A stretch of DNA of 64,000 bases from Pestalotiopsis fici W106-1 (taxonomy: Eukaryota > Ascomycota > Sordariomycetes > Amphisphaeriales > Sporocadaceae), in the NCBI RefSeq assembly GCF_000516985.1, contig NW_006917093.1, positions 2,170,001 through 2,234,000 on the forward strand. Direction: 5' to 3'. Below the pieces are notes generated by a model. It searched no databases. It was given only the letters and a program-made list of their open reading frames with translations, and had not been told where the DNA came from. Both the position numbers and the translations under genes were made by a program. Of this stretch, positions 1 through 64,000 are shown one piece after another (position 1 is the first letter of the stretch; every line of letters starts with the position of its first letter).

Positions 1-2850
1 GCCATCAGTGGCTGCAGCTAACAGTGCGTCAGAAACCACCTCGCCAGAAGCACCGGCCTGCAGCAAGCTGCTCGCGGACATGCTGCGCGCTCTTTGGTCC
101 CGAGCTTTTGTGGCATGTGTAAATGCTTTGTTTAGGATGTCGACCGAGAAGCTTCTCTTTTTCTTGTTGAGGATAAGATCCACAATATCCTGCTTCTCCA
201 TCTCAATGGCTTTGATGAGGGCAACACCATCCTTGGCATCAGCATGAGATAGCAATAGGTTGATCAGAGGGATATCATCAGGATACGTTTGGACGGCAAA
301 CATCAGCGCTCTATTAACTTCGCTTGATGCAATGCCTCCCTGAATAATCTTTTGTGCGAAGGCTATCCGGTCCATAGCATCCTTGATACGCAGGGCATGA
401 GGCATAGCCCAGGCAAGGGCGCGCGGGTTAGGTTTTGCTGAGAAAAGGAGGTCTACCATGGGCCCGTTCGCCGCGCCGACTGCCCTCTGCAATGCTTCGC
501 CGTCCTTTGCATTGACGTTGGCGCCATTTGCCAGCAGCGTTTTCAGCACAGAAAGGACTCTCTGGGAAGGTGGTGTTCTGAGAACACTTTGTACTTCGTC
601 TATTAGCAACTGGCTCAGTGAATCCTTTGATGACACTCTCTTTAACAACATGTCGAGTTTTTCGGCCTTTGTTGGAATCGAGGCGAATCGGCCGAGGGCG
701 ATCATGGCAATATGTAGCGTTTCTTGTGTTGGTTGACTAAGGTCGAGCACCATTTGGAGCAATTCTGGATCGGTGCTTTGAACGGCATACACGAGTGCGC
801 TGCCGTTGTTGGCGTTAATATCTGCCCGACCTCGCTGCATTAATGTCACCACAAGATTCTTGTCTACGGACGTCGATTGGAGCAGAGTTGCCAGTGCCGT
901 TGAGATTTCTGGTCCACCTTGCGATGCCCCGGCGTCAATGAGCATGCCGACCATTTGGCCCCTTTTAACCGGATCTTGTACCTCCATGGCTCTGGGCAAT
1001 GCCTTTGCTGCGATTTGAGGTGTTGGATTACTCTTCAACAACCTATGCAGAAGACTGACGTCTTTCTGTGCAATTGCAGCTGTGATACCGGCACCCTCGT
1101 TGAAGTTCACATCCGCATTTGAGCGCAACAGCAGCGCAATGAGCCTCTCGTCGCGGTGTGGTGGTGTTTCGTCGATGGCGTTCTGGAGTGCAGAATGCAC
1201 ACAAGGACCCGACAGCCCAGCAGCAAGAAACGCTTCAGTCATTTGATATCGTTCGAGTCGTGGTAGAGTTCGTACACTCGGATACACTTCCGCCATGGCT
1301 TCGTTTGACGGCCTTTTCTCGGCGGTGAGTATCAGCTTGGCAATTGGAATGATGCGGTTCTTGACGGCGAGCTGTAGAGCCAAGCCCCCCTTATGATCCG
1401 TGGAAGCGACAGCATGTCCCTCAAAGACCATACTTCGGGGGCCTCTCTTGAGATCTTTGTTGCCAACAATTTTGCCTCCGGGGAAAATGGGCGTCAGCAG
1501 TAATTTTGCAGCTTCGACATCTCCTAATTCAGTCACATTTATCAAAGCCTCGTCCAGCGGTAAGCCGGCCGCGCCTTTTTGTAATAACAATTTCAAGAGA
1601 GCATATCTGTCTTCGAATCTGATCTGCTGTGGCATGAGACTCACAGCTTCAGACGCGTGTATCGGGCTCAGCTGTGTATCTCCACTCAGCATTATGTCGA
1701 CAAGGTCGACTCTGCCGGCAGATACCGCTTTCCGCAGAGCCCGGGCATCTTGGTGATCAATCGATGCACCATACGACACGAGCATGTGCACCATCTCGAT
1801 GAAATCGGTAGCACTTGCCTGTACTAAAGCCCGAGCGACCGGATCACCTCCTGCACCAGCACAAAGTAAGACCTCGACCATAGCGAGTTTCTCGTTTGGG
1901 GTGATATTTTGGTGAGCCATGAGCTGGTCAAAGGCTTCGTTAAGTCCAATCTGTCCAGGCGGTTTGCAGCCGAGTATCAAAGCCAAAGCTATATCGCGTC
2001 GTCCCAGAGATACTGCGGCTTTCAATGCCGCTGCCGCATCGTAATTACCATCGGCAGTAGACTGGCTCAAGGCTAGGACTGTGTCTAAGCATCCAGCCCT
2101 GGCGGCTTCAACCATGGACTGAGAGATCCACGTTTCGTCCGGCCGTCCGTCAGATGATAATATCATGGCAATCATTTCCGCCTGATTTCCAGTGCCGCAC
2201 GCAGCCCGAAATGCATCCTGTCCTTCGGCTGTGTGAGCGGCATTTGCGCCGTACTGAATCAGCATCTCAACAATTTCGAAATCTTGGTTACGCATCGCAA
2301 TGGGCAAGGCCGTGTCCAGGCTGAGAGCATCAGCAAATGGTAATAAGACTTGGACCATTTCTTTGTGGCGATTTGCCACCGCCTTTTGTAGGACTTGGCT
2401 GCGTTCTGCAAGGTCTAGACTCTTTCGCCGCGACAACAGACTTGGTCGAGTAGTTTTCTGTGCTAGGTTCACGTTACCACCAACTTGGCTGAGCATATTG
2501 ACGAGCGCTTCTGCCACACCGGGCGGGCCGCGATTTGCGACATGATTGACGAGGGCGCTATAGATCTCCTTGTACTCCCACGTCTTCTTCTTGGTCGTAA
2601 AGGCCCGTGAAAGGCCCCCCTTGGTCTGCTGTGCCTGTTCTGCCGCCCGTTGATGCCTGAGCAGGTCCTCGGCAAAAGCGTAGTCATTTTGCGTCGCTAC
2701 TGACGGAGGATGACCCGGCCGCACCGGGGGCGACGGTAACGGCGACATGTCCAAGCCCCATTCCGTGCCGAGATGCTCCAGTCGGCGTTGCCGCCGGTCC
2801 TGCAGCGACATGTGCTCCATGTTCGAGCTCTCGATCAATCCTGGCATCAT
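1..2850 (-). CDS. Ankyrin-type repeat protein, 3' end cut by window
   Basis: The minus-strand frame is open from position 2850 to position 1 without a stop at every point translated, giving about 950 residues, and it runs off the window, so the C-terminus is missing. The protein is built of roughly 33-residue units with ankyrin-like hydrophobic signatures, for example MLIQYGANAA, VLLCAGAGGD, LLLQKGAAG, LLRSNADVN, LLANGANVNA and LLSHADAKDG. The repeats are degenerate and often lack the canonical TPLH start. Residues 1 to about 110 are charged and proline-containing, without repeats. Start: an in-frame TAG lies at 2877-2875 and the first downstream ATG is at 2850. That TAG sits in a GCGTAG that could be a splice acceptor, so an upstream exon cannot be excluded; a second ATG at 2820 is possible. 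Such repeats normally bind proteins. No catalytic domain is visible in the part present. Confidence 0.75.
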   Translation of the reverse strand, partial: MMPGLIESSNMEHMSLQDRRQRRLEHLGTEWGLDMSPLPSPPVRPGHPPSVATQNDYAFAEDLLRHQRAAEQAQQTKGGLSRAFTTKKKTWEYKEIYSALVNHVANRGPPGVAEALVNMLSQVGGNVNLAQKTTRPSLLSRRKSLDLAERSQVLQKAVANRHKEMVQVLLPFADALSLDTALPIAMRNQDFEIVEMLIQYGANAAHTAEGQDAFRAACGTGNQAEMIAMILSSDGRPDETWISQSMVEAARAGCLDTVLALSQSTADGNYDAAAALKAAVSLGRRDIALALILGCKPPGQIGLNEAFDQLMAHQNITPNEKLAMVEVLLCAGAGGDPVARALVQASATDFIEMVHMLVSYGASIDHQDARALRKAVSAGRVDLVDIMLSGDTQLSPIHASEAVSLMPQQIRFEDRYALLKLLLQKGAAGLPLDEALINVTELGDVEAAKLLLTPIFPGGKIVGNKDLKRGPRSMVFEGHAVASTDHKGGLALQLAVKNRIIPIAKLILTAEKRPSNEAMAEVYPSVRTLPRLERYQMTEAFLAAGLSGPCVHSALQNAIDETPPHRDERLIALLLRSNADVNFNEGAGITAAIAQKDVSLLHRLLKSNPTPQIAAKALPRAMEVQDPVKRGQMVGMLIDAGASQGGPEISTALATLLQSTSVDKNLVVTLMQRGRADINANNGSALVYAVQSTDPELLQMVLDLSQPTQETLHIAMIALGRFASIPTKAEKLDMLLKRVSSKDSLSQLLIDEVQSVLRTPPSQRVLSVLKTLLANGANVNAKDGEALQRAVGAANGPMVDLLFSAKPNPRALAWAMPHALRIKDAMDRIAFAQKIIQGGIASSEVNRALMFAVQTYPDDIPLINLLLSHADAKDGVALIKAIEMEKQDIVDLILNKKKRSFSVDILNKAFTHATKARDQRARSMSASSLLQAGASGEVVSDALLAAATDG

Positions 2851-4621
2851 GAGAGCGTGGAGCCGGATTTCCTCCTACGCAGCGAGTTCCCGCGATCACT
2901 GCGAGAGCTACTGAACTGCGTATCTCGGAAATGGCTCAGGGTATGCTCACTCAAGGAGCTATGTGTCGCATTTGAAATTGATGAAGATCGTCTGGATGTT
3001 CATGCAGCCATGCAACAGATGGAGAGGCGTGGTTCAGTGATCACCATTCGCCATCCCTGACATGACCAGGAACAAGGGCAAAATGAGAGTAGAAAGATGT
3101 CGACTTCCGCGGGGGATTAGATTAGCGATGTACGTCAGGTATATAAATGGCCCGAAAGTGAAGGGACAAATGGGTTGCTTCACAGCCTCATGTAAATCAA
3201 CCTTGGCCTGTGCCTACCCGTTGATAGTGCGTTTGTGGGGGGTACGAGGGTGTGCTGTGGCCCGCTGGGGTCGTCTCAATGAAGGACCAATGCAATGAAT
3301 GAATCGACAGCCAAGCGAGAGAGTCGTCGGAATAGATACCACGATGCCGGACTTCGCCAAGGGCATGGAAAATGACCAGAAGAAATATCTTGGCCTTCTT
3401 GAATTACGGGATCGTACAGATTTGATGAGATGAGACGAAATAAAAGAACCCATGAGCATCTTTAAAACATGAAACGAGGAATTGGCCTGTCAGCGTGCCA
3501 TGAGACAAGAGCTTCGAGCTCGAGCCACTGAACCCACCGGGGCAGTCTGCCGAGTCGCTGTAGGGGGTTTTCCAGGTATGGAAGTCCAAGACAGGCACCA
3601 CTACCAGGGCGAAGCAGGCGAGCAAGCAACCTTGGAGCAAGTCAAAAGCAGGGGGCCGGACAAGCTGTGCAACAACAGTGCTTTGCTGGCCAACAAAAAG
3701 GGCCCAAGCTGCCGCCCACAAGGTACTCCCAGCAAGCTCAATTCTGGCAGAAGCTTGGAAGATTCCCAGCGCGGGCAACCGTTGGCTGCTCAATCAACGA
3801 TCATACCCTATGTTGAGCAAAGCTCCTGGCTCCAGTCAATCCAATAGGTAGATTGTAGGATTCGATCGCCCTCGGGTGCACAGCCTCCCTCTGCAAGCGC
3901 AGCTAGGTCGCAGGCACCAGAGTTTTGACTCTACTGAGAAAAGGACCCCGCCACATTCTCGCCCACACTACCTACCTACACTACATGATAGGACAGTGTG
4001 TAGTCTATAGGTGGGAGTCGCGGGGCGCTTTCTGTCATGCAAAGCCAAAATATGCACTGAACACGCGGCCTGCTTGGCCAACTCTGGTTTCTGCTGCATC
4101 GCTGATTATTACCGAGCACTTGAGCAATCTGAATATTTGCCGATCGTGACGTGATCATCTTTATGAAGACAGGCACCAAACCATGATCTTTGGCTATCCC
4201 CATTTGCGGACCTTACGGAGCTTCTTTTAGCGTCAAACAAGTAAATCTTTCTCCACTCGTGGTCTGTTTAAAGATGCCCAGGCGGTTGACCAGCGGGTCC
4301 AGATCGTGCAGGTGAGCTCAGACGAACAATGCGGTAGCAGCTCATCATACAAACACTATACGAAGCTCATGTCGCCCTGATCATGGCGCTCAACCTGTCA
4401 TTGTGACTCAGCCTCAAGGACACGAATGCTAGCTTTAAGATGCAGATGCCAAGGCGGGATAATAGGTCCTGCCGGCTCAATCGTGGCCGGGGGAATAATA
4501 AACGAATTTTTTGTCTATAAGGCTTTATACTAATAAAGGGTTCCGCAGGTTTCGTCCTGTTCCGGCCCTGTCTATCATCAAGAAGTTTCCAAACGTTTCA
4601 TTACAGAGAGCCATACCCAAT
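2851..4621. other. Intergenic, no supported gene
   Basis: The region lies between the 5' end of the ankyrin-type gene and the 3' end of the epimerase gene. Open frames here (for example 3404-3793 minus and 3482-3847 plus) are short, mutually overlapping and lack recognisable domains. A small CTAC-rich stretch lies near 3966-3985. I see no RNA gene or mobile element. Confidence 0.5.
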
Positions 4622-6048
<1,427 letters not shown>

Positions 6049-6955
6049 GTTGGCGAATTGGTATCAATATTTGGAGGTCAAGAGTCTTCAAAAGGTCTTG
6101 CTCAGGATTGGGTGAGGGAAGGAAGAAGGAAAGAAAGGAAGAAATTGCGAACAGAGCTGGAGGAGTAAATGAGCCGTTGTTTGTAACAGGCGATCAGTCG
6201 TCACCTTGGTCATTTAAATGAGATTTCCCGTCGAGAACAAGCAAGTCCCAATGTCCAGGTTCGCATCCCACTCACGAATCAAGCGTGGTGGGGCTCCAAG
6301 CTCCCCAGCAGCGCATTGGCGCGCCACCACCACGCCTTCGTAACCTTGTAGGCTGGTACGTAGCTGAGCATCAGCGCCCATCCCTGTGGGTCAAGTCTCG
6401 CTAGGGGGTCTGGTCGCCGGCCGCCCGCATGAGAAATGCCCGCCACAGGCCTGGCGACTCGCGAGCCACCCAAAACCAATCGCCATCAACATGAACCAAC
6501 CTCGAATGTAGGTATGTTGAGAGCTTGCTCTGCTATTGCTGGACCCTCACCGCCTGTTATAATGTCATGATGCTATACTTGTTGCCATTATATGCACAGA
6601 GGTTGGTGCAGTAGGCGGCAGATACCTAAGGTGGCCTGCATCGTTGGCTGATGCTCTCAGTACGGCGGGGGATATACTCCCTACATTATTGTACTACGCA
6701 AATTATCTTCCTCTACTTCTCGGCAGGGTCTAGGCCAAGAGCTACGGTAGGTATTGGCAAAATCGGTACGCCGAGCGGGAACTCAGCTGAATACTTGTCT
6801 AGTAACGGACCGGCTATTATATACTATCTATATATAGGGTGGGTTAGGAAAAACAGTCCGCTCGACTTTTTCTTCACAGCTGAGAGGCTTATTGGAGCAG
6901 TCTGGCTGGCCACTCTGTTCGGATACGAAGTGCTGGTGCTAGGTAATTAGCGCAG

Positions 6956-6990
<35 letters not shown>

Positions 6991-8586
6991 ACGAGAAGCA
7001 CAACATGGAAGCAATTTCGTGAGGCATTATCTACCTAGGTACTAATGCATGCGGCAACGTTTCATCCTGCAGCACGAAGTATCGAAAATACCATGAGCTT
7101 GTGGGTTTTACTTTTCGCCTCGTGTTTGCGGCAACTTGTACATTGCGCGGTGGCCGGTGTTGCGACAGCATGTATTACGAGGTAGGGTTTGTTCTGCATT
7201 GATATTTACCCTCCAAGATGAAGCAACAATACACATCTACATGTTCCGTACATATCTTGGTAGATTCTTTTGGAATCGCATGTGGACCCTTCTTTTAGAT
7301 GCCATGCCTATATTGACCTAGCATGCTTGTCATGTTTGTAGCTGCTTTATTATATGATCGTCGACAGACCGACCCCCCAATCAGTATATCGTGCATATCC
7401 TCATCTATAACACTCCACCTGCAACGATTAAAAGGTTTTAATGGGAAGCATGTCAAGGTACCTGAGTACACACCCGCAATTGCAGTACAGTTCTGTCTGT
7501 TGCTCGTCAAGACTCAACGGTAATGAAAGCATGGATGCCATTGCCATTGATGATCCGGCAAAGTTGCTGATTAACTGGCTGAAATGCAGCCATGATTGTG
7601 AGGACTTGAGCTTGTAATGATCTCAGTAGCTGCTAAATGATGATTCCGTCAAGAATTGGCCATTCAGCAAGCACGCATCTCACTGAAAATGTCAATAGAG
7701 GAAACGCAGGCGAAAGTCATCAAATTGGTGTCCGTGGAAGCAAATCACGTGATACAGCCGCCTTGGGCTGAATGTCTTGGGTAGGACGTTGCTAGCGCTG
7801 TCTCTCCCACACCTGTATCAATTCCCCGACGCGACGCGTTGAACTGCACAAAGCCTGGCACATTCCTAGAGTACGGAGACAATGACACGGAACTCTGCAA
7901 ACTACGAAATCAGAAAAGGCTAGATTAAACCAGTCAAGTGTCTCAACTCTTTCTTCAACAGCCTGCGCTCTCGTCCACGTTCTTTGCCCTTCGTTGCGAC
8001 TACCCAAATGCGGTTGCGACAAGTTTGTCATTAAACAACCACAAGACAAGATCCATGTCACATGCCCGGCTGCGGAAGGCCTGTAGTTAATCTCAAAATC
8101 TCAGCCTCATTGGGGCTTGCAACGCCTACAGCATAAATCCACACCCGTCTGCCGCCCGGTACATACACCGCCGAGTCCGGCTGACATTCAAGACCGTCGC
8201 CTTTCATCGGTCTTTGTCCAACTGTTCGTCAAGCCGCTGCTTGCAGGAGGTGCGGACAATGGAAGTGCATCTCTTCGGTTGAAGTCCACCTGTTTCGGCC
8301 TCGGTGTACAACAAAATCATTCATCTATCAAGCTACCACCACTCATACAATCCTCACCAATTCTTTATCTTTTCTTCCCCCTTTTTTTCCCACTTCATTT
8401 CAGGAGTGCCAGAGTGTTTGCCTCTGGATTTCAGTGGAGGCCATTCATATTCATTGACTCGGCAATACAATATTTTCTTACGTGAGCATTCAGTCTCTTG
8501 ATCCTCTATAAGGGACTTCTCCGGGACTCGCGACTGACCTGGACAAACAGCGCTCCTGGTGCATTTTCGTCGTAAACTTGGCCAAG
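6049..8586. other. Intergenic 2.5 kb
   Basis: Lies between the divergent starts of the epimerase gene (minus) and the SUN-domain gene (plus), so it holds both promoters and 5' leaders. A GA dinucleotide tract lies at 6961-6986 and a TACCTAGGTA palindrome at 7032-7041. The last 400 bases before 8587 are pyrimidine-rich, as expected for a leader. No supported gene was found. Confidence 0.5.
6961..6986. repeat. (GA)13 microsatellite
   Basis: Thirteen uninterrupted GA units, read directly, preceded by a short A run. Located in the intergenic region upstream of the SUN-domain gene. Confidence 0.95.
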
Positions 8587-11434
8587 ATGGTTGGAGGCAC
8601 GCCGCGGCGCTCGGCGAGGATAAGTCACCTAGATGGTGGCATCTCCCTGCCTGGTGCTCATAACGACTTCTATGGCCAGAACAGCTTGCTTGGTCCGACT
8701 AGAGGAGGTTCCAAGGGACCGATCAGTGAAGATGAGAACGATCGCAGAAACAATGAGCTTTATAATGAAATGTTCAGCCTGAGCCGCGGAATCGGTCAAA
8801 ACAAGCTCCCCCAGCAAGACACGAGCCCGTTGGATACCGCCATGGCAAACATTCGCAACTCCTCCAGAAGGAATAAAGGATCCCGAGAGACTTCCCTAAG
8901 CGATGAAGCTACACCGTCCGATGATGATATCTTTATCCCTCCAGTCAACCAACGGGATCCTGTGTCATCATATCGGCCATTTTCACAGGAAGATCCTTGG
9001 AAGTTGCGGAATGAAGTTGGTAATCGCAATCTCTACACCGCCGGCGTACAGAACCCCCACCAGACTCCTTACAACAGGAAAAATCACCCATCGGAGCCAA
9101 ACTCGCTTGCATCAAAATGGGGCATGGCCGGCGGTCGACCGACCCCGGCTCCCTTGTCAACTAGAAGCTTCGTCCATGAAGACCATCTCTTTAATGCGGC
9201 CAATATACAATCCCCTTCAATAAGACCACCGCCCGCGGGCCGTCAGCAGTCTTCCAAGAACCAGGGCACTACTGAGACTTCTCCGCCTCCTCCGCCTCCT
9301 CCAGCTCCTCCAGCTCCTCCAGCTCAACCAATTCCTCCAGCTCCTCCAGCTCAACCAGTTGCTCCAGCTCCTCCAGTTCAACCAGTTCCTCCAGTTCAAA
9401 ATCCTCCGCCTCCTCCTCCTCCAGTTCCCCCAGTTCAAAATCCTCCGCCGCCGCCTCCTGTTGTAGACCCAGCCCGTGTTCAAGCCCTGCGGGATCGGCT
9501 GGGAAAGAATCCTGAGCGCGAGCACAGTGCACCGAAACCTTGGGTCACGAGGGACGACTTATCCGATGCGCAGAAAGATCACGTTGAACGCTTCAGAAGC
9601 CGGGTTCGTCTAACCGAGGGACCCGTCGTACCTTCCCCTCCTTGGAAAAAAGCCTCCTAAACCAACATATCCACCCATCCCGAAAACAACCAAGACTGCC
9701 AAACCTACAGCTTCGTCTGCCACGTCTACTAGTCATCTGCTGTCTCCGCATTTTTCTCTTGCCTGGCCTTCTTGGGGGACGAAATTTGTGGATCAAGTTC
9801 AGAATTTTGGGGGCTGGACATATAACCAGATTCAGTGGACATATAACCAGATTCGGCGATATCTCTTGCCTTTGTTAATGCTCCTTCTGGCTTTGTTGCT
9901 CTTCCGGGGTTATCAATATCTTCCATCACTTCCCCAGCGCGACTCTTTCCCTTCTACAAGTGGACCCTCGCTACCGAGCGTCTCACTACCAAGTCTCTCA
10001 CTACCAAGCCTCTCGCTGCCGAGCTTCTCTTTGCCGAGCTGGAGAGGAAGCGGGCAGAGCGAAATGAAAGAAGTCTTCCACCGACTTGAATCAATCGATC
10101 TAGACATTAACAAAATCCACTCGACCTTGGACGCACTCAAGTCGGGAGTCCGGCCGGATGAGGATGGTAGACAAGTCTTTTGGGTAAACAAGGACAAAAA
10201 TGGTTTACTGGTCATTCCTCAAGACTACTACCAGGCCATAAAGCAGCAAATACTCAAAGACAAAGACCTACTGAAAGGAGTCACACGCGAAACCTGGTCT
10301 CCTCTCATCAACCGTCTTGTGGCCGCTGGATATCTCAATGACTTGCCACGAGGCAATCACTTAACTCACGAGGATCTCAGCGACGCTGATATCAATAGCG
10401 CTTGGAACTTATGGCTTCGGCAAAATGATGCCGCGATAGTCAAAGCCTTGGGAGGTCCACTCGAAAAAAGCATTGCAAACCTGTCCGAAAAGGAGCTCAA
10501 AGTCCTCCTAGCAAAACACAACGTTGGCGACAACGATGGAAAATTGGTGACCCGCGAGGAATTCGAAGAGCTCTACCAAAACGAGATCAAGGCCGGTTAT
10601 AGTGACAAACTCCGGGAGCTTGTTGGCCAAGTCAATGAATTCAAGGACAGTCTTACAGAGCTGAAAGCCCATCCACCACAGGGACTATCTGCGGATGCCA
10701 TCGATAAAGTTGTTGATGCCGCCGTGAGAAAGTACACTGATGCACTCAAGATCGAAGCTGCTGCCAAGTCGGGTAGCTCTGCCGCTCTCTCACACCTTCG
10801 TAGTCAAGTCAACTACTTTTCTGCCGGCTCCGGCGCCATCATCTACAGTGGTCTCACTTCCCCCATTTGGAAGTCACCCAAGCCAGCCTACAAAAGCAAG
10901 CAATTTTGGGATGTGTCTGGGTATCAACCTCTTCCTCCCTCGGTTGCTCTCCAACCCTGGGAAGAGGAAGGAGACTGCTTCTGTGCTGGCCCACGCCGCA
11001 ACGGCCAGGGTGTTGGTACTGCGAACATCAGCATCTCGATCAGTCGAGATATCGTGCCTCGGTTTCTCGTTGTGGAGCACATCCTGCCGGGCGCCACACT
11101 GGACCCAGGTGCACGTCCCAGGGATATGGAAATATGGGCTCAATATGAGGATTATGATCTCCGCAAGACTGTCGGTGCATGGTCTCAGAGCCGGTGGCCC
11201 GAGACTTATTCAGAGCAAACGCTACCTGAGACCTTTGTCAAGATTGCCGGCTTTACCTACGAAGAACAGAAAATGGGTGATGGATCTCAAATCCATACAC
11301 TGGTATCAGAACTGAGTGACATGGACGCTGCGGCGAATACCTACGTCATCAGAGCACTGAACAATTACGGCGCCGATCATACCTGCTTCTACCGTCTGAG
11401 GCTTTACGGCGATGAGCGACCGCGACCTGAGTGA
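8587..11434 (+). CDS. SUN-domain (Sad1-like) inner nuclear membrane protein, apparent +1 frameshift
   Basis: SUN proteins span the inner nuclear membrane and bind KASH partners, linking the nucleus or spindle pole body to the cytoskeleton. The start is the ATG at 8587 (MVGGTPRRSARI); a TTG at 8578 lies just upstream in frame. The nucleoplasmic part carries a Pro-rich stretch of PPAPPAQP-type units (about residues 235-295). One transmembrane segment, near LLPLLMLLLALLLF, lies at about 425-440, followed by SLPS repeats, a helical linker and a C-terminal SUN domain (about 760-945) containing YSGLTSPIW, FLVVEHILPG and CFYRLRLYG. The frame breaks at 9646-9651, where an A6 tract gives WKKAS-stop; reading one A fewer gives WKKPPKPTYPP and continues to 11434, about 948 residues. 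No good splice signals bridge the break. A base-call error or a recent mutation is likeliest. Confidence 0.85.
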
Positions 11435-12088
11435 TTTCGAAGACACTCTCTTATAGCAGCAAGTGAGAGAACTCAGGAAGCTGTCGAACCAGACATAGAC
11501 AGAGGCGAAGACACTGAGAATGGCGTAAACGGAATGACGAGCTCTCTTGATCATTCAACTACCATATTGCTTTCATGATTTTTCTTCTCTTCATCGGCAT
11601 CAAGACCATAATAGTCATTTGGCGTCAAAGGGCAAAGCAAAGACGCTTTCATCAAAGGTTGCCTAATTGGCAGGAAGCAAAAGGAGTTTGGCGAGTTGAT
11701 GATACCACAAACCGTTTCTTGCGCGTACATAGTCCCTTTTCATCAGCATATCGAATTGATTACAAATGTTCTCTCTTTTGCTGGAATGTGCGTCATGCTG
11801 TTGTAATTCCGAGCTGATCCGGCTGGCTGGTGGATTTTATCCTCCTATTTGACATGACACTTGATTGCACTGCATTGCGCATAGATCTTGGCATCTAGGC
11901 CAGGAAGGTCGCATGTCAGTCAACAGCCTCTGAGGTAGACTTGACAGCCCGCAGATTTGCATGGGGAAATAAAATTGTTAGTAAGCCTAAGGTCATGAGG
12001 TTGGTTTTGCAAAAAATCAATTTGTCCTTTTCGTAGCTGTCTATTACAATGAATCCTGGGTATAAATGTACAGCTCTCTTCTTCTTTT
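11435..12088. other. Convergent 3' region
   Basis: A 654-nt spacer between the stop of the SUN-domain gene (plus) and the stop of the helicase gene (minus). It must contain both 3' untranslated regions. Nothing else is visible. Confidence 0.5.
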
Positions 12089-14467
12089 TTAATCCAGCAG
12101 ACCCTGCGCCAATGCCTCGTAGTCCTCCAGAGTATTTGGTGCATCCGTGACCTCGATGACCTTGCCCTTGCCCTTCTTGTTGCTCTTCTCGGCCTCGTCG
12201 TCCGAGTCGTCTTGGAACCACTTCTTGGCCTTCTTCTTTGGTCGCTCGTCCTCGCCGTCGCTTCCGCCGGCGTCTTCGCGAATGGGCAGCGACCGCAAAA
12301 AGTCCATGGCCTGTTCTGCGTCCTCGGACGTGCCCAGGGCAGGCTGATCCTTGCCCGGCATGTCCTGGCCAGAGTTCTCCAGTCTTTCCCTCTCCTTGCG
12401 CTTGATCTTCTTTTCTTGCCGCTTCTCCTTGGCGAGCTGTTTGTCGTCCACGTCGGCCTCGCGTACACGGTCGGTCTCGGCATCCACAAACGCCCTCCGC
12501 TGCGCCTCGGCCGAGCCCTCCCGCTTGAAGTCGTCCTCGCCCTGGAGCTCGTATAACTGGTGGGCCTCGCCGTCGTCGTCGAACACAACCCTCGTACCTT
12601 TGCCCTTGTACTTGAGCATCTGCTTCTTGGACGTGATGAGCTTTTCCCTGCGCTTCGAGTCGATGACCAGCTCCTGGCCACCGTACACGGGGACCACCTT
12701 GCCTCGCACGTCTTCGTCCTTGGCTGCCGAGTCGAGGTCGTCATCCTTGAGTACCCGCTTGACGCCAAAGAAGTCGTCGTCCTCCTCCACGTCGTTGCGG
12801 AGTTTCGAGTAGTGCTCGGACAGCACGTCTTGATTCTTGCGTTCAAACATCTTGTCGTATTTCGTGCGCACCTCGTCCTTCTTCTTGGATTTGGCAATCT
12901 TCTCGCCGTCAGAGTCGTATTCGGAACCGCTCGAGAGCTCGGCCCGTGACCTGTTCTTGAGCTTCTTGACATCTTCGGGCTTCTGATACTTGACCCGTGG
13001 CATCTCGGGCAGACCCAAGCTTGCCGAATATCCCTCCAGGTCCAATGCCCTAAGGTCGAAAATGTCCTTGTCCTTTTGTAGTCCGACCGAGCGTGTATAA
13101 CTGATGAATGCTTTTTGTCCCAAGTATTTCAAGTCTGGGTTGTGGAAGCACATGTCTTGTATGCTGTTGGTGATCTGTTTCTTCTTCTTATCGCGGACAT
13201 TGACCTTTTGAACTGTAACCTTCTTTTGCTCGAGCCTCTTCAACATGCCTTCCTCCTCGCTGGGGTCAAGGAATAGAATGGCCTTGCCGTCTCTTTCATA
13301 TCGTGCGGTTCGACCTACTCTGTGAATATAGGTATCGGCATCCTCGGGGGCGTCCATCTGCACGACCCAGTCGACAGAGGGAAAGTCGACTCCACGGGCG
13401 ACAACGTCCGTAGCCAGTAAACAAGAATATTGAGCTGATGTAAAACGCCTCGTGATTTCCATGCGCGCAACTTGCTTCTGGCGACCGTGCAGGTGGAGCA
13501 GGGGAATACCCGGCTGTAAATGTCTGAACGACTCGTAGACAAATCGTACTTGCTTTCCTGACGACATGAACACGATGATCTTGCTCTTGAGATTCGATTT
13601 GATAAATGAATACAGTGTATCCAGCTTTTCGGGTAGAGGTGTGATGAGATAATGTTGTGACAGTGTGCTCGGGGTCGCGGAGGTTGATGCTTCGTGGACA
13701 GAGATGTATTCGGGGTCCTTGAGCGACAGTCTAGCCAAGTCAGAGACCTTTCTGCTCTGCGTTGCGCTGAACAAGACTGTCTGCCTCGACTTTGGGAGAT
13801 GCTCTACAAGGGCGTCGACGGCGCTCTGGAATCCCATATCCATGATTCGGTCGGCTTCGTCCAGAACAAGTATTTGTAAGTTGTCAACATTAAAGCCAGC
13901 GGTCTGATCCAGGTGCTGGAGCATACGGCCCGGTGTGCACACCAAGATGTTCATGCGGCCCAATCGGTCCGCCTCTTCGCGCAAGCTCTTTCCTCCTATC
14001 ACCAGACCGGCCGAGAATGTGTGGTGTCGACCAATCTTGCGCAGCACCTCGAAACTTTGTACTGCCAACTCTCGGGTCGGCGAGATGACGAGGGCACCCA
14101 GCCCGTCATGCTCAGTCCATTGTGCGCGGAAGAGGGCCTCTAGCACTGGCACCATGAATGCCAAAGTCTTGCCGGATCCTGTCTTTGCGGCGCCGAGAAT
14201 GTCACGACCCTTGAGAGCTGGTCCGATGGCCTTGGCCTGGATATCGGTGAGGGTCTGAAAGTGCGATGCATCGAGACCGGAGCGAGTAGGTGATGAGAGC
14301 GGTAGGTCGGTGAATTTGGTGATCTCTGTCGCCTTTGGGTCGAACTCGTCAACTGCCTTCTTCAGTTGTTGCAGATCGTCCTGGTTGCGCTTCCGTTTAA
14401 GAGACTTGTCTTCGGTCTTGACCTTCCTTTTGCCATTCGGCGCATGACCCGAGGTTCTAGCAGGCAT
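12089..14467 (-). CDS. dbp4: DEAD-box ATP-dependent RNA helicase, Dbp4/DDX10 type
   Basis: Dbp4 (Hca4) acts in the nucleolus on the U14 snoRNA/pre-rRNA duplex during 18S rRNA maturation. This is a single-exon 792-residue protein, close to the family length. Motifs in order: Q-motif region about 50-80, motif I AKTGSGKT 94-101, Ia PTRELA 130-135, Ib TPGR 178-181, II DEAD 203-206, III SAT 234-236, V region [11 protein letters not shown] about 353-363, [10 protein letters not shown] 382-389. After the helicase core comes the family-typical segment ([16 protein letters not shown]) and a long charged, lysine/aspartate-rich tail with nuclear localisation-like stretches. The N-terminus is basic ([15 protein letters not shown]). 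The gene is divergent from FAD synthase with 648 bases between the start codons. The Dbp4 assignment over other DEAD proteins rests on the flanking regions and length. Confidence 0.93.
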
Positions 14468-15115
14468 CGTGAGCGACGTGTAGCAATTGGCAATGCTGCT
14501 GTTGACTACGACCAGCGACGACTACATAAGCTTTCGCAAGCGCCTCTGCTGCTATTACATTACTCTTCTGGATTTTTTTTCGGTTCGCGGGGCCGATTTG
14601 AAAAATTCTGCCGCCCAAAAAGTCAGGTCCCTGGTCAGTTGTTGTCTCACCGCCTGCGCTATAGTGATTAAGTGGTACCCACCCGAGGCGCGAACAGCAC
14701 CAGCCTTAGTCGTGCCGAGGAGCGGCGGCGAGGGGCGTCAGGGGGGTTGATCTGGGCGGCACCCGGCGGGATTGGGGGGGACAATCGACCCCTCTAATAG
14801 GCATCTGCGACCTGAAAGATAGAGTGAGTCGGCCGGTACACTTGCCATTTAGTATGATCTGTCAATGCCTGCAGGGTTCATTCTAGAAAGCCGAGAGCCA
14901 CCCTAACTAAACCTCGAGTGCGAATGCAGCATCCGTCGTTATACAAGAATAAGACCACTGCCGCCAGTTCCTCCGTCTTACCTAATTTCTTCTCACTTTC
15001 TTTGCCTTTTGAAATCTGCCCTTCTGATCAGACAGCGACGCAAACAGACATTTGGGATCACTTCGTCACGGTAGACCCGACCGTCACAATACCTACCGGC
15101 AACAACCCCGCCGTC
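14468..15115. other. Shared divergent promoter region (dbp4 / FAD synthase)
   Basis: A 648-nt region between two start codons on opposite strands. It contains a G-rich patch around 14700-14780 and a pyrimidine-rich stretch before 15116. No open frame here resembles a protein; the in-frame ATG at 14918 upstream of FAD synthase gives a low-complexity extension that I reject as coding. Confidence 0.5.
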
Positions 15116-16178
15116 ATGTCGACCAACGGCGCGGGGCAGCACGATGCGGAATGGAAGCCTAGGGATATGGAGGGCGAGATGCGCACGCTTTGTACGGCGC
15201 TCAAGTACAAGGTCGACAAGCTCCTGGAGACAGAGACAAGCGACAAAGTTCTCCTCGATGTGCAGAAACAGGTCCGGGTGGCCAAGGGAGTCATTGATGA
15301 TGCGCTCAAGCGGTACCGGTACGTTTTACTTTGATCTTTTTTTTTTGCTCTCTCTCTTTCACCTGCTTTTTGCGGCTGTCGTAAGCACACTTGCTTGTAA
15401 ATGGGTCTTGGCTGACATGTTACTCAATTACAGACCCGACGAGCTGGCGCTCTCATACAATGGTGGCAAGGACTGTCTCGTTCTCTTGATCTTGATCCTT
15501 GCCTCGTTACCCGATCACTTCCCGCCGCCTTCCAAGCCTGCGCCGCCGCTATCTTCGTGCGGCATCGCTTCCCTCCCAGTGCTCCTACAGGCTATTTACA
15601 TAAGACCCAAGAGCCCGTTTGCTGAAGTGGACGAATTCGTGGCACAAACATCAAAAGAGTACCACCTTGATCTTGCGACAAGCGACAAACCCATGAAGCA
15701 AGCCCTGGCCGACTACCTACAAGAGATGTTCGAGGTGAAGGCCGTCTTTGTTGGCACGCGGAGGACTGATCCACACGGCGCCGACCTCATCCATTTCCAA
15801 GAGACAGATGGTGATTGGCCGAGGTTCATGAGAATACACCCCGTCATTGATTGGCATTATAGGGAGGTCTGGGGGGTAAGTCTTTCTACTGAATTGCCAT
15901 GGTCGTCTCTGAACCTCTGGACCATTGTTCTCAAAAGGTCGAGGCATGCAATACTTACGAGATTATAATTACTGACTCATCATCTCTGTTCTCAGTTTAT
16001 CCGTGCACTCGACATCCCATATTGCCCGTTGTACGACAAGGGCTACACTTCCCTGGGCGGCACTGACGATACCCACCCGAACCCAGTACTCAAGTCAGGT
16101 AATGAGGAGAAAAGTGATCATTTTAGACCAGCGTATGAGTTAATAGAGGACCACGAGGAGAGGCTAGGCAGGAACTGA
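15116..16178 (+). CDS. FAD synthase (FMN adenylyltransferase)
   Basis: Transfers AMP from ATP to FMN to make FAD; belongs to the PAPS-reductase-like, PP-loop type eukaryotic FAD synthases (yeast Fad1). Three exons: 15116-15318, 15434-15875 and 15996-16178, giving 275 residues. Introns are 115 and 120 nt with GTACGT and GTAAGT donors and CAG acceptors. The nucleotide-binding motif SYNGGKDC is at residues 75-82, split from the N-terminal helical part by intron 1. Other family segments are VGTRRTDPHG, RIHPVIDWHYREVW and PYCPLYDKGYTSLGGTDDT, the last characteristic of the C-terminal part of this family. The start at 15116 (MSTNGAGQ) is chosen because translation from the upstream ATG at 14918 looks non-coding. 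Confidence 0.93.
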
Positions 16179-17206
16179 CACGACTTTATGGGTGATGAAC
16201 GGCCAGATTATTCTTGAAAATAGGATCATGTTCTAGATGACGTTATTGAGCGTGGCGAATCTAGAAACTGCGGCTTCTGTAATATAGAGAATGGAGCCTA
16301 CTCATATAGACACTGTTTGCTCACTTACTTGTGATGCCAGCCTGACTCTTGTTTCACGGATGCACATGTGATTCCACCCGTCGTTTTACTTTTTTAAATG
16401 GCTAGAGCTAGTACCGGCCGGATAGCTTGTCAATGAAAGCGGCACCGATTAGATCTCACGTACCGCTGACAGACTTTGGTTTACGGGACACCGGAAGTCA
16501 AGTTTGAATTATGAATTCCAATGTACTGTCGAATGAGGCAAGTATTATCAACAGAGTACTAGTCGGGTATTATAGTTGAGCCAGAAGAAGACTTGGCGCG
16601 CTCCGAGACATGGCCCACTTGGAGAACCGTCATTAAAGAAAAGACTTTCAAGTGGAAGAACGTGCCACAGCTGTTGGCAACACATGGATCTAAACAATCT
16701 GAAAACAATATGAACAAATCTGATCGTTATACAACAAGATTTTAGACGGTGATTCATTTGAACTGCGAAATGCAATGCCAATATCGTAAAAGACGGTGGC
16801 AACATAGTCTACACTTGAGATTGTAGAGTCATGGTATCGGGTTTTCCGAATGTCCACAGTATTGCCATGATGCGGATTCTACAAACCAGAGCAATGAGTC
16901 GATGGTATATGGTCATGATCAAACCCAAATTGAGTTTTTGATTTACCTGAGAAAAGGTTGACCAGGTTACCGTACGGCACAGTCAGAGTGGTTCATTCCC
17001 TTGGAAGGCACGGACTGCCCGAAAAAGGAAGCACGACGCGCTTGTTAGTAGGTAGCAATCGCGTCTCGAGCTGCTGCTGCCTATTTCGATCCCTTGCAAT
17101 CAAACAACAAAAATAAAAAGGCATAAAAAAGGGGTTGAAGGAAAGAAACTGGATTTCACAAGAGCAACATCACAGTGCAAGTCTCAATTTCACCAAAGTC
17201 TCAACA
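16179..17206. other. Intergenic 1 kb
   Basis: Lies between FAD synthase and the BRCT gene, both on the plus strand. It is AT-rich and no supported gene was found. The last 150 bases are A-rich, consistent with a 5' leader. Confidence 0.45.
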
Positions 17207-18112
17207 ATGCCACCAAAAAAAGTCATCCCGGACGAGGTCTATGTCATCTCGTCAATCGTAAGAGATGATAACCCTGAGCTCGACGGGCTGCAGCCGGCCG
17301 AGGTCTACACGACCCTAGCTGCCGCGAATGCAGCGGCCAGGAAGATGATGATCCGCCATGCTGAGGCCTGCAATCCATATGGCGACCTTGACGAATTCGA
17401 ATTCCGTCATGAAGAGAAGGCCGATGGATGCTACTATGGCGAGCTGGAAGGCGGACCACACGGACACGTTACTGCCGAGGTCAAGGTTTCCAGGGCAATT
17501 CTGAAACAGGCCGAGGCCGATAAGTCGGCTACCACTTCTGCCAAGGGGAGGGTAAAGAAGGAGATCAAGTCAGAGCCCAAGGATGACGAGGACGAAAAGG
17601 AAGAAGATGATGATGATGATGCCGAAGAGGAAGAGACAGCTCCAAAACCGACCAAGGGAAAGAAGGGCCCACCCAAGACCGCCATCAACGCAAAGACGCA
17701 CCGGAAAACAATCCCACAAGGAGAGCCAGACTGTCTAGCGGGGCTCAAGCTACTCTTTACAGGCACATTTGAGACAATGGATCGCAAGACATCGATCGCG
17801 ACAGCCATCAAGTATGGCGCCGAGGTCATTACCAAGCTCGAGGACACGGACTACATTGTCATTGGCACACGCGCCGGGCCTGCAAAGCTCAAGAAGATCA
17901 ATGAGCTAGAGCTTGAGACCATCAGCGAGGAGGAGTTCTTCCAGATCCTCGAGCACGGCATTCCCGAGGAGAAGAAGCAGCGAATGGAGAACCGCCGTTT
18001 CGCCGACGAGGAGGAAGGACCTGAAGAGTCGGACGAAGATGAGAAACCAAAGAAAAGGGCAGCGGCCGCGAAAGCAAAAGCAGCCCCGGCGAAGAAGAGA
18101 GCTAGGCGGTAG
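17207..18112 (+). CDS. BRCT-domain nuclear protein
   Basis: Single exon, 301 residues from MPPKKVIPDE. Residues 1 to about 100 form a compact N-terminal region, including VYVISSIVRDDNPEL and GCYYGELEGG, that I do not recognise by name. An acidic/basic low-complexity linker (about 105-165) follows. A BRCT domain of the RFC1/DNA-ligase type lies at about 176-250, with GLKLLFTGTFETMDR, YGAEVITKLEDTDYIVIG and the terminal SEEEFFQIL. The tail (about 255-301) is acidic then lysine/alanine-rich (KKRAAAAKAKAAPAKKRARR), a likely nuclear localisation signal. BRCT domains bind phosphopeptides or DNA ends in repair and replication; that role is inferred from the family. An in-frame ATG at 17135 upstream is less likely because the intervening residues look like leader. 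Confidence 0.85.
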   Translation: MPPKKVIPDEVYVISSIVRDDNPELDGLQPAEVYTTLAAANAAARKMMIRHAEACNPYGDLDEFEFRHEEKADGCYYGELEGGPHGHVTAEVKVSRAILKQAEADKSATTSAKGRVKKEIKSEPKDDEDEKEEDDDDDAEEEETAPKPTKGKKGPPKTAINAKTHRKTIPQGEPDCLAGLKLLFTGTFETMDRKTSIATAIKYGAEVITKLEDTDYIVIGTRAGPAKLKKINELELETISEEEFFQILEHGIPEEKKQRMENRRFADEEEGPEESDEDEKPKKRAAAAKAKAAPAKKRARR

Positions 18113-18918
18113 TGTCACCATGTGAAGACTTCGGAGGAGCATGAACAAATGGAATAGCCTTCTAGTGAAAGCTACTCAAGGCAGGTGTACAAAATAATAA
18201 TCAAGCTACGATGGGACACATTCAATACCCAACAGCATGGCGTTTGGCAATCTACTCATTCGACAACTATTCGCTTATAAATCCGTTTTAGTAGCTCTTG
18301 TCCTAACTACTACTCAATAGCTTTCAGGTGCGTGACCCGCTTATATGAACCCGCGCTTGGGAATCCGCCAGCGTAAGGTTATAGTAACGGCGGAGTTGAG
18401 AGCCGCGAACGGCGGACTTGACACCGGAGCGCGAGAGAGTCCTAAGGCTAGGTGTTATCGTGTCATCCATGGATCAGCATACTAGATATTCTTTGCTCTC
18501 GGAAGGTTTACATGTCCTGGTTCCATTGATTGACGAATCGATCAATGGTACAGTGATTCCATCTCGCCGTCATCCAATGGTCAACTGCATGTGCTTATTC
18601 ATCTTGGCTTGCGCAATCAGCCAGGAGTCCGAAGTCAGCATAATCAAGTAACCCCTCATTAGTAGGTGACACAGGAGTTTCCCCAATAGAAAGCGCTTTA
18701 GGTTTCTGCCTTGCTATTAGAGTATGAGACAGCATTTCTTCGGACTTATCGCTCTTTTTTGCGGGGCCAATCTCCGGAGTTCACACCTTGTATATAAACT
18801 CTATCGCTAAAGAATCGTTGATGCGGCTCTCTCCAAATACGGTCATCTATGTAACATACCTTGATATACAAGAGTATATATACAATATCAATCAATCAAC
18901 AAACGGCAAATCAGCATC
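18113..18918. other. Intergenic 0.8 kb with promoter of the hydrolase gene
   Basis: Between the BRCT and dienelactone hydrolase genes. Apart from the TATA-like element listed separately, nothing specific is visible. Confidence 0.45.
18791..18798 (+). promoter_or_regulatory. TATA-box-like element
   Basis: A perfect TATATAAA sits 121 bases upstream of the hydrolase ATG at 18919, a plausible core-promoter distance given a leader of about 90 nt. It is read from sequence only; use is not shown. Confidence 0.45.
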
Positions 18919-19966
18919 ATGACAGTATCAGAGTGTTGTGTTCAAGGCTTCACAGTAAGTCAACATTGAACCAGCCCGCCATGTTCGGGTTGCCGGTAGA
19001 TCTACATGAAAGAATGTCCATCTTTTATGATATTTACTGGAGCCCAGCAGCGCGTGAAATAACCCCGTCTAGTTTTGGTGGTAGTGACTGACGGCCAATT
19101 TTACAGTGGGATGGCACGCCTGCAGGGCGGACTGGCAAGCTGGCTTCGAATGATACTTATATCACTGGTGACAACCCAGACAGTAAGTACCTCGGTTGCA
19201 ATTCTCTAGTCAGTGCGAGTATTACCTTGGAGAGGCCCCTAAAATACTGGTCCCTATTACTATAACCGCAGCCGACTTATCAACATCAAGAACACATCAT
19301 GCTTACTACATTATCCTCACAGAGGCAATCATGATCATACATGATCTGTTTGGCTGGACTTTTAAAAACCTGCGTCTGCTAGCAGACCACTATGCCCGCG
19401 AGACGGGCGCAACCGTCTACCTGCCCGACTTCTTTGGCGGCGAGGTGGTCGCTCCGGAGCCCATAATCGAGGAGCGCTTCGCCGAGCTGAACCTGCCGGC
19501 GTTCCTGCAGCGCAACAGCCGCGCGGCGCGCGAGCCCGAGATCTTTGCGTGCGCGCGGGCCCTGCGCTCCGAGCACGGCTTCCGCAAGATTGGCGCCGCC
19601 GGCTTCTGCTACGGCGGCTGGGCCTGTCTCCGCCTCGCGGCCGCCGAGCACGCCTCCGCGCCCCTGGTCGACGCCATCAGCATCGGCCACCCCTCGCTCA
19701 CGGTCGAGGCCGATATCGACAGCGTCAACCCCGCCATACCCGTGCAGGTCCTGGCTCCCGAGTTTGACCACGCCTTTACCGCCGAGTTGAAGGTGTACAC
19801 ATTTACGACGCTGCAGAAGCTCGGGGTCACGTTTGATTACCAGCACTTCCCCGGCGCGACGCACGCGTGTTTTGTCCGTGGTGACGAGAAGAAGGCGGGA
19901 GAGCGGGCGGCAATGATTAGGGGCAAGAATGCTGCTGTGAATTGGTTCAAGGAGCAATTGGAATAG
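18919..19966 (+). CDS. Dienelactone hydrolase family protein
   Basis: Alpha/beta hydrolase of the dienelactone hydrolase family, probably cytosolic; the true substrate of fungal members is generally unknown. Three exons: 18919-18954 (only 12 codons), 19107-19182 and 19323-19966, giving 251 residues. Introns are 152 and 140 nt, both with GTAAGT donors and CAG acceptors. The N-terminus (CCVQGFTWDGTPAGRTGKL) is typical of fungal members. The catalytic triad is visible: nucleophile C133 in GFCYGGW, D186 in APEFDHAF and H218 in PGATHACF. The oxyanion-region segment MIIHDLFGW is at 41-49. The last exon is strikingly GC-rich (about 19380-19760) compared with the flanks. Without splicing, only a truncated protein lacking the N-terminal strand would be predicted. 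Confidence 0.92.
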
Positions 19967-20120
19967 AAAGATCAAATCTGATGGGAAATTCGATAGGTGG
20001 GCATTGATTGACGCGTAGAGTGTTGCTGGTCTGTGTATCAGGAGCCAGTCATTCTTGGAGAAAGTTCAACACAATGAGCCTTGTGAAATACTCACAGGCG
20101 ATATCAATTCACAAGCACTA

Positions 20121-23060
20121 CTAATCGTTGACGTCAAATCCGCCCTGCCTTGCCCATTGTAACAACGCCTCCCGATCTGCTTCGACAAATCTGGCCCTGG
20201 CGCGTATCTTGTCGATTGCTTGAGTGAGAAGCATTTCAAACGACTATTATTTTGTTAGCACCGGGAGTTTGGCAGGGCTTTGGGATGTGATGATAAACTG
20301 ACCGAGTCCTTCTTGTCTGCGAAGAAACATTCAACCTCGGACAATTGGGCTGAGGTCGCAAGCCCCCCAAGTGCATACTCGATGAAATCATAGCCACCAA
20401 TTTGCCCTTGACGAGCCCGGCGTAATGAGTCCCAGTTCTTGCGCAACCAGTTCCATCCGGCAATTGCACCATTGGGGTGAGTCTGCAAGGCTCTCAAAAC
20501 CTTTAAGCGCGCCGACCAGTTTAGGACGAATGGTGTGGTCCTTTTTGCCAGTGTAACGGATTCTACGGATGACTTTGATGGAGTAATCAGATCAAGAGCA
20601 CGCTCAATGAGTTCTGGTTGGGGCGATACACCCAGGGACTGAAAAGCTTCCAGGGGCGCACTTGGATCGCCCGAGTGAATATATGATCCTTTCAGAGCAA
20701 TCGACTTGAGCTGGTTCCACGTTTCCTGCGACGGGTTATTTAGATTTTCGTTGGGCATACTTGAAGAATCTACACTTACATCCGTGTCATCCATATAGAC
20801 CACAGTTTCAAAGATTCTACCCCTCACGTTTGGGTTGAGCGCATTCTTGTCCCCAGACAGCAAGTTTTCCCAAGCCTTCTTTGCTCGTTTTTGAACCTCG
20901 GCGTGGTCCTTGAGCTGACTGAACAGCAAAGCTTTCAGGAGTGTCTCCTCTGTTGAATCAGTGGACTTGAATGTGAGCAGCCCTCTGTCAATAAGGTGGG
21001 CTACCAATCGATGCCGCGCTGTTTTCAGTACCCCGAGAACTTCATTGCCTTCAAACATGAACGCGGCTTGGACTTTTTGTAGTTGTCCCAGCACTTCACT
21101 CCACACATACAGATTGTCGACGTGGTCCTTGATGCGGAAAAGAAAGTTCAAGAAGTCGGCCAGGTTCAGATTCCTCATTGCTGATCCAGTCGCAACAATG
21201 GCTCCTAGGTCCGCAACGATGCCTATCTTGTCCTCAATGGAAAGATAATCGCCGGCAAATTGTACTTGGAATTTGTGGATCCGCGACAAAGGGTATGCCA
21301 CGCGATAAAACCCTCCCGTGTTTGCATTCAGCTTGTACTTGAACGGGTTTACGGCAATCTTTGTGCTTTCACCAGCCATCAAATGGGTGGTTACGGAATC
21401 GGGCTCTCGCATCCGTATCAAGACCGGGTAAGGAGCAGTGTCTGCCTCAATATCCCCGTTTTGTAGGAACCGATGTTGGGTTACCACAATCTCTCCTGTT
21501 GGGCGGAGTTCATTGACTGTCAAGAGCGGAAAGCCGACGTTCTGGGTCCAGGACGTCATGATATCTGCCACATTGCGGCCGCTGACCTCGCTCAGAGCAT
21601 CCCAGAGCTGTTTAGTCGTGGCATTGCTGTACTCGTATCTTCCTAGATATAGCCTGATGCCTTGCAAAAAGACATCGACACCCAAAGTCTCCGCCATCAT
21701 GCGAATGACACTGCAGCCTTTGAGGTAGGTGATGGAGTCAAAGGCAGAGCCCGCTGATATATTGGGATCCTGGATGGGGTGACTTCCAATGTTGGCATCG
21801 AGCTCCATGGCCGTCTGGAAGCCACCCGCGCGTGGAACATCCGGAGACATGGCCACAAAGGCTGCCCATGCATTGTAGTTGGGCAGCAACTCGGACACGG
21901 TGTGAAGGGCCGCCCACTCGGCAAAGGCCTCGTTGAGCCATAACGAGTCCCAGAACTTCATGGTAACGATATTACCAAACCACTGATGCGCGAGCTCGTG
22001 AGTCATGAGTGATACGACCAGGATTTTGTCGTATTCGGATGGGTTTTCGGGAAGGAGAAGACCATGCTCTTGATATGTCACGCAACCCCAGTGTTCCATA
22101 CCGCTGTCATCAGTCAGCCCTGAATTATCTATGATGTATACTTTGTTACGAAACAGAGAATGACTTCTAAACAGGTTCCTGTGTTTTTAGGGATTGATTT
22201 TGTGAAACATTCAGCACTCACCCTTGGTGTCCTGGAATGGCAACAAGATCAAGCTTCGGCAGTGGATACTTGAGGCCAAAATTCCTCTCATGTGCTTCCA
22301 TGGTGGCAACTGCGACATCAAGTGCATACTGAGCATTGCCAATGTTCTTGTCGAGGGCCGCCCAGATGCGAACGGGCACGCGGAACTTGTTGGTCTCGAT
22401 CATTTTGAAGTAGCCCGCTACCATGACTACGAGGTAGGTGGACATTTTCGGACTAATGTCAAACGAGACACGTTTCTTGACATTGACGGCTGCAGATGTG
22501 ACGAATTTCTCTGATACAATATCCATGTTGCTCAGGCAGGTCAGGCTCGAGGGCACAACCAGCGAGACACTGAATTGCGCCTTCAAGGCCGGCTCATCAA
22601 AGCATGGGAACACGGTTCTCGCCATGGTGGGCTCAAACATGGTCTCGAACCCCATCTTTGCTGTACCATCAGGGAACTGGTATGGGGTAGGAGTCAAGCC
22701 GCCCATGTTCCCGACTTGTGCCATTTTGCCATCATATTGCAGGAAAAGAATGGCCTGCGAGCCGGCGTGTAGTTTCCTGTCCAGCTTGAAATACGCCGTC
22801 TCCTGGTCGGGATTGTAGTGCACTGCAGGATGCGAAATGATGCCGCCTTCGGGTTCAACTCTGGCTTTGTTGATGTTGAGCCCGACGGCGTGTAGAACAA
22901 TGTACTGCGTCGGTTTCGCGACATGCAACTGAATCGAGACCCGTCCTTGAAATGTGCTGGCCTCGAGATCTGGCTCGATTTCAATGGCGTAGTGTCGTGG
23001 CTCAATTGTGTCGGGCAGCCGAAATGGCGCCGTGACCCTGGTAGTGAGAACTTCGCGCAT
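20121..23060 (-). CDS. M1-family zinc aminopeptidase (Ape2/Aap1-like)
   Basis: Gluzincin metallopeptidase removing N-terminal residues from peptides. Three exons: 23060-22222, 22103-20303 and 20243-20121, giving 920 residues, normal for fungal M1 enzymes. Introns are 118 nt (GTGAGT donor) and 59 nt (GTCAGT donor, GCTAAC branch, TAG acceptor). The N-terminal beta domain includes RLPDTIEPRHYAIEIEPDL. The family signature VFPCFDEPALKAQF is present, and the zinc site HELAH lies at 315-319 with the third ligand E338 in NEAFAEW (HExxH-x18-E). The substrate-binding GxMEN motif reads GGMEH (280-284), so Asn is replaced by His; this lies at the exon 1/2 junction, where codon 280 is split. The C-terminal exon encodes the usual helical tail ending in GGFDVND. 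The gene is divergent from a BCS1-like gene, with 877 bases between start codons. Confidence 0.95.
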
Positions 23061-23937
23061 CTTGATGCGTTCAATTGCTTAGTGGTTGATCACAAGGAAT
23101 ACTTCATTGAATGGGTGATGGTATCTTGAATCTTTAGAGTACAATTGATTCCGAAGGAAGCACGGTGATCGGATTTCGGTGTTGCCAAATGTCAGCCACA
23201 GTGGTCTGGCGCGTTGACGAACATGGGTTAAGAAGTGATGAAAGCGAACACCTTCCAGTTTCGCTCATACTTTTATTGATGAGCAGGCGAAGTTGGAGAG
23301 TATATAGTTAGTTTGTAAGGGTGCCGCATATGTGACGAGACCTTGTATATATATCCCAGATACTGGGAAGCAAGAATTGTCCATTATCTTGTATTGCGAA
23401 CATATCCATTACTACTTGGCAACAACTTATCGCACGGCATTTCCACAAGATCCGAATATGGCTTATCATGTATCTTGTAGAAACAATACTCCGTATGTCC
23501 CTTTCAAAGGGGCTGGCGGGGATGTTTAGCACCGAGGACGATAATCACAGACACTATGAAGTATAAAATGAGATGCCTCTAAGCTTCAAGGGGCAGTTGG
23601 TCTGTGCGCTCGACGAAAGGAAAAAATTATGGTGTCAGAAAAACTCTCGTCTTCATCCGATTGATTAGTAGTGCTAAAACTTCCATTGGCCATCTTCCTT
23701 CATTTCCATTGGTTGGCGCTCGAAATGTTTCATTGTATACTTGTTCTGGACACTCATTATTAAGTCTTTTACTTCATTTGTAATTTCAACCTGTCCCTTT
23801 GAATTGATCGTTTCTCTTGGTGGTGCTGCGGCCTCTCGGCTGCTCGTAGCGCGCTCGGCCGTCTTGTCCCGCTACGTGTCGGCTTTGACATAACCGCGGC
23901 CCCCTTATATAATGGTGGACATTGTGCCGTCTTGAAC
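23061..23937. other. Shared divergent promoter region (aminopeptidase / BCS1-like)
   Basis: An 877-nt region between two opposed start codons. A TTATATAA element at 23904-23911 lies about 27 bases before the BCS1-like ATG, close for a TATA box with a normal leader, so its role is uncertain. No supported gene is present. Confidence 0.45.
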
Positions 23938-25407
23938 ATGTCACAACCTTTTCATGCCGGAGGAGCGGCGAATTTCCACCTAAATGACCCGGTCGGGCTG
24001 CTGAAAACTCTCGCCTATCGCTGGTCAGAACTTGATATAACACATCTCGGCTCGATTGTGGCACTCGCAGGCATTGCCCCGTCAGCATGGAGGTTTGCCA
24101 GATCTGCGTGGTCCGAAGTGTACTCTTGGATACGGCGCTTCTTTATTGCGTCCGTGTCAATCCCTGGCCGCGATCCTCTCAATAGGAGCGTTGTGAGCTG
24201 GGTCTTGACCAATGTGATTGAAGGCCGAAAGGTTCGTTTCTTTACTGCGCGCACCGAGTCACAGTCGGGACGTGATGATGTGTCCTCGTTGAAGAAGACC
24301 CGGAGGATGGCGCAATATTTGCCACATTGGGAAACAGCTTGGTTCTGGCATGAGAAGAATCTCTTCGTGGTGACGAGATCCCTCGACAGCTTCAACGCCG
24401 CCATGTGCGATCCTGGCTACGATGGCATAGGTGGCGAGGACCTTACAATCAGCTGCATTGGCCGCTCAGTAGACCCCATCAAGAGTCTGATCGAGACATG
24501 CCGCATATACGCCGATAGGCAGGCCCAGTACTTTGTCACAATCTACTCGCGAGACCGTTATGGTATTTCATGGCAGCCCAAGTCGAGAAAGCCGATTCGC
24601 CATCTAGACACGGTCCACTTTGATAACCAGGTCAAGAAGGAATTGCTTGCCGATATCAGGAAATACCTTGATCCCAAGACCCAGAAGCGCTATCGTAATC
24701 GAAGCATGCCCTATCGTCGCGGCTACCTCCTCTATGGACCTCCGGGAACCGGCAAGTCCTCCTTGTCGACCGCGCTGGCTGGCGAATTCGGGCTTGATCT
24801 TTACGAGGTCAAGCTGCCGAGCGTCCCGGCTGATCATGATCTGGAACAAATGTTCCAAGAAATCCCGCCTCAGTGCATCGTGCTTCTTGAAGATATTGAT
24901 GCTGTTGGCATGGAGCGAGGAGACACTGGAGATAAGAGCGACCAGAGCAGCATCCACAGCACCAGGTCAAACTGCACGCTTTCAGGCGTGTTGAACGTCT
25001 TGGACGGTGTCGGATCGGCCGAGGGGCGCATCGTCATCATGACCACCAACAAGCCCGAGCAGCTGGACAGTGCTCTGGTCCGCCCGGGTCGTATCGACAT
25101 GAAGGTCTTTCTCGGAAACATCAGCCAAGCATCGGCGAAGCAAATGTTTGTTCGCATGTTTTCACCCGACCTTGACAGCTCCGACACACCTCTCTGCCTC
25201 GCCGACATAGAGAGGCTGGCATCTGAATTCGCATCCCATATACCAGAAGACACGTTCACTCCGTCCCAACTGCAAGGGTTCTTCCAATCGAACCTCGACA
25301 GTGCCAGTGATGCAGCTGCAAATGCATCATCTTGGGTGGAAAAGGAGTTGTCCAAGAGATCGGCGGACGAAGGTATCGAGATCGTCCGTCAGGCCCAGAG
25401 CCATTAA
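23938..25407 (+). CDS. BCS1-like AAA ATPase
   Basis: Single exon, 489 residues; the start is the ATG at 23938 (MSQPFHAGG), six bases after an in-frame TTG. The N-terminal BCS1 domain covers about residues 60-235, and the AAA core follows with Walker A GPPGTGKSS at 267-275, Walker B VLLEDIDAVG near 315-324, the sensor-like IVIMTTNKPEQLD and the arginine-finger region LVRPGRIDMKVFLG. Yeast Bcs1 inserts the Rieske protein into mitochondrial complex III. Filamentous fungi carry many divergent BCS1-like paralogues, and the sequence around the hydrophobic N-terminal stretch (IVALAGIAPSAWRFARSAW) suggests a paralogue rather than the orthologue. Function beyond a membrane-anchored AAA machine is not inferred. 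Confidence 0.9.
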   Translation: MSQPFHAGGAANFHLNDPVGLLKTLAYRWSELDITHLGSIVALAGIAPSAWRFARSAWSEVYSWIRRFFIASVSIPGRDPLNRSVVSWVLTNVIEGRKVRFFTARTESQSGRDDVSSLKKTRRMAQYLPHWETAWFWHEKNLFVVTRSLDSFNAAMCDPGYDGIGGEDLTISCIGRSVDPIKSLIETCRIYADRQAQYFVTIYSRDRYGISWQPKSRKPIRHLDTVHFDNQVKKELLADIRKYLDPKTQKRYRNRSMPYRRGYLLYGPPGTGKSSLSTALAGEFGLDLYEVKLPSVPADHDLEQMFQEIPPQCIVLLEDIDAVGMERGDTGDKSDQSSIHSTRSNCTLSGVLNVLDGVGSAEGRIVIMTTNKPEQLDSALVRPGRIDMKVFLGNISQASAKQMFVRMFSPDLDSSDTPLCLADIERLASEFASHIPEDTFTPSQLQGFFQSNLDSASDAAANASSWVEKELSKRSADEGIEIVRQAQSH

Positions 25408-26684
25408 GATATATATACTGTACTATTTAAACCGCAACAGAGGCAAGAGCCAACTGTTGTCCAGCTCATTTCATAGACTCTGGGATCGGCGTTTCTGTTT
25501 TAATAGATCGGCTTTGGGGGCCTCTAAATGTATCATAATAGATGTATAATTTATTAGAGCATAGAATTCAATATGTCAGTCATCAGGATAGGGCTGATTT
25601 AGACAGTCAATCGGATAACCTACACAAACCTAGAAGCATCCTATTCTAGATGGCCGAAGAAGCCGTTAGTGCTAAACAGTCCCCTTGCTAGTTCCACAAA
25701 CTGAATTCCTCTGGAGTTCTAACAAGGAGGGCGAGTCGCCAGGTACAACGCAATGATGCAATAATCAATATTATAAGTAGGAATGCACCACTAATAGGTA
25801 TTCGTTTCTAGTCCAATCCACTCCACGTGCGTTTTTACACTTTCAAATCTATCCACCAAGACTATTTTAACCGAAGACTCTCAATAGGGATGAAATTCTT
25901 TGCTGTACTTTTTACCACCCAGAATCTCCACAGGTCCCAGCGAGACCGCGCCAGCAGTCGGCAAGTCGGCAACGCTCTAATACTGTAGCTCATAATAATT
26001 CGACTCCATCACGGAGTACGGCAACGACACAACAACACATCATTGTTTCGCTCGATAGAGTTCTCCATTTCTGTTACGTCATGGTCACTACGTGGACAAG
26101 TTCATCAGTCCAAGCCAATTAGTACTGTAGTAGTCGGATTTTAGAGATTGTGTCCAACGCTACGCGGGCACTAAAATTCAAGGTGAAAAGCGAGTGATGC
26201 AAAATGAATGTAGAGAGATGCAGTATTGGGCGCGAGGGCATTTCTTGATTCGGAGTATAGTCATATCAGATGGGACTAGGTCAAGACTAGGACTCAACCA
26301 ATATGCGGATAATACACAGTAGCTACATGGATACCTTTCTTTTTAAGCTCAAGGAACAAAGTAGTAGACAATATGTCGACCGCAACCATGGACCCGAAAC
26401 TGGGCCACTATTGTATCAATGCGGAGGCCTCTAGACAGAATTTAGGCAGCATAAGATAGGCTTGAGAGGCACAGCCATGCGCCCCCCGTGTCAGCATCGC
26501 CGCAATAGGCTTGCTCCTCCGGCTGGACCTGATTGGACAGGTCGCGGGGCGGGCATAGCTGGGAATCCTGTAGATGGCCGGGCCTTCTCAGTCTGTCCTA
26601 GAAGACCTCTCTTCTTCCTCCATCCGCAACTACATAAATATATCGTGATTCCTTCAAAACTTTCAGACAAGACAATCTTTCATC
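25408..26684. other. Intergenic 1.3 kb, AT-rich
   Basis: Between the BCS1-like and CVNH genes. AT-rich with short unrelated open frames only. A CATAAATATAT stretch at about 26634-26644, roughly 40-50 bases before the CVNH ATG, may be a TATA-like element. Confidence 0.45.
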
Positions 26685-27930
26685 ATGGTTCTCAGACCGA
26701 TTTATGACCCAAGCAATCCAAACATGAGTGGCTATCCTCCATCTGGTCCGCCTCCGGGGTATGAGCGCAACGAGTCAGGCGAGCATCAATTCGATCAGTA
26801 CCGCTCGCAGTGGCAAGGCAATCCAGACCACCAGGCAAGACCTCCGTATGCAATGGCCTCACCACCGCCCGGCGGCGGACAGTCGTCATACTATGGTGCT
26901 CCCTACGGATCTCCTCAACCACCACACTCGCCCCAACCAGGAGGGTATTATCCTCCCCAGCAGCCGCAGTATGCGGACCACCCGGCGTCTCCACCCCCGG
27001 CTGGGCAGTACCCACACAGCCCGGGTCACGGCTATCATGGCAGCCCCCAGGGCCAGCGGCCGTATATGGGCTACCAACCGTCCGAACCACTTCAGTCGTC
27101 GTCGCCGTACCAAGCTCCCTCCCAGCCTCAGTATGCGCAGTCGCCGCGACCTCTGTCGTCACAAGGGTATCCTCCCGTAGTCAAGCAAGAGTTTGGCAGT
27201 CCCGGGCAAGTCCCCGCTCAGGCGTTGTACCCCGGCGCCACGCCCCAATCAGAGCAGGATCGAGGAGTCATGGGCGCCCTCGCTGGTGGTGCCGCCGGTG
27301 CCTTTGCAGGTTTGTTTTTGGCCCGAGCATGATACACATGACACGTTTAAAAAAGCTAACAAGTTCAACAAAGGTCACAAAGTTAATCACGGCTTTCTCG
27401 GTGCTCTAGGCGGCGCCTTTGCCGGCCACAAGCTGCAAGACGCCTACTCTGACCACAAGAAGCACAGCCGTCCATCATCGCGGCGATCGTCTTCGTCGTC
27501 ATCTTCGTCTTCGGACGACGATAAGCATCACAATAAGCCACCACCGCAGCAGCAGCCATACTATGGCCATGCAGCCCCTCCGCCTCCCCCGCCCGCGGCT
27601 CACGGGGGGCTTCGGGGCAACTTCTCCCACAGCGCGTCGCGCATCTCGCTGGACCGGGACCACGACCTGATTGCCGAGTGCGCCACCGTCCACGGCAGCC
27701 GCAAGCTGACGTCCATCTCGCTGAATCGCCTGCTGACGAATGACGATGGACATTTCCGCTGGTCGCGCGAGGGCAACTTTGCCGGTAGTGCCCGCAACAT
27801 TCGTCTGGTGCACGACGGCAAGTATCTCGAGGCCGAGCTGTGTCGGCGGGACGGGTCGTGGCGGACGGATCAGATTTGTTTGGATGAGCGGATTGAGAAC
27901 TCGAATGGAGATTTACAGATGTTGTGGTAG
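26685..27930 (+). CDS. Proline-rich protein with C-terminal CVNH (cyanovirin-N homology) domain
   Basis: Two exons, 26685-27309 and 27374-27930, giving 393 residues. The 64-nt intron has a GTTTGT donor, a GCTAAC branch site at 27355-27360 and an AAG acceptor; without splicing the frame ends at LFLARA. Residues 1 to about 190 are a disordered Pro/Gln/Tyr/Gly-rich region (many PPxG, SPQ and YG units). Two glycine-zipper-like segments follow (GALAGGAAGAFAG, GALGGAFAGHK), then a Ser-rich run and His/Pro stretches. The CVNH domain occupies the last 105 residues or so (NFSHSASRISL, LTSISLNRLL, FRWSREGNFAGSARNIRL, LDERIENSNG). CVNH domains bind mannose-rich glycans in some members; the sugar-binding status here is not shown. 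No signal peptide is seen. The start may instead be the in-frame ATG at 26724 (MSGYPPSG). Confidence 0.9.
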
Positions 27931-28293
27931 GGGGGCTTCCATATCCTTTCAAAGCAACAATTATCTTGCTGGTAGAGTGAAATATATTGGGATTGCGCAG
28001 AATAATACTCCTCTGAATTACTCAATTCAATGCCTTTATATTATATGGCTATTTTTACTGTGTTTTTCATTCCAGGCCATGCGTGTTTGGCATTGCTTTA
28101 CGACTGTATGGGAGAGTTGATATGGGTTTCCCGCGACTGTGGAACACTCATTGGGTGATGCATATATTGACTATGAAAATAATGTAAAGAGAAAGGCAAA
28201 TCAATACAGTCAAGAACGCCAGTACCCATTTTGCGCCGGAGCTTCTGAACGATGAAAAAACCGACCTCCTTCATTGGCAAGAATTCAGGATAC
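27931..28293. other. Short convergent 3' spacer
   Basis: A 363-nt spacer between the stop of the CVNH gene (plus) and the stop of the HeLo-like gene (minus). Nothing specific is visible. Confidence 0.45.
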
Positions 28294-31200
28294 TCATTCC
28301 TCTTCCGGTTGTTTCTGCGAGAACTTCATAGGCTGCAATCTACCAAATCTTGGTTTCGAGACCAAGCCGTGTCGTTTCCAGGCAGCTACTCTCTGCCTGT
28401 AGGCATGAGCCTTGAGAAGCACCTTTGTGCAATGATCCCATATGACGTCTTGAAAGTTCCATTCTTTGTAGCCTGCTTCTTCGAGTGTGGCGTGCCATTC
28501 ATCGTCTCTAGACTTTTCAAGGTCGTTCTTAAAGGCTATGTCCGCTTCATCATCCCCGCAATACCGGAAGTAGTGTAACGGAACTTTTCGTGGAGGCAGG
28601 ATAGCATCCAGATTGTCCCACTACAATGAAATGAGTTAGCAATTGCCTTTTCAGGTAGTGAAATTAGTTTCAAGTTGTTCTTTAATTTTGTTCCTTTAAG
28701 GTACCGTTTTGGGCAATGCTTGCTCACAATGCCACCTAGGAAAGGAGAGAGAGATCACACCGGAAGTTGCTTACCCAAAAGTTCCAGAACACTCCGATGG
28801 AGATTTTCCGATACTCTTTTCTGGTCAGAATATAAAATTGCAATAGCAAATCCAAGTTCTGTGTGGAATCTTCATCTTCCAGGGTGATATTACGTCGGTC
28901 TTCTCTGGTTTCGTCATTCGCCCTACAACACAGATGTGTCATTCCCAATCGCTCGAACACTTCAAGTCGACAGATTTCTCGGTGAATGAACTCTGCATCT
29001 TTTTCAGAGTAGTGCCAATAGCGAATCCATTTCCGTATGTTAGGTAAACGACGACCTAAGCGTTGTTTGTCCACCGTACCCCAGGACGGCGCCCACCAGT
29101 AATGGTTCCAGAAGCCGAAGGACGGAATGCAGCCTAAAGAAGAGCACGAACATATACACTTGTCGTGTAAATATTTTTCTGACTGGTGGCCCAAGAGCTT
29201 CGAGAATCTTTCATCAAGTCTGGCGCCAGCCCCTTGAGCCACAGTGAGAAAGTGGTGGACATGCCTTCCATCAGAACCAAAAGAATTAGAGGACATCTTG
29301 GGACTCGCGCCTCTTGATAATAACCACATGAGGACTTCCTGGAAGTTCCCACTGAGCTCATCAGACGCTACACGGGGTATGCCACTCCAACCTAACCTGC
29401 ATTTGTAGAACAGTGGTGTTCCCAGGCTACCGCACCGAGTATCTAGGTCTGTGAAGCCGATTTCGAATAGAATCTGGTGATGTTCGACTTTTAAACCAGG
29501 AGAACAATGCGCTGCTGAAGAGAAAATATTGTCCAAACTTTCCGTTTCTCTAGACAACCAGTCTGGCTCTAAGCTATCGTACATAATAGCGTCTCTGGCA
29601 GGTTTTGATTTCGACCCCAGCAGTTTTGAATTATGCTCTCGATTTGATGGATCCGTCCAGGAGGCCTTGATTTGATCCTTCCGCCGCCATAAATTTTCCG
29701 CAGTCATCCGGAAAATGGACATATCTCCACAGACCTTTTCCAGGATGCTATTAAAGCAAAAAGGATCCCTATCTTGCAACATTACATAGGGTCGCCTGGC
29801 TCGACTCTTTACATAGGGTCGAGCTGTGAAAAGTGTGACATCCTTGGATGAAAGAATAGTAGCAGCTGACTTGATATCGCGGAATTGACATGCTAGCTGA
29901 AATGCTCTAAAGACATTGCCGTAGTCGTTATCAATCAAGAGTTGGAGACCTTCAGGCCAGCCCAATGCCAGCTGCAGTGGCGAATATGTTTGGTGATCCG
30001 ATGAGCGATCTCCCGAGGAAAGGTAGACGCACTTTTCCAATCTTTCCATAGATCTTGATATGACTGCTAGTGACAAGTCAGAGTATCCTAGCGCTATGGA
30101 TTTATCAGTAAGTTGCCGAATGATGACTGCTTACGTAGAGTCCTTTGAATACCTACCCTCAGACAACGATGGGTCAGAAGTAATGGCTTTCCAAAGATGA
30201 GCGTTTCCAGCAATGCCTGAGGATGATTCGGCTAGTCCTTCGTATTCCAGAAAAGCTTCGTACAGGGAGGCACTGATCTTTCCCATGCTGCTTGCATAAT
30301 TCACAATTGTTGCACCCAACGTCAAATGCGGGGTTGCATGAAATAGTACTCCATAACTTCGTCCATCGCTGAATTCGCTGAAACGCGTTGTGGGATCGAG
30401 CTTCGAACTGAATGCCATCTGAAACAGCTGGAGCATTTCATAATCGACATCGAAAATTACTTCTCCCAAGTAAGCGAACAGGAGGGTCAATTCCTGGTTG
30501 GGTGTAAGACACTTTTTCTATTTGCGGTAAGCTTTTGATGACTCACGGTGAGTAAAGTGCAGCCTCGCTCATCCATATCGCTATATGAAGCAACACCAGA
30601 GCAGACGGCTTCTTCAATGCCGCGAACAACACCCGCTAAACGATCTTTTGCTTTCTTCCCGTTCCAAACAAGTTGAAAAAATACAGACTTGGCTTTGTAG
30701 TTGCGGGTCAGGAGCGCACCTGGTTCCCAAGATGCTGGACTCAAAATATCAGGTCTTTCCTGTAATGTTGAACAAGATGATATGAATTCATCAATGAGTT
30801 TGAAAATGGGACTTTCTGCCCGTTTCACAGTTCCCTGGAAATTGAGGGGTCGCGAGATTGACCAAGTTCGCCCTTGAAATAGCAGACCAAGGGACAATTG
30901 GAAGGAACCATTTGTCCAAGGATGCAGGTTCGCCTCGACCGAATAGCTCCTTTGTCCAAGCCGACCATGTAAGGGACAGACCTGAACTGGTTGCCAGTCT
31001 GTCCTGAACGCGAGAATGCGAAATGTATGAACTGATGAGAACTTGTTCCTGTAGCATTTGCATCTGAGAGACTTGGAGCTTTGTATCTTTGACTTGCGCT
31101 TGACAATCTGCTTCGAAGTTATTCCAGAGTCTAGATCGTTTGATGAAGACTTGTTATCGGTCCCTACTTTGCTCAGAGTTTCTGTGGTATCTATTTGAGG

Positions 31201-31975
31201 TCGAAACATGCTCTGCATTGCTTGGAATTGCGTCATCTGAACACAGAGGAGCTCTTGATATCTGTCATTCTCAGCCTCCCTCAAAGCATGGAGGGTGTGT
31301 ACGAGGGCATCTTTCGACAGTCTTGTCTCTTCGAGCGTTTGTCTTTGCAGCGTGCTGAATTGCTCCATTGACCTAAGCAGCTCGCCATCACGTTTTGAGA
31401 GTTCAACGACAATGGAGAAGACTTGGGCGCTTTGCTCGCTGCCATGCGAAAGTTAACATCACAATTGCGTATTCTTGGCTTGAAGAGACTCACCGAAGAA
31501 GAGACTGAGTTTCGAAACCACAGATTTGCAGTTCACGCAACAAGGTAGCGTTCAGCATTCGGATGGTGTCCAGATTTGACTCGATATCCTTCATCATCTT
31601 CATGGTGAATAATGATTTCCAAAGCAGCATGATTTTCTTTCCAAGGTCATCTCGATCCTTCAGTCTGCCAATGTCGTCAACTAATGGCGAGAGCACAAGC
31701 TTGACTTTGTCCAGTGCCTTTCGGGCATTGATAGCGCACGGTGCGACCTGTACATATTGAGCCGTCGTGAGGCTTGCGAACACAGGAGAGTCTGGATGGA
31801 GAAGCCTTTGCATTGAGATTAATTCCTCTTCGATCCAGGCGAGGAGCTCGACCGCCCTTTTTGGATCATCCTTGATGCCTTGAAACAATTTGGCAGCGCC
31901 CAGTAACGTTTTGACGGCTATGCCAACGAACTGAGCACCTGCAGCTGCAGCTCCGAGAGCACTGATAGGATCCAT
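28294..31975 (-). CDS. Protein with HeLo-like/STAND-type N-terminal domain, no NACHT or NB-ARC
   Basis: Five exons: 31975-31494, 31438-30547, 30493-30157, 30093-28775 and 28620-28294, giving 1118 residues; all phases join cleanly. Introns are 55, 53, 63 and 154 nt with GTGAGT, GTGAGT, GTAGGT and GTAAGC donors. The first exon (160 residues, starting MDPISALGAAAAGAQFVGIA) matches the N-terminal domain that precedes STAND/NLR proteins in fungi (Helo_like_N type), a helical domain used in incompatibility and death signalling. No P-loop follows. The middle has a Cys-containing segment (LRCKCYRNK) and a region with GCTLLTELTLLFAYLGE. Ankyrin-like motifs appear later (SPLQLALGWPEGLQLLID, FQEVLMWLLSRGASPK). 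The tail (about 1010-1118) is charged with a WDNLDAILPP start. Its role is unknown; a regulator or NLR-derived protein is an inference. Confidence 0.82.
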
Positions 31976-34035
31976 GATGACAAAATTTCCTACTTGGCGT
32001 GGAACTCAGCCGTGGTTATCATAGTAGCGCATCATATTTGGGCGGTTGAAATATGGTACATGGTTGCGCTAAGCTTTTGCTTGTTGCCAGATCAATACAA
32101 TTCGAGACGATCAGAAGAGATGAAGAACAGGAGAAGATACCGAAGTTCGATTCTCGAGGCACCGTAAGCTTCATGTATGCCTTGCCAGCCTCGTCACACC
32201 CTTGACCGTGAGGGGTACCTGCGCTGCGGCCAATCCGAACGACAAACGTGGTTTGCTTTGCAGGCACTGCCCGCTCATCATACGCCACCGCGAGAAAAGC
32301 TATTATCCAACTCCAGCGCAGGGGAAAAAAGGAAAGAAGGAAATACCGAGGAGATGAACATCCAGTTAAGCGCGGGTCCAGTCAGACAAGACACCGAGGC
32401 ATCGGCACGAAACCATCATTCGACTCCGAAGCCGTCACAAACAGTCAGAAGACGCAGGACTACACAAGGCTGCCGTACCCACTGAGGAATTTTTCACCTT
32501 TGCGATTTATCTACATATTGTCGCAGCTAGCATTGGTGGGTGTCCTTCTCAGCTTTTCAGCCTGCGCTCTCTTGCACAGAGAATCGCTCAACCACGGCTT
32601 GAGTATAGCATCACGAGGACAGCAAGACAAATCCGTGTAGAAGGCAATGTAAGGCCGGCGAAGCTTGGATGACGCCATTAGAGAATCAGTTTTCGACTTC
32701 AATGATCTTCCGGAGAACAATGGATAGTCTACTGAAAAGGTCGACTGTCGAAATTCTTTGTTTTTGGCTGTGGGATCATGCTGTGGGTATGGTCGAGTCG
32801 TGATGAACCCCAAACCATAATTGTACCTCATGCTCTTCCGGCTTCCACTCACTGACATTGATCGAAAATGGGCAATCTGTTCTTTTCACAAATCAATCTG
32901 CAAAACTTTATAAGATGAAATAACATGTTTACTTTCAACAACCCGTGAACCACAGCGTTTGACAATGGAGGAACTGATAAGCATAAGGTGGTCTCTGGTA
33001 GGTCGCTTTGTGCCTGGAATGGATGCCTGCCACTACAAGAGCCAATTTGACAGGTATTGTGGAGACACTTATTTCACGTCTATTGGTTCCGCCAATGCTC
33101 CAACTGAATAAGGCATTCTTTCTTATCTATCTATCTATCATCATATGCTGGTTGGTGCGAATGATTACGCAGATGGTCAGCAGCATGTTTGTTTGTAGCT
33201 ATCGTAGCATGGTCCCTCTCCGGATGCTCAATATGTTGATGGCATTGCGTACATGTTTGTGTGTTTCCACTCCCAGCCCTCGCAGCCACCTTGCTTGAGA
33301 CAAGACCCCAATTCCAAACCGAAAACCCTAAATTCCTTGTGAAAAACTAGTATACTTCTAGATGTCAATAGACTTCTTTTACCAATTCGAGACAATTCGA
33401 TAATACACCCTCGAATGCTAAGCATGATAACTCCATAGCAGTTCGGAAGTGCTGGGAGATCGACGCATTCCCTGCTAGTATAACCCGCCAAGCAGCCCTA
33501 GAGGCGCCACGGCGGAGTCTTCTATGGGGCCCTCTGCCTCTACATTACCGACAGGGCGGGAATCTATTGCATCATTGACTGCAAACGTCGTGCACACCAC
33601 TGACATCAACATCCGATTTTCTACGCGTCTCCAGCGCGATCACTGTGCCATTTGTACGATTCAGCCTACAACACATATAACACATCGCGTCCTTCTTGTC
33701 GCCAATACCCTGCCGGCTTGACGGACTTTTCGGACTGCTGTCGAGCCCGATAATATGGATCTTTAGTGAATGCATGCGATGTGATTCTGGACCTGTTATT
33801 TATCTGATTTCTGTGCGCTAGGCTGACAAATGAGCAAATGTCTTGGTCACTGATATATCTGCCCATACGTGCTGTTTTCAAATGATTCATATTTTCCAAC
33901 ATTCCTAAAACGTAATCTTGTCTGCGTCCAAATGTCTTGACTGCCCGCCGTGATCGTCGTGTACCCAGGTACTCAATTCGCAGGTGACGACTTTCTCAAG
34001 CTGGCCGTGTTCCAAGTTTTGTAAATTCGGCAAAT
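31976..34035. other. Intergenic 2 kb
   Basis: Between the divergent starts of the HeLo-like gene (minus) and the PDR transporter (plus). Open frames are short and unrelated to known proteins. A short TCTATCTATCTATC run lies near 33124-33140. Transporter control elements should lie in the right half but no specific site can be assigned. Confidence 0.45.
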
Positions 34036-37000
34036 ATGGACAGACCTACGCCAGCAGATACGGATATCCCAGGAGGTTTTCCAGAAACGCCTGCGTCGAT
34101 ACTTCCGTCATCAGCTACTTCCACCACTCATGACGGTCCACAAGACCATGTGACGAACGTGTCGGCAGCAGGAGTACAACATGATGAGGACGAAGCAAAA
34201 ACTCCCACACAAAATGGAAAGGCCTCGGGTTCTTATTTTGCAACCGCAACGACAGGTCCCTTTGATACCAAGACTTCTGAAGAGCCGGCCGCACCTCTGT
34301 CCAGCAGATCTTCGAGCACCCCAGCGTCTGAGAAGACTCTAGCAACACCCGCAGACGAGCTCAACCAACATGGCGCAGAAAAGAGCCAACACACCGACAA
34401 AGGCGTCGTCGGGGATGAAACACTCGAGGCGGATCCGCAGTTTGAGGAGATGAAGACGGGCACGGAAAGCCGACCACCGCTCGGGCCGACGCGCAGCACT
34501 ATTAGGTCCGAGGAAGACCTGTTTCGTGTGCTTTCGCGGCGTCGCACAACGGGCGCGGACTCGGCTGCCGAGGAAGACCACGAGATTGAGCGGCTCATGT
34601 CGCGGCTCTTTGGACAGAAGCGTCAGCAGCAGAGCGAAGAAGAAAAGACGCGCCACTCTGGCGTCGTATTCCGTGACCTGACGGTCAAGGGCGTGGGACT
34701 CGGAGCAAGTCTCCAGCCTACTGTTGGCGACATCTTCCTGGGCCTGCCGCGGTTCTTGAAGAACTTGGTAACCAAGGGCCCAAAGGCTGCTACAGGCAAA
34801 CCTCCCGTCAGAGATCTCATTAGCCACTTTGACGGATGCGTACGACCAGGTGAAATTCTACTCGTCCTCGGCAGACCGGGCAGTGGCTGCACGACATTCC
34901 TCAAGGCCTTTTGTAACCAGCGAGCCGGATTCCAAGATGTGCTTGGAGATGTCACCTACGGCGGTACCGATGCCGCAAAGATGGCCAAGGACTACAGAGG
35001 CGAAATCATCTACAACCCGGAAGACGACTTGCACTATGCGACGCTGTCGGTCAAGCGCACCCTCACCTTTGCTCTGCGCACGCGCACGCCCGGCAAGGAA
35101 TCTCGACTCGAGGGGGAAAGTCGTGAAGACTATGTCAATGAATTTCTCCGTGTCGCCGCCAAGTTGCTCTGGATCGAACACACCATGGACACCAAGGTGG
35201 GCAACGAGTATATCCGCGGCGTCAGTGGTGGCGAGCGTAAGCGTGTCAGTATTGCCGAGGCACTCATCACACGAGCCAGCGTCCAGGGCTGGGACAATTC
35301 GAGCAAGGGTCTCGATGCGTCGACGGCGGTGGAATATGTGCAGTCCCTGCGCACACTTACCAATATGGCCCAAGTCTCGACCGCCGTCAGTTTGTACCAA
35401 GCCGGAGAGAGCTTGTACGACCTGGTAGACAAGGTGCTCCTGATCGACCAGGGTCAGTGTCTATACTATGGTTCCTCCGATCACGCCAAGCAGTATTTCC
35501 TCGACCTTGGCTTCGACTGTCCTGACCGATGGACCACCGCCGATTTCCTGACATCCGTCACGGATCCTTTTGAGCGAAGCATTCGACCAGGATGGGAAGA
35601 TCGCATTCCTCGATCAGCAGAAGACTTTGCTGCTGTTTACAAGAAGTCGGATGCCTACAAGAGAAATCTCGAGGACATTGACGACTTTGAGTCTCATCTA
35701 CAGGAACAGATGCGCGCCCGGGCCGAGAATCAGTCAAAGAAGAATAAGAAGAAGAACTACACTATCCCCTTCCACCAGCAAGTTGTCGCATTGGCTCAAC
35801 GTCAATTAATGGTGACGCTGGGAGACAAGGCATCCTTGATTGGCAAGTGGGGAGGCATCATCTTCCAAGGTCTCATTGTCGGTTCACTCTTTTACAATCT
35901 TCCGGACAACACCAACGGTGCATTTACCCGAGGCGGTGTTCTCTTCTTCATTCTCTTGTTCAATGCACTCTTGGCCCTGGCTGAGCAGACTGCTGCTTTT
36001 GAATCGAAACCAATCTTGTTGAAGCACAAGAACTTTTCCTTCTACAGACCGTCAGCTTATGCTGTTGCTCAGACGTTGGTTGATGTGCCGTTGGTCGCGA
36101 TACAAGTCATTCTATTTGACGTTATAATCTACTGGATGGCGGGACTGGCGGCGACGGCTTCACAATTCTTCATCTCACTGCTTATTCTCTGGACAGTCAC
36201 CATGGTAACATATTCTTTCTTCCGCGCCATTTCAGCCATCTTCAAGACTCTGGACGATGCGACCAAGGTTACTGGTGTCGCCATTCAGATCTTGGTTGTC
36301 TATACCGGCTACTTGATTCCACCTTCCAGCATGCGACCCTGGTTTGGTTGGCTCCGTTGGATCAACTGGATCCAGTATGGTTTCGAGTGTCTCATGGCCA
36401 ACGAATTCTACGACCTGGAAATGCCCTGTGTGACCCCGTACTTGGTGCCCCAGGGCCCAGATGCCACTCCTGAATATCAGTCCTGTGCTTTGGCCGGATC
36501 TAGCCCTGGGTCAACTACAGTCTCAGGATCCGCATATATCGAGGAATCATTTAGTTACTCGCGCGGCCACCTGTGGCGTAACTTTGGGTTTCTGTGGGCT
36601 TTCTTTGCCTTCTTCCTTGCCATCTCAATGATTGGCATGGAGCTGATGAAGCCCAATGCTGGAGGTGCTGCCGTTACCGTGTACAAGCGTGGTCAGGTGC
36701 CAAAGTCTATACAGAAATCAATCGAGACTGGCGGTCGCAAGAATAATGGTGGGGACGAAGAGTCTGGTTTAACAACTCAGAGCGACGTTGCACGGGATCA
36801 TGCCAAGGAACAAGACGAAAAGGACCAACAAGCCATGAGGGATGTTGCTGGCAACGAGACAATCTTCACCTTTCAAAATGTCAACTACACGATCCCGTAC
36901 CAAGGTGGTGAGCGCAAGTTGCTCGATCAGGTTCAAGGCTTTGTGCGACCCGGCAAATTGACTGCGCTCATGGGAGCTTCTGGTGCTGGAAAAACTACAT

Positions 37001-38802
37001 TGCTGAACACGCTGGCGCAAAGAATCAATTTTGGTGTCATTACGGGTGACTTTCTTGTCGATGGCAGACCACTCCCCAAGTCTTTCCAGAGAGCTACTGG
37101 TTTCGCCGAACAGATGGATGTACACGAGCCCACGGCAACCGTGCGAGAGGCACTTCAGTTTTCTGCCCTGCTTCGCCAACCTCGAGAGGTGTCCAAGGAG
37201 GAAAAGTACGCGTACTGCGAGACCATTATTGAGCTTCTCGAGATGCAAGACATTGCCGGCGCAACCATTGGAAATGTAGGCGAGGGTCTGAACCAGGAAC
37301 AGCGCAAGCGTCTCACTATTGGTGTTGAACTGGCTTCCAAGCCCGAGCTGTTGATGTTCTTGGACGAGCCCACGTCTGGACTCGACTCGGGCGCCGCTTT
37401 CAATATTGTCAGATTTCTTCGAAAGCTGGCCGATGCCGGACAGGCCATCTTGTGTACCATTCACCAACCCTCTGCTGTACTGTTTGAACATTTCGACGAG
37501 TTGATCCTGCTCAAATCTGGTGGCCGCGTTGTGTACGCTGGCGAGCTCGGCAAGGACAGTCAGAAGATGATTCAGTACTTTGAGACCAACGGCGGACCCA
37601 AGTGTCCTCCCGACGAGAATCCCGCCGAGTGGATGCTTGAAGTCATTGGCGCCGGCAACCCCGATTACAAGGGCCAAGACTGGGGCGATGTGTGGTTGGG
37701 ATCAAACAACTACGAAGAGCAGTCTCGGGAGATTGCCAGCATGAACGAGAAACGCCGCAATGTCGAGCACTCCAAGAACGTCCAGGACGATCGCGAGTAC
37801 GCAATGCCCTTGACGACACAGACAATGGCAGTGGTCAATCGTTCCTTCATCAGCTACTGGAGAACGCCAAACTACATCATGGGCAAACTCATTTTGCACA
37901 TCTTTACCGGCCTCTTCAACACGTTCACGTTCTACAAGCTGGGCAACGCCAACATTGACATGCAGTCCCGCCTGTTCTCAATCTTCATGACGCTAACCAT
38001 TTCTCCGCCCTTGATCCAACAGCTTCAGCCGGTATTCCTTCATTCGCGCTCCATCTTTCAGTCTCGCGAGAACAATGCCAAGATATACAGCTGGGTGGCT
38101 TGGACCACGGGAGCTGTCCTGGTCGAGATTCCGTACGCCATTGTTGCCGGAGGTATCTACTTCAACTGCTGGTGGTGGGGCATAGCCGGCTACAAAATGT
38201 CGAGCTTTGCCTCTGGCTTCACCTTTTTGTGCGTTATTCTCTTTGAGCTGTACTATGTCGGTTTTGGGCAAGCCATTGCCGCGTTCAGTCCCAACGAGCT
38301 GCTGGCTTCGCTCCTAGTGCCCATCTTCTTCCTGTTTGTCGTCTCCTTTTGCGGCGTCGTTGTGCCCGCGGCTCAGCTTCCGACCTTTTGGCGCGAGTGG
38401 ATGTACTGGCTCACGCCCTTCCACTACCTGCTCGAGGCCTTTTTGGGCGTCGCCATTCACGATCAGCCCGTGCGCTGCGACACGGGCGAGTTTGCCACCT
38501 TTTCCGCGCCGCCTGGTCAGACCTGTGAGTCCTATGTGCAGCCCTATATCGAGCAGGCGGGCGGCTACGTCCAGACGGCTGCAGACGGCCTGTGTCAGTT
38601 CTGCCAGTACGCCAATGGTGATGAGTTTGGCAGCAGTTTCAGTGTCTACTATAGCCACATTTGGCGCGACTTTGGCATTGTCTGCGGTTTCATCGTCTTC
38701 AACTATGCTGTTGTCTACTTTGCCACTTTCCTCAGATTCAAGGGTAGAAATCCGCTCAAGGGCATCATGGGTAGAATGAAGCAGAAGAAGCAGCAAAGCT
38801 AG
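34036..38802 (+). CDS. Full-size PDR-type ABC-G transporter
   Basis: Plasma-membrane drug/xenobiotic efflux pump of the fungal pleiotropic drug resistance family, layout (NBD-TMD)x2. Single exon, 1588 residues, long for the family because of a hydrophilic Ser/Thr/Glu-rich N-terminus of about 200 residues before the first NBD. NBD1 has the degenerate Walker A GRPGSGCTT (about 280-288, Cys in place of Lys), signature VSGGERKR (about 396-403) and Walker B-like WDNSSKGLD, as usual for fungal PDR pumps. NBD2 has the intact Walker A GASGAGKTT (about 981-989), degenerate signature LNQEQRKR and Walker B LLMFLDEPTSGLD (about 1105-1117). Membrane segments lie after each NBD, with a large Cys-containing loop before the last segment (QFCQYANGDEFG). 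Substrate cannot be predicted. No secondary-metabolite genes are adjacent. Confidence 0.96.
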   Translation: MDRPTPADTDIPGGFPETPASILPSSATSTTHDGPQDHVTNVSAAGVQHDEDEAKTPTQNGKASGSYFATATTGPFDTKTSEEPAAPLSSRSSSTPASEKTLATPADELNQHGAEKSQHTDKGVVGDETLEADPQFEEMKTGTESRPPLGPTRSTIRSEEDLFRVLSRRRTTGADSAAEEDHEIERLMSRLFGQKRQQQSEEEKTRHSGVVFRDLTVKGVGLGASLQPTVGDIFLGLPRFLKNLVTKGPKAATGKPPVRDLISHFDGCVRPGEILLVLGRPGSGCTTFLKAFCNQRAGFQDVLGDVTYGGTDAAKMAKDYRGEIIYNPEDDLHYATLSVKRTLTFALRTRTPGKESRLEGESREDYVNEFLRVAAKLLWIEHTMDTKVGNEYIRGVSGGERKRVSIAEALITRASVQGWDNSSKGLDASTAVEYVQSLRTLTNMAQVSTAVSLYQAGESLYDLVDKVLLIDQGQCLYYGSSDHAKQYFLDLGFDCPDRWTTADFLTSVTDPFERSIRPGWEDRIPRSAEDFAAVYKKSDAYKRNLEDIDDFESHLQEQMRARAENQSKKNKKKNYTIPFHQQVVALAQRQLMVTLGDKASLIGKWGGIIFQGLIVGSLFYNLPDNTNGAFTRGGVLFFILLFNALLALAEQTAAFESKPILLKHKNFSFYRPSAYAVAQTLVDVPLVAIQVILFDVIIYWMAGLAATASQFFISLLILWTVTMVTYSFFRAISAIFKTLDDATKVTGVAIQILVVYTGYLIPPSSMRPWFGWLRWINWIQYGFECLMANEFYDLEMPCVTPYLVPQGPDATPEYQSCALAGSSPGSTTVSGSAYIEESFSYSRGHLWRNFGFLWAFFAFFLAISMIGMELMKPNAGGAAVTVYKRGQVPKSIQKSIETGGRKNNGGDEESGLTTQSDVARDHAKEQDEKDQQAMRDVAGNETIFTFQNVNYTIPYQGGERKLLDQVQGFVRPGKLTALMGASGAGKTTLLNTLAQRINFGVITGDFLVDGRPLPKSFQRATGFAEQMDVHEPTATVREALQFSALLRQPREVSKEEKYAYCETIIELLEMQDIAGATIGNVGEGLNQEQRKRLTIGVELASKPELLMFLDEPTSGLDSGAAFNIVRFLRKLADAGQAILCTIHQPSAVLFEHFDELILLKSGGRVVYAGELGKDSQKMIQYFETNGGPKCPPDENPAEWMLEVIGAGNPDYKGQDWGDVWLGSNNYEEQSREIASMNEKRRNVEHSKNVQDDREYAMPLTTQTMAVVNRSFISYWRTPNYIMGKLILHIFTGLFNTFTFYKLGNANIDMQSRLFSIFMTLTISPPLIQQLQPVFLHSRSIFQSRENNAKIYSWVAWTTGAVLVEIPYAIVAGGIYFNCWWWGIAGYKMSSFASGFTFLCVILFELYYVGFGQAIAAFSPNELLASLLVPIFFLFVVSFCGVVVPAAQLPTFWREWMYWLTPFHYLLEAFLGVAIHDQPVRCDTGEFATFSAPPGQTCESYVQPYIEQAGGYVQTAADGLCQFCQYANGDEFGSSFSVYYSHIWRDFGIVCGFIVFNYAVVYFATFLRFKGRNPLKGIMGRMKQKKQQS

Positions 38803-39237
38803 ACTAGAAGAGTGTACATGTTTTGAAATTATGACTTTAGAGTAATAGTAATATAGCGTGTCGGGTAAAAAAGAACCCCTTCTCAAGATTTGTGATGAAA
38901 TGAAATTGGAGTAATCTGTAGTGTAAAATTTAAGGCGCTACGAAACCTTTTTTTGCTCTTTGATCTGTAAAATGTGAAATAATTTCTACCTAAACGCCCA
39001 AAAATGCTTTGACAAAATTTATGCCTTATTTCGATTTCCTGGCAAGAACACACAGTGTCTTTCCAATCTCCTTCTCTCCAACTTAAGTCGTAAACCATCG
39101 TGTCCTCGTATAACCGTTTCGCCCCATATTATCTACATTTCCATTGTCGCTATTGTTATCATCAAGAATCATGAAGTAAGAAAAAAAAAAGAATCAAAAG
39201 GAAAAGGGAAAAAAGAAAAAAAAATCAAGACTTTTCT
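38803..39237. other. Convergent 3' spacer
   Basis: A 435-nt AT-rich spacer between the stops of the PDR gene (plus) and the DUF6590-like gene (minus), with A-rich runs at 39180-39230. Nothing else is visible. Confidence 0.45.
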
Positions 39238-40430
39238 CTAGTACTTGATCCCCTTCATCGCGACACTGTGCAAAGATCTCAGATCATAGTCGCTTTGCCC
39301 ACCTTGGGATACCCTGTTGGGGTCATGCTTACCTTGCAGCTGTTCGCTAGCCTCTTCGGCCGCAGTTTTTCTACCATTTCTGGATGTGGGCAGCCTTCTT
39401 GTCGAGGACGAAGCCCGTCTTTCAGCCCTCCTCTCCTCGGCCGAAGACCTGATGGAGCGCATAGAGGGCTGGTCACGTGGCGTGGGAATGTCCATGGGCA
39501 GAGCGGCTGTCGCCGTTGCGTAGTTTGCTTCGTCAACAGACGGGTCGGCCTCTTCCTCTTCCTCCTCCTCCTGATAGTCGTCCTCAAGGGGCGCGCCGGC
39601 TCCAACGACAGAGGGCTCGATCTTGGGTGGAGGAGCATTCTGCTTGTCTCGCTTCGCCTTGTACTCGGTAAGGGCTCGCTTGAGGATGTTGCGCATGACG
39701 GCCTTGTTGACGCTGCGGCGCAGGCGATCAAAGTACCGGGCGACTGTTCCAATGACCATGACCTGAGCATCGTGGTCGATCTCGATAATGTCGGCATAGT
39801 TGGCGCGCGAGTCTTCCTTGACCCTGAATTTGCCTCGAGCTAGCTCGATGCCGACGGGAGGGTAGTATAGGCGGTTTCGCTCCGCGAGCTTCTCATGCCA
39901 CTGGTCCGGGCTATTGTCGTCGAAGATGAAGCCTTGCTGACTCGAATCTATTCCGGGCTTGGCAAAGTTGTGCTTGCTGCCAACAGATATAGGACTATAC
40001 AAGGTTTGGTGTGAGCTATACACGTCTTCACCAAGGCGGGGCCATGTGCCTTTTTGGGGGGCCACTTACATGCATACAGCATGGTGTGGAAATGTGTCGC
40101 TATGCCTCAGCACGATGAATCGAACATATCCCAGGCATTTCCACTCCCACTCGAACTCATTCGAGTCTGCCCACAGGAACTCGAAAACATCCCCAACCTC
40201 AAGATTGGCGGCAGTGCCTATCTCGTAGCCCTTCTTGGCTGGAGGTGGAGAAGATGGTCAGCAAACGTGCAAGCTTCAGGTGTCATGTAAACCAAAAATG
40301 TCCAACAACAACAACAACAAAACAACTCACCAAGTGGATGATCAGGAGTGAGATCTGTAGGCTGGGTTGATCCAGAGGCAGCGTCGTCGCCAAACCCAGA
40401 ATCACTCTTTTTACTCTTGTAGCTCGCCAT
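39238..40430 (-). CDS. DUF6590-like protein
   Basis: Three exons: 40430-40331, 40238-40070 and 39994-39238, giving 341 residues. Introns are 92 and 75 nt with GTGAGT and GTAAGT donors. The conserved core spans exons 2 and 3: GDVFEFLWADSNEFEW, CLGYVRFIVLRH and then HHAVCIPISVGSKHNFAKPGI, in which the Cys-Ile-Pro is restored by splicing. This pattern resembles the fungal DUF6590 family, whose function is unknown. The C-terminal half has a short helical stretch (RSVNKAVMRNILKRALTEYK), a Glu run (EEEEEEE) and a basic disordered tail. The start at 40430 (MASYKSKKSD) is preferred over an upstream in-frame codon. No signal peptide or membrane segment is visible. Confidence 0.82.
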
Positions 40431-42545
40431 TGGTCGAGAAGGAATCTCTGGCAGAAGGAGCAAAACGACAGAGAGGACTATTTAGCGGCGGCGGGGGGGT
40501 TGAAGAATTGTATGATGAAAGCTTTATGTCAGGTAACAACAGGTTCGTTCTTTTCGGAGCGAACCTTCTACTACTGCTGCTGCATGACCGCACACAACTT
40601 GACTGCGACTGCGCCATGTGTCAAGTCGGGGAAAGAGTCGAGAGGTAGTGCTGCCCGAATAGACTCCACCGCTCCACCGAGATGCGCAGCATAGTGGCAT
40701 TCGCGATGCGACGCGATCCGTGATACGCTGGTTGACCTATTTTCCTGACCTGCATGAGGTCTCGAACCAATCCTCTGGCGAAAGCCTCACCAGGGGTCAG
40801 CCGGGACCCATCATCGCTCTCGATTTACCTCTAACTGCTGCTCGTGTGTTGGCAACTGTCGGCTAGCACCGCCCTTCCGACCTCTTTCACCGCTCCGCTA
40901 ATCTCAAACAGTCTGCACTGTCTGATGGAATAGCGCAACTTTGCACTCGCCACAGCAACCCACTGGCCAGAGAGTCGGTGACACAAGCCCTGAAATATTA
41001 GTAATAAAGACGTTGTTGCCCTTGGGCCGATGACTTCTTTCTTTGCTCTTTCTCCGCCGAGATCGTGCTTAGCATTGACCAGGTAACGTCTTTTGTTACG
41101 ATGATCCCGATCCTGGGGGAGATCAGATAGTAGCGTCCTATATTCCCTGTAACAAGTAGGACGACATTTCATTGTTGGGTGCGGCAAGTTGCCAGCAGCT
41201 GGCATTGGGCAGTTTGTATGTATATTTGGAGAATCCTGGGATGACCATGTCCGTCTGGCCAAGGCAAGTCTTTTGTGACCCCAGAGTATCATCTTACTGT
41301 GCATAACATGATAAGTAATCCCACTTTATGGAAGCAGCTGACGATTGTTCGGACGGCTGGTTTCGAACATCTTTGTCCGATCAGTCCTAACGCGATAGAT
41401 TCCGACTATGGGGGAATAGTGGAGGCTTCCTGCCTTGGTGCTGTTCAGCTTGCATGAGAGGTGGGTTTCCCCTTCAAAAGAGGGCTTCCATAGGTGGCTT
41501 GGGGTAGGTAATAATCTGTAGAATGTAATCAACTGTGCATCCGGGCCTGTCTTGCTTCTAGCTTGGTTATCATCTCATCCTTCCAGGATTTTACCGTCTC
41601 TCCCAACGTCGGTTTACTCTGGTTGACAAAATTTTGGGTTGGGCATCGTGAAATTGGTACATGGTCATCAATCTTGGTAGCTGGCCACGCGATCAAGGTG
41701 GTGTAGGTAGTTGGTAGAAGAAAAGGAAACCTAACGACGTATTGGGCAATGCTTGGAAGATGAGATGGGCTGCAAGGTGTCTCCGTAGTGTCTGTCTTGG
41801 AGAAAGTGCATGATCTTGTCTCCTACCCAATCAGCATTACTTTTTTCTTCCTAGAATTGAAAGTTTTGCTCAGGTGGAAAAAAAAAGAAGAAGGTCGGAG
41901 TAACCCACAGGAAGGCACAGGCCATTATACTAATCCAGAGCTCCCATCCATGTTAAATATCGTCATGTGCTTAGAAGAACGCTTTGGGAGTCATCCGTCA
42001 TGAACCAATTTATCCAGAATAACCTGCTAGAGGATGTAAGTAGGTATCTAGACAAGTCTCAAGCTCACTTTTGAAGAAGAAAAAAACGTAAAACAACCAA
42101 TAATGGACATTCATGTTGGGCTGCACAACAATAGCTCTGTCTTTACCTTACTACTGCCAACAGTACGCGGTGACGCCTATCAAGATGGCAGTTGGGTCTT
42201 CCACGCAAGGCCAGTGAAAGATGGTCCCGCGATAAGCACCTAAAAGCACCAACCAAGCCGCTGGAGCCATCCCCTGAATTGAGCTGCGGAGCACTAAACA
42301 AGGCTGGCATTGGTGTTACCCCAAAAAAGCTCCCGGAGGCTCAATGGATTGATTGCAGCCTTCCAGATTCAGCCATTGGAGCCAAAGTGTCACCAAAGCC
42401 GCCAAAGACCATCTGGTTTTGCATCTTCCCTTTCTTCTACCCGGGAGATCAAGGTTCCAGCCGAGCTACATTCACTTGTAGCTCCCACGATCGCAAGGCC
42501 TCATCTCACCAAGGGGATAGCTTGCGACTCCATTGTCCCCTTACA
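40431..42545. other. Intergenic 2.1 kb
   Basis: Between the divergent DUF6590-like (minus) and membrane protein (plus) genes. The open frame at 42192-42545 that runs in frame into the next gene is leader-like in composition and is not supported as coding. No RNA gene or transposon remnant was recognised. Confidence 0.45.
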
Positions 42546-43529
42546 ATGCTGCCCACGGTCCAGGTACTGCTGGGCGCAACCGCTCTCCTTGCGCGTCTGG
42601 TGGTAGCGTCCAGCTCGCATCAGGAGGACGGGCTACCTTCGTACCACTACGGTGCCGCGATACCTGTAGAATGTATGAAACGGAATATGTATGTCACAGT
42701 GCCTGATGCATTTTGTTTGAAAGGAGGCCACTCCCCTCTCCCCGGATGGCTGTAGCTAATCAAGTTGTTACGCAGAGAAACGGGCGAACATATCCAGAAC
42801 GAAAAGGACGAGATCGAATGGATGCCCTTCCCCGTGTGCGAGGAGACGGCCAAGCCGCTTCAATTCCATTATGGCGTTGAGACGGAACAGAATTGCACTG
42901 TTCCCATGATTGACGACCCTTTCTTCCACCTGCTCGAGTTCTACATCCACAACGACGCGCCCCTGGCATGCCGACTCCCTGCCCGTCCTGCCCCCCAAGT
43001 CGAGACTGTCGGTGCGAAACCATACGAGCAGGAGTATATACCTCTTGTTTTTGCCCTAGCTGGAACCCTCCAATTGAGCCATTTGCACATCAGCACGCAC
43101 CTCAATGTCTTGCTTCACAGCACGCCGAAACACCACCTTCACCCGCACGATAGCGGCGTCCTCGACTCGGGCGCTGCATATAGTACGAGTCCGCTCAGCC
43201 ACATGCAGGGCAGCCAGACCAAGAGATTGGTCATTGGCGATCCTCTCCCCTTTAGCTTCAGCGTTCGATGGTTCCCAACGCCCGCATTACCCAAGACCGA
43301 GGGCAAGGTCGAGTGGCAGGGCATGGGTGGACACATTTACTTCAGCACCGTCTTTTACGGCCTTGTTTCCTTCATTGCTGGCGCATTGGCAAGCACCATG
43401 TACTTTTTCGGCGTTGTTATGCCAAAGAAGCTCAAGGGCAGAGGACTAGGAGGTGCTACGCCCCTGGGCTATGGAATGAATGGAAAGGGTGTGGGCAATG
43501 GATGGGGCATCGCGAAGCGCATCGACTAA
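42546..43529 (+). CDS. Putative type I membrane protein, fungal, function unknown
   Basis: I do not recognise this family. Two exons, 42546-42688 and 42776-43529, give 298 residues. The 87-nt intron has a GTATGT donor, a GCTAAT branch site and a CAG acceptor. The start at 42546 (MLPTVQVLLGATALLARLVV) gives a good signal peptide with cleavage around residues 20-24. The lumenal part is compact with Cys-containing segments (PVECMKRN, FPVCEET, QNCTVPMIDD, APLACRLPA) and one NCT glycosylation sequon. A single transmembrane segment lies at about 241-263 (GLVSFIAGALASTMYFFGVVM), followed by a short basic, Gly-rich cytosolic tail (KKLKGRGLGG to AKRID). The topology suggests an ER/Golgi or surface protein. 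A role in secretory-pathway quality control is possible but not shown. Confidence 0.75.
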
Positions 43530-43870
43530 AAAAAAGCATTTTCATGACCATTTTATACATGTTGTAATAAGCCCCCAACAGGAGGTTCGGATATTTTCAA
43601 CTTCTTTGTATATGTTTTATTTATGATTGGGGGTTTTTGTTGTCACGTTGTACGAAGTGTATGGATTATGTACGCGTAGATTTGGCACTGACTGGAGTTC
43701 TGGGGCGATTCCGGTCTGGATCTTGATATGAGATCTGATAGTAGGGAATGGTTTTCCAGACGCTTCAGGGTCTATCGCGGTTATGTATGTGAACAGATCA
43801 GGCCATAATTAGAGCCGAGCTGGCAGATCAGACAGCGAGGATAATTTACAAGTAGCCAATAAGCCATGGC
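43530..43870. other. Convergent 3' spacer
   Basis: A 341-nt spacer between the stops of the type I membrane protein gene (plus) and the EMA19-like gene (minus). Nothing specific is visible. Confidence 0.45.
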
Positions 43871-44798
43871 TTATTGCGTCTTCTTCTTTGCGTCTACATC
43901 ATCAAATCTCTTCCATATCCGGTGGTACATGTCGACACTCAGTACAGCCGCTATAAAGGGTCAATTTTCATCGTGTCAGGAAATTTGGAGAAAGAGTCAC
44001 AACTTACCAAGAGCAAAGTACGAACCATACAGGCCTCCGAGAAGCACGGCCTTCTCACTGAGGCTGATGAGCGCCTCGTCCCACTGCAGTAATCAGAGTC
44101 AGCCGTTGCCATCGCAGGCCATGACGTACCATGGAGGGAGGCCATAGGTTTGAAACATGAACAGAAGATTGATACTTACGAGCCACGCTTCATACATGCA
44201 TATGCCAGTAGTGAGAACAGTCTCGATGCCGTAGACAAGGAGTAGGAGCTCAGCCCGGCCATCAAGTCCCGGCCCACCAGACGACCAGAGCCGGCGCACC
44301 GCCCAGACCGAGACGGGCAGATGAAAGACGAGCTCCAGAACAGCGAAAAGCGGGAAGAAGGACGGGATAGGTGCCGGAGGCGGGGCAAAGAATTGGTCCT
44401 TGTAGGTCTGTTTGGGAACACGTCAGTTTACATCGCGTCCCTCATAAAGAGAACGCCGCTGGGCATGAGAAGGGCAGGCTCAGGGCCACGGGTATCTCCT
44501 TTTTGGGGAGGAGCTACGTACCTCTAGGTAATAGACGCGTAGGTCACCCAGGAAAGACAAAGGCGCGTCGCTCGTGGCCCATAGTGAGCGCGGGTAGAAG
44601 GGGACGAGGTCGACCACTTTTTGGGGGTGAGATTGTCAGTATACAGCCTCGCCATGTTTCTAGACTCAGGGGGCAAAAGGTCGTCATGCCATGGTGCTTA
44701 CAGAAGAGAATTTGCTTACAAAACAAGATTGGAATGTGTAGCACAAAATACACGAGGTACACCTTGTCGAGCCATGAGCGCTGCTGCGTGGAAGCCAT
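43871..44798 (-). CDS. TMEM97/EMA19-like EXPERA-domain membrane protein
   Basis: Small ER membrane protein related to human TMEM97 (sigma-2 receptor) and yeast Ema19, which acts in degrading mistargeted mitochondrial proteins at the ER. Five short exons: 44798-44720, 44616-44522, 44407-44180, 44083-44008 and 43950-43871, giving 185 residues, normal for the family. Introns are 103, 114, 96 and 57 nt; the first acceptor is AAG, the others CAG or TAG. Four hydrophobic segments are visible: VYLVYFVLHIPILF, the stretch after FAPPPAPIPSFFPLFAVLELVF, the one containing ELLLLVYGIETVLTTGI, and LLGGLYGSYFALAAVL. Family landmarks are the acidic VDLVPFYP after the first segment, the FLGDLRVYYLE loop and MYEAWL. 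The C-terminus is lysine-rich (KKKTQ), compatible with ER retrieval. The exon 3/4 junction (WL-WDEAL) is the least certain. Confidence 0.85.
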
Positions 44799-45361
44799 GA
44801 TTGAGTTTGCGCGGTGGGAGCAAAGAATGTTCAATTAATGCGGCAGCAGTTGGTTTGGATGTTGAGGTTTATGAAATGTAATAAGCAAATTCAAGGGTGA
44901 GATGAGCAGTGTCCGAGTGTTGATTAAGACTAAACACTGTGTGGACGCACTGTCACGCAAGATGGATTCACTCTTATGTAAGTGGAGAACATGTTGTTCG
45001 GAATATAATCAATATTTTTTTCTCTCCGCAAACCAGACTCAAGAGAAGGGGTGTTGTTTGAAATTATTTGATGTCGAAAAAGACACTATCGGTAACAAAG
45101 AAGAAGAAGAAATATGCCCTGACCAGACATGGCCTGATGATTCCCAGCAGGAAGCATAATATCTTGAGGCCTTCATCGAGAGTTAAAAAGTTCAAAAACA
45201 TCAAATGAGTGTGTTTTGGGATAAACTATCAATATGGGTTGTGTTAATCAATCTGTACATCAAGAGCCTGGGCTCAATCAAGGAAAAAAGAAAAAAGCCC
45301 TACAAAGATTGACATTTGGTAGGGCCTTTGGCGACGCTACTTTGCAAACTATCCCCATGGC
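44799..45361. other. Intergenic 0.56 kb
   Basis: Upstream of the EMA19-like gene and downstream of the 45362-47272 gene, both minus. Small open frames only; nothing supported. Confidence 0.45.
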
Positions 45362-47272
45362 TCACATCTTGCCTTCAATGGCAATTTCACCAGTAAAGAG
45401 GGATCGCAAGTACTTTTCACTCCAGCCAAAATCATTGACGGGAGCATCCGTAACAGTCGGATCGTCCTCAACGGGCTCGGTCTCTGCCTTTTTCCCGCCA
45501 CCAAGAACAGAGCCCAGTGTGTTGGTCAAGGGGGACGTGACAGTACCGACCACGGTCTCTGCTGCCTTGACGAGCTGAGCCCACTCACTGTCTTCCTGAG
45601 GCACCGCAGTGTCCTTCAATATCTGCTCAGTCATGGTGAAATACATACTCGGCCCGAACTCGTTCAATGTGACAGTATCGGCAAGCTGCTCATTGTCGAT
45701 TTCGTCTTCCAGTCGAACGTCGTCCGTGGTTGCAACAAGACTCTTGGTCGTGTCTGCTGTGAACACAGCAATGTCCTCGGCGGCTCTGCCATCGCTAGCG
45801 AGCGCCGCGAGCGCAGCCTCAAAGTCTTGGCCGTCCAGAGCCTTCAGCTCATCAATGATGCTCGTCTCTTCCCTGGAGACAAAGGACTCGGGTTCGGGGT
45901 TAGAGGCTTCAACATCTTCATCAGCTGCGGGCTCGCTGGTCAAGGCGGCCATTCTCATGGTCGTCGTGGGCCTAGGACCCGACAGAAACTTGGAGCCAAG
46001 GGCTGATTCTTCCCATCCCTCTGGCAGGTACTGTTGGACATTCTTGGATGAGTTCTCGCCGATGGAGCTGAGCAGCTCCACAAGCTTTAACTGCAGATCG
46101 ACACCGGGACATACGTTCCTCATGGTGTCCACGAAATTGTCCGGGTCTGCAATAGCCGTCCAGGCGAGCGGGAATGCAATCGCAGCGATCGGACCGATGC
46201 CGGGGATGAACCCCACGGCAACGGTGAGTGAGTTCTTTAGAAAGTTCTCCAACCAATCTTGCTTCTTGATGGTGGGCTTCCACTGGATGGGCAGGCCGTG
46301 GTTTGCACCGGAAATGGTTGTCCAATCAAAGTCGGCCGAGTCGCTGTAGCTGTGCTCGATCGGAGGCGAAGCTACCAGGTCCTTGTCAATCATCATAATG
46401 TTGCCAGAGGAAAAGGCGTTCTGGCGGCGCAGCTGGCGGGGCAGGGACAGCAGCTCGACCAGCCCGTTGAAGTTGATTCCAACCGTCAGAGACCACCAGT
46501 CGGAGAGTCCCACTGTTTTATTCAATGGTACGTCTCTCCAGTCAACTGTCGGGTTGCTCGCCGAGCCCGAATGGTGCAGCATCCTCACTTTGTCATCGGC
46601 AACAGTGAAGTTGACTTGGTAGAAGGTGCAAAGCTCGGGATGGTCCTCGGACGCTTGCTGGGCAATGGGGATGTAGATTGCTCGTATGTTTGTTACTCGC
46701 TAGATGAGCATTAGCAATCAAGGTGCTGCTTATACGTGAATTTGGAACAAGTTGTGCTTACATCGATGAAAGCCCAGCCTTCCTCTCTCTTTGGCATTGG
46801 CATGGTCATGAACCACGACTGGCACGTTCTGTAATCAGCGCAGCTGTAACATCGAACATGGCGTGATAGGTAGACAGGGGATAGGCATTACCTCTAATGG
46901 ATCACCGTCCATTTGTTTCTGGAGGCGGCCGCTCGAGGTACAGAGATTGTGCTGCACGCGGCGGTGCTGACCTTTGCTATAGTGGGACCCATACACGATA
47001 GGTAACTGTTTCCAAGCTCCAATGAATGGGCCTACACGGAAGCCCCCCATGGGTAAAATAAGAGTCTCGTCGATCAGCTGGTAGGACGTGCGTGGATGAG
47101 TGCGTTTCTCCCGAGCATCTGATCCGGTATGACTCGGTTTGTTCCAGATGAACTCGAGCAAGAAATGACCATAGAAGTGGTCTGGACGGTCCGCCTGATA
47201 GTATTCTTTGTTGGATGAGTTCAGCGCAGATCGTCGGAAGAAGCATTCGCCTTCTGGATATGCGAGCGCCAT
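45362..47272 (-). CDS. Unrecognised protein with one long hydrophobic segment
   Basis: I do not recognise this protein. Three exons: 47272-46892, 46818-46762 (19 codons) and 46699-45362, giving 591 residues; all junctions are phase 0. Introns are 73 nt (GTAATG donor, GCTGAT branch site, CAG acceptor at 46819, two nearer AGs skipped) and 62 nt (GTAAGC donor, GCTAAT branch site, TAG acceptor). Seen in it: an N-terminal globular part (MALAYPEGECFFRRSALN), the short-exon segment SWFMTMPMPKREEGWAFID, a beta-rich part (AIYIPIAQQ, YQVNFTVAD, WWSLTVGINFNGL), one long hydrophobic stretch at about 304-329 (SLTVAVGFIPGIGPIAAIAF) bearing small residues, and an acidic, disordered C-terminal third. There is no signal peptide. 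A membrane-inserting helical hairpin is one reading of the hydrophobic stretch; this is inference. Confidence 0.7.
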
Positions 47273-50200
47273 GATGACAGAAAGTGTATGTTGTGAAGGG
47301 ACTAGAAATGAAACTTTTTGATCTGTTGTCTGCTTAGGGTGTGAGATGATGAGGACATTCAGAGCACACAACAACTGGATCTCCGGTGCTTTTATATTCA
47401 AGAGAGAGGTCGTTTAATTCCACGTTCCAGTAGACTATCTCATTCCTCTCATACTATTGAACCGACTTTGGATCTACCAAATCAGTATTGCCACGCCCTT
47501 AAGCCATCAACCCACGACGTCAACCTCGGCAGCGATGTAGCCACTTGTTTCAATGCCGTATCAAGTCACTCCAAACTGCATGTCATGTTGATGAGTGGTC
47601 TGGAAAGGTCTTGGATTGGGGCAATTGCTACACTTCTACACCCTCATTCTTAGCGAGGCGTGCACAACAGCTCTTGGCTAAGATACTATGACACCATCAT
47701 ATCATTTTCATTGACAAACCATGAGCAGACTTTGCAACACGTCGACTGATTATCCACCAATCCGTTAATAATGAGAAGAGTCAAGTCATTATTTCTCTGC
47801 AAGATGCCTCAAAGCTGAGTTGATCGTCACAACGCCGCTTGATCGGCTCAATGCAGTTTCACCGACTTCATAGTTGTTCTGAAGATCAACTTGCTCCCCA
47901 TCCTACAATTTTTTGACTCTGATTGATGCGTTATACATCAGTGACTACAAGACTTCATTTGGATATTTGGATATTCCCATGGCAGTGATCATGCATTTAT
48001 ACACAAATTTTCCAGAAGATTGTCTAGAAATATCATTTAGAAATGAGGAACATGCGTTTGATAGATCTTTGAATGGAAATACAAGGCATCCTCACCACTT
48101 TGCCATTCCAACTCAACAACCATTGGGGCTTTTTTGGGAAGGTTGCAGAAGATCTTTTATGTTGTGTACCTGAACCAATGCAATAAGATCTGCATCAACT
48201 CCGCTTTGTGACCACCTATCTGGATGCCCATCATGCCACCCAATACGGGACGGGCCGCTTGACTGGGAGGACCCACTGCGTTGCAGGAGTTGAGAGGAAC
48301 GCAAACGTTGCATCCTCGAGGCAAACCAAGCCGCATTTCTAGAATATCAACGCATCATATGTTTATAGACGACACTCCATCGCTTAATCCGCTTAGGCTA
48401 ATTTGAAGCTTAAATTTTCACTGTTCTCATTTATCCCGTCACTTTCCGCAAGGCCATGTTCGCTCGCCCCAGTCCATCCAATTATGCGATATGGCTGCTG
48501 TATTATATCTAGTGAGCAGTTCATGCAGATGGATCAATTTGTACCGAGTGGCGTTTAGCATTTTCTCCCTCTCTCTTCACATGCCGCATGAGATAGACCA
48601 CCAGTGACGGCCGTATGTTGTTCTCTCGTTGTATCACTCGGCCTTGCGGTAATAACGGCAGCGGCATTCGCCATACAATAATGTGCTTCGCGCGCCTAAA
48701 TCCTGCCATGACGGCTCTCCATTGACCGGTGTAATTCCCCAGCACTTGAACATTCTTTTGTGTCTGCTTCAACACCATGCACGCTTTCTACTCGGTGGTA
48801 TTGTGGCGTACCGAGAAACCAGTAGGACGAGGGAGGCGTGATATTAGACCGAGATCGTCTAAAGTGCTCCCGTCGTGGAACTACTTCAGAAATACTGTCT
48901 GCTAGCAAGTTTCTCAAACCAAAGCATGTGACCGCCCTTATTGTTCTAATGAAATCGGCGTCTTAAATTTTAGTCTTGAATCTTCGGTTTACAAGACGGC
49001 CTATGATGAGACACGAGAGAAGATGGCCAGCCCCGCAGTCTTTGTGTCTCAAGACTTGGATACACATTAGGAAAGGGCCTGGTTCAACCGTCTCCAGCTA
49101 TTGGTCTAGCCTTGATATCCGCCAGCATAAAGTTCATGGAGTATCTTTCACCCTCTCGTGGTTGTCTGGATACGCCAAGTGGCTCGTCAACGAGGGGAAC
49201 TTAAGAGTAGCTTCCTCTTGTAATTTCTTTCTTCTTAAGCCGCTTAGCGCAATTTGTATGCCGTCGACTTTAGCTGCACGAACATTCAAATATGCCCTTG
49301 CCATCGTCAGTTGGATTCTATCCAAGTATTAATAAATATCGAGGTAGAAAACCACAAAGATTTTCAAGATAGTGACAAGAATCGCCCATCGAATTCCATG
49401 TCTCAACCCAAATGTCAATTAAACGACTCTGTATAGGATATTGTACCTGTTGTATATTTATAACCGTCCTTGCCATATGATGACAGCGATTGATAGATCA
49501 TGATGGCATGCAGAAGAAATGAAGGTCACCATAATTCTTTACATTGCTACTTGTACAATTTCCTCATAGTCGGCGCAAAGGTGGGGACAAGGCAGCATAC
49601 ATATACTGTATATAATTTTGCCATGAACCAGGGTCTGGACCGAAGTTCCGACGAACCCGAATAACACAATCAGACATGTCAAATACCGGCCAACCTGCGA
49701 GAAGTGTCGTGAATCAAATGAAGTATTTCCAGCAGATGCATCTTATCACTTCCCGGCTTTTGTACATGATTCTTGCAATTCAAATCACCAATTACCTGCC
49801 AACATTTACTGCTGGTGTAGATAAGAGATCTTGTTCAGCAGAGCCACTCAATGCAGTAGTGAAAGCCTAAAAAGGGCTGCTTGTAAATCTTATCATGGTT
49901 TTACGACTCAGCCGAGGAATTGATTGTCCGTTGGATTGCGGCTGCGAGAGAGGGGCAAACAGGCTTACGGGCACTTTCTGGATTGTCTTTCTTCGCCTTG
50001 GTAAATGGAAGGCGGCCGCACTGTCAAGAGGCAAGGGCTGTTATGGGTCAGGATATATGGCGACCTTTGGGGAGAAACATTCTCTGGCAGTCACATTGCT
50101 ACAGAGAATTGTCAACTGCAATGAGGCGTCGGCGGCGGTCATTGGGCATAAGTGAGTACATACAACCAGCAAGCACATCTTCTAGGTGGGGGGAGCCCTA

Positions 50201-52065
50201 AGATAATTATAGTAATCCTCAGTAGTGCGTAGACGGTGTTCTAGTAGCGCCCAACTCAGAATTTGAGATGTGCATGTGCATGTGCAGGTCGAAAAGAATA
50301 AGCATACTAAATTGAAACAACAAGCCATAGACCAATAGAGTTGACGTTTCTTCGGAGACATTGACAGGTCTTGACTGTGAAACGCCGATCCGTCTATAAA
50401 ACGCCCATTCTATCCATCTCTTCTAGTAGGAACGACAGTGGATGTACCAGGTAAGGAAGGTCAGCGTTTGGAGGGGGAGGGCTCCGACAGGACACACCAT
50501 ATGCAGTCTTTTGAAGGTATCAAGTTTTGGGTGCTGTGCCCAGCCCTGATCCGTTACATCTGCGCCTACCATTTCCATTGCACCCGGCGCTAGCTGCGAC
50601 CATGGGTGGGCGTTTAGGCCAATGGTCCCGTCCCTGACCAAGCCCAAAGTCACACACAATCCAAGACTTTTTGCGCCGCTCGACCAGATCGAGGCTAATA
50701 ACCATAGTGAGATGAAGAGCGACACGGGGGGGAAAGAATTGCAGGGTAATCACTACTAATGCAACATTCAAGAGAGACCGCATGAGTCTGTGATGTTTAT
50801 TGTTGATAGTAAAGTCTAATGAAATGTCATAGATTAATAAAAGGTGAAGCAAAAACTGTGAGACTTGAAAAAAAAAATGGACAAGTCCCAGGTGGAAGGA
50901 TCAAGCATCTAGGATGGGTAAGTTATACCCAGAGGTTCGCTGTCGTCGTCGCTGAGACCCCGCCTTGGCCGCCTGTTATCCCTGTCACATGTGCAGACAG
51001 TGTTCTGAAGTCTTGTATTTTTTTGCTGGTAACCAATAGAATTAGGTACAACGCTAGCCACTGCTGCTACGTAATCCTTCCTGCCACCAACACATGCAGC
51101 ACGGCATGCGCTAACAGTGGCTGGTCGCTGCCCGGGGCGACGCAACCGATGGGCCCAGAACTTGAAATCGTGGCTCCGCCTCCACAAGCTTTCTCTCTCT
51201 CTCTTCTCACGGGCCGTTACCTATGACATAGCTGGTCGCATCCTATTCTATCTCCTGTTACAACGCCTACCAAGGAATTGTTGAGTACGATTTTGTGCTA
51301 CCGTGAAGGATTCATTGATTCGCAAGACAACGTGCTGTGGGCTTGTGTTTTTTTTTCTACCTTTGTCTCTTGCTTTCGTAAAGTAGAGTACGTATACGCG
51401 GCCCAGGCGCAGTCAATACTCTTACACATTGTTGGAACGCTCATCGCATCGTCTTTCGGGGGATTTCCTACTGCAGCGCACCCTCACCGCATTCAGCGTC
51501 AACTCCAACGACTCCCGTTTCAAAGTCGACACCCTTTCTTGTCACCTCTTGGGACGACCAGCGACCTGCGCTGTATCGCTACTAAGGAAACCAACAAGAA
51601 AATTGCCCCAAAACAACCGATTGACGGACGGGAAACATCAAAGCGCCCGAGATCATCCTTCGACACGAATAGCGTTCCGTCGCGCAGGCACTGCCTGTCA
51701 ACCTGGTCATACTTACGAACCCTTCCCCACTGCCTCAATTGGACGTTCGGTCGAGCCGCCTACTACCAACCAACCGCTCCCAGGGTCGTCCTTATCACCC
51801 AGCCCGCTCCGGGTCCCTGCGCTCATATTATCTTTTATGCTGCCGACCCACGATCCTTACACAACAATCAGATCTCGATTATACAAAGTAAACAACACAA
51901 AGGTGTCGTCGCACAAATAAAAAAGAGGGAGAAGAAGGTTGGACATATCCGGATAGCGACTAGATCGATCAAACACAAAACACAAACTCCAACCCTCGAG
52001 ACTCGCGGCGCTTGCCACTGTAAGACGACGGCGACGACTCGCCGTCGCCCAAGCGACTCATAATA
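47273..52065. other. Gene-poor 4.8 kb region
   Basis: Between the divergent starts of the 45362-47272 gene (minus) and the NIPA-type transporter (plus). No open frame over 140 codons is protein-like; a 261-codon frame at 51278-52063 just before the transporter is Ser/Thr/Pro/His-rich, ends 3 bases before the ATG and is read as leader. A short GTGCAT tandem lies near 50268-50286. I see no transposase, reverse transcriptase or RNA gene. Confidence 0.5.
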
Positions 52066-54414
52066 ATGGACAATGCTGGCCACGTGCTCGAGATCGTCCA
52101 CAATGTATACGCCAGAGCTAACGATACCTCGACCGACGCCGAAGACGAGACACGACCGGCCGTCTTCAAGGTCGTGGGTATATCTCTCGCCATTGCCTCG
52201 GGCGCATTCATTGGCACATCTTTTGTGTTGAAAAAAGTGGGATTACTGAAAGCAAACGAAAAGTACCAGGAAGTCGCTGGCGAGGGCTATGGCTATCTCA
52301 AGAACTTCTACTGGTGGTCGGGAATGACCCTGATGATCGTCGGCGAAATATGCAATTTTGTCGCATATGCATTCACCGACGCCATTCTGGTCACCCCGCT
52401 CGGTGCGCTCTCAGTCGTCATCACCACAGTTCTCTCGGCAATCTTCTTGAAGGAACGGTTAAGTATGGTTGGCAAGGTCGCCTGTTTTCTCTGCATCGTC
52501 GGTTCCGTTGTTATTGTCATGAACGCGCCGGAGGAATCCTCAGTCGCCAACATCCAGGAGATGCAAAAGTTTGTCATAACACCAGGCTTTCTCAGTTACA
52601 CTGGCGTCATTCTGGTCGGATCTGCCATTACCGCCTTTTACTGCGGGCCGAGATGGGGAAAGAAGAACATGCTTGTCTACATATCCATATGTAGTTGGGT
52701 GGGAGGCTTGAGTGTTGTCGCCACACAGGGCCTGGGTGCCGCGATTGTGGCACAGATTCAAGGAACTTCGGGCGGTCAATTCACCCACTGGTTCATATAT
52801 GTGCTACTGGTCTTTGTGATTGGTACATTGTTAACAGAAATCATTTTCCTCAATGTAAGTTCACCCTTTCCAATCCCAAGTGAAGCAGTTTTGCTCATTC
52901 CATACAAGAAAGCACTGAATTTGTTCAATGCGGCCATGGTTACGCCAACCTACTACGTGTACTTTACTAGTACGACTATCATAACTTCGGCGGTACTGTT
53001 TCAAGGTTTCAAAGGAACTGCATCGTCCATTATTACTGTCGTCATGGGCTTCCTCGTCATCTGCTCTGGAGTGGTTTTGTTGCAACTATCCAAGTCAGCC
53101 AAGGATGTCCCTGATACCGCTATATTCAAGGGAGACTTGGACCAAATACAAACAATCGCTGAGCAAGAACAGCCTGAGACGGAACCCAAGGCTGATGCTA
53201 TTCGTGGTACTGCTGCAATTGTGCGGCGGATTTCCATGGCTCGCAAGAAGATGGAATTCAAGGAGCTTGAGCGTCTGCACCAGGAGAAGGAGGCTCAACG
53301 CTTGGAGACTCTCAGCGAGGACGGGCAGGCACAGTTTGAGTGGGACGGATTGCGCAGGAGGAGAACAACGACCATGATGAGCCAGCGTAGTCGTCCAACG
53401 ACTGAGCCTTCGCCCAATCCTTTCACCCATCCTCAAGGCATCCCATTCACACCTCCACCAAGAACACCACACCCACCCCTGGGCATGTCACAGTTTCCCT
53501 CTGATGACGATGACATGGATGTGGAACGTCAGTCGTCACCCGGTTTGTTGTCGAGCATCGCCGGCACCATTAGGAGCCGTGCAAGAAGCGTCATCCTACC
53601 AGGACACCCAGATTTCCGGGGTGGATCGAGTGATGGAAGGGTACAAAGCCCCATGCACCCGGTTCAACTCAGCAATATCAATGTGCCGGGTCAGAAGACG
53701 AGCGGAGATGAAACCCCGTACGGAACGACTCAGGAACACGTATATGGCCTGCCAGACAGCCTTCGACGTCAAGACACTGGATATGGCGGCGCCGCAGCTG
53801 CCACTGGTGGGAATAGTCGCCACATCCAGTTCGATAACCCGGTTGCCAGTGCCAGCACAGGCTCGCTAGCAGTCCCGCCAACACCACCACCACACAGGGG
53901 TGACGGCCACTCAGCACGGCGCCAGTTCTCGTTCCAAAACCCGTTCCGTCGGCAGGCTGCTGATGGGGCACAAGATCAAGAAGTGCGTCCGCCGTCATCA
54001 ACCCACAGGCCAGGCAGTCGTATGGGCATGGGAAGCAGAGGCTACTCGAATCCCAAGGTAAAAGATGCGACGGAAGAGGAGAGGTTAGGACTTGTTACAG
54101 GCGACTCGGCCACGTTGCCTACCTTGGCTCGGAACAATGACGACTATTATGACGACGATGAAGATGACCCCGAGCAGTACCTGGAGGAGAAGCGAGCCCA
54201 ACGCTATGGACGTGGCATCACGAGCAGCAGCCCGCCTAGACGCGGTAGTGACGACAAAGCTGAGGAGGCTGCTGATTACGAAGCCAATAGAAGCAGGTGG
54301 AAGGAGAGGTCGAGACAGGGCACGCCCAAGAGTTCACCACCAAGACAATCGCCCCCACGACCTGCACCGGGGAGGAGGGACCCTCCACCCGGAAGCAACG
54401 GTGCTTTCATTTGA
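52066..54414 (+). CDS. NIPA-type magnesium transporter (DUF803)
   Basis: Membrane protein of the NIPA/DUF803 family in the drug/metabolite transporter superfamily; members transport magnesium. About nine transmembrane helices lie in residues 45 to about 330 (AIASGAFIGTSFVLKKVGLL, GEICNFVAYAFTDAILVTPLGALSVV, ALNLFNAAMVTPTYYVYFTSTTI). The frame is open throughout, but a GTAAGT at 52855 and an AAG at 52908 mark a probable 54-nt phase-0 intron; removing it restores LN-KALNLFN, the conserved family sequence, and gives 764 residues. The C-terminal tail of about 430 residues is hydrophilic and disordered, with Ser/Pro/Arg-rich and acidic stretches (DDYYDDDEDDPEQYLEEKRA), much longer than in animal NIPA and typical of filamentous fungi. 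Confidence 0.92.
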   Translation: MDNAGHVLEIVHNVYARANDTSTDAEDETRPAVFKVVGISLAIASGAFIGTSFVLKKVGLLKANEKYQEVAGEGYGYLKNFYWWSGMTLMIVGEICNFVAYAFTDAILVTPLGALSVVITTVLSAIFLKERLSMVGKVACFLCIVGSVVIVMNAPEESSVANIQEMQKFVITPGFLSYTGVILVGSAITAFYCGPRWGKKNMLVYISICSWVGGLSVVATQGLGAAIVAQIQGTSGGQFTHWFIYVLLVFVIGTLLTEIIFLNVSSPFPIPSEAVLLIPYKKALNLFNAAMVTPTYYVYFTSTTIITSAVLFQGFKGTASSIITVVMGFLVICSGVVLLQLSKSAKDVPDTAIFKGDLDQIQTIAEQEQPETEPKADAIRGTAAIVRRISMARKKMEFKELERLHQEKEAQRLETLSEDGQAQFEWDGLRRRRTTTMMSQRSRPTTEPSPNPFTHPQGIPFTPPPRTPHPPLGMSQFPSDDDDMDVERQSSPGLLSSIAGTIRSRARSVILPGHPDFRGGSSDGRVQSPMHPVQLSNINVPGQKTSGDETPYGTTQEHVYGLPDSLRRQDTGYGGAAAATGGNSRHIQFDNPVASASTGSLAVPPTPPPHRGDGHSARRQFSFQNPFRRQAADGAQDQEVRPPSSTHRPGSRMGMGSRGYSNPKVKDATEEERLGLVTGDSATLPTLARNNDDYYDDDEDDPEQYLEEKRAQRYGRGITSSSPPRRGSDDKAEEAADYEANRSRWKERSRQGTPKSSPPRQSPPRPAPGRRDPPPGSNGAFI
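52855..52908 (+). other. Probable 54-nt in-frame intron without stop codon
   Basis: The donor is GTAAGT and the acceptor ACAAG. The 18 codons it would encode (starting VSSPFPIP) interrupt a helix-loop that is uninterrupted in NIPA proteins. Because its length is a multiple of three and it holds no stop, gene finders may miss it, and retention would yield a full-length variant. Confidence 0.75.
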
Positions 54415-55030
54415 TTTAATGACATCAGGATGACACTGAAGCCCATGCTGGGTACCAGTGCGACGACTTTTACTTACTTGGATGGGATCTGGACGACCAG
54501 CAAAACCATGTAGAAATACGACCATGACGCGGCATACGAGACGAGATGCGCAGGAGAACAAGCTGGCAGAGCCTGCATGAACTTTTCTGTACACATTGCA
54601 TTGCATGGCTGGTGGGACTCTTTGTACCATAGATGATAATGGTTTTATTTATTTTATTTTTTTGCTTGCTTGATGTGGCACTGGGATACCGGGGATTGGG
54701 GGGAGAGGGGAGAGGGAAAAAAAAACAAAGAAGGTTGTGCCGGACGCCGGATAGCTGTCCCCGGAGCTCAAGTTACAAGTTTGGACATGGGATATATGTA
54801 CATGTTTTAGGACAACAACAAGAATCAAAAAGGAACCACGTTCCTGGACTTAATCTTACTGAGACATGCAGGAACGGTAATGCAGCATTTGATATGAAAC
54901 CTCATGTGGCAAAAAAAGGCGTTGCGTTTGTAAGGCGACACCATTCAAGAGCTACCGAGCCGAACCTAGCACTATGATATGCAGGAACATAACCTTTGAA
55001 AAAAGCCATGGCAGCACAACATAGTACTAC

Positions 55031-55050
55031 TACCTACCTACCTACCTACC
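55031..55050. repeat. (TACC)5 microsatellite
   Basis: Five exact TACC units read directly; followed after two bases by CACCTAGGTA. Confidence 0.9.
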
Positions 55051-55468
55051 TCACCTAGGTATATGCAAGAGACGATGTATGACTCGAGCTGGTGCATGAG
55101 TATTTGATTGGGCGCCCAGGATCGATCATGTCGGTACCGGTGGGCTGGTTTGACTATCCCACCCGTAGAACGGGTTTTCGGAACCCTTTTATTTTGTGGT
55201 GGTCTGTCACACAAGAAGCCACGCTCATAAGGCTCCAATGCAGGTTGTACAGGCCGGACGGGAATAAATGCCACATATGCAAGAACAAATTGTGGCAAGT
55301 GGCAAGTTGAATGAGGAGAAAAGAAAAAGGATACGGGACCAAGTTTGAAAGGAGCATTTAGCCGGGCTGGTGGCACGCAACAACCAAACACTTTAACAAC
55401 GATCGGCAACCTTATGTCGACTTCAGTGAAACGTAAGCGCCGAAGCATGGCATGGTTGAGGGGTTCGC

Positions 55469-55507
<39 letters not shown>
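55469..55507. repeat. (CAT)13 microsatellite
   Basis: Thirteen uninterrupted CAT units read directly. In one minus-strand frame this gives a poly-Asp run inside a spurious open frame. Confidence 0.95.
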
Positions 55508-56847
55508 GACCATGGATCATCAAAATAATATCATCAAGAATTTCCCAAGCGCGGAGCGAGGATAACACGTATGTAGACATGGAGCATTCCTAGAGAGAGA
55601 TGATCAAGGGGTCACCGGGTTGCAACCTAAACAAGACCCGCGCGCAAACATTGGTCTCGGGCAAATTTCGCGGAAGTCTCATCATCATCAAGATGTCCTT
55701 TTGTTTTTCGTTTTGCTCTTGATGACGATGATTCTGAATAATGGTAAAAAGCAAAGATAAGCACAGTCCTGAAGATTGATGAGGTTAAAGGGGGAGGGAG
55801 AATAGCTTTGGAGCCGGGGCCATCAATCAGTATGGCATGGAGGCATGGCATGTAATACTCTTTACCCCCTCATTCAAAGCCAAACTTTTTTTTTCTTCCA
55901 CCCCCAAACCGGGCAAGCAGAGCGAAACAGGACCAACCTTGCAACGGCGACGGTGAGGAGAACGAGACAGGTGATTTAGAGTTGACGCCAGCGCAAGCCT
56001 CCAACCAAAAACCCGTGTTTGCGCCATGATATTTTGCAACAGTTTTCTTCTTAAGCAGCAGCAAGCGAGCAAGCATGAAGAAAAAAAAAGGTAGCTGCCC
56101 AAGGAAAAAAGGGTAATGAACAATCAAAAAAAGCATTTGCCGGAAGCATGCCGCTGTCGCCGCCGTCCGGGATGTAACCTCTGAGACAAGATTGTAATCT
56201 CATCAATTCATCAATCTAGTCCCGGGTTCCCCTTCCCCATATTGATATGCGGAATGCTTTTGGGGGCCCATGGAGTTGGCAGAATGGATATGATGTATGG
56301 CGTTTTTCGGTTGAGATATGCGGCGCTCGCCACGCGTTGGGCTGCAGGATCATGGCCCATCAGAAGCATATCTGATGTGGTAGTCCCTGCTTTTTTTCTT
56401 TTCTTCTGTCCTCATCCCTCGTCTCTGCGTTGTAAAAGATGCTTTTCCTTTTCTCTCTTTCTTACTCCCCTTGCCAAACTCACTGCAAGGCCGGCATGAT
56501 CAGGATCATCTGCAAGGTACGGACGTGCCGGAAGCATAGCGGAAAGCAAGTCTCCCTCTCGCTCGCTCGCAGCAATGTCTCCTCCCCCAGGCAGGTCCCG
56601 TTGTCGCCCATGTGGCTCCCGTTGTTTCTTTGCCGCTCCGCGATAAAATTTTTGATTACTCGTGTTTGAGGCAGAAGTCAAAATTTTTGAGTCGCTCGCT
56701 GCATCAAATCATGATTATCATGGCATGTTATTGCAGCAGCAACAAATAACGGAAGATAAAGAAGGAAAGAAAAAAGTGTATCAAATTGCGCAAAGGAAAG
56801 TAGACGACCACGGAATAATAATGATAATGAGAAAGAAAAAAACAACA

Positions 56848-56865
56848 ACCACCACCACCACCACC
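56848..56865. repeat. (ACC)6 microsatellite
   Basis: Six exact ACC units, preceded by AAC units; intergenic. Confidence 0.85.
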
Positions 56866-57443
56866 AAAGAATTGGGTACAGTACACAGTACCTACCAAAT
56901 TACAGTACCTTGCGCGCTCTTGATAAAGAAAAGCTAAGGAGTGAGCTGGGATGCAAGCTTAACTTCCGCGACCGACAGCCCAGGGTCCCCATATTCCAAT
57001 CCCAAGGGTTTTCAGGGTTTCCCGATTTAGGCAAACTTCGTCATCCAGAGGGATAAAACAGAGATCCAATAATCCTCCTCACCTTGTCACCTTGCTGGGC
57101 CGTCTATCAAGACTCTCGGACTGCTGCCAATGCTGTCTTGTCTATCTGCCTGCCCTAGTGTACGGCTTAAAACTGAATCCTGATACTTCGATACCTTGTC
57201 AGGATAAGCCAAATTATCCCACACCAAGAGAAAGTTGCACCACCAGACGGGCGACTGAACTGCCCAGTCCGCGTCCACTAGAAGAGGGAAGGGGGGGTCC
57301 GCTGTCACAGTCCGCATATCATGTGCGTCCATTCCGTACTTTCGCTCCCTATAGCGCCCCCCACTTCCTTCCATCTTCGCCCTCTTTCGCTTAAACGACG
57401 CCCCCCCAATAGGCGTTTGCTGGAACCCGGGAACCTTGCCGGG

Positions 57444-57470
57444 GTGTGTGTGTGTGTGTGTGTGTGTGTG
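57444..57470. repeat. (GT)13 microsatellite
   Basis: Thirteen GT units plus a final G read directly, following a G run; intergenic. Confidence 0.95.
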
Positions 57471-58605
57471 CCTTCTGGCCCTCTGCTGCATTTCTTTCAC
57501 TCTGTACCTACCTACGGCTCCCCACACCTTGACGCAGCCCTCTTTCTGTCTGACCGCGACCGCGACAGACACACAAACTGGGACACACGCCCCCCCAGCC
57601 CTGCGAACCTGCAGTGGGATGAAATGGATTGCGAAAAATGAATGGATCCCCCGTTTCTCTGCGTTTACCAGTACCTCGCCGCCGCATCAGATCATGTTTC
57701 TACTTTCACGATATAGTCCACCAGCGTCACTCCGATACGATCCATCATGTCAAGCACACAATATGTATCAACGCTTCCATGTGATGCAAAAATTTACTTC
57801 TTTCACCATTTGGCTGTGGGGCAACTCTCGACGCGCTCAGGCTCGCTCGCGCCCGTGTCAGGGGTGGAAAGGGAAAGGAGATTCCCCAAATCAATGCTGC
57901 CCAGAGGGTAAGTAGTAGTAGCTAGTACGAGTTATGCTGCATTACTATGCTATGCTGTCTCTCAGGTTTAGAGGCCTCTCTCTCTCTTTCTCACTGTCTT
58001 TTTCCCCGTCCCGTCAGTTCTTAAAGCGGCGGACGAATAAAATAGACAACAGTGTCCATAGTTACATAGTTAGAGAGGGCTTTCATTGCCCAAACTAGAC
58101 ACCATAGTAGTATGGTCACGGTCGACAGGTGATTCCACTCCTACCAGGAAAACCATACCTCCAATCCCACTTATTGCGCAAGATGGGGGGGTTGCAAGCT
58201 TGCAAGGTCAAGGTTGCGGATGGGTTCGAATTGTTACAAGGCCCGCCGTCACGAACTTCTAGAATGTTTCGCGCCTTTTTTTTTTCTTGTCTCCCTCTCT
58301 CCCCCCCTTCTCTTTTCTTCTTACTACACGTACAATACCTCATCCACTCATCACACACTCACTCTTTTTGGTTTTTGTTCTTCGAAATACAGTACCTTAT
58401 TCCTTGCGCCAGCCACGCAAGCCTGGGTACCCTGTTGCGTTTTGCCTCTTGTCTCTCTTTCACACAGACACGGACACGCGCTATTACATCTTGACATTCT
58501 TTTTTTGTTTTTTTCCCACACCCACGGAGCTAGATACGTATCTTTTTTTAATTCTTTCTCTACTCCTCTCATCTCTCCATCTAGTTCTAGTCTAGAGGAG
58601 GCGTG

Positions 58606-58653
58606 CGCTACGTACCGTTTACGCACTACGTAGTCTATGTACGCTACGTCCAT
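58606..58653 (+). promoter_or_regulatory. Triple CTACGT direct repeat at 18-bp spacing
   Basis: CTACGT occurs at 58608, 58626 and 58644, exactly 18 bp apart, within degenerate 18-bp units (two of the three begin CGCTACGT). The array lies about 600 bases before the ATG of the WDYG-repeat gene, in its promoter or leader. Regular spacing near two helical turns would suit a multimeric binding site; no factor is assigned. Confidence 0.35.
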
Positions 58654-59244
58654 AGCACCATAATTCGCAAAATCTCCATTCTTGGCTCTAGGCTCGTTTA
58701 GCTCGGACTCCCAGCTACTTACGGCCCACGGCCGCCTACTCTTTTTTACATATTAGGACCCGACTATCCCTTCCCTTTTCCACGTAGATCCTCTCGACCT
58801 TGAGACGAAAAGACATTCCCCATCAGAGAGACCCTTCCGACCTTTCAGCAAAGACTACCATCTGACCTGAACCTCGAACAACCTGTTCTGCTCTTGTTCG
58901 AGAGTGACATTCATTTTTTATTATATCCAAACAATATCCCTCCAGCAAAGGACTTCAATTTGCTAAACCACACTCACTCTTTTCACTAACTACTCTTGTT
59001 CCATCTTTGATATTATTCATCTTTCGTTCTTGAAAACAAATCTTCTTTCATTCCCAGTACTGCTATTTGCTATCTATTTACTACAAACGATCACCACCGT
59101 CGATCATCTCGTTCATTCGTCATTTACTACAAATCTGCCACAAACTTTTATCCACAATCAACTCTGGGAGGCAATATCTTTTTTCTATACATTATATTTC
59201 TTTCCAACCCAGTTCAAAAAGCGAGACTGTAATATTCCTCCAAA

Positions 59245-59889
59245 ATGAAGGCCACATTCATCACATCGTCGGTCCTCTTTGCATGCCTGGCATGCGCTCT
59301 CCCAGTTGCCCCCGCCGCTCAGAATGAGGTCAGCGTGAGGTCAGCGGCCAAGGCAGAGGCCTGGGACTATGGCACGGCTGAGAAGCGTGGCAGCAACTCG
59401 ACAACATTGCCCTCTCACTCCCAGCCCAACCAGGCTTGGGACTATGGCAAGCGCGGCGACAAGGTCGACACTGATGAGGCTTGGGACTATGGAAAACGTG
59501 GCGAGCACAAGAAGGTGGACACGGACGAGGCATGGGATTATGGAAAGCGTGGTGAACGTGGTGGTGACCATGGCAATCACAAGCCGGGTGGTGGTGATGA
59601 GGGATGGGACTATGGCAAACGCAGCGACGACTCCAGTGTCAACACCGATGAGGCATGGGACTATGGCAAGCGCAGCAGCGACTCGACAGTGGACACGGAC
59701 GAAGCATGGGACTATGGCAAGCGCGAGAACCACCACAAGGTCAACACGGACGAGGGATGGGACTACGGCAAGCGTTCTGACTCGACTGTCGACACCGATG
59801 AGGCCTGGGACTACGGCAAGAAGCGAAGTGATTCGTCCGCCGACTCTGGTGACGGCGACGAGGGCTGGGACTACGGCAAGAAGGCATGA
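59245..59889 (+). CDS. Secreted Kex2-processed repeat peptide precursor, ten (A/G)WDYG cores
   Basis: Single exon, 214 residues. Residues 1 to about 24 form a signal peptide (MKATFITSSVLFACLACALP, cleavage probable after VAPA). Ten WDYG cores follow at 40, 65, 80, 97, 121, 138, 155, 172, 188 and 208. Copies 2-8 are followed directly by KR, copy 9 by KKR, copy 10 by KKA at the C-terminus, and copy 1 by TAEKR. Ala precedes W in seven copies and Gly in three (5, 8, 10). Spacers are acidic and Ser/Asp-rich, often ending VDTDE or VNTDE. There are no cysteines after the signal peptide. KR is the Golgi Kex2 site, so several related peptides of about 12-24 residues ending in WDYG would be released, with C-terminal basic residues trimmed by a Kex1-type carboxypeptidase. 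The layout matches fungal RiPP precursors and alpha-pheromones, but the core matches none I know. The product could stay linear or be modified. Confidence 0.93.
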   Translation: MKATFITSSVLFACLACALPVAPAAQNEVSVRSAAKAEAWDYGTAEKRGSNSTTLPSHSQPNQAWDYGKRGDKVDTDEAWDYGKRGEHKKVDTDEAWDYGKRGERGGDHGNHKPGGGDEGWDYGKRSDDSSVNTDEAWDYGKRSSDSTVDTDEAWDYGKRENHHKVNTDEGWDYGKRSDSTVDTDEAWDYGKKRSDSSADSGDGDEGWDYGKKA

Positions 59890-62476
59890 AGGAATCAAGT
59901 CTAGCGGATCAACGATCAGATCAAGTCCAGAGGGCCCGGGATCTGCGACATGCATGGGAGGATATATAATGAGAGGACTATAAAGACGTCCGATTCATTT
60001 ATATATACCCCCATTCGACTTGTCACATTTCTGCCATGACCCTCTCCCGAGTCCCGTGCGAGCCATGGAGACATTATATATGGACTTTGCGCACCTCTAG
60101 CCACGGTCCTATTCCCATCGCGATATATCAAAAGAGGCTTACGCTCAACCGCCAGCCGCTCATCGCATCAATCAACACATGATTCCGCCCGCCCGTCGCT
60201 GGAGGTCGACTGGGCAAAAGTTTTTGCACCAAAACGCAATCATCACTACGCGCCATCCATACTGATGGCAATACCAAACCTATCAATCTTAATCGACCGA
60301 CGTCCCACCTTGGCAGCCAAGGTCCGTCTTTTTGTTACTGGAGCTGGAGTGTATAGGTTACAGAGGAATTTGTCGGCATTTGTTGTACTTGTATGTCTGA
60401 CTGGTCTGTTTGTTTGTCTTTGTATTTAGCATAGCGTTCTGGGGTTAAAATCTATGTCTGTTATACACTACAAAAATTTTGCAACCACAAATATCCTCTT
60501 GCATGATTTCTCGCGATGATAGTAGGTATAGTACTTTTGCTCATGATATGATGATGGATTTCCCAGGTGGTTTTATTGCATGTATTACTCCGAGCAAGCA
60601 TGATGCGTAACGCAGTAGCATCGCATATGTTGAATTCCCACGTGTCGTGCAAGGGACCTAGGGATTACAAGGGGAAGGGTTGATCAAGAGGCCTGGGCAG
60701 TGGGCGAGGGTCTCCCGTAATTTTTTTTTCTTTTTTCTTTTCGGTTCTCGCGGTAGAGGCAACGAACGGGGGGCGGTTCTGAAAGTAGGTACACTGTAGA
60801 AGCACTACCACCACCAAAAACTCAGCCGCAATGCAAATGCAAATGCAATCTATTTTGACACATTCAGGTGCCAAGGGCTCGGCTGGTCGGGGGAGGGCTT
60901 TGGATGGTGGCTAGGCCAACTCTTGTTTCTTCTTCTTACCTCGTTTCCTGCCCTCCCCTTCTTTAGTCTGTTCGCCTCGCCTGTCAAGAAATGTCTTGTA
61001 CAACCATTAAACGTCAAAGGTGGTACCGAGTCTTCCGCATTTACTAGGGGGGGGGGTTAGGTGGGCACACACGGGCGCGCGCGCGCCAGCCAGCGAGCGA
61101 GCGAGCGGGTGGGCGGGATTGTACGTGCTTGGGGGGATGGAGGGGGCGGCCCCCAGCCGGGGCTGCTTTTTTTGGCGCTGACGTCAAAATTAGTTGCGAG
61201 ATGGGAAGTAGTAGTGGTAGTAGTAGGAGCATTGACATTTGGTTTAATGCATTGGCAAAATCCTACCTCATGTTGGGTACGATTGATTCAATGGGATTAT
61301 TCCCAATTTTTACAGGGCACAAAAAAGGTGAACAAGGGGGATCAGAGAGAGTACCCAAGTAGGGGCTGCTGTTGGCTGGCATTATTTGACATGGGGTTGT
61401 GATGGTGGTGGTGTTGGTGGTGGTGATGGGAGGTTTCCTCCTCTTGTCTTGGCAGATGGCACATGGGGGCAAAAAACACAGAGGCAATGATACTCTGACC
61501 TACATAGTACGATCGATCATGCTCATTGATTGGCGATCCGCATAGCCTAATCCAGCACAATAGTGTACAGAGTAGAGGGTTTTTCCCTCTTCTTCTGTAT
61601 CTTTCATGTCAGATGCGCAAGCGGAGGCTGATCAAGAAACCAAGGAAAAAATGCGGAGAATGCGCGGACGGGCGAGATGGGTAAATACCAAGACCAAAAG
61701 TGTAGCGTCGCTCGGCGTCGTCGTAAACTGTACGAGGCATTCATCATCAAAAAAATGGAGAGAGTAGAGGAGCTCCATAAAGAGGCAGTCCAGTCAGTCA
61801 GTGCCAGGGTTATCGGCGTTCACTTCTTTGTGATCGCAAGCATGGGTTCGGCTTTAGCCTCCTGCGTCGACTGGGTTTACTGTGTATTTTTTTCGTCAAC
61901 ACGCACACCCCCCCTACCAACTCACCCTGGGCAAAAGCGGACGCCCGGATGAGAAACCTTGAAGGCCAAGAAGCCCTTCACCCATTTCGCTCCGTTTCGG
62001 GGGTCATTTCATGGTGGGCTTTCAATGCCCGAAGATTTGATGCTTGATGCGCATTGTAAGCACTCAAATTCAAAGTTATAACCAAATGCAATAGGGGCAT
62101 ATGTTCAGTGATGCCCAAGATGCCTTTTTCTCCCTAGGCAATATTCATCCGAGCAAGTTACATATTTGTGTTCAATGCAGGTATCATTATATGTACATGA
62201 GAGAAGACATGGGCTTAAAGCAGCAGCAAATCATCGCTGCACCTACTAAAATCTGCTACCCATTGGCTCGGGTCTCTCGAGTTCCACAGGCCCGGTGACG
62301 CCCAAGGAAGGAGGCTGTAAACGAACTGGGCTCGCTCGAAAAGAGAGCTGCCAAGATCAAAAGTGGCCAAGCCCCATCTCCCAGACGTGGCAATGGTGAT
62401 CCAAAAGGGTAATCGGAAACAAGAAGCTAGGTTAGTTGGCTAGCAAAGTAGTCCACTGCCTGGCTGGAAGGGATTT

Positions 62477-62499
62477 AAAAAAAAAAAAAAAAAAAAAAA
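62477..62499. repeat. A23 homopolymer
   Basis: Twenty-three consecutive A residues read directly; intergenic. The length is prone to assembly error. No retroelement body was recognised next to it. Confidence 0.85.
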
Positions 62500-62847
62500 C
62501 AGATTGCGTGAGCGGACCCGTCTACCCCCTGGCCGGCGTGCTCAGCTAGTCTGTGGCTCTTCGGGACCGGCGTGAAAAGAAATTATAGTATAACATTACG
62601 ACTGCTTCTACCGGGTGTGAACGAACTGCTCTCGGTAACGGTAGTAAGGTAGTCTTAAATTGTCTGATGGGTAACGCATACTACAGATTTACTACATACT
62701 TCATACAAAAGCCAGACTGATGACTGACTGATGTTCCTTGCACTGCCACCACGTGCGAAATGATATGACCTCGGGCCGGTGGAGCAATTGTGCACCGCCA
62801 AGAACAGGGGCTGGCCTCGGCGGATCGCATCCGGGAAAGTCTTTGCA

Positions 62848-62876
62848 AGTCAGTCAGTCAGTCAGTCAGTCAGTCA
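62848..62876. repeat. (AGTC)7 microsatellite
   Basis: About seven AGTC units over 29 nt, read directly; intergenic. Confidence 0.9.
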
Positions 62877-63654
62877 ACTTGCTACTGCTTCAGATACGAT
62901 TACTGGGCAAGTCAAAGGTGGATTCCCAGAGCGTCATATCATGCAACTCGTCCATGTGTCTCTCCATTTTAGTGCGCTATGTATCATGAAGACAGTGTAA
63001 GAGCTGTCACTTATCAACATGGCAGCGCAACCGGGCCGAAGCTACACAGAGAGAAAAGAATAAGTTTCACGCAGATTGAGGTAGAATTAGCGGCCACCCA
63101 AAACCAACGCCATCATGTTGAAACGAACTACTAGTAGTACTGGCAAACCGTTACCTTTCTTGCCAAAACAGTCCCCCCAGCGCCGTCGATTTGCTAGACA
63201 TCTTTTTTGGCACTGCTATTTCCATGAAAACTGGCGCTTGTTTTTTAAGACCTGTTTATTACTTTCCGAAGCTACACTGTCTTGGTAGCTCTTCCCTTGG
63301 CGCTCGCTCGCGTCGGTCTTGTTTGATTTTTCCCTCACTTGATAATGATGGAGACTTATTTTAAAATGAAAGGAGACCTATGCGGGCGGCGCCACACCTA
63401 AATGAGCTGACTGCCCTAGTACTACTATGATGCACGCCAAAGAAAGAAAGAAAAAAGGTGTCAGAGGTGAGAAACCCCCCCACAACTTCAACCCATGGGC
63501 CAGTCTTGATGCAGGATTGGTTTGCTTTATCCCCGGTTTTCTCTATCACCCCCCCTGATCCGGTCCACGAACCAGAGACTCGGGTCACTGATTTCAGGTC
63601 ACTGAAGAAGAAGAAGAAAAATTAGTGTGCGGGAGGAATAAGCCGATCGGAGTG

Positions 63655-63671
63655 TTTTTTTTTTTTTTTTT
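63655..63671. repeat. T17 homopolymer
   Basis: Seventeen consecutive T residues read directly; intergenic. Confidence 0.85.
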
Positions 63672-64000
63672 GGGTTAATCTTCCTCATATCATATCATGA
63701 CCATCTAGATTTACGGTGCAGGTTGCGATTAGTCCAGCCCTCATTGATCCACGATGACAAGAGTCTGGAACCGTCTTGTCCTTACATCCGCCAGAACTGG
63801 CCAGTAGCAACAAGGTATCAGTTTCAAGGATCAGCGCCGTTTCCTGCCATTATGATTACTCACTTCCAAACTTGTCTATTCGTTCGTCTTGAAGGGGGGG
63901 TCTGGGTTTGCCGATCCGGCCCTGACGGCAACGAGGTACGGAGATACTACTGTATAGCTCCAGAGAAATTAAGATGAGAGGCTTGCTTTTTGTTTCTTTA

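What the first reader, a model, noticed from the sequence alone, without database searches (positions are those of the whole stretch)
59245..59889. Candidate undescribed Kex2-processed peptide family with (A/G)WDYG core
Seen: a signal peptide, ten WDYG cores, dibasic KR or KKR after nearly every copy, acidic spacers ending TDE(A/G), and no cysteines. Known: this architecture defines Kex2-processed repeat proteins, which include precursors of the dikaritin RiPPs (ustiloxin, phomopsin, asperipin), epichloecyclins and mating pheromones. Inferred: one transcript would release several near-identical secreted peptides. The core is aromatic and acidic, unlike the Trp/Cys-rich alpha-pheromones of related fungi, and unlike the dikaritin cores I know.
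Basis: partly seen in the sequence, partly recalled or inferred. Interest (0 to 1): 0.88.

Follow-up and report, generated by a model that had tools for sequence, protein, structure and literature searches.

The report
Fungal secreted WDYG-repeat peptide precursor
A fungal gene that seems to have been overlooked by its genome's annotation appears to encode a secreted protein that is cut into about ten small peptides, most ending in the letters WDYG, and the same short motif recurs in secreted proteins of other plant-associated fungi; what the peptides do is unknown.

Summary
Bases 59245-59889 (+) encode a 214-aa precursor with ten WDYG cores after a probable signal peptide; Lys follows nine cores, and KR or KKR follows eight. 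The genome is Pestalotiopsis fici W106-1, and three protein searches found no annotated P. fici counterpart. Between the ten copies the core codons differ only synonymously, while spacers change amino acids freely. Orthologues exist in Truncatella and Seiridium. WDYG repeats with dibasic sites also occur in Didymella, in metagenome proteins, in a second P. fici protein (PFICI_13229), and in Colletotrichum, where they form the pro-region of a cysteine-containing secreted protein; shared descent outside the first three genera is not proven. I file the window gene as a Kex2-processed repeat protein (KEP) with an apparently undescribed core. It fails the context test for dikaritin precursors: the nearest UstYa match on its contig is 3.1 Mb away. 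It lacks the cysteine core of alpha-pheromones, but I found no alpha-pheromone gene elsewhere in this genome, so a sexual role is not excluded. Most likely Kex2 and Kex1 release linear acidic peptides ending ...WDYG that act as secreted signals. The processing is inferred and the signalling role is speculative; there were no expression or peptide data.

The parts
59245..59889 (+). Whole precursor gene, 214 aa, single uninterrupted frame, one copy found in the genome
   Evidence: one match in G000 by protein search; two DNA patterns hit only this locus
59245..59298 (+). Probable signal peptide (residues 1-18, MKATFITSSVLFACLACA); the cleavage point is my estimate
   Evidence: most hydrophobic 11-residue window starts at residue 9 (2.5 Kyte-Doolittle against a maximum of 0.19 after residue 25); N-terminus similar in P0001 and P0002
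59362..59373 (+). Core 1 WDYG, followed by TAEKR (extended form)
   Evidence: the first copy is of extended form in P0001, P0002 and P0003 too
59437..59448 (+). Core 2 WDYG, followed by KR
59482..59493 (+). Core 3 WDYG, followed by KR
59533..59544 (+). Core 4 WDYG, followed by KR
59605..59616 (+). Core 5 WDYG, followed by KR
59656..59667 (+). Core 6 WDYG, followed by KR
59707..59718 (+). Core 7 WDYG, followed by KR
59758..59769 (+). Core 8 WDYG, followed by KR
59806..59817 (+). Core 9 WDYG, followed by KKR
59866..59877 (+). Core 10 WDYG, followed by KKA and stop

Best explanation
The gene encodes a secreted Kex2-processed repeat protein. A signal peptide sends it into the secretory pathway; the body is a string of mostly acidic spacers, each ending in WDYG and, in most copies, a dibasic site. 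Kex2 cuts after KR/KKR, Kex1 trims the basic residues, and about eight linear, acidic peptides of 13-22 residues ending in ...WDYG-COOH leave the cell, plus one extended N-terminal piece (...WDYGTAE) and one C-terminal tail. WDYG is the functional unit and most likely acts as a ligand-like signal sensed by other hyphae, a host plant or neighbouring microbes. Shown: the gene, the repeats, synonymous-only variation in the core, and relatives. Inferred from known Kex2/Kex1 rules: cleavage and trimming. Speculative: the signalling role and its receiver.
For: Ten cores with dibasic sites after a probable signal peptide. Between copies the four core codons differ only synonymously (46 synonymous, 0 nonsynonymous codon differences in 180 pairwise comparisons), while the four codons before them show 76 nonsynonymous of 180 and the four at +6..+9 show 132 of 153. 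Orthologues in Truncatella angustata (P0001, 45% identity over 74% of the query, 6 cores) and Seiridium cardinale (P0002, 42% over 67%, 5 cores) keep the leader, the cores and most KR sites. WDYG recurs in all 20 proteins returned by the three searches; with the window's protein that makes 21 proteins and 95 units, 92 of them exactly WDYG (the search words themselves favour WDYG and my expression counted only W[DN]Yx and SDYG). In PFICI_13229 each of 4 units is followed by a dibasic site within 14 residues. The genome holds one exon-level match to the Kex2-type P-domain. No UstYa gene is nearby, as for most KEPs: 22% of 7878 had one within 15 genes (PMC7329392, abstract and table notes).
Against: No transcript, peptide or phenotype data. 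No annotated P. fici counterpart appeared in three searches, which could also mean low expression. The spacers, most of each predicted peptide, are poorly conserved, odd for a ligand unless only WDYG counts. A WDYG C-terminus is not universal: in PFICI_13229, Didymella P0003 and the first copy of several precursors, 2 or more residues stand between WDYG and the basic site, and of the 3 cores of P0020 only one is followed by a dibasic site before the next core or the end. The AlphaFold model is uninformative (mean pLDDT 44.7 from 3 sequences). In Coprinopsis, kep knockouts had no detectable phenotype (PMC9769878, abstract).
Confidence: 0.55

Rival explanations
1. A RiPP precursor whose WDYG cores are side-chain cross-linked (Trp-Tyr), as in dikaritins, by UstYa-type or other oxidases encoded elsewhere in the genome.
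For: Repeat precursor with the core ending in Gly before KR; two aromatic residues one apart; the genome has many UstYa matches (48) that could act in trans.
Against: No UstYa match within 3 Mb on the contig. Pfam scans of 20 of 61 window ORFs of at least 150 aa and 10 of 56 ORFs of at least 110 aa in the 30 kb to the right showed no tyrosinase or UstYa; the other ORFs were not scanned for tyrosinase. Published core motifs (EDYXI in PMC6339444 section 10; YXIX in a PMC7329392 passage) do not match.
Confidence: 0.12
2. A sexual pheromone: in this lineage the WDYG precursor serves as the alpha-type pheromone.
For: Same architecture as alpha-pheromone precursors. The full motif W-C-x3-G-(Q/E)-x-C-W (recalled) was not found anywhere in this genome. 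Two half motifs gave 18 and 11 hits against 4 and 0 for the reversed control; all 29 were translated and none holds the motif more than once in its frame, so no repeat precursor was found.
Against: No cysteine after the signal peptide. Sordariomycete alpha-pheromones are described with two conserved Cys, and Pleosporales have their own PYG[L/M]P[I/V]G peptide (PMC6339444 passages); a Didymella protein carries WDYG all the same, and Colletotrichum, listed in the pheromone-annotated type G-2 (PMC7329392 Table 2), does too.
Confidence: 0.1
3. The WDYG repeats are a processed pro-region or secretion aid, and the peptides have no activity of their own.
For: In Colletotrichum the repeats lie between an N-terminal conserved region and a Cys-containing domain, ending RVRKR just before that domain, like Kex2 pro-domain effectors (PMC8528282, passages). 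Repeat number varies from 3 to 8.
Against: The Pestalotiopsis, Truncatella, Seiridium and Didymella proteins have no downstream domain to assist; the strict conservation of WDYG is unexplained.
Confidence: 0.15
4. A surface or cell-wall repeat protein or Rep1-like repellent (structural peptides).
For: Some Kex2-processed repeat proteins, such as Rep1 of Ustilago, give fibrils on the hyphal surface (PMC8528282 passage).
Against: The eight predicted ...WDYG peptides are acidic (net -1 to -5); Pfam gave only one non-significant match.
Confidence: 0.08

Closest known systems
Kex2-processed repeat proteins (KEPs) as defined by Le Marquer 2019 and Umemura 2020
   Same: Probable signal peptide, at least three similar repeats separated by KR/KK sites, small predicted products
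   Different: Core WDYG is not among the conserved motifs named in section 10 of PMC6339444 (pheromones; EDYXI; DADAATXYV[A/V]D; YVW[G/A][G/S]; SPPHKT; QKLKVD; XSDW). Both surveys used annotated proteins (PMC6339444 section 24, PMC7329392 section 13), so an unannotated gene could not be in them. Whether type G-9 of PMC7329392 (includes Pestalotiopsis, 0 of 48 with DUF3328) holds any WDYG member could not be checked: its logo is a figure and supplements were not open.
Dikaritin precursors (ustiloxin, phomopsin)
   Same: Repeated core with Tyr, KR sites
   Different: Different core; no UstYa gene nearby
Ascomycete alpha-pheromone precursors
   Same: Signal peptide, KR-separated repeats
   Different: No Cys in the repeats; none of the nine pieces that follow a KR starts with the STE13 signature X-A or X-P (pieces; signature defined in PMC6339444 section 24)
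Colletotrichum WDYG-repeat secreted proteins (P0004, P0005, P0007, P0008, P0011, P0013, P0016, P0019)
   Same: (D/E)WDYG followed by KR or RARKR-type sites, 3-8 copies, after a hydrophobic N-terminus
   Different: Carry an extra C-terminal Cys-containing domain; BLASTP of the window protein with P0004 aligns essentially the repeats. One (P0013) bears a UniRef name beginning 'Ecp2 effector prote', but Pfam gave no Hce2 match at E<=1 for P0004 or P0013

Membership tests
KEP (Kex2-processed repeat protein) | Signal peptide | tested here: inconclusive
   Hydrophobic window from residue 9, similar N-terminus in orthologues; no SignalP-type program run
KEP (Kex2-processed repeat protein) | At least three similar repeats bounded by KR/KK/RR | tested here: met
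   Ten cores; KR, KKR or KK directly after nine
KEP (Kex2-processed repeat protein) | Repeats of at least 8 aa, none over 100 aa (Umemura) | tested here: met
   Predicted pieces 13-28 aa after trimming; Umemura's own repeat-scoring was not rerun
KEP (Kex2-processed repeat protein) | Kex2 cleavage in vivo | not testable with these tools
   One exon-level Kex2-type P-domain match exists in the genome; cleavage itself needs MS
Dikaritin RiPP precursor | UstYa (DUF3328) genes in the cluster | tested here: not met
   48 matches in the genome, nearest on contig C3 about 3.1 Mb away
Dikaritin RiPP precursor | Core of ustiloxin/phomopsin type (YXIX / EDYXI) | tested here: not met
   Core is WDYG in all ten copies
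Dikaritin RiPP precursor | Cross-linked mature product | not testable with these tools
   Needs MS
Ascomycete alpha-pheromone precursor | Cys-containing core of W-C-x3-G-(Q/E)-x-C-W type (motif recalled) | tested here: not met
   No Cys after the signal peptide
Metazoan-type amidated peptide precursor | Amidating enzyme PAM in the genome | tested here: inconclusive
   No PF03712 match, but the control genomes were silent too; PAM is reported missing throughout the fungi (PMC6529398, passage)

The most novel reading that the evidence does not exclude
WDYG is the pharmacophore of a previously undescribed, non-sexual secreted peptide family of plant-associated Pezizomycotina, conserved (or repeatedly re-evolved) across Sporocadaceae, Didymella and Colletotrichum, delivered either from stand-alone repeat precursors or from the pro-region of a secreted cysteine-containing protein, and sensed by a conserved fungal or plant receptor.
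Probability: 0.25. Interest if true: 0.75.

Novelty: new member of a known kind. Interest (0 to 1): 0.48.

Why it matters
The functions of KEPs are described as largely unknown (PMC9769878, abstract). A four-residue core shared by distant fungi and by precursors of different architecture gives a compact, directly testable ligand candidate and a specific mass list for peptidomics. It also suggests that surveys based on annotated proteins can miss such genes.

Tried and rejected
Dikaritin cluster: rejected on genomic context (partial ORF scans). C-terminal amidation suggested by the G-K-R order: not favoured, because PAM is reported absent from fungi and many relatives have WDYG followed by non-basic residues; the genome search itself was empty but uninformative. 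Weak Pfam matches to adipokinetic hormone (best E 0.0069, below cut-off) and to Csm6_6H (E 0.23) are taken as chance. Alpha-pheromone gene as a contrast: two full patterns gave 0 hits; two half patterns gave 18 and 11 hits, more than their reversed controls (4 and 0). I translated all 29 (7; all 29) and each shows the motif once only in its frame, so the contrast stays open. Colletotrichum C-terminal domain: no Pfam match to it in P0004 or P0013, no convincing solved relative (best E 0.048), model too poor for a fold search (mean pLDDT 38.5), so none was run; in the P. fici genome a Colletotrichum query (P0016) matched only the window gene's repeats, not significantly (best E 0.478). Umemura type G-9 as the same family: not testable; one search listed no named Alternaria, Bipolaris or Pyrenophora member, which argues against it, but only the 7998 best candidates were scored. 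Paper searches on alpha-pheromones with Xylariales/Pestalotiopsis (20 of 189 listed), Kex2/UstYa/Xylariales (0 papers) and KEP function (15 of 1773 listed) showed nothing on WDYG in their listings.

Full report
What is there. Bases 59245-59889 on the + strand form a single open frame of 214 codons plus stop. The stop-to-stop frame starts four codons upstream of the ATG. The N-terminus is hydrophobic: the best 11-residue window starts at residue 9, and no window after residue 25 comes near it. The rest contains ten WDYG cores, 45 to 75 bases apart. All Trp and Tyr residues after residue 20 are in these cores. The residue after the core is Lys in 9 of 10 copies; the core is followed by KR in 7, KKR in 1, TAEKR in 1 and KKA-stop in 1.

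More than chance. Shuffling the protein 20,000 times never gave more than one WDYG. More telling, the ten copies differ in their core codons only at synonymous sites (GAC/GAT, TAT/TAC, GGC/GGA): 46 synonymous and 0 nonsynonymous differences in 180 codon comparisons. The four codons before the core gave 54 synonymous and 76 nonsynonymous of 180, the next four upstream 17 and 138 of 180, and the four at +6..+9 gave 11 and 132 of 153. The comparisons are pairwise among ten related copies, so they are not independent events. Trp has one codon only, so 45 of the 180 core comparisons could not vary synonymously. The outer codons are compared at fixed offsets although the spacers differ in length, so part of their difference is misalignment. 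With these limits the pattern fits selection on the core peptide and not merely recent duplication.

Which organism. The genome G000 (51.7 Mb, 20 contigs) is Pestalotiopsis fici W106-1. P0015 (PFICI_13229) matches it at 100% over 109 of 109 residues on C11, and the contig length reported for P0015 (2,529,862) equals that of C11. The published assembly is given as 52 Mb in 118 scaffolds (PMC4320822, passage); I suppose that small scaffolds are left out of the held copy. Three searches of the protein collection found relatives but no P. fici protein corresponding to the window ORF, so it is probably unannotated. One copy was found in the genome.

Relatives. One search found two orthologues, Truncatella angustata P0001 (137 aa, 6 cores) and Seiridium cardinale P0002 (134 aa, 5 cores), sharing the leader ...ALPV.P...NE(V/L)SV, the cores and most KR sites. 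Profile searches added Didymella exigua P0003 (5 WDYG, 1 WNYG; in 4 of 6 units WDYG is followed by three or four residues before the basic ending), Colletotrichum proteins with 3-8 repeats followed by a Cys-containing domain, P. fici PFICI_13229 (3 WDYG and 1 SDYG) with its relative P0020 (3 WDYG; 54% identity), and metagenome proteins, of which P0009 (4 copies of WDYG followed by KR, KR, RKR and RK) resembles the window gene most in layout. In all, 21 proteins including the window's contain 95 units matched by my expression (W[DN]Yx or SDYG), 92 of them exactly WDYG. In PFICI_13229 each of the 4 units is followed by a dibasic pair within 14 residues (RK, RR, RR, KR), which makes it KEP-like too, though its products would end beyond WDYG; in P0020 that holds for only one of three units.

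Limits of that comparison. Only the 7998 best candidates were scored. P0014 has E 0.0034, and P0015-P0020 have E from 0.016 to 0.9. Pairwise BLASTP of the window protein with Didymella P0003 and metagenome P0009 includes weakly similar leaders, while with Colletotrichum P0004 it covers essentially the repeats, and with PFICI_13229 it is marginal (best E 0.0003 for one comparison). So descent is plausible for the first, and convergence is not excluded for the others.

Context. Pfam scans of 20 of 61 window ORFs of at least 150 aa and of 10 of 56 ORFs of at least 110 aa in the 30 kb beyond the window's right end show, among others, a PDR-type ABC transporter, a NIPA magnesium transporter, a DEAD-box helicase, an M1 peptidase and, further downstream, an acetyltransferase, a lipoxygenase and a homeobox protein; no UstYa or tyrosinase. 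A genome-wide search found 48 exon-level UstYa matches, none near; on contig C3 the nearest is at 5.37 Mb against 2.23 Mb. In Umemura's survey 22% of 7878 KEP genes had such a neighbour, at a mean distance of 3.09 genes (PMC7329392, abstract). The window gene belongs with the rest.

How it probably works. By the known specificity of Kex2 (after KR) and Kex1 (removal of C-terminal K/R), the precursor would yield GSNSTTLPSHSQPNQAWDYG, GDKVDTDEAWDYG, GEHKKVDTDEAWDYG, GERGGDHGNHKPGGGDEGWDYG, SDDSSVNTDEAWDYG, SSDSTVDTDEAWDYG, ENHHKVNTDEGWDYG, SDSTVDTDEAWDYG, an N-terminal piece ending WDYGTAE and a C-terminal tail (masses; one piece has an internal KK that might be cut as well). This is inference. 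The G-K-R order would be an amidation signal in animals, but PAM is reported missing throughout the fungi (PMC6529398, passage). I think a secreted linear signal is the most likely role. The main alternatives are a cross-linked RiPP, a pheromone, an inert pro-region, or a surface peptide. The pheromone alternative could not be closed: the full Cys-containing core pattern has no hit in this genome, and all 29 half-motif hits, which exceed their reversed controls (18 against 4, 11 against 0), are single occurrences without a repeat precursor. This may only mean that the gene differs from the patterns. AlphaFold gave no confident structure for the precursor, which is expected for a repeat precursor but also for an alignment of only three sequences.

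Literature. The string WDYG with KEP-like neighbours was not found: a search for WDYGKR, AWDYG, WDYGK, EAWDY and GWDYG returned one paper, on a human iodide transporter. WDYG anywhere returned 44 papers, 40 listed; many titles concern oligosaccharyltransferases or melanin enzymes and none listed is about KEPs. The two KEP surveys do not contain it in their main texts. What I saw of the papers: PMC6339444 abstract, outline, sections 6, 10 and 24 and passages; PMC7329392 abstract, outline, sections 6, 8 and 13 and passages; PMC9769878 abstract and outline; PMC8528282, PMC6529398 and PMC4320822 passages. Supplementary tables could not be read, so an unlabelled entry for an annotated relative is possible.

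Verdict. A real gene, and a repeat precursor of a known kind, with an apparently undescribed core motif that reaches beyond its genus. The sequence evidence is good, the processing is likely, and the function is unknown.

Noticed in passing
L017 (G000:C11:763505-763831, -): Second P. fici secreted-type protein with WDYG motifs (PFICI_13229, 3 WDYG + 1 SDYG, each followed by S or A and a dibasic pair within 14 residues); its relative P0020 (54% identity) keeps three WDYG but only one such dibasic pair.
   Followed up: partly
P0004, P0005, P0007, P0008, P0011, P0013, P0016, P0019 (Colletotrichum proteins): WDYG repeat array varying from 3 to 8 copies between species or strains inside an otherwise very similar secreted-type protein with a Cys-containing C-terminal domain and a basic RVRKR site directly before it.
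   Followed up: partly
window 59341-59955 (-) and 59339-59983 (+): Two other long open frames (204-217 aa, depending on where the start is taken) overlap the gene in other frames; they probably follow from the repeats. No relatives were sought for them.
   Followed up: no
L011:71-1570 and L011:3067-4828 (C3:2244071-2248828): Trichothecene acetyltransferase-like frame next to lipoxygenase frames, about 10-15 kb beyond the right end of the window.
   Followed up: no
L012:3756-6781 (-): A homeobox-KN plus C2H2 frame overlapping the end of a frame with a Tc5 transposase DNA-binding domain; possibly one gene.
   Followed up: no
G000 whole genome: No repeat precursor with the usual Cys-containing alpha-pheromone core was found by pattern search in P. 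fici: 0 full-motif hits, 29 half-motif hits all translated, each a single occurrence.
   Followed up: partly
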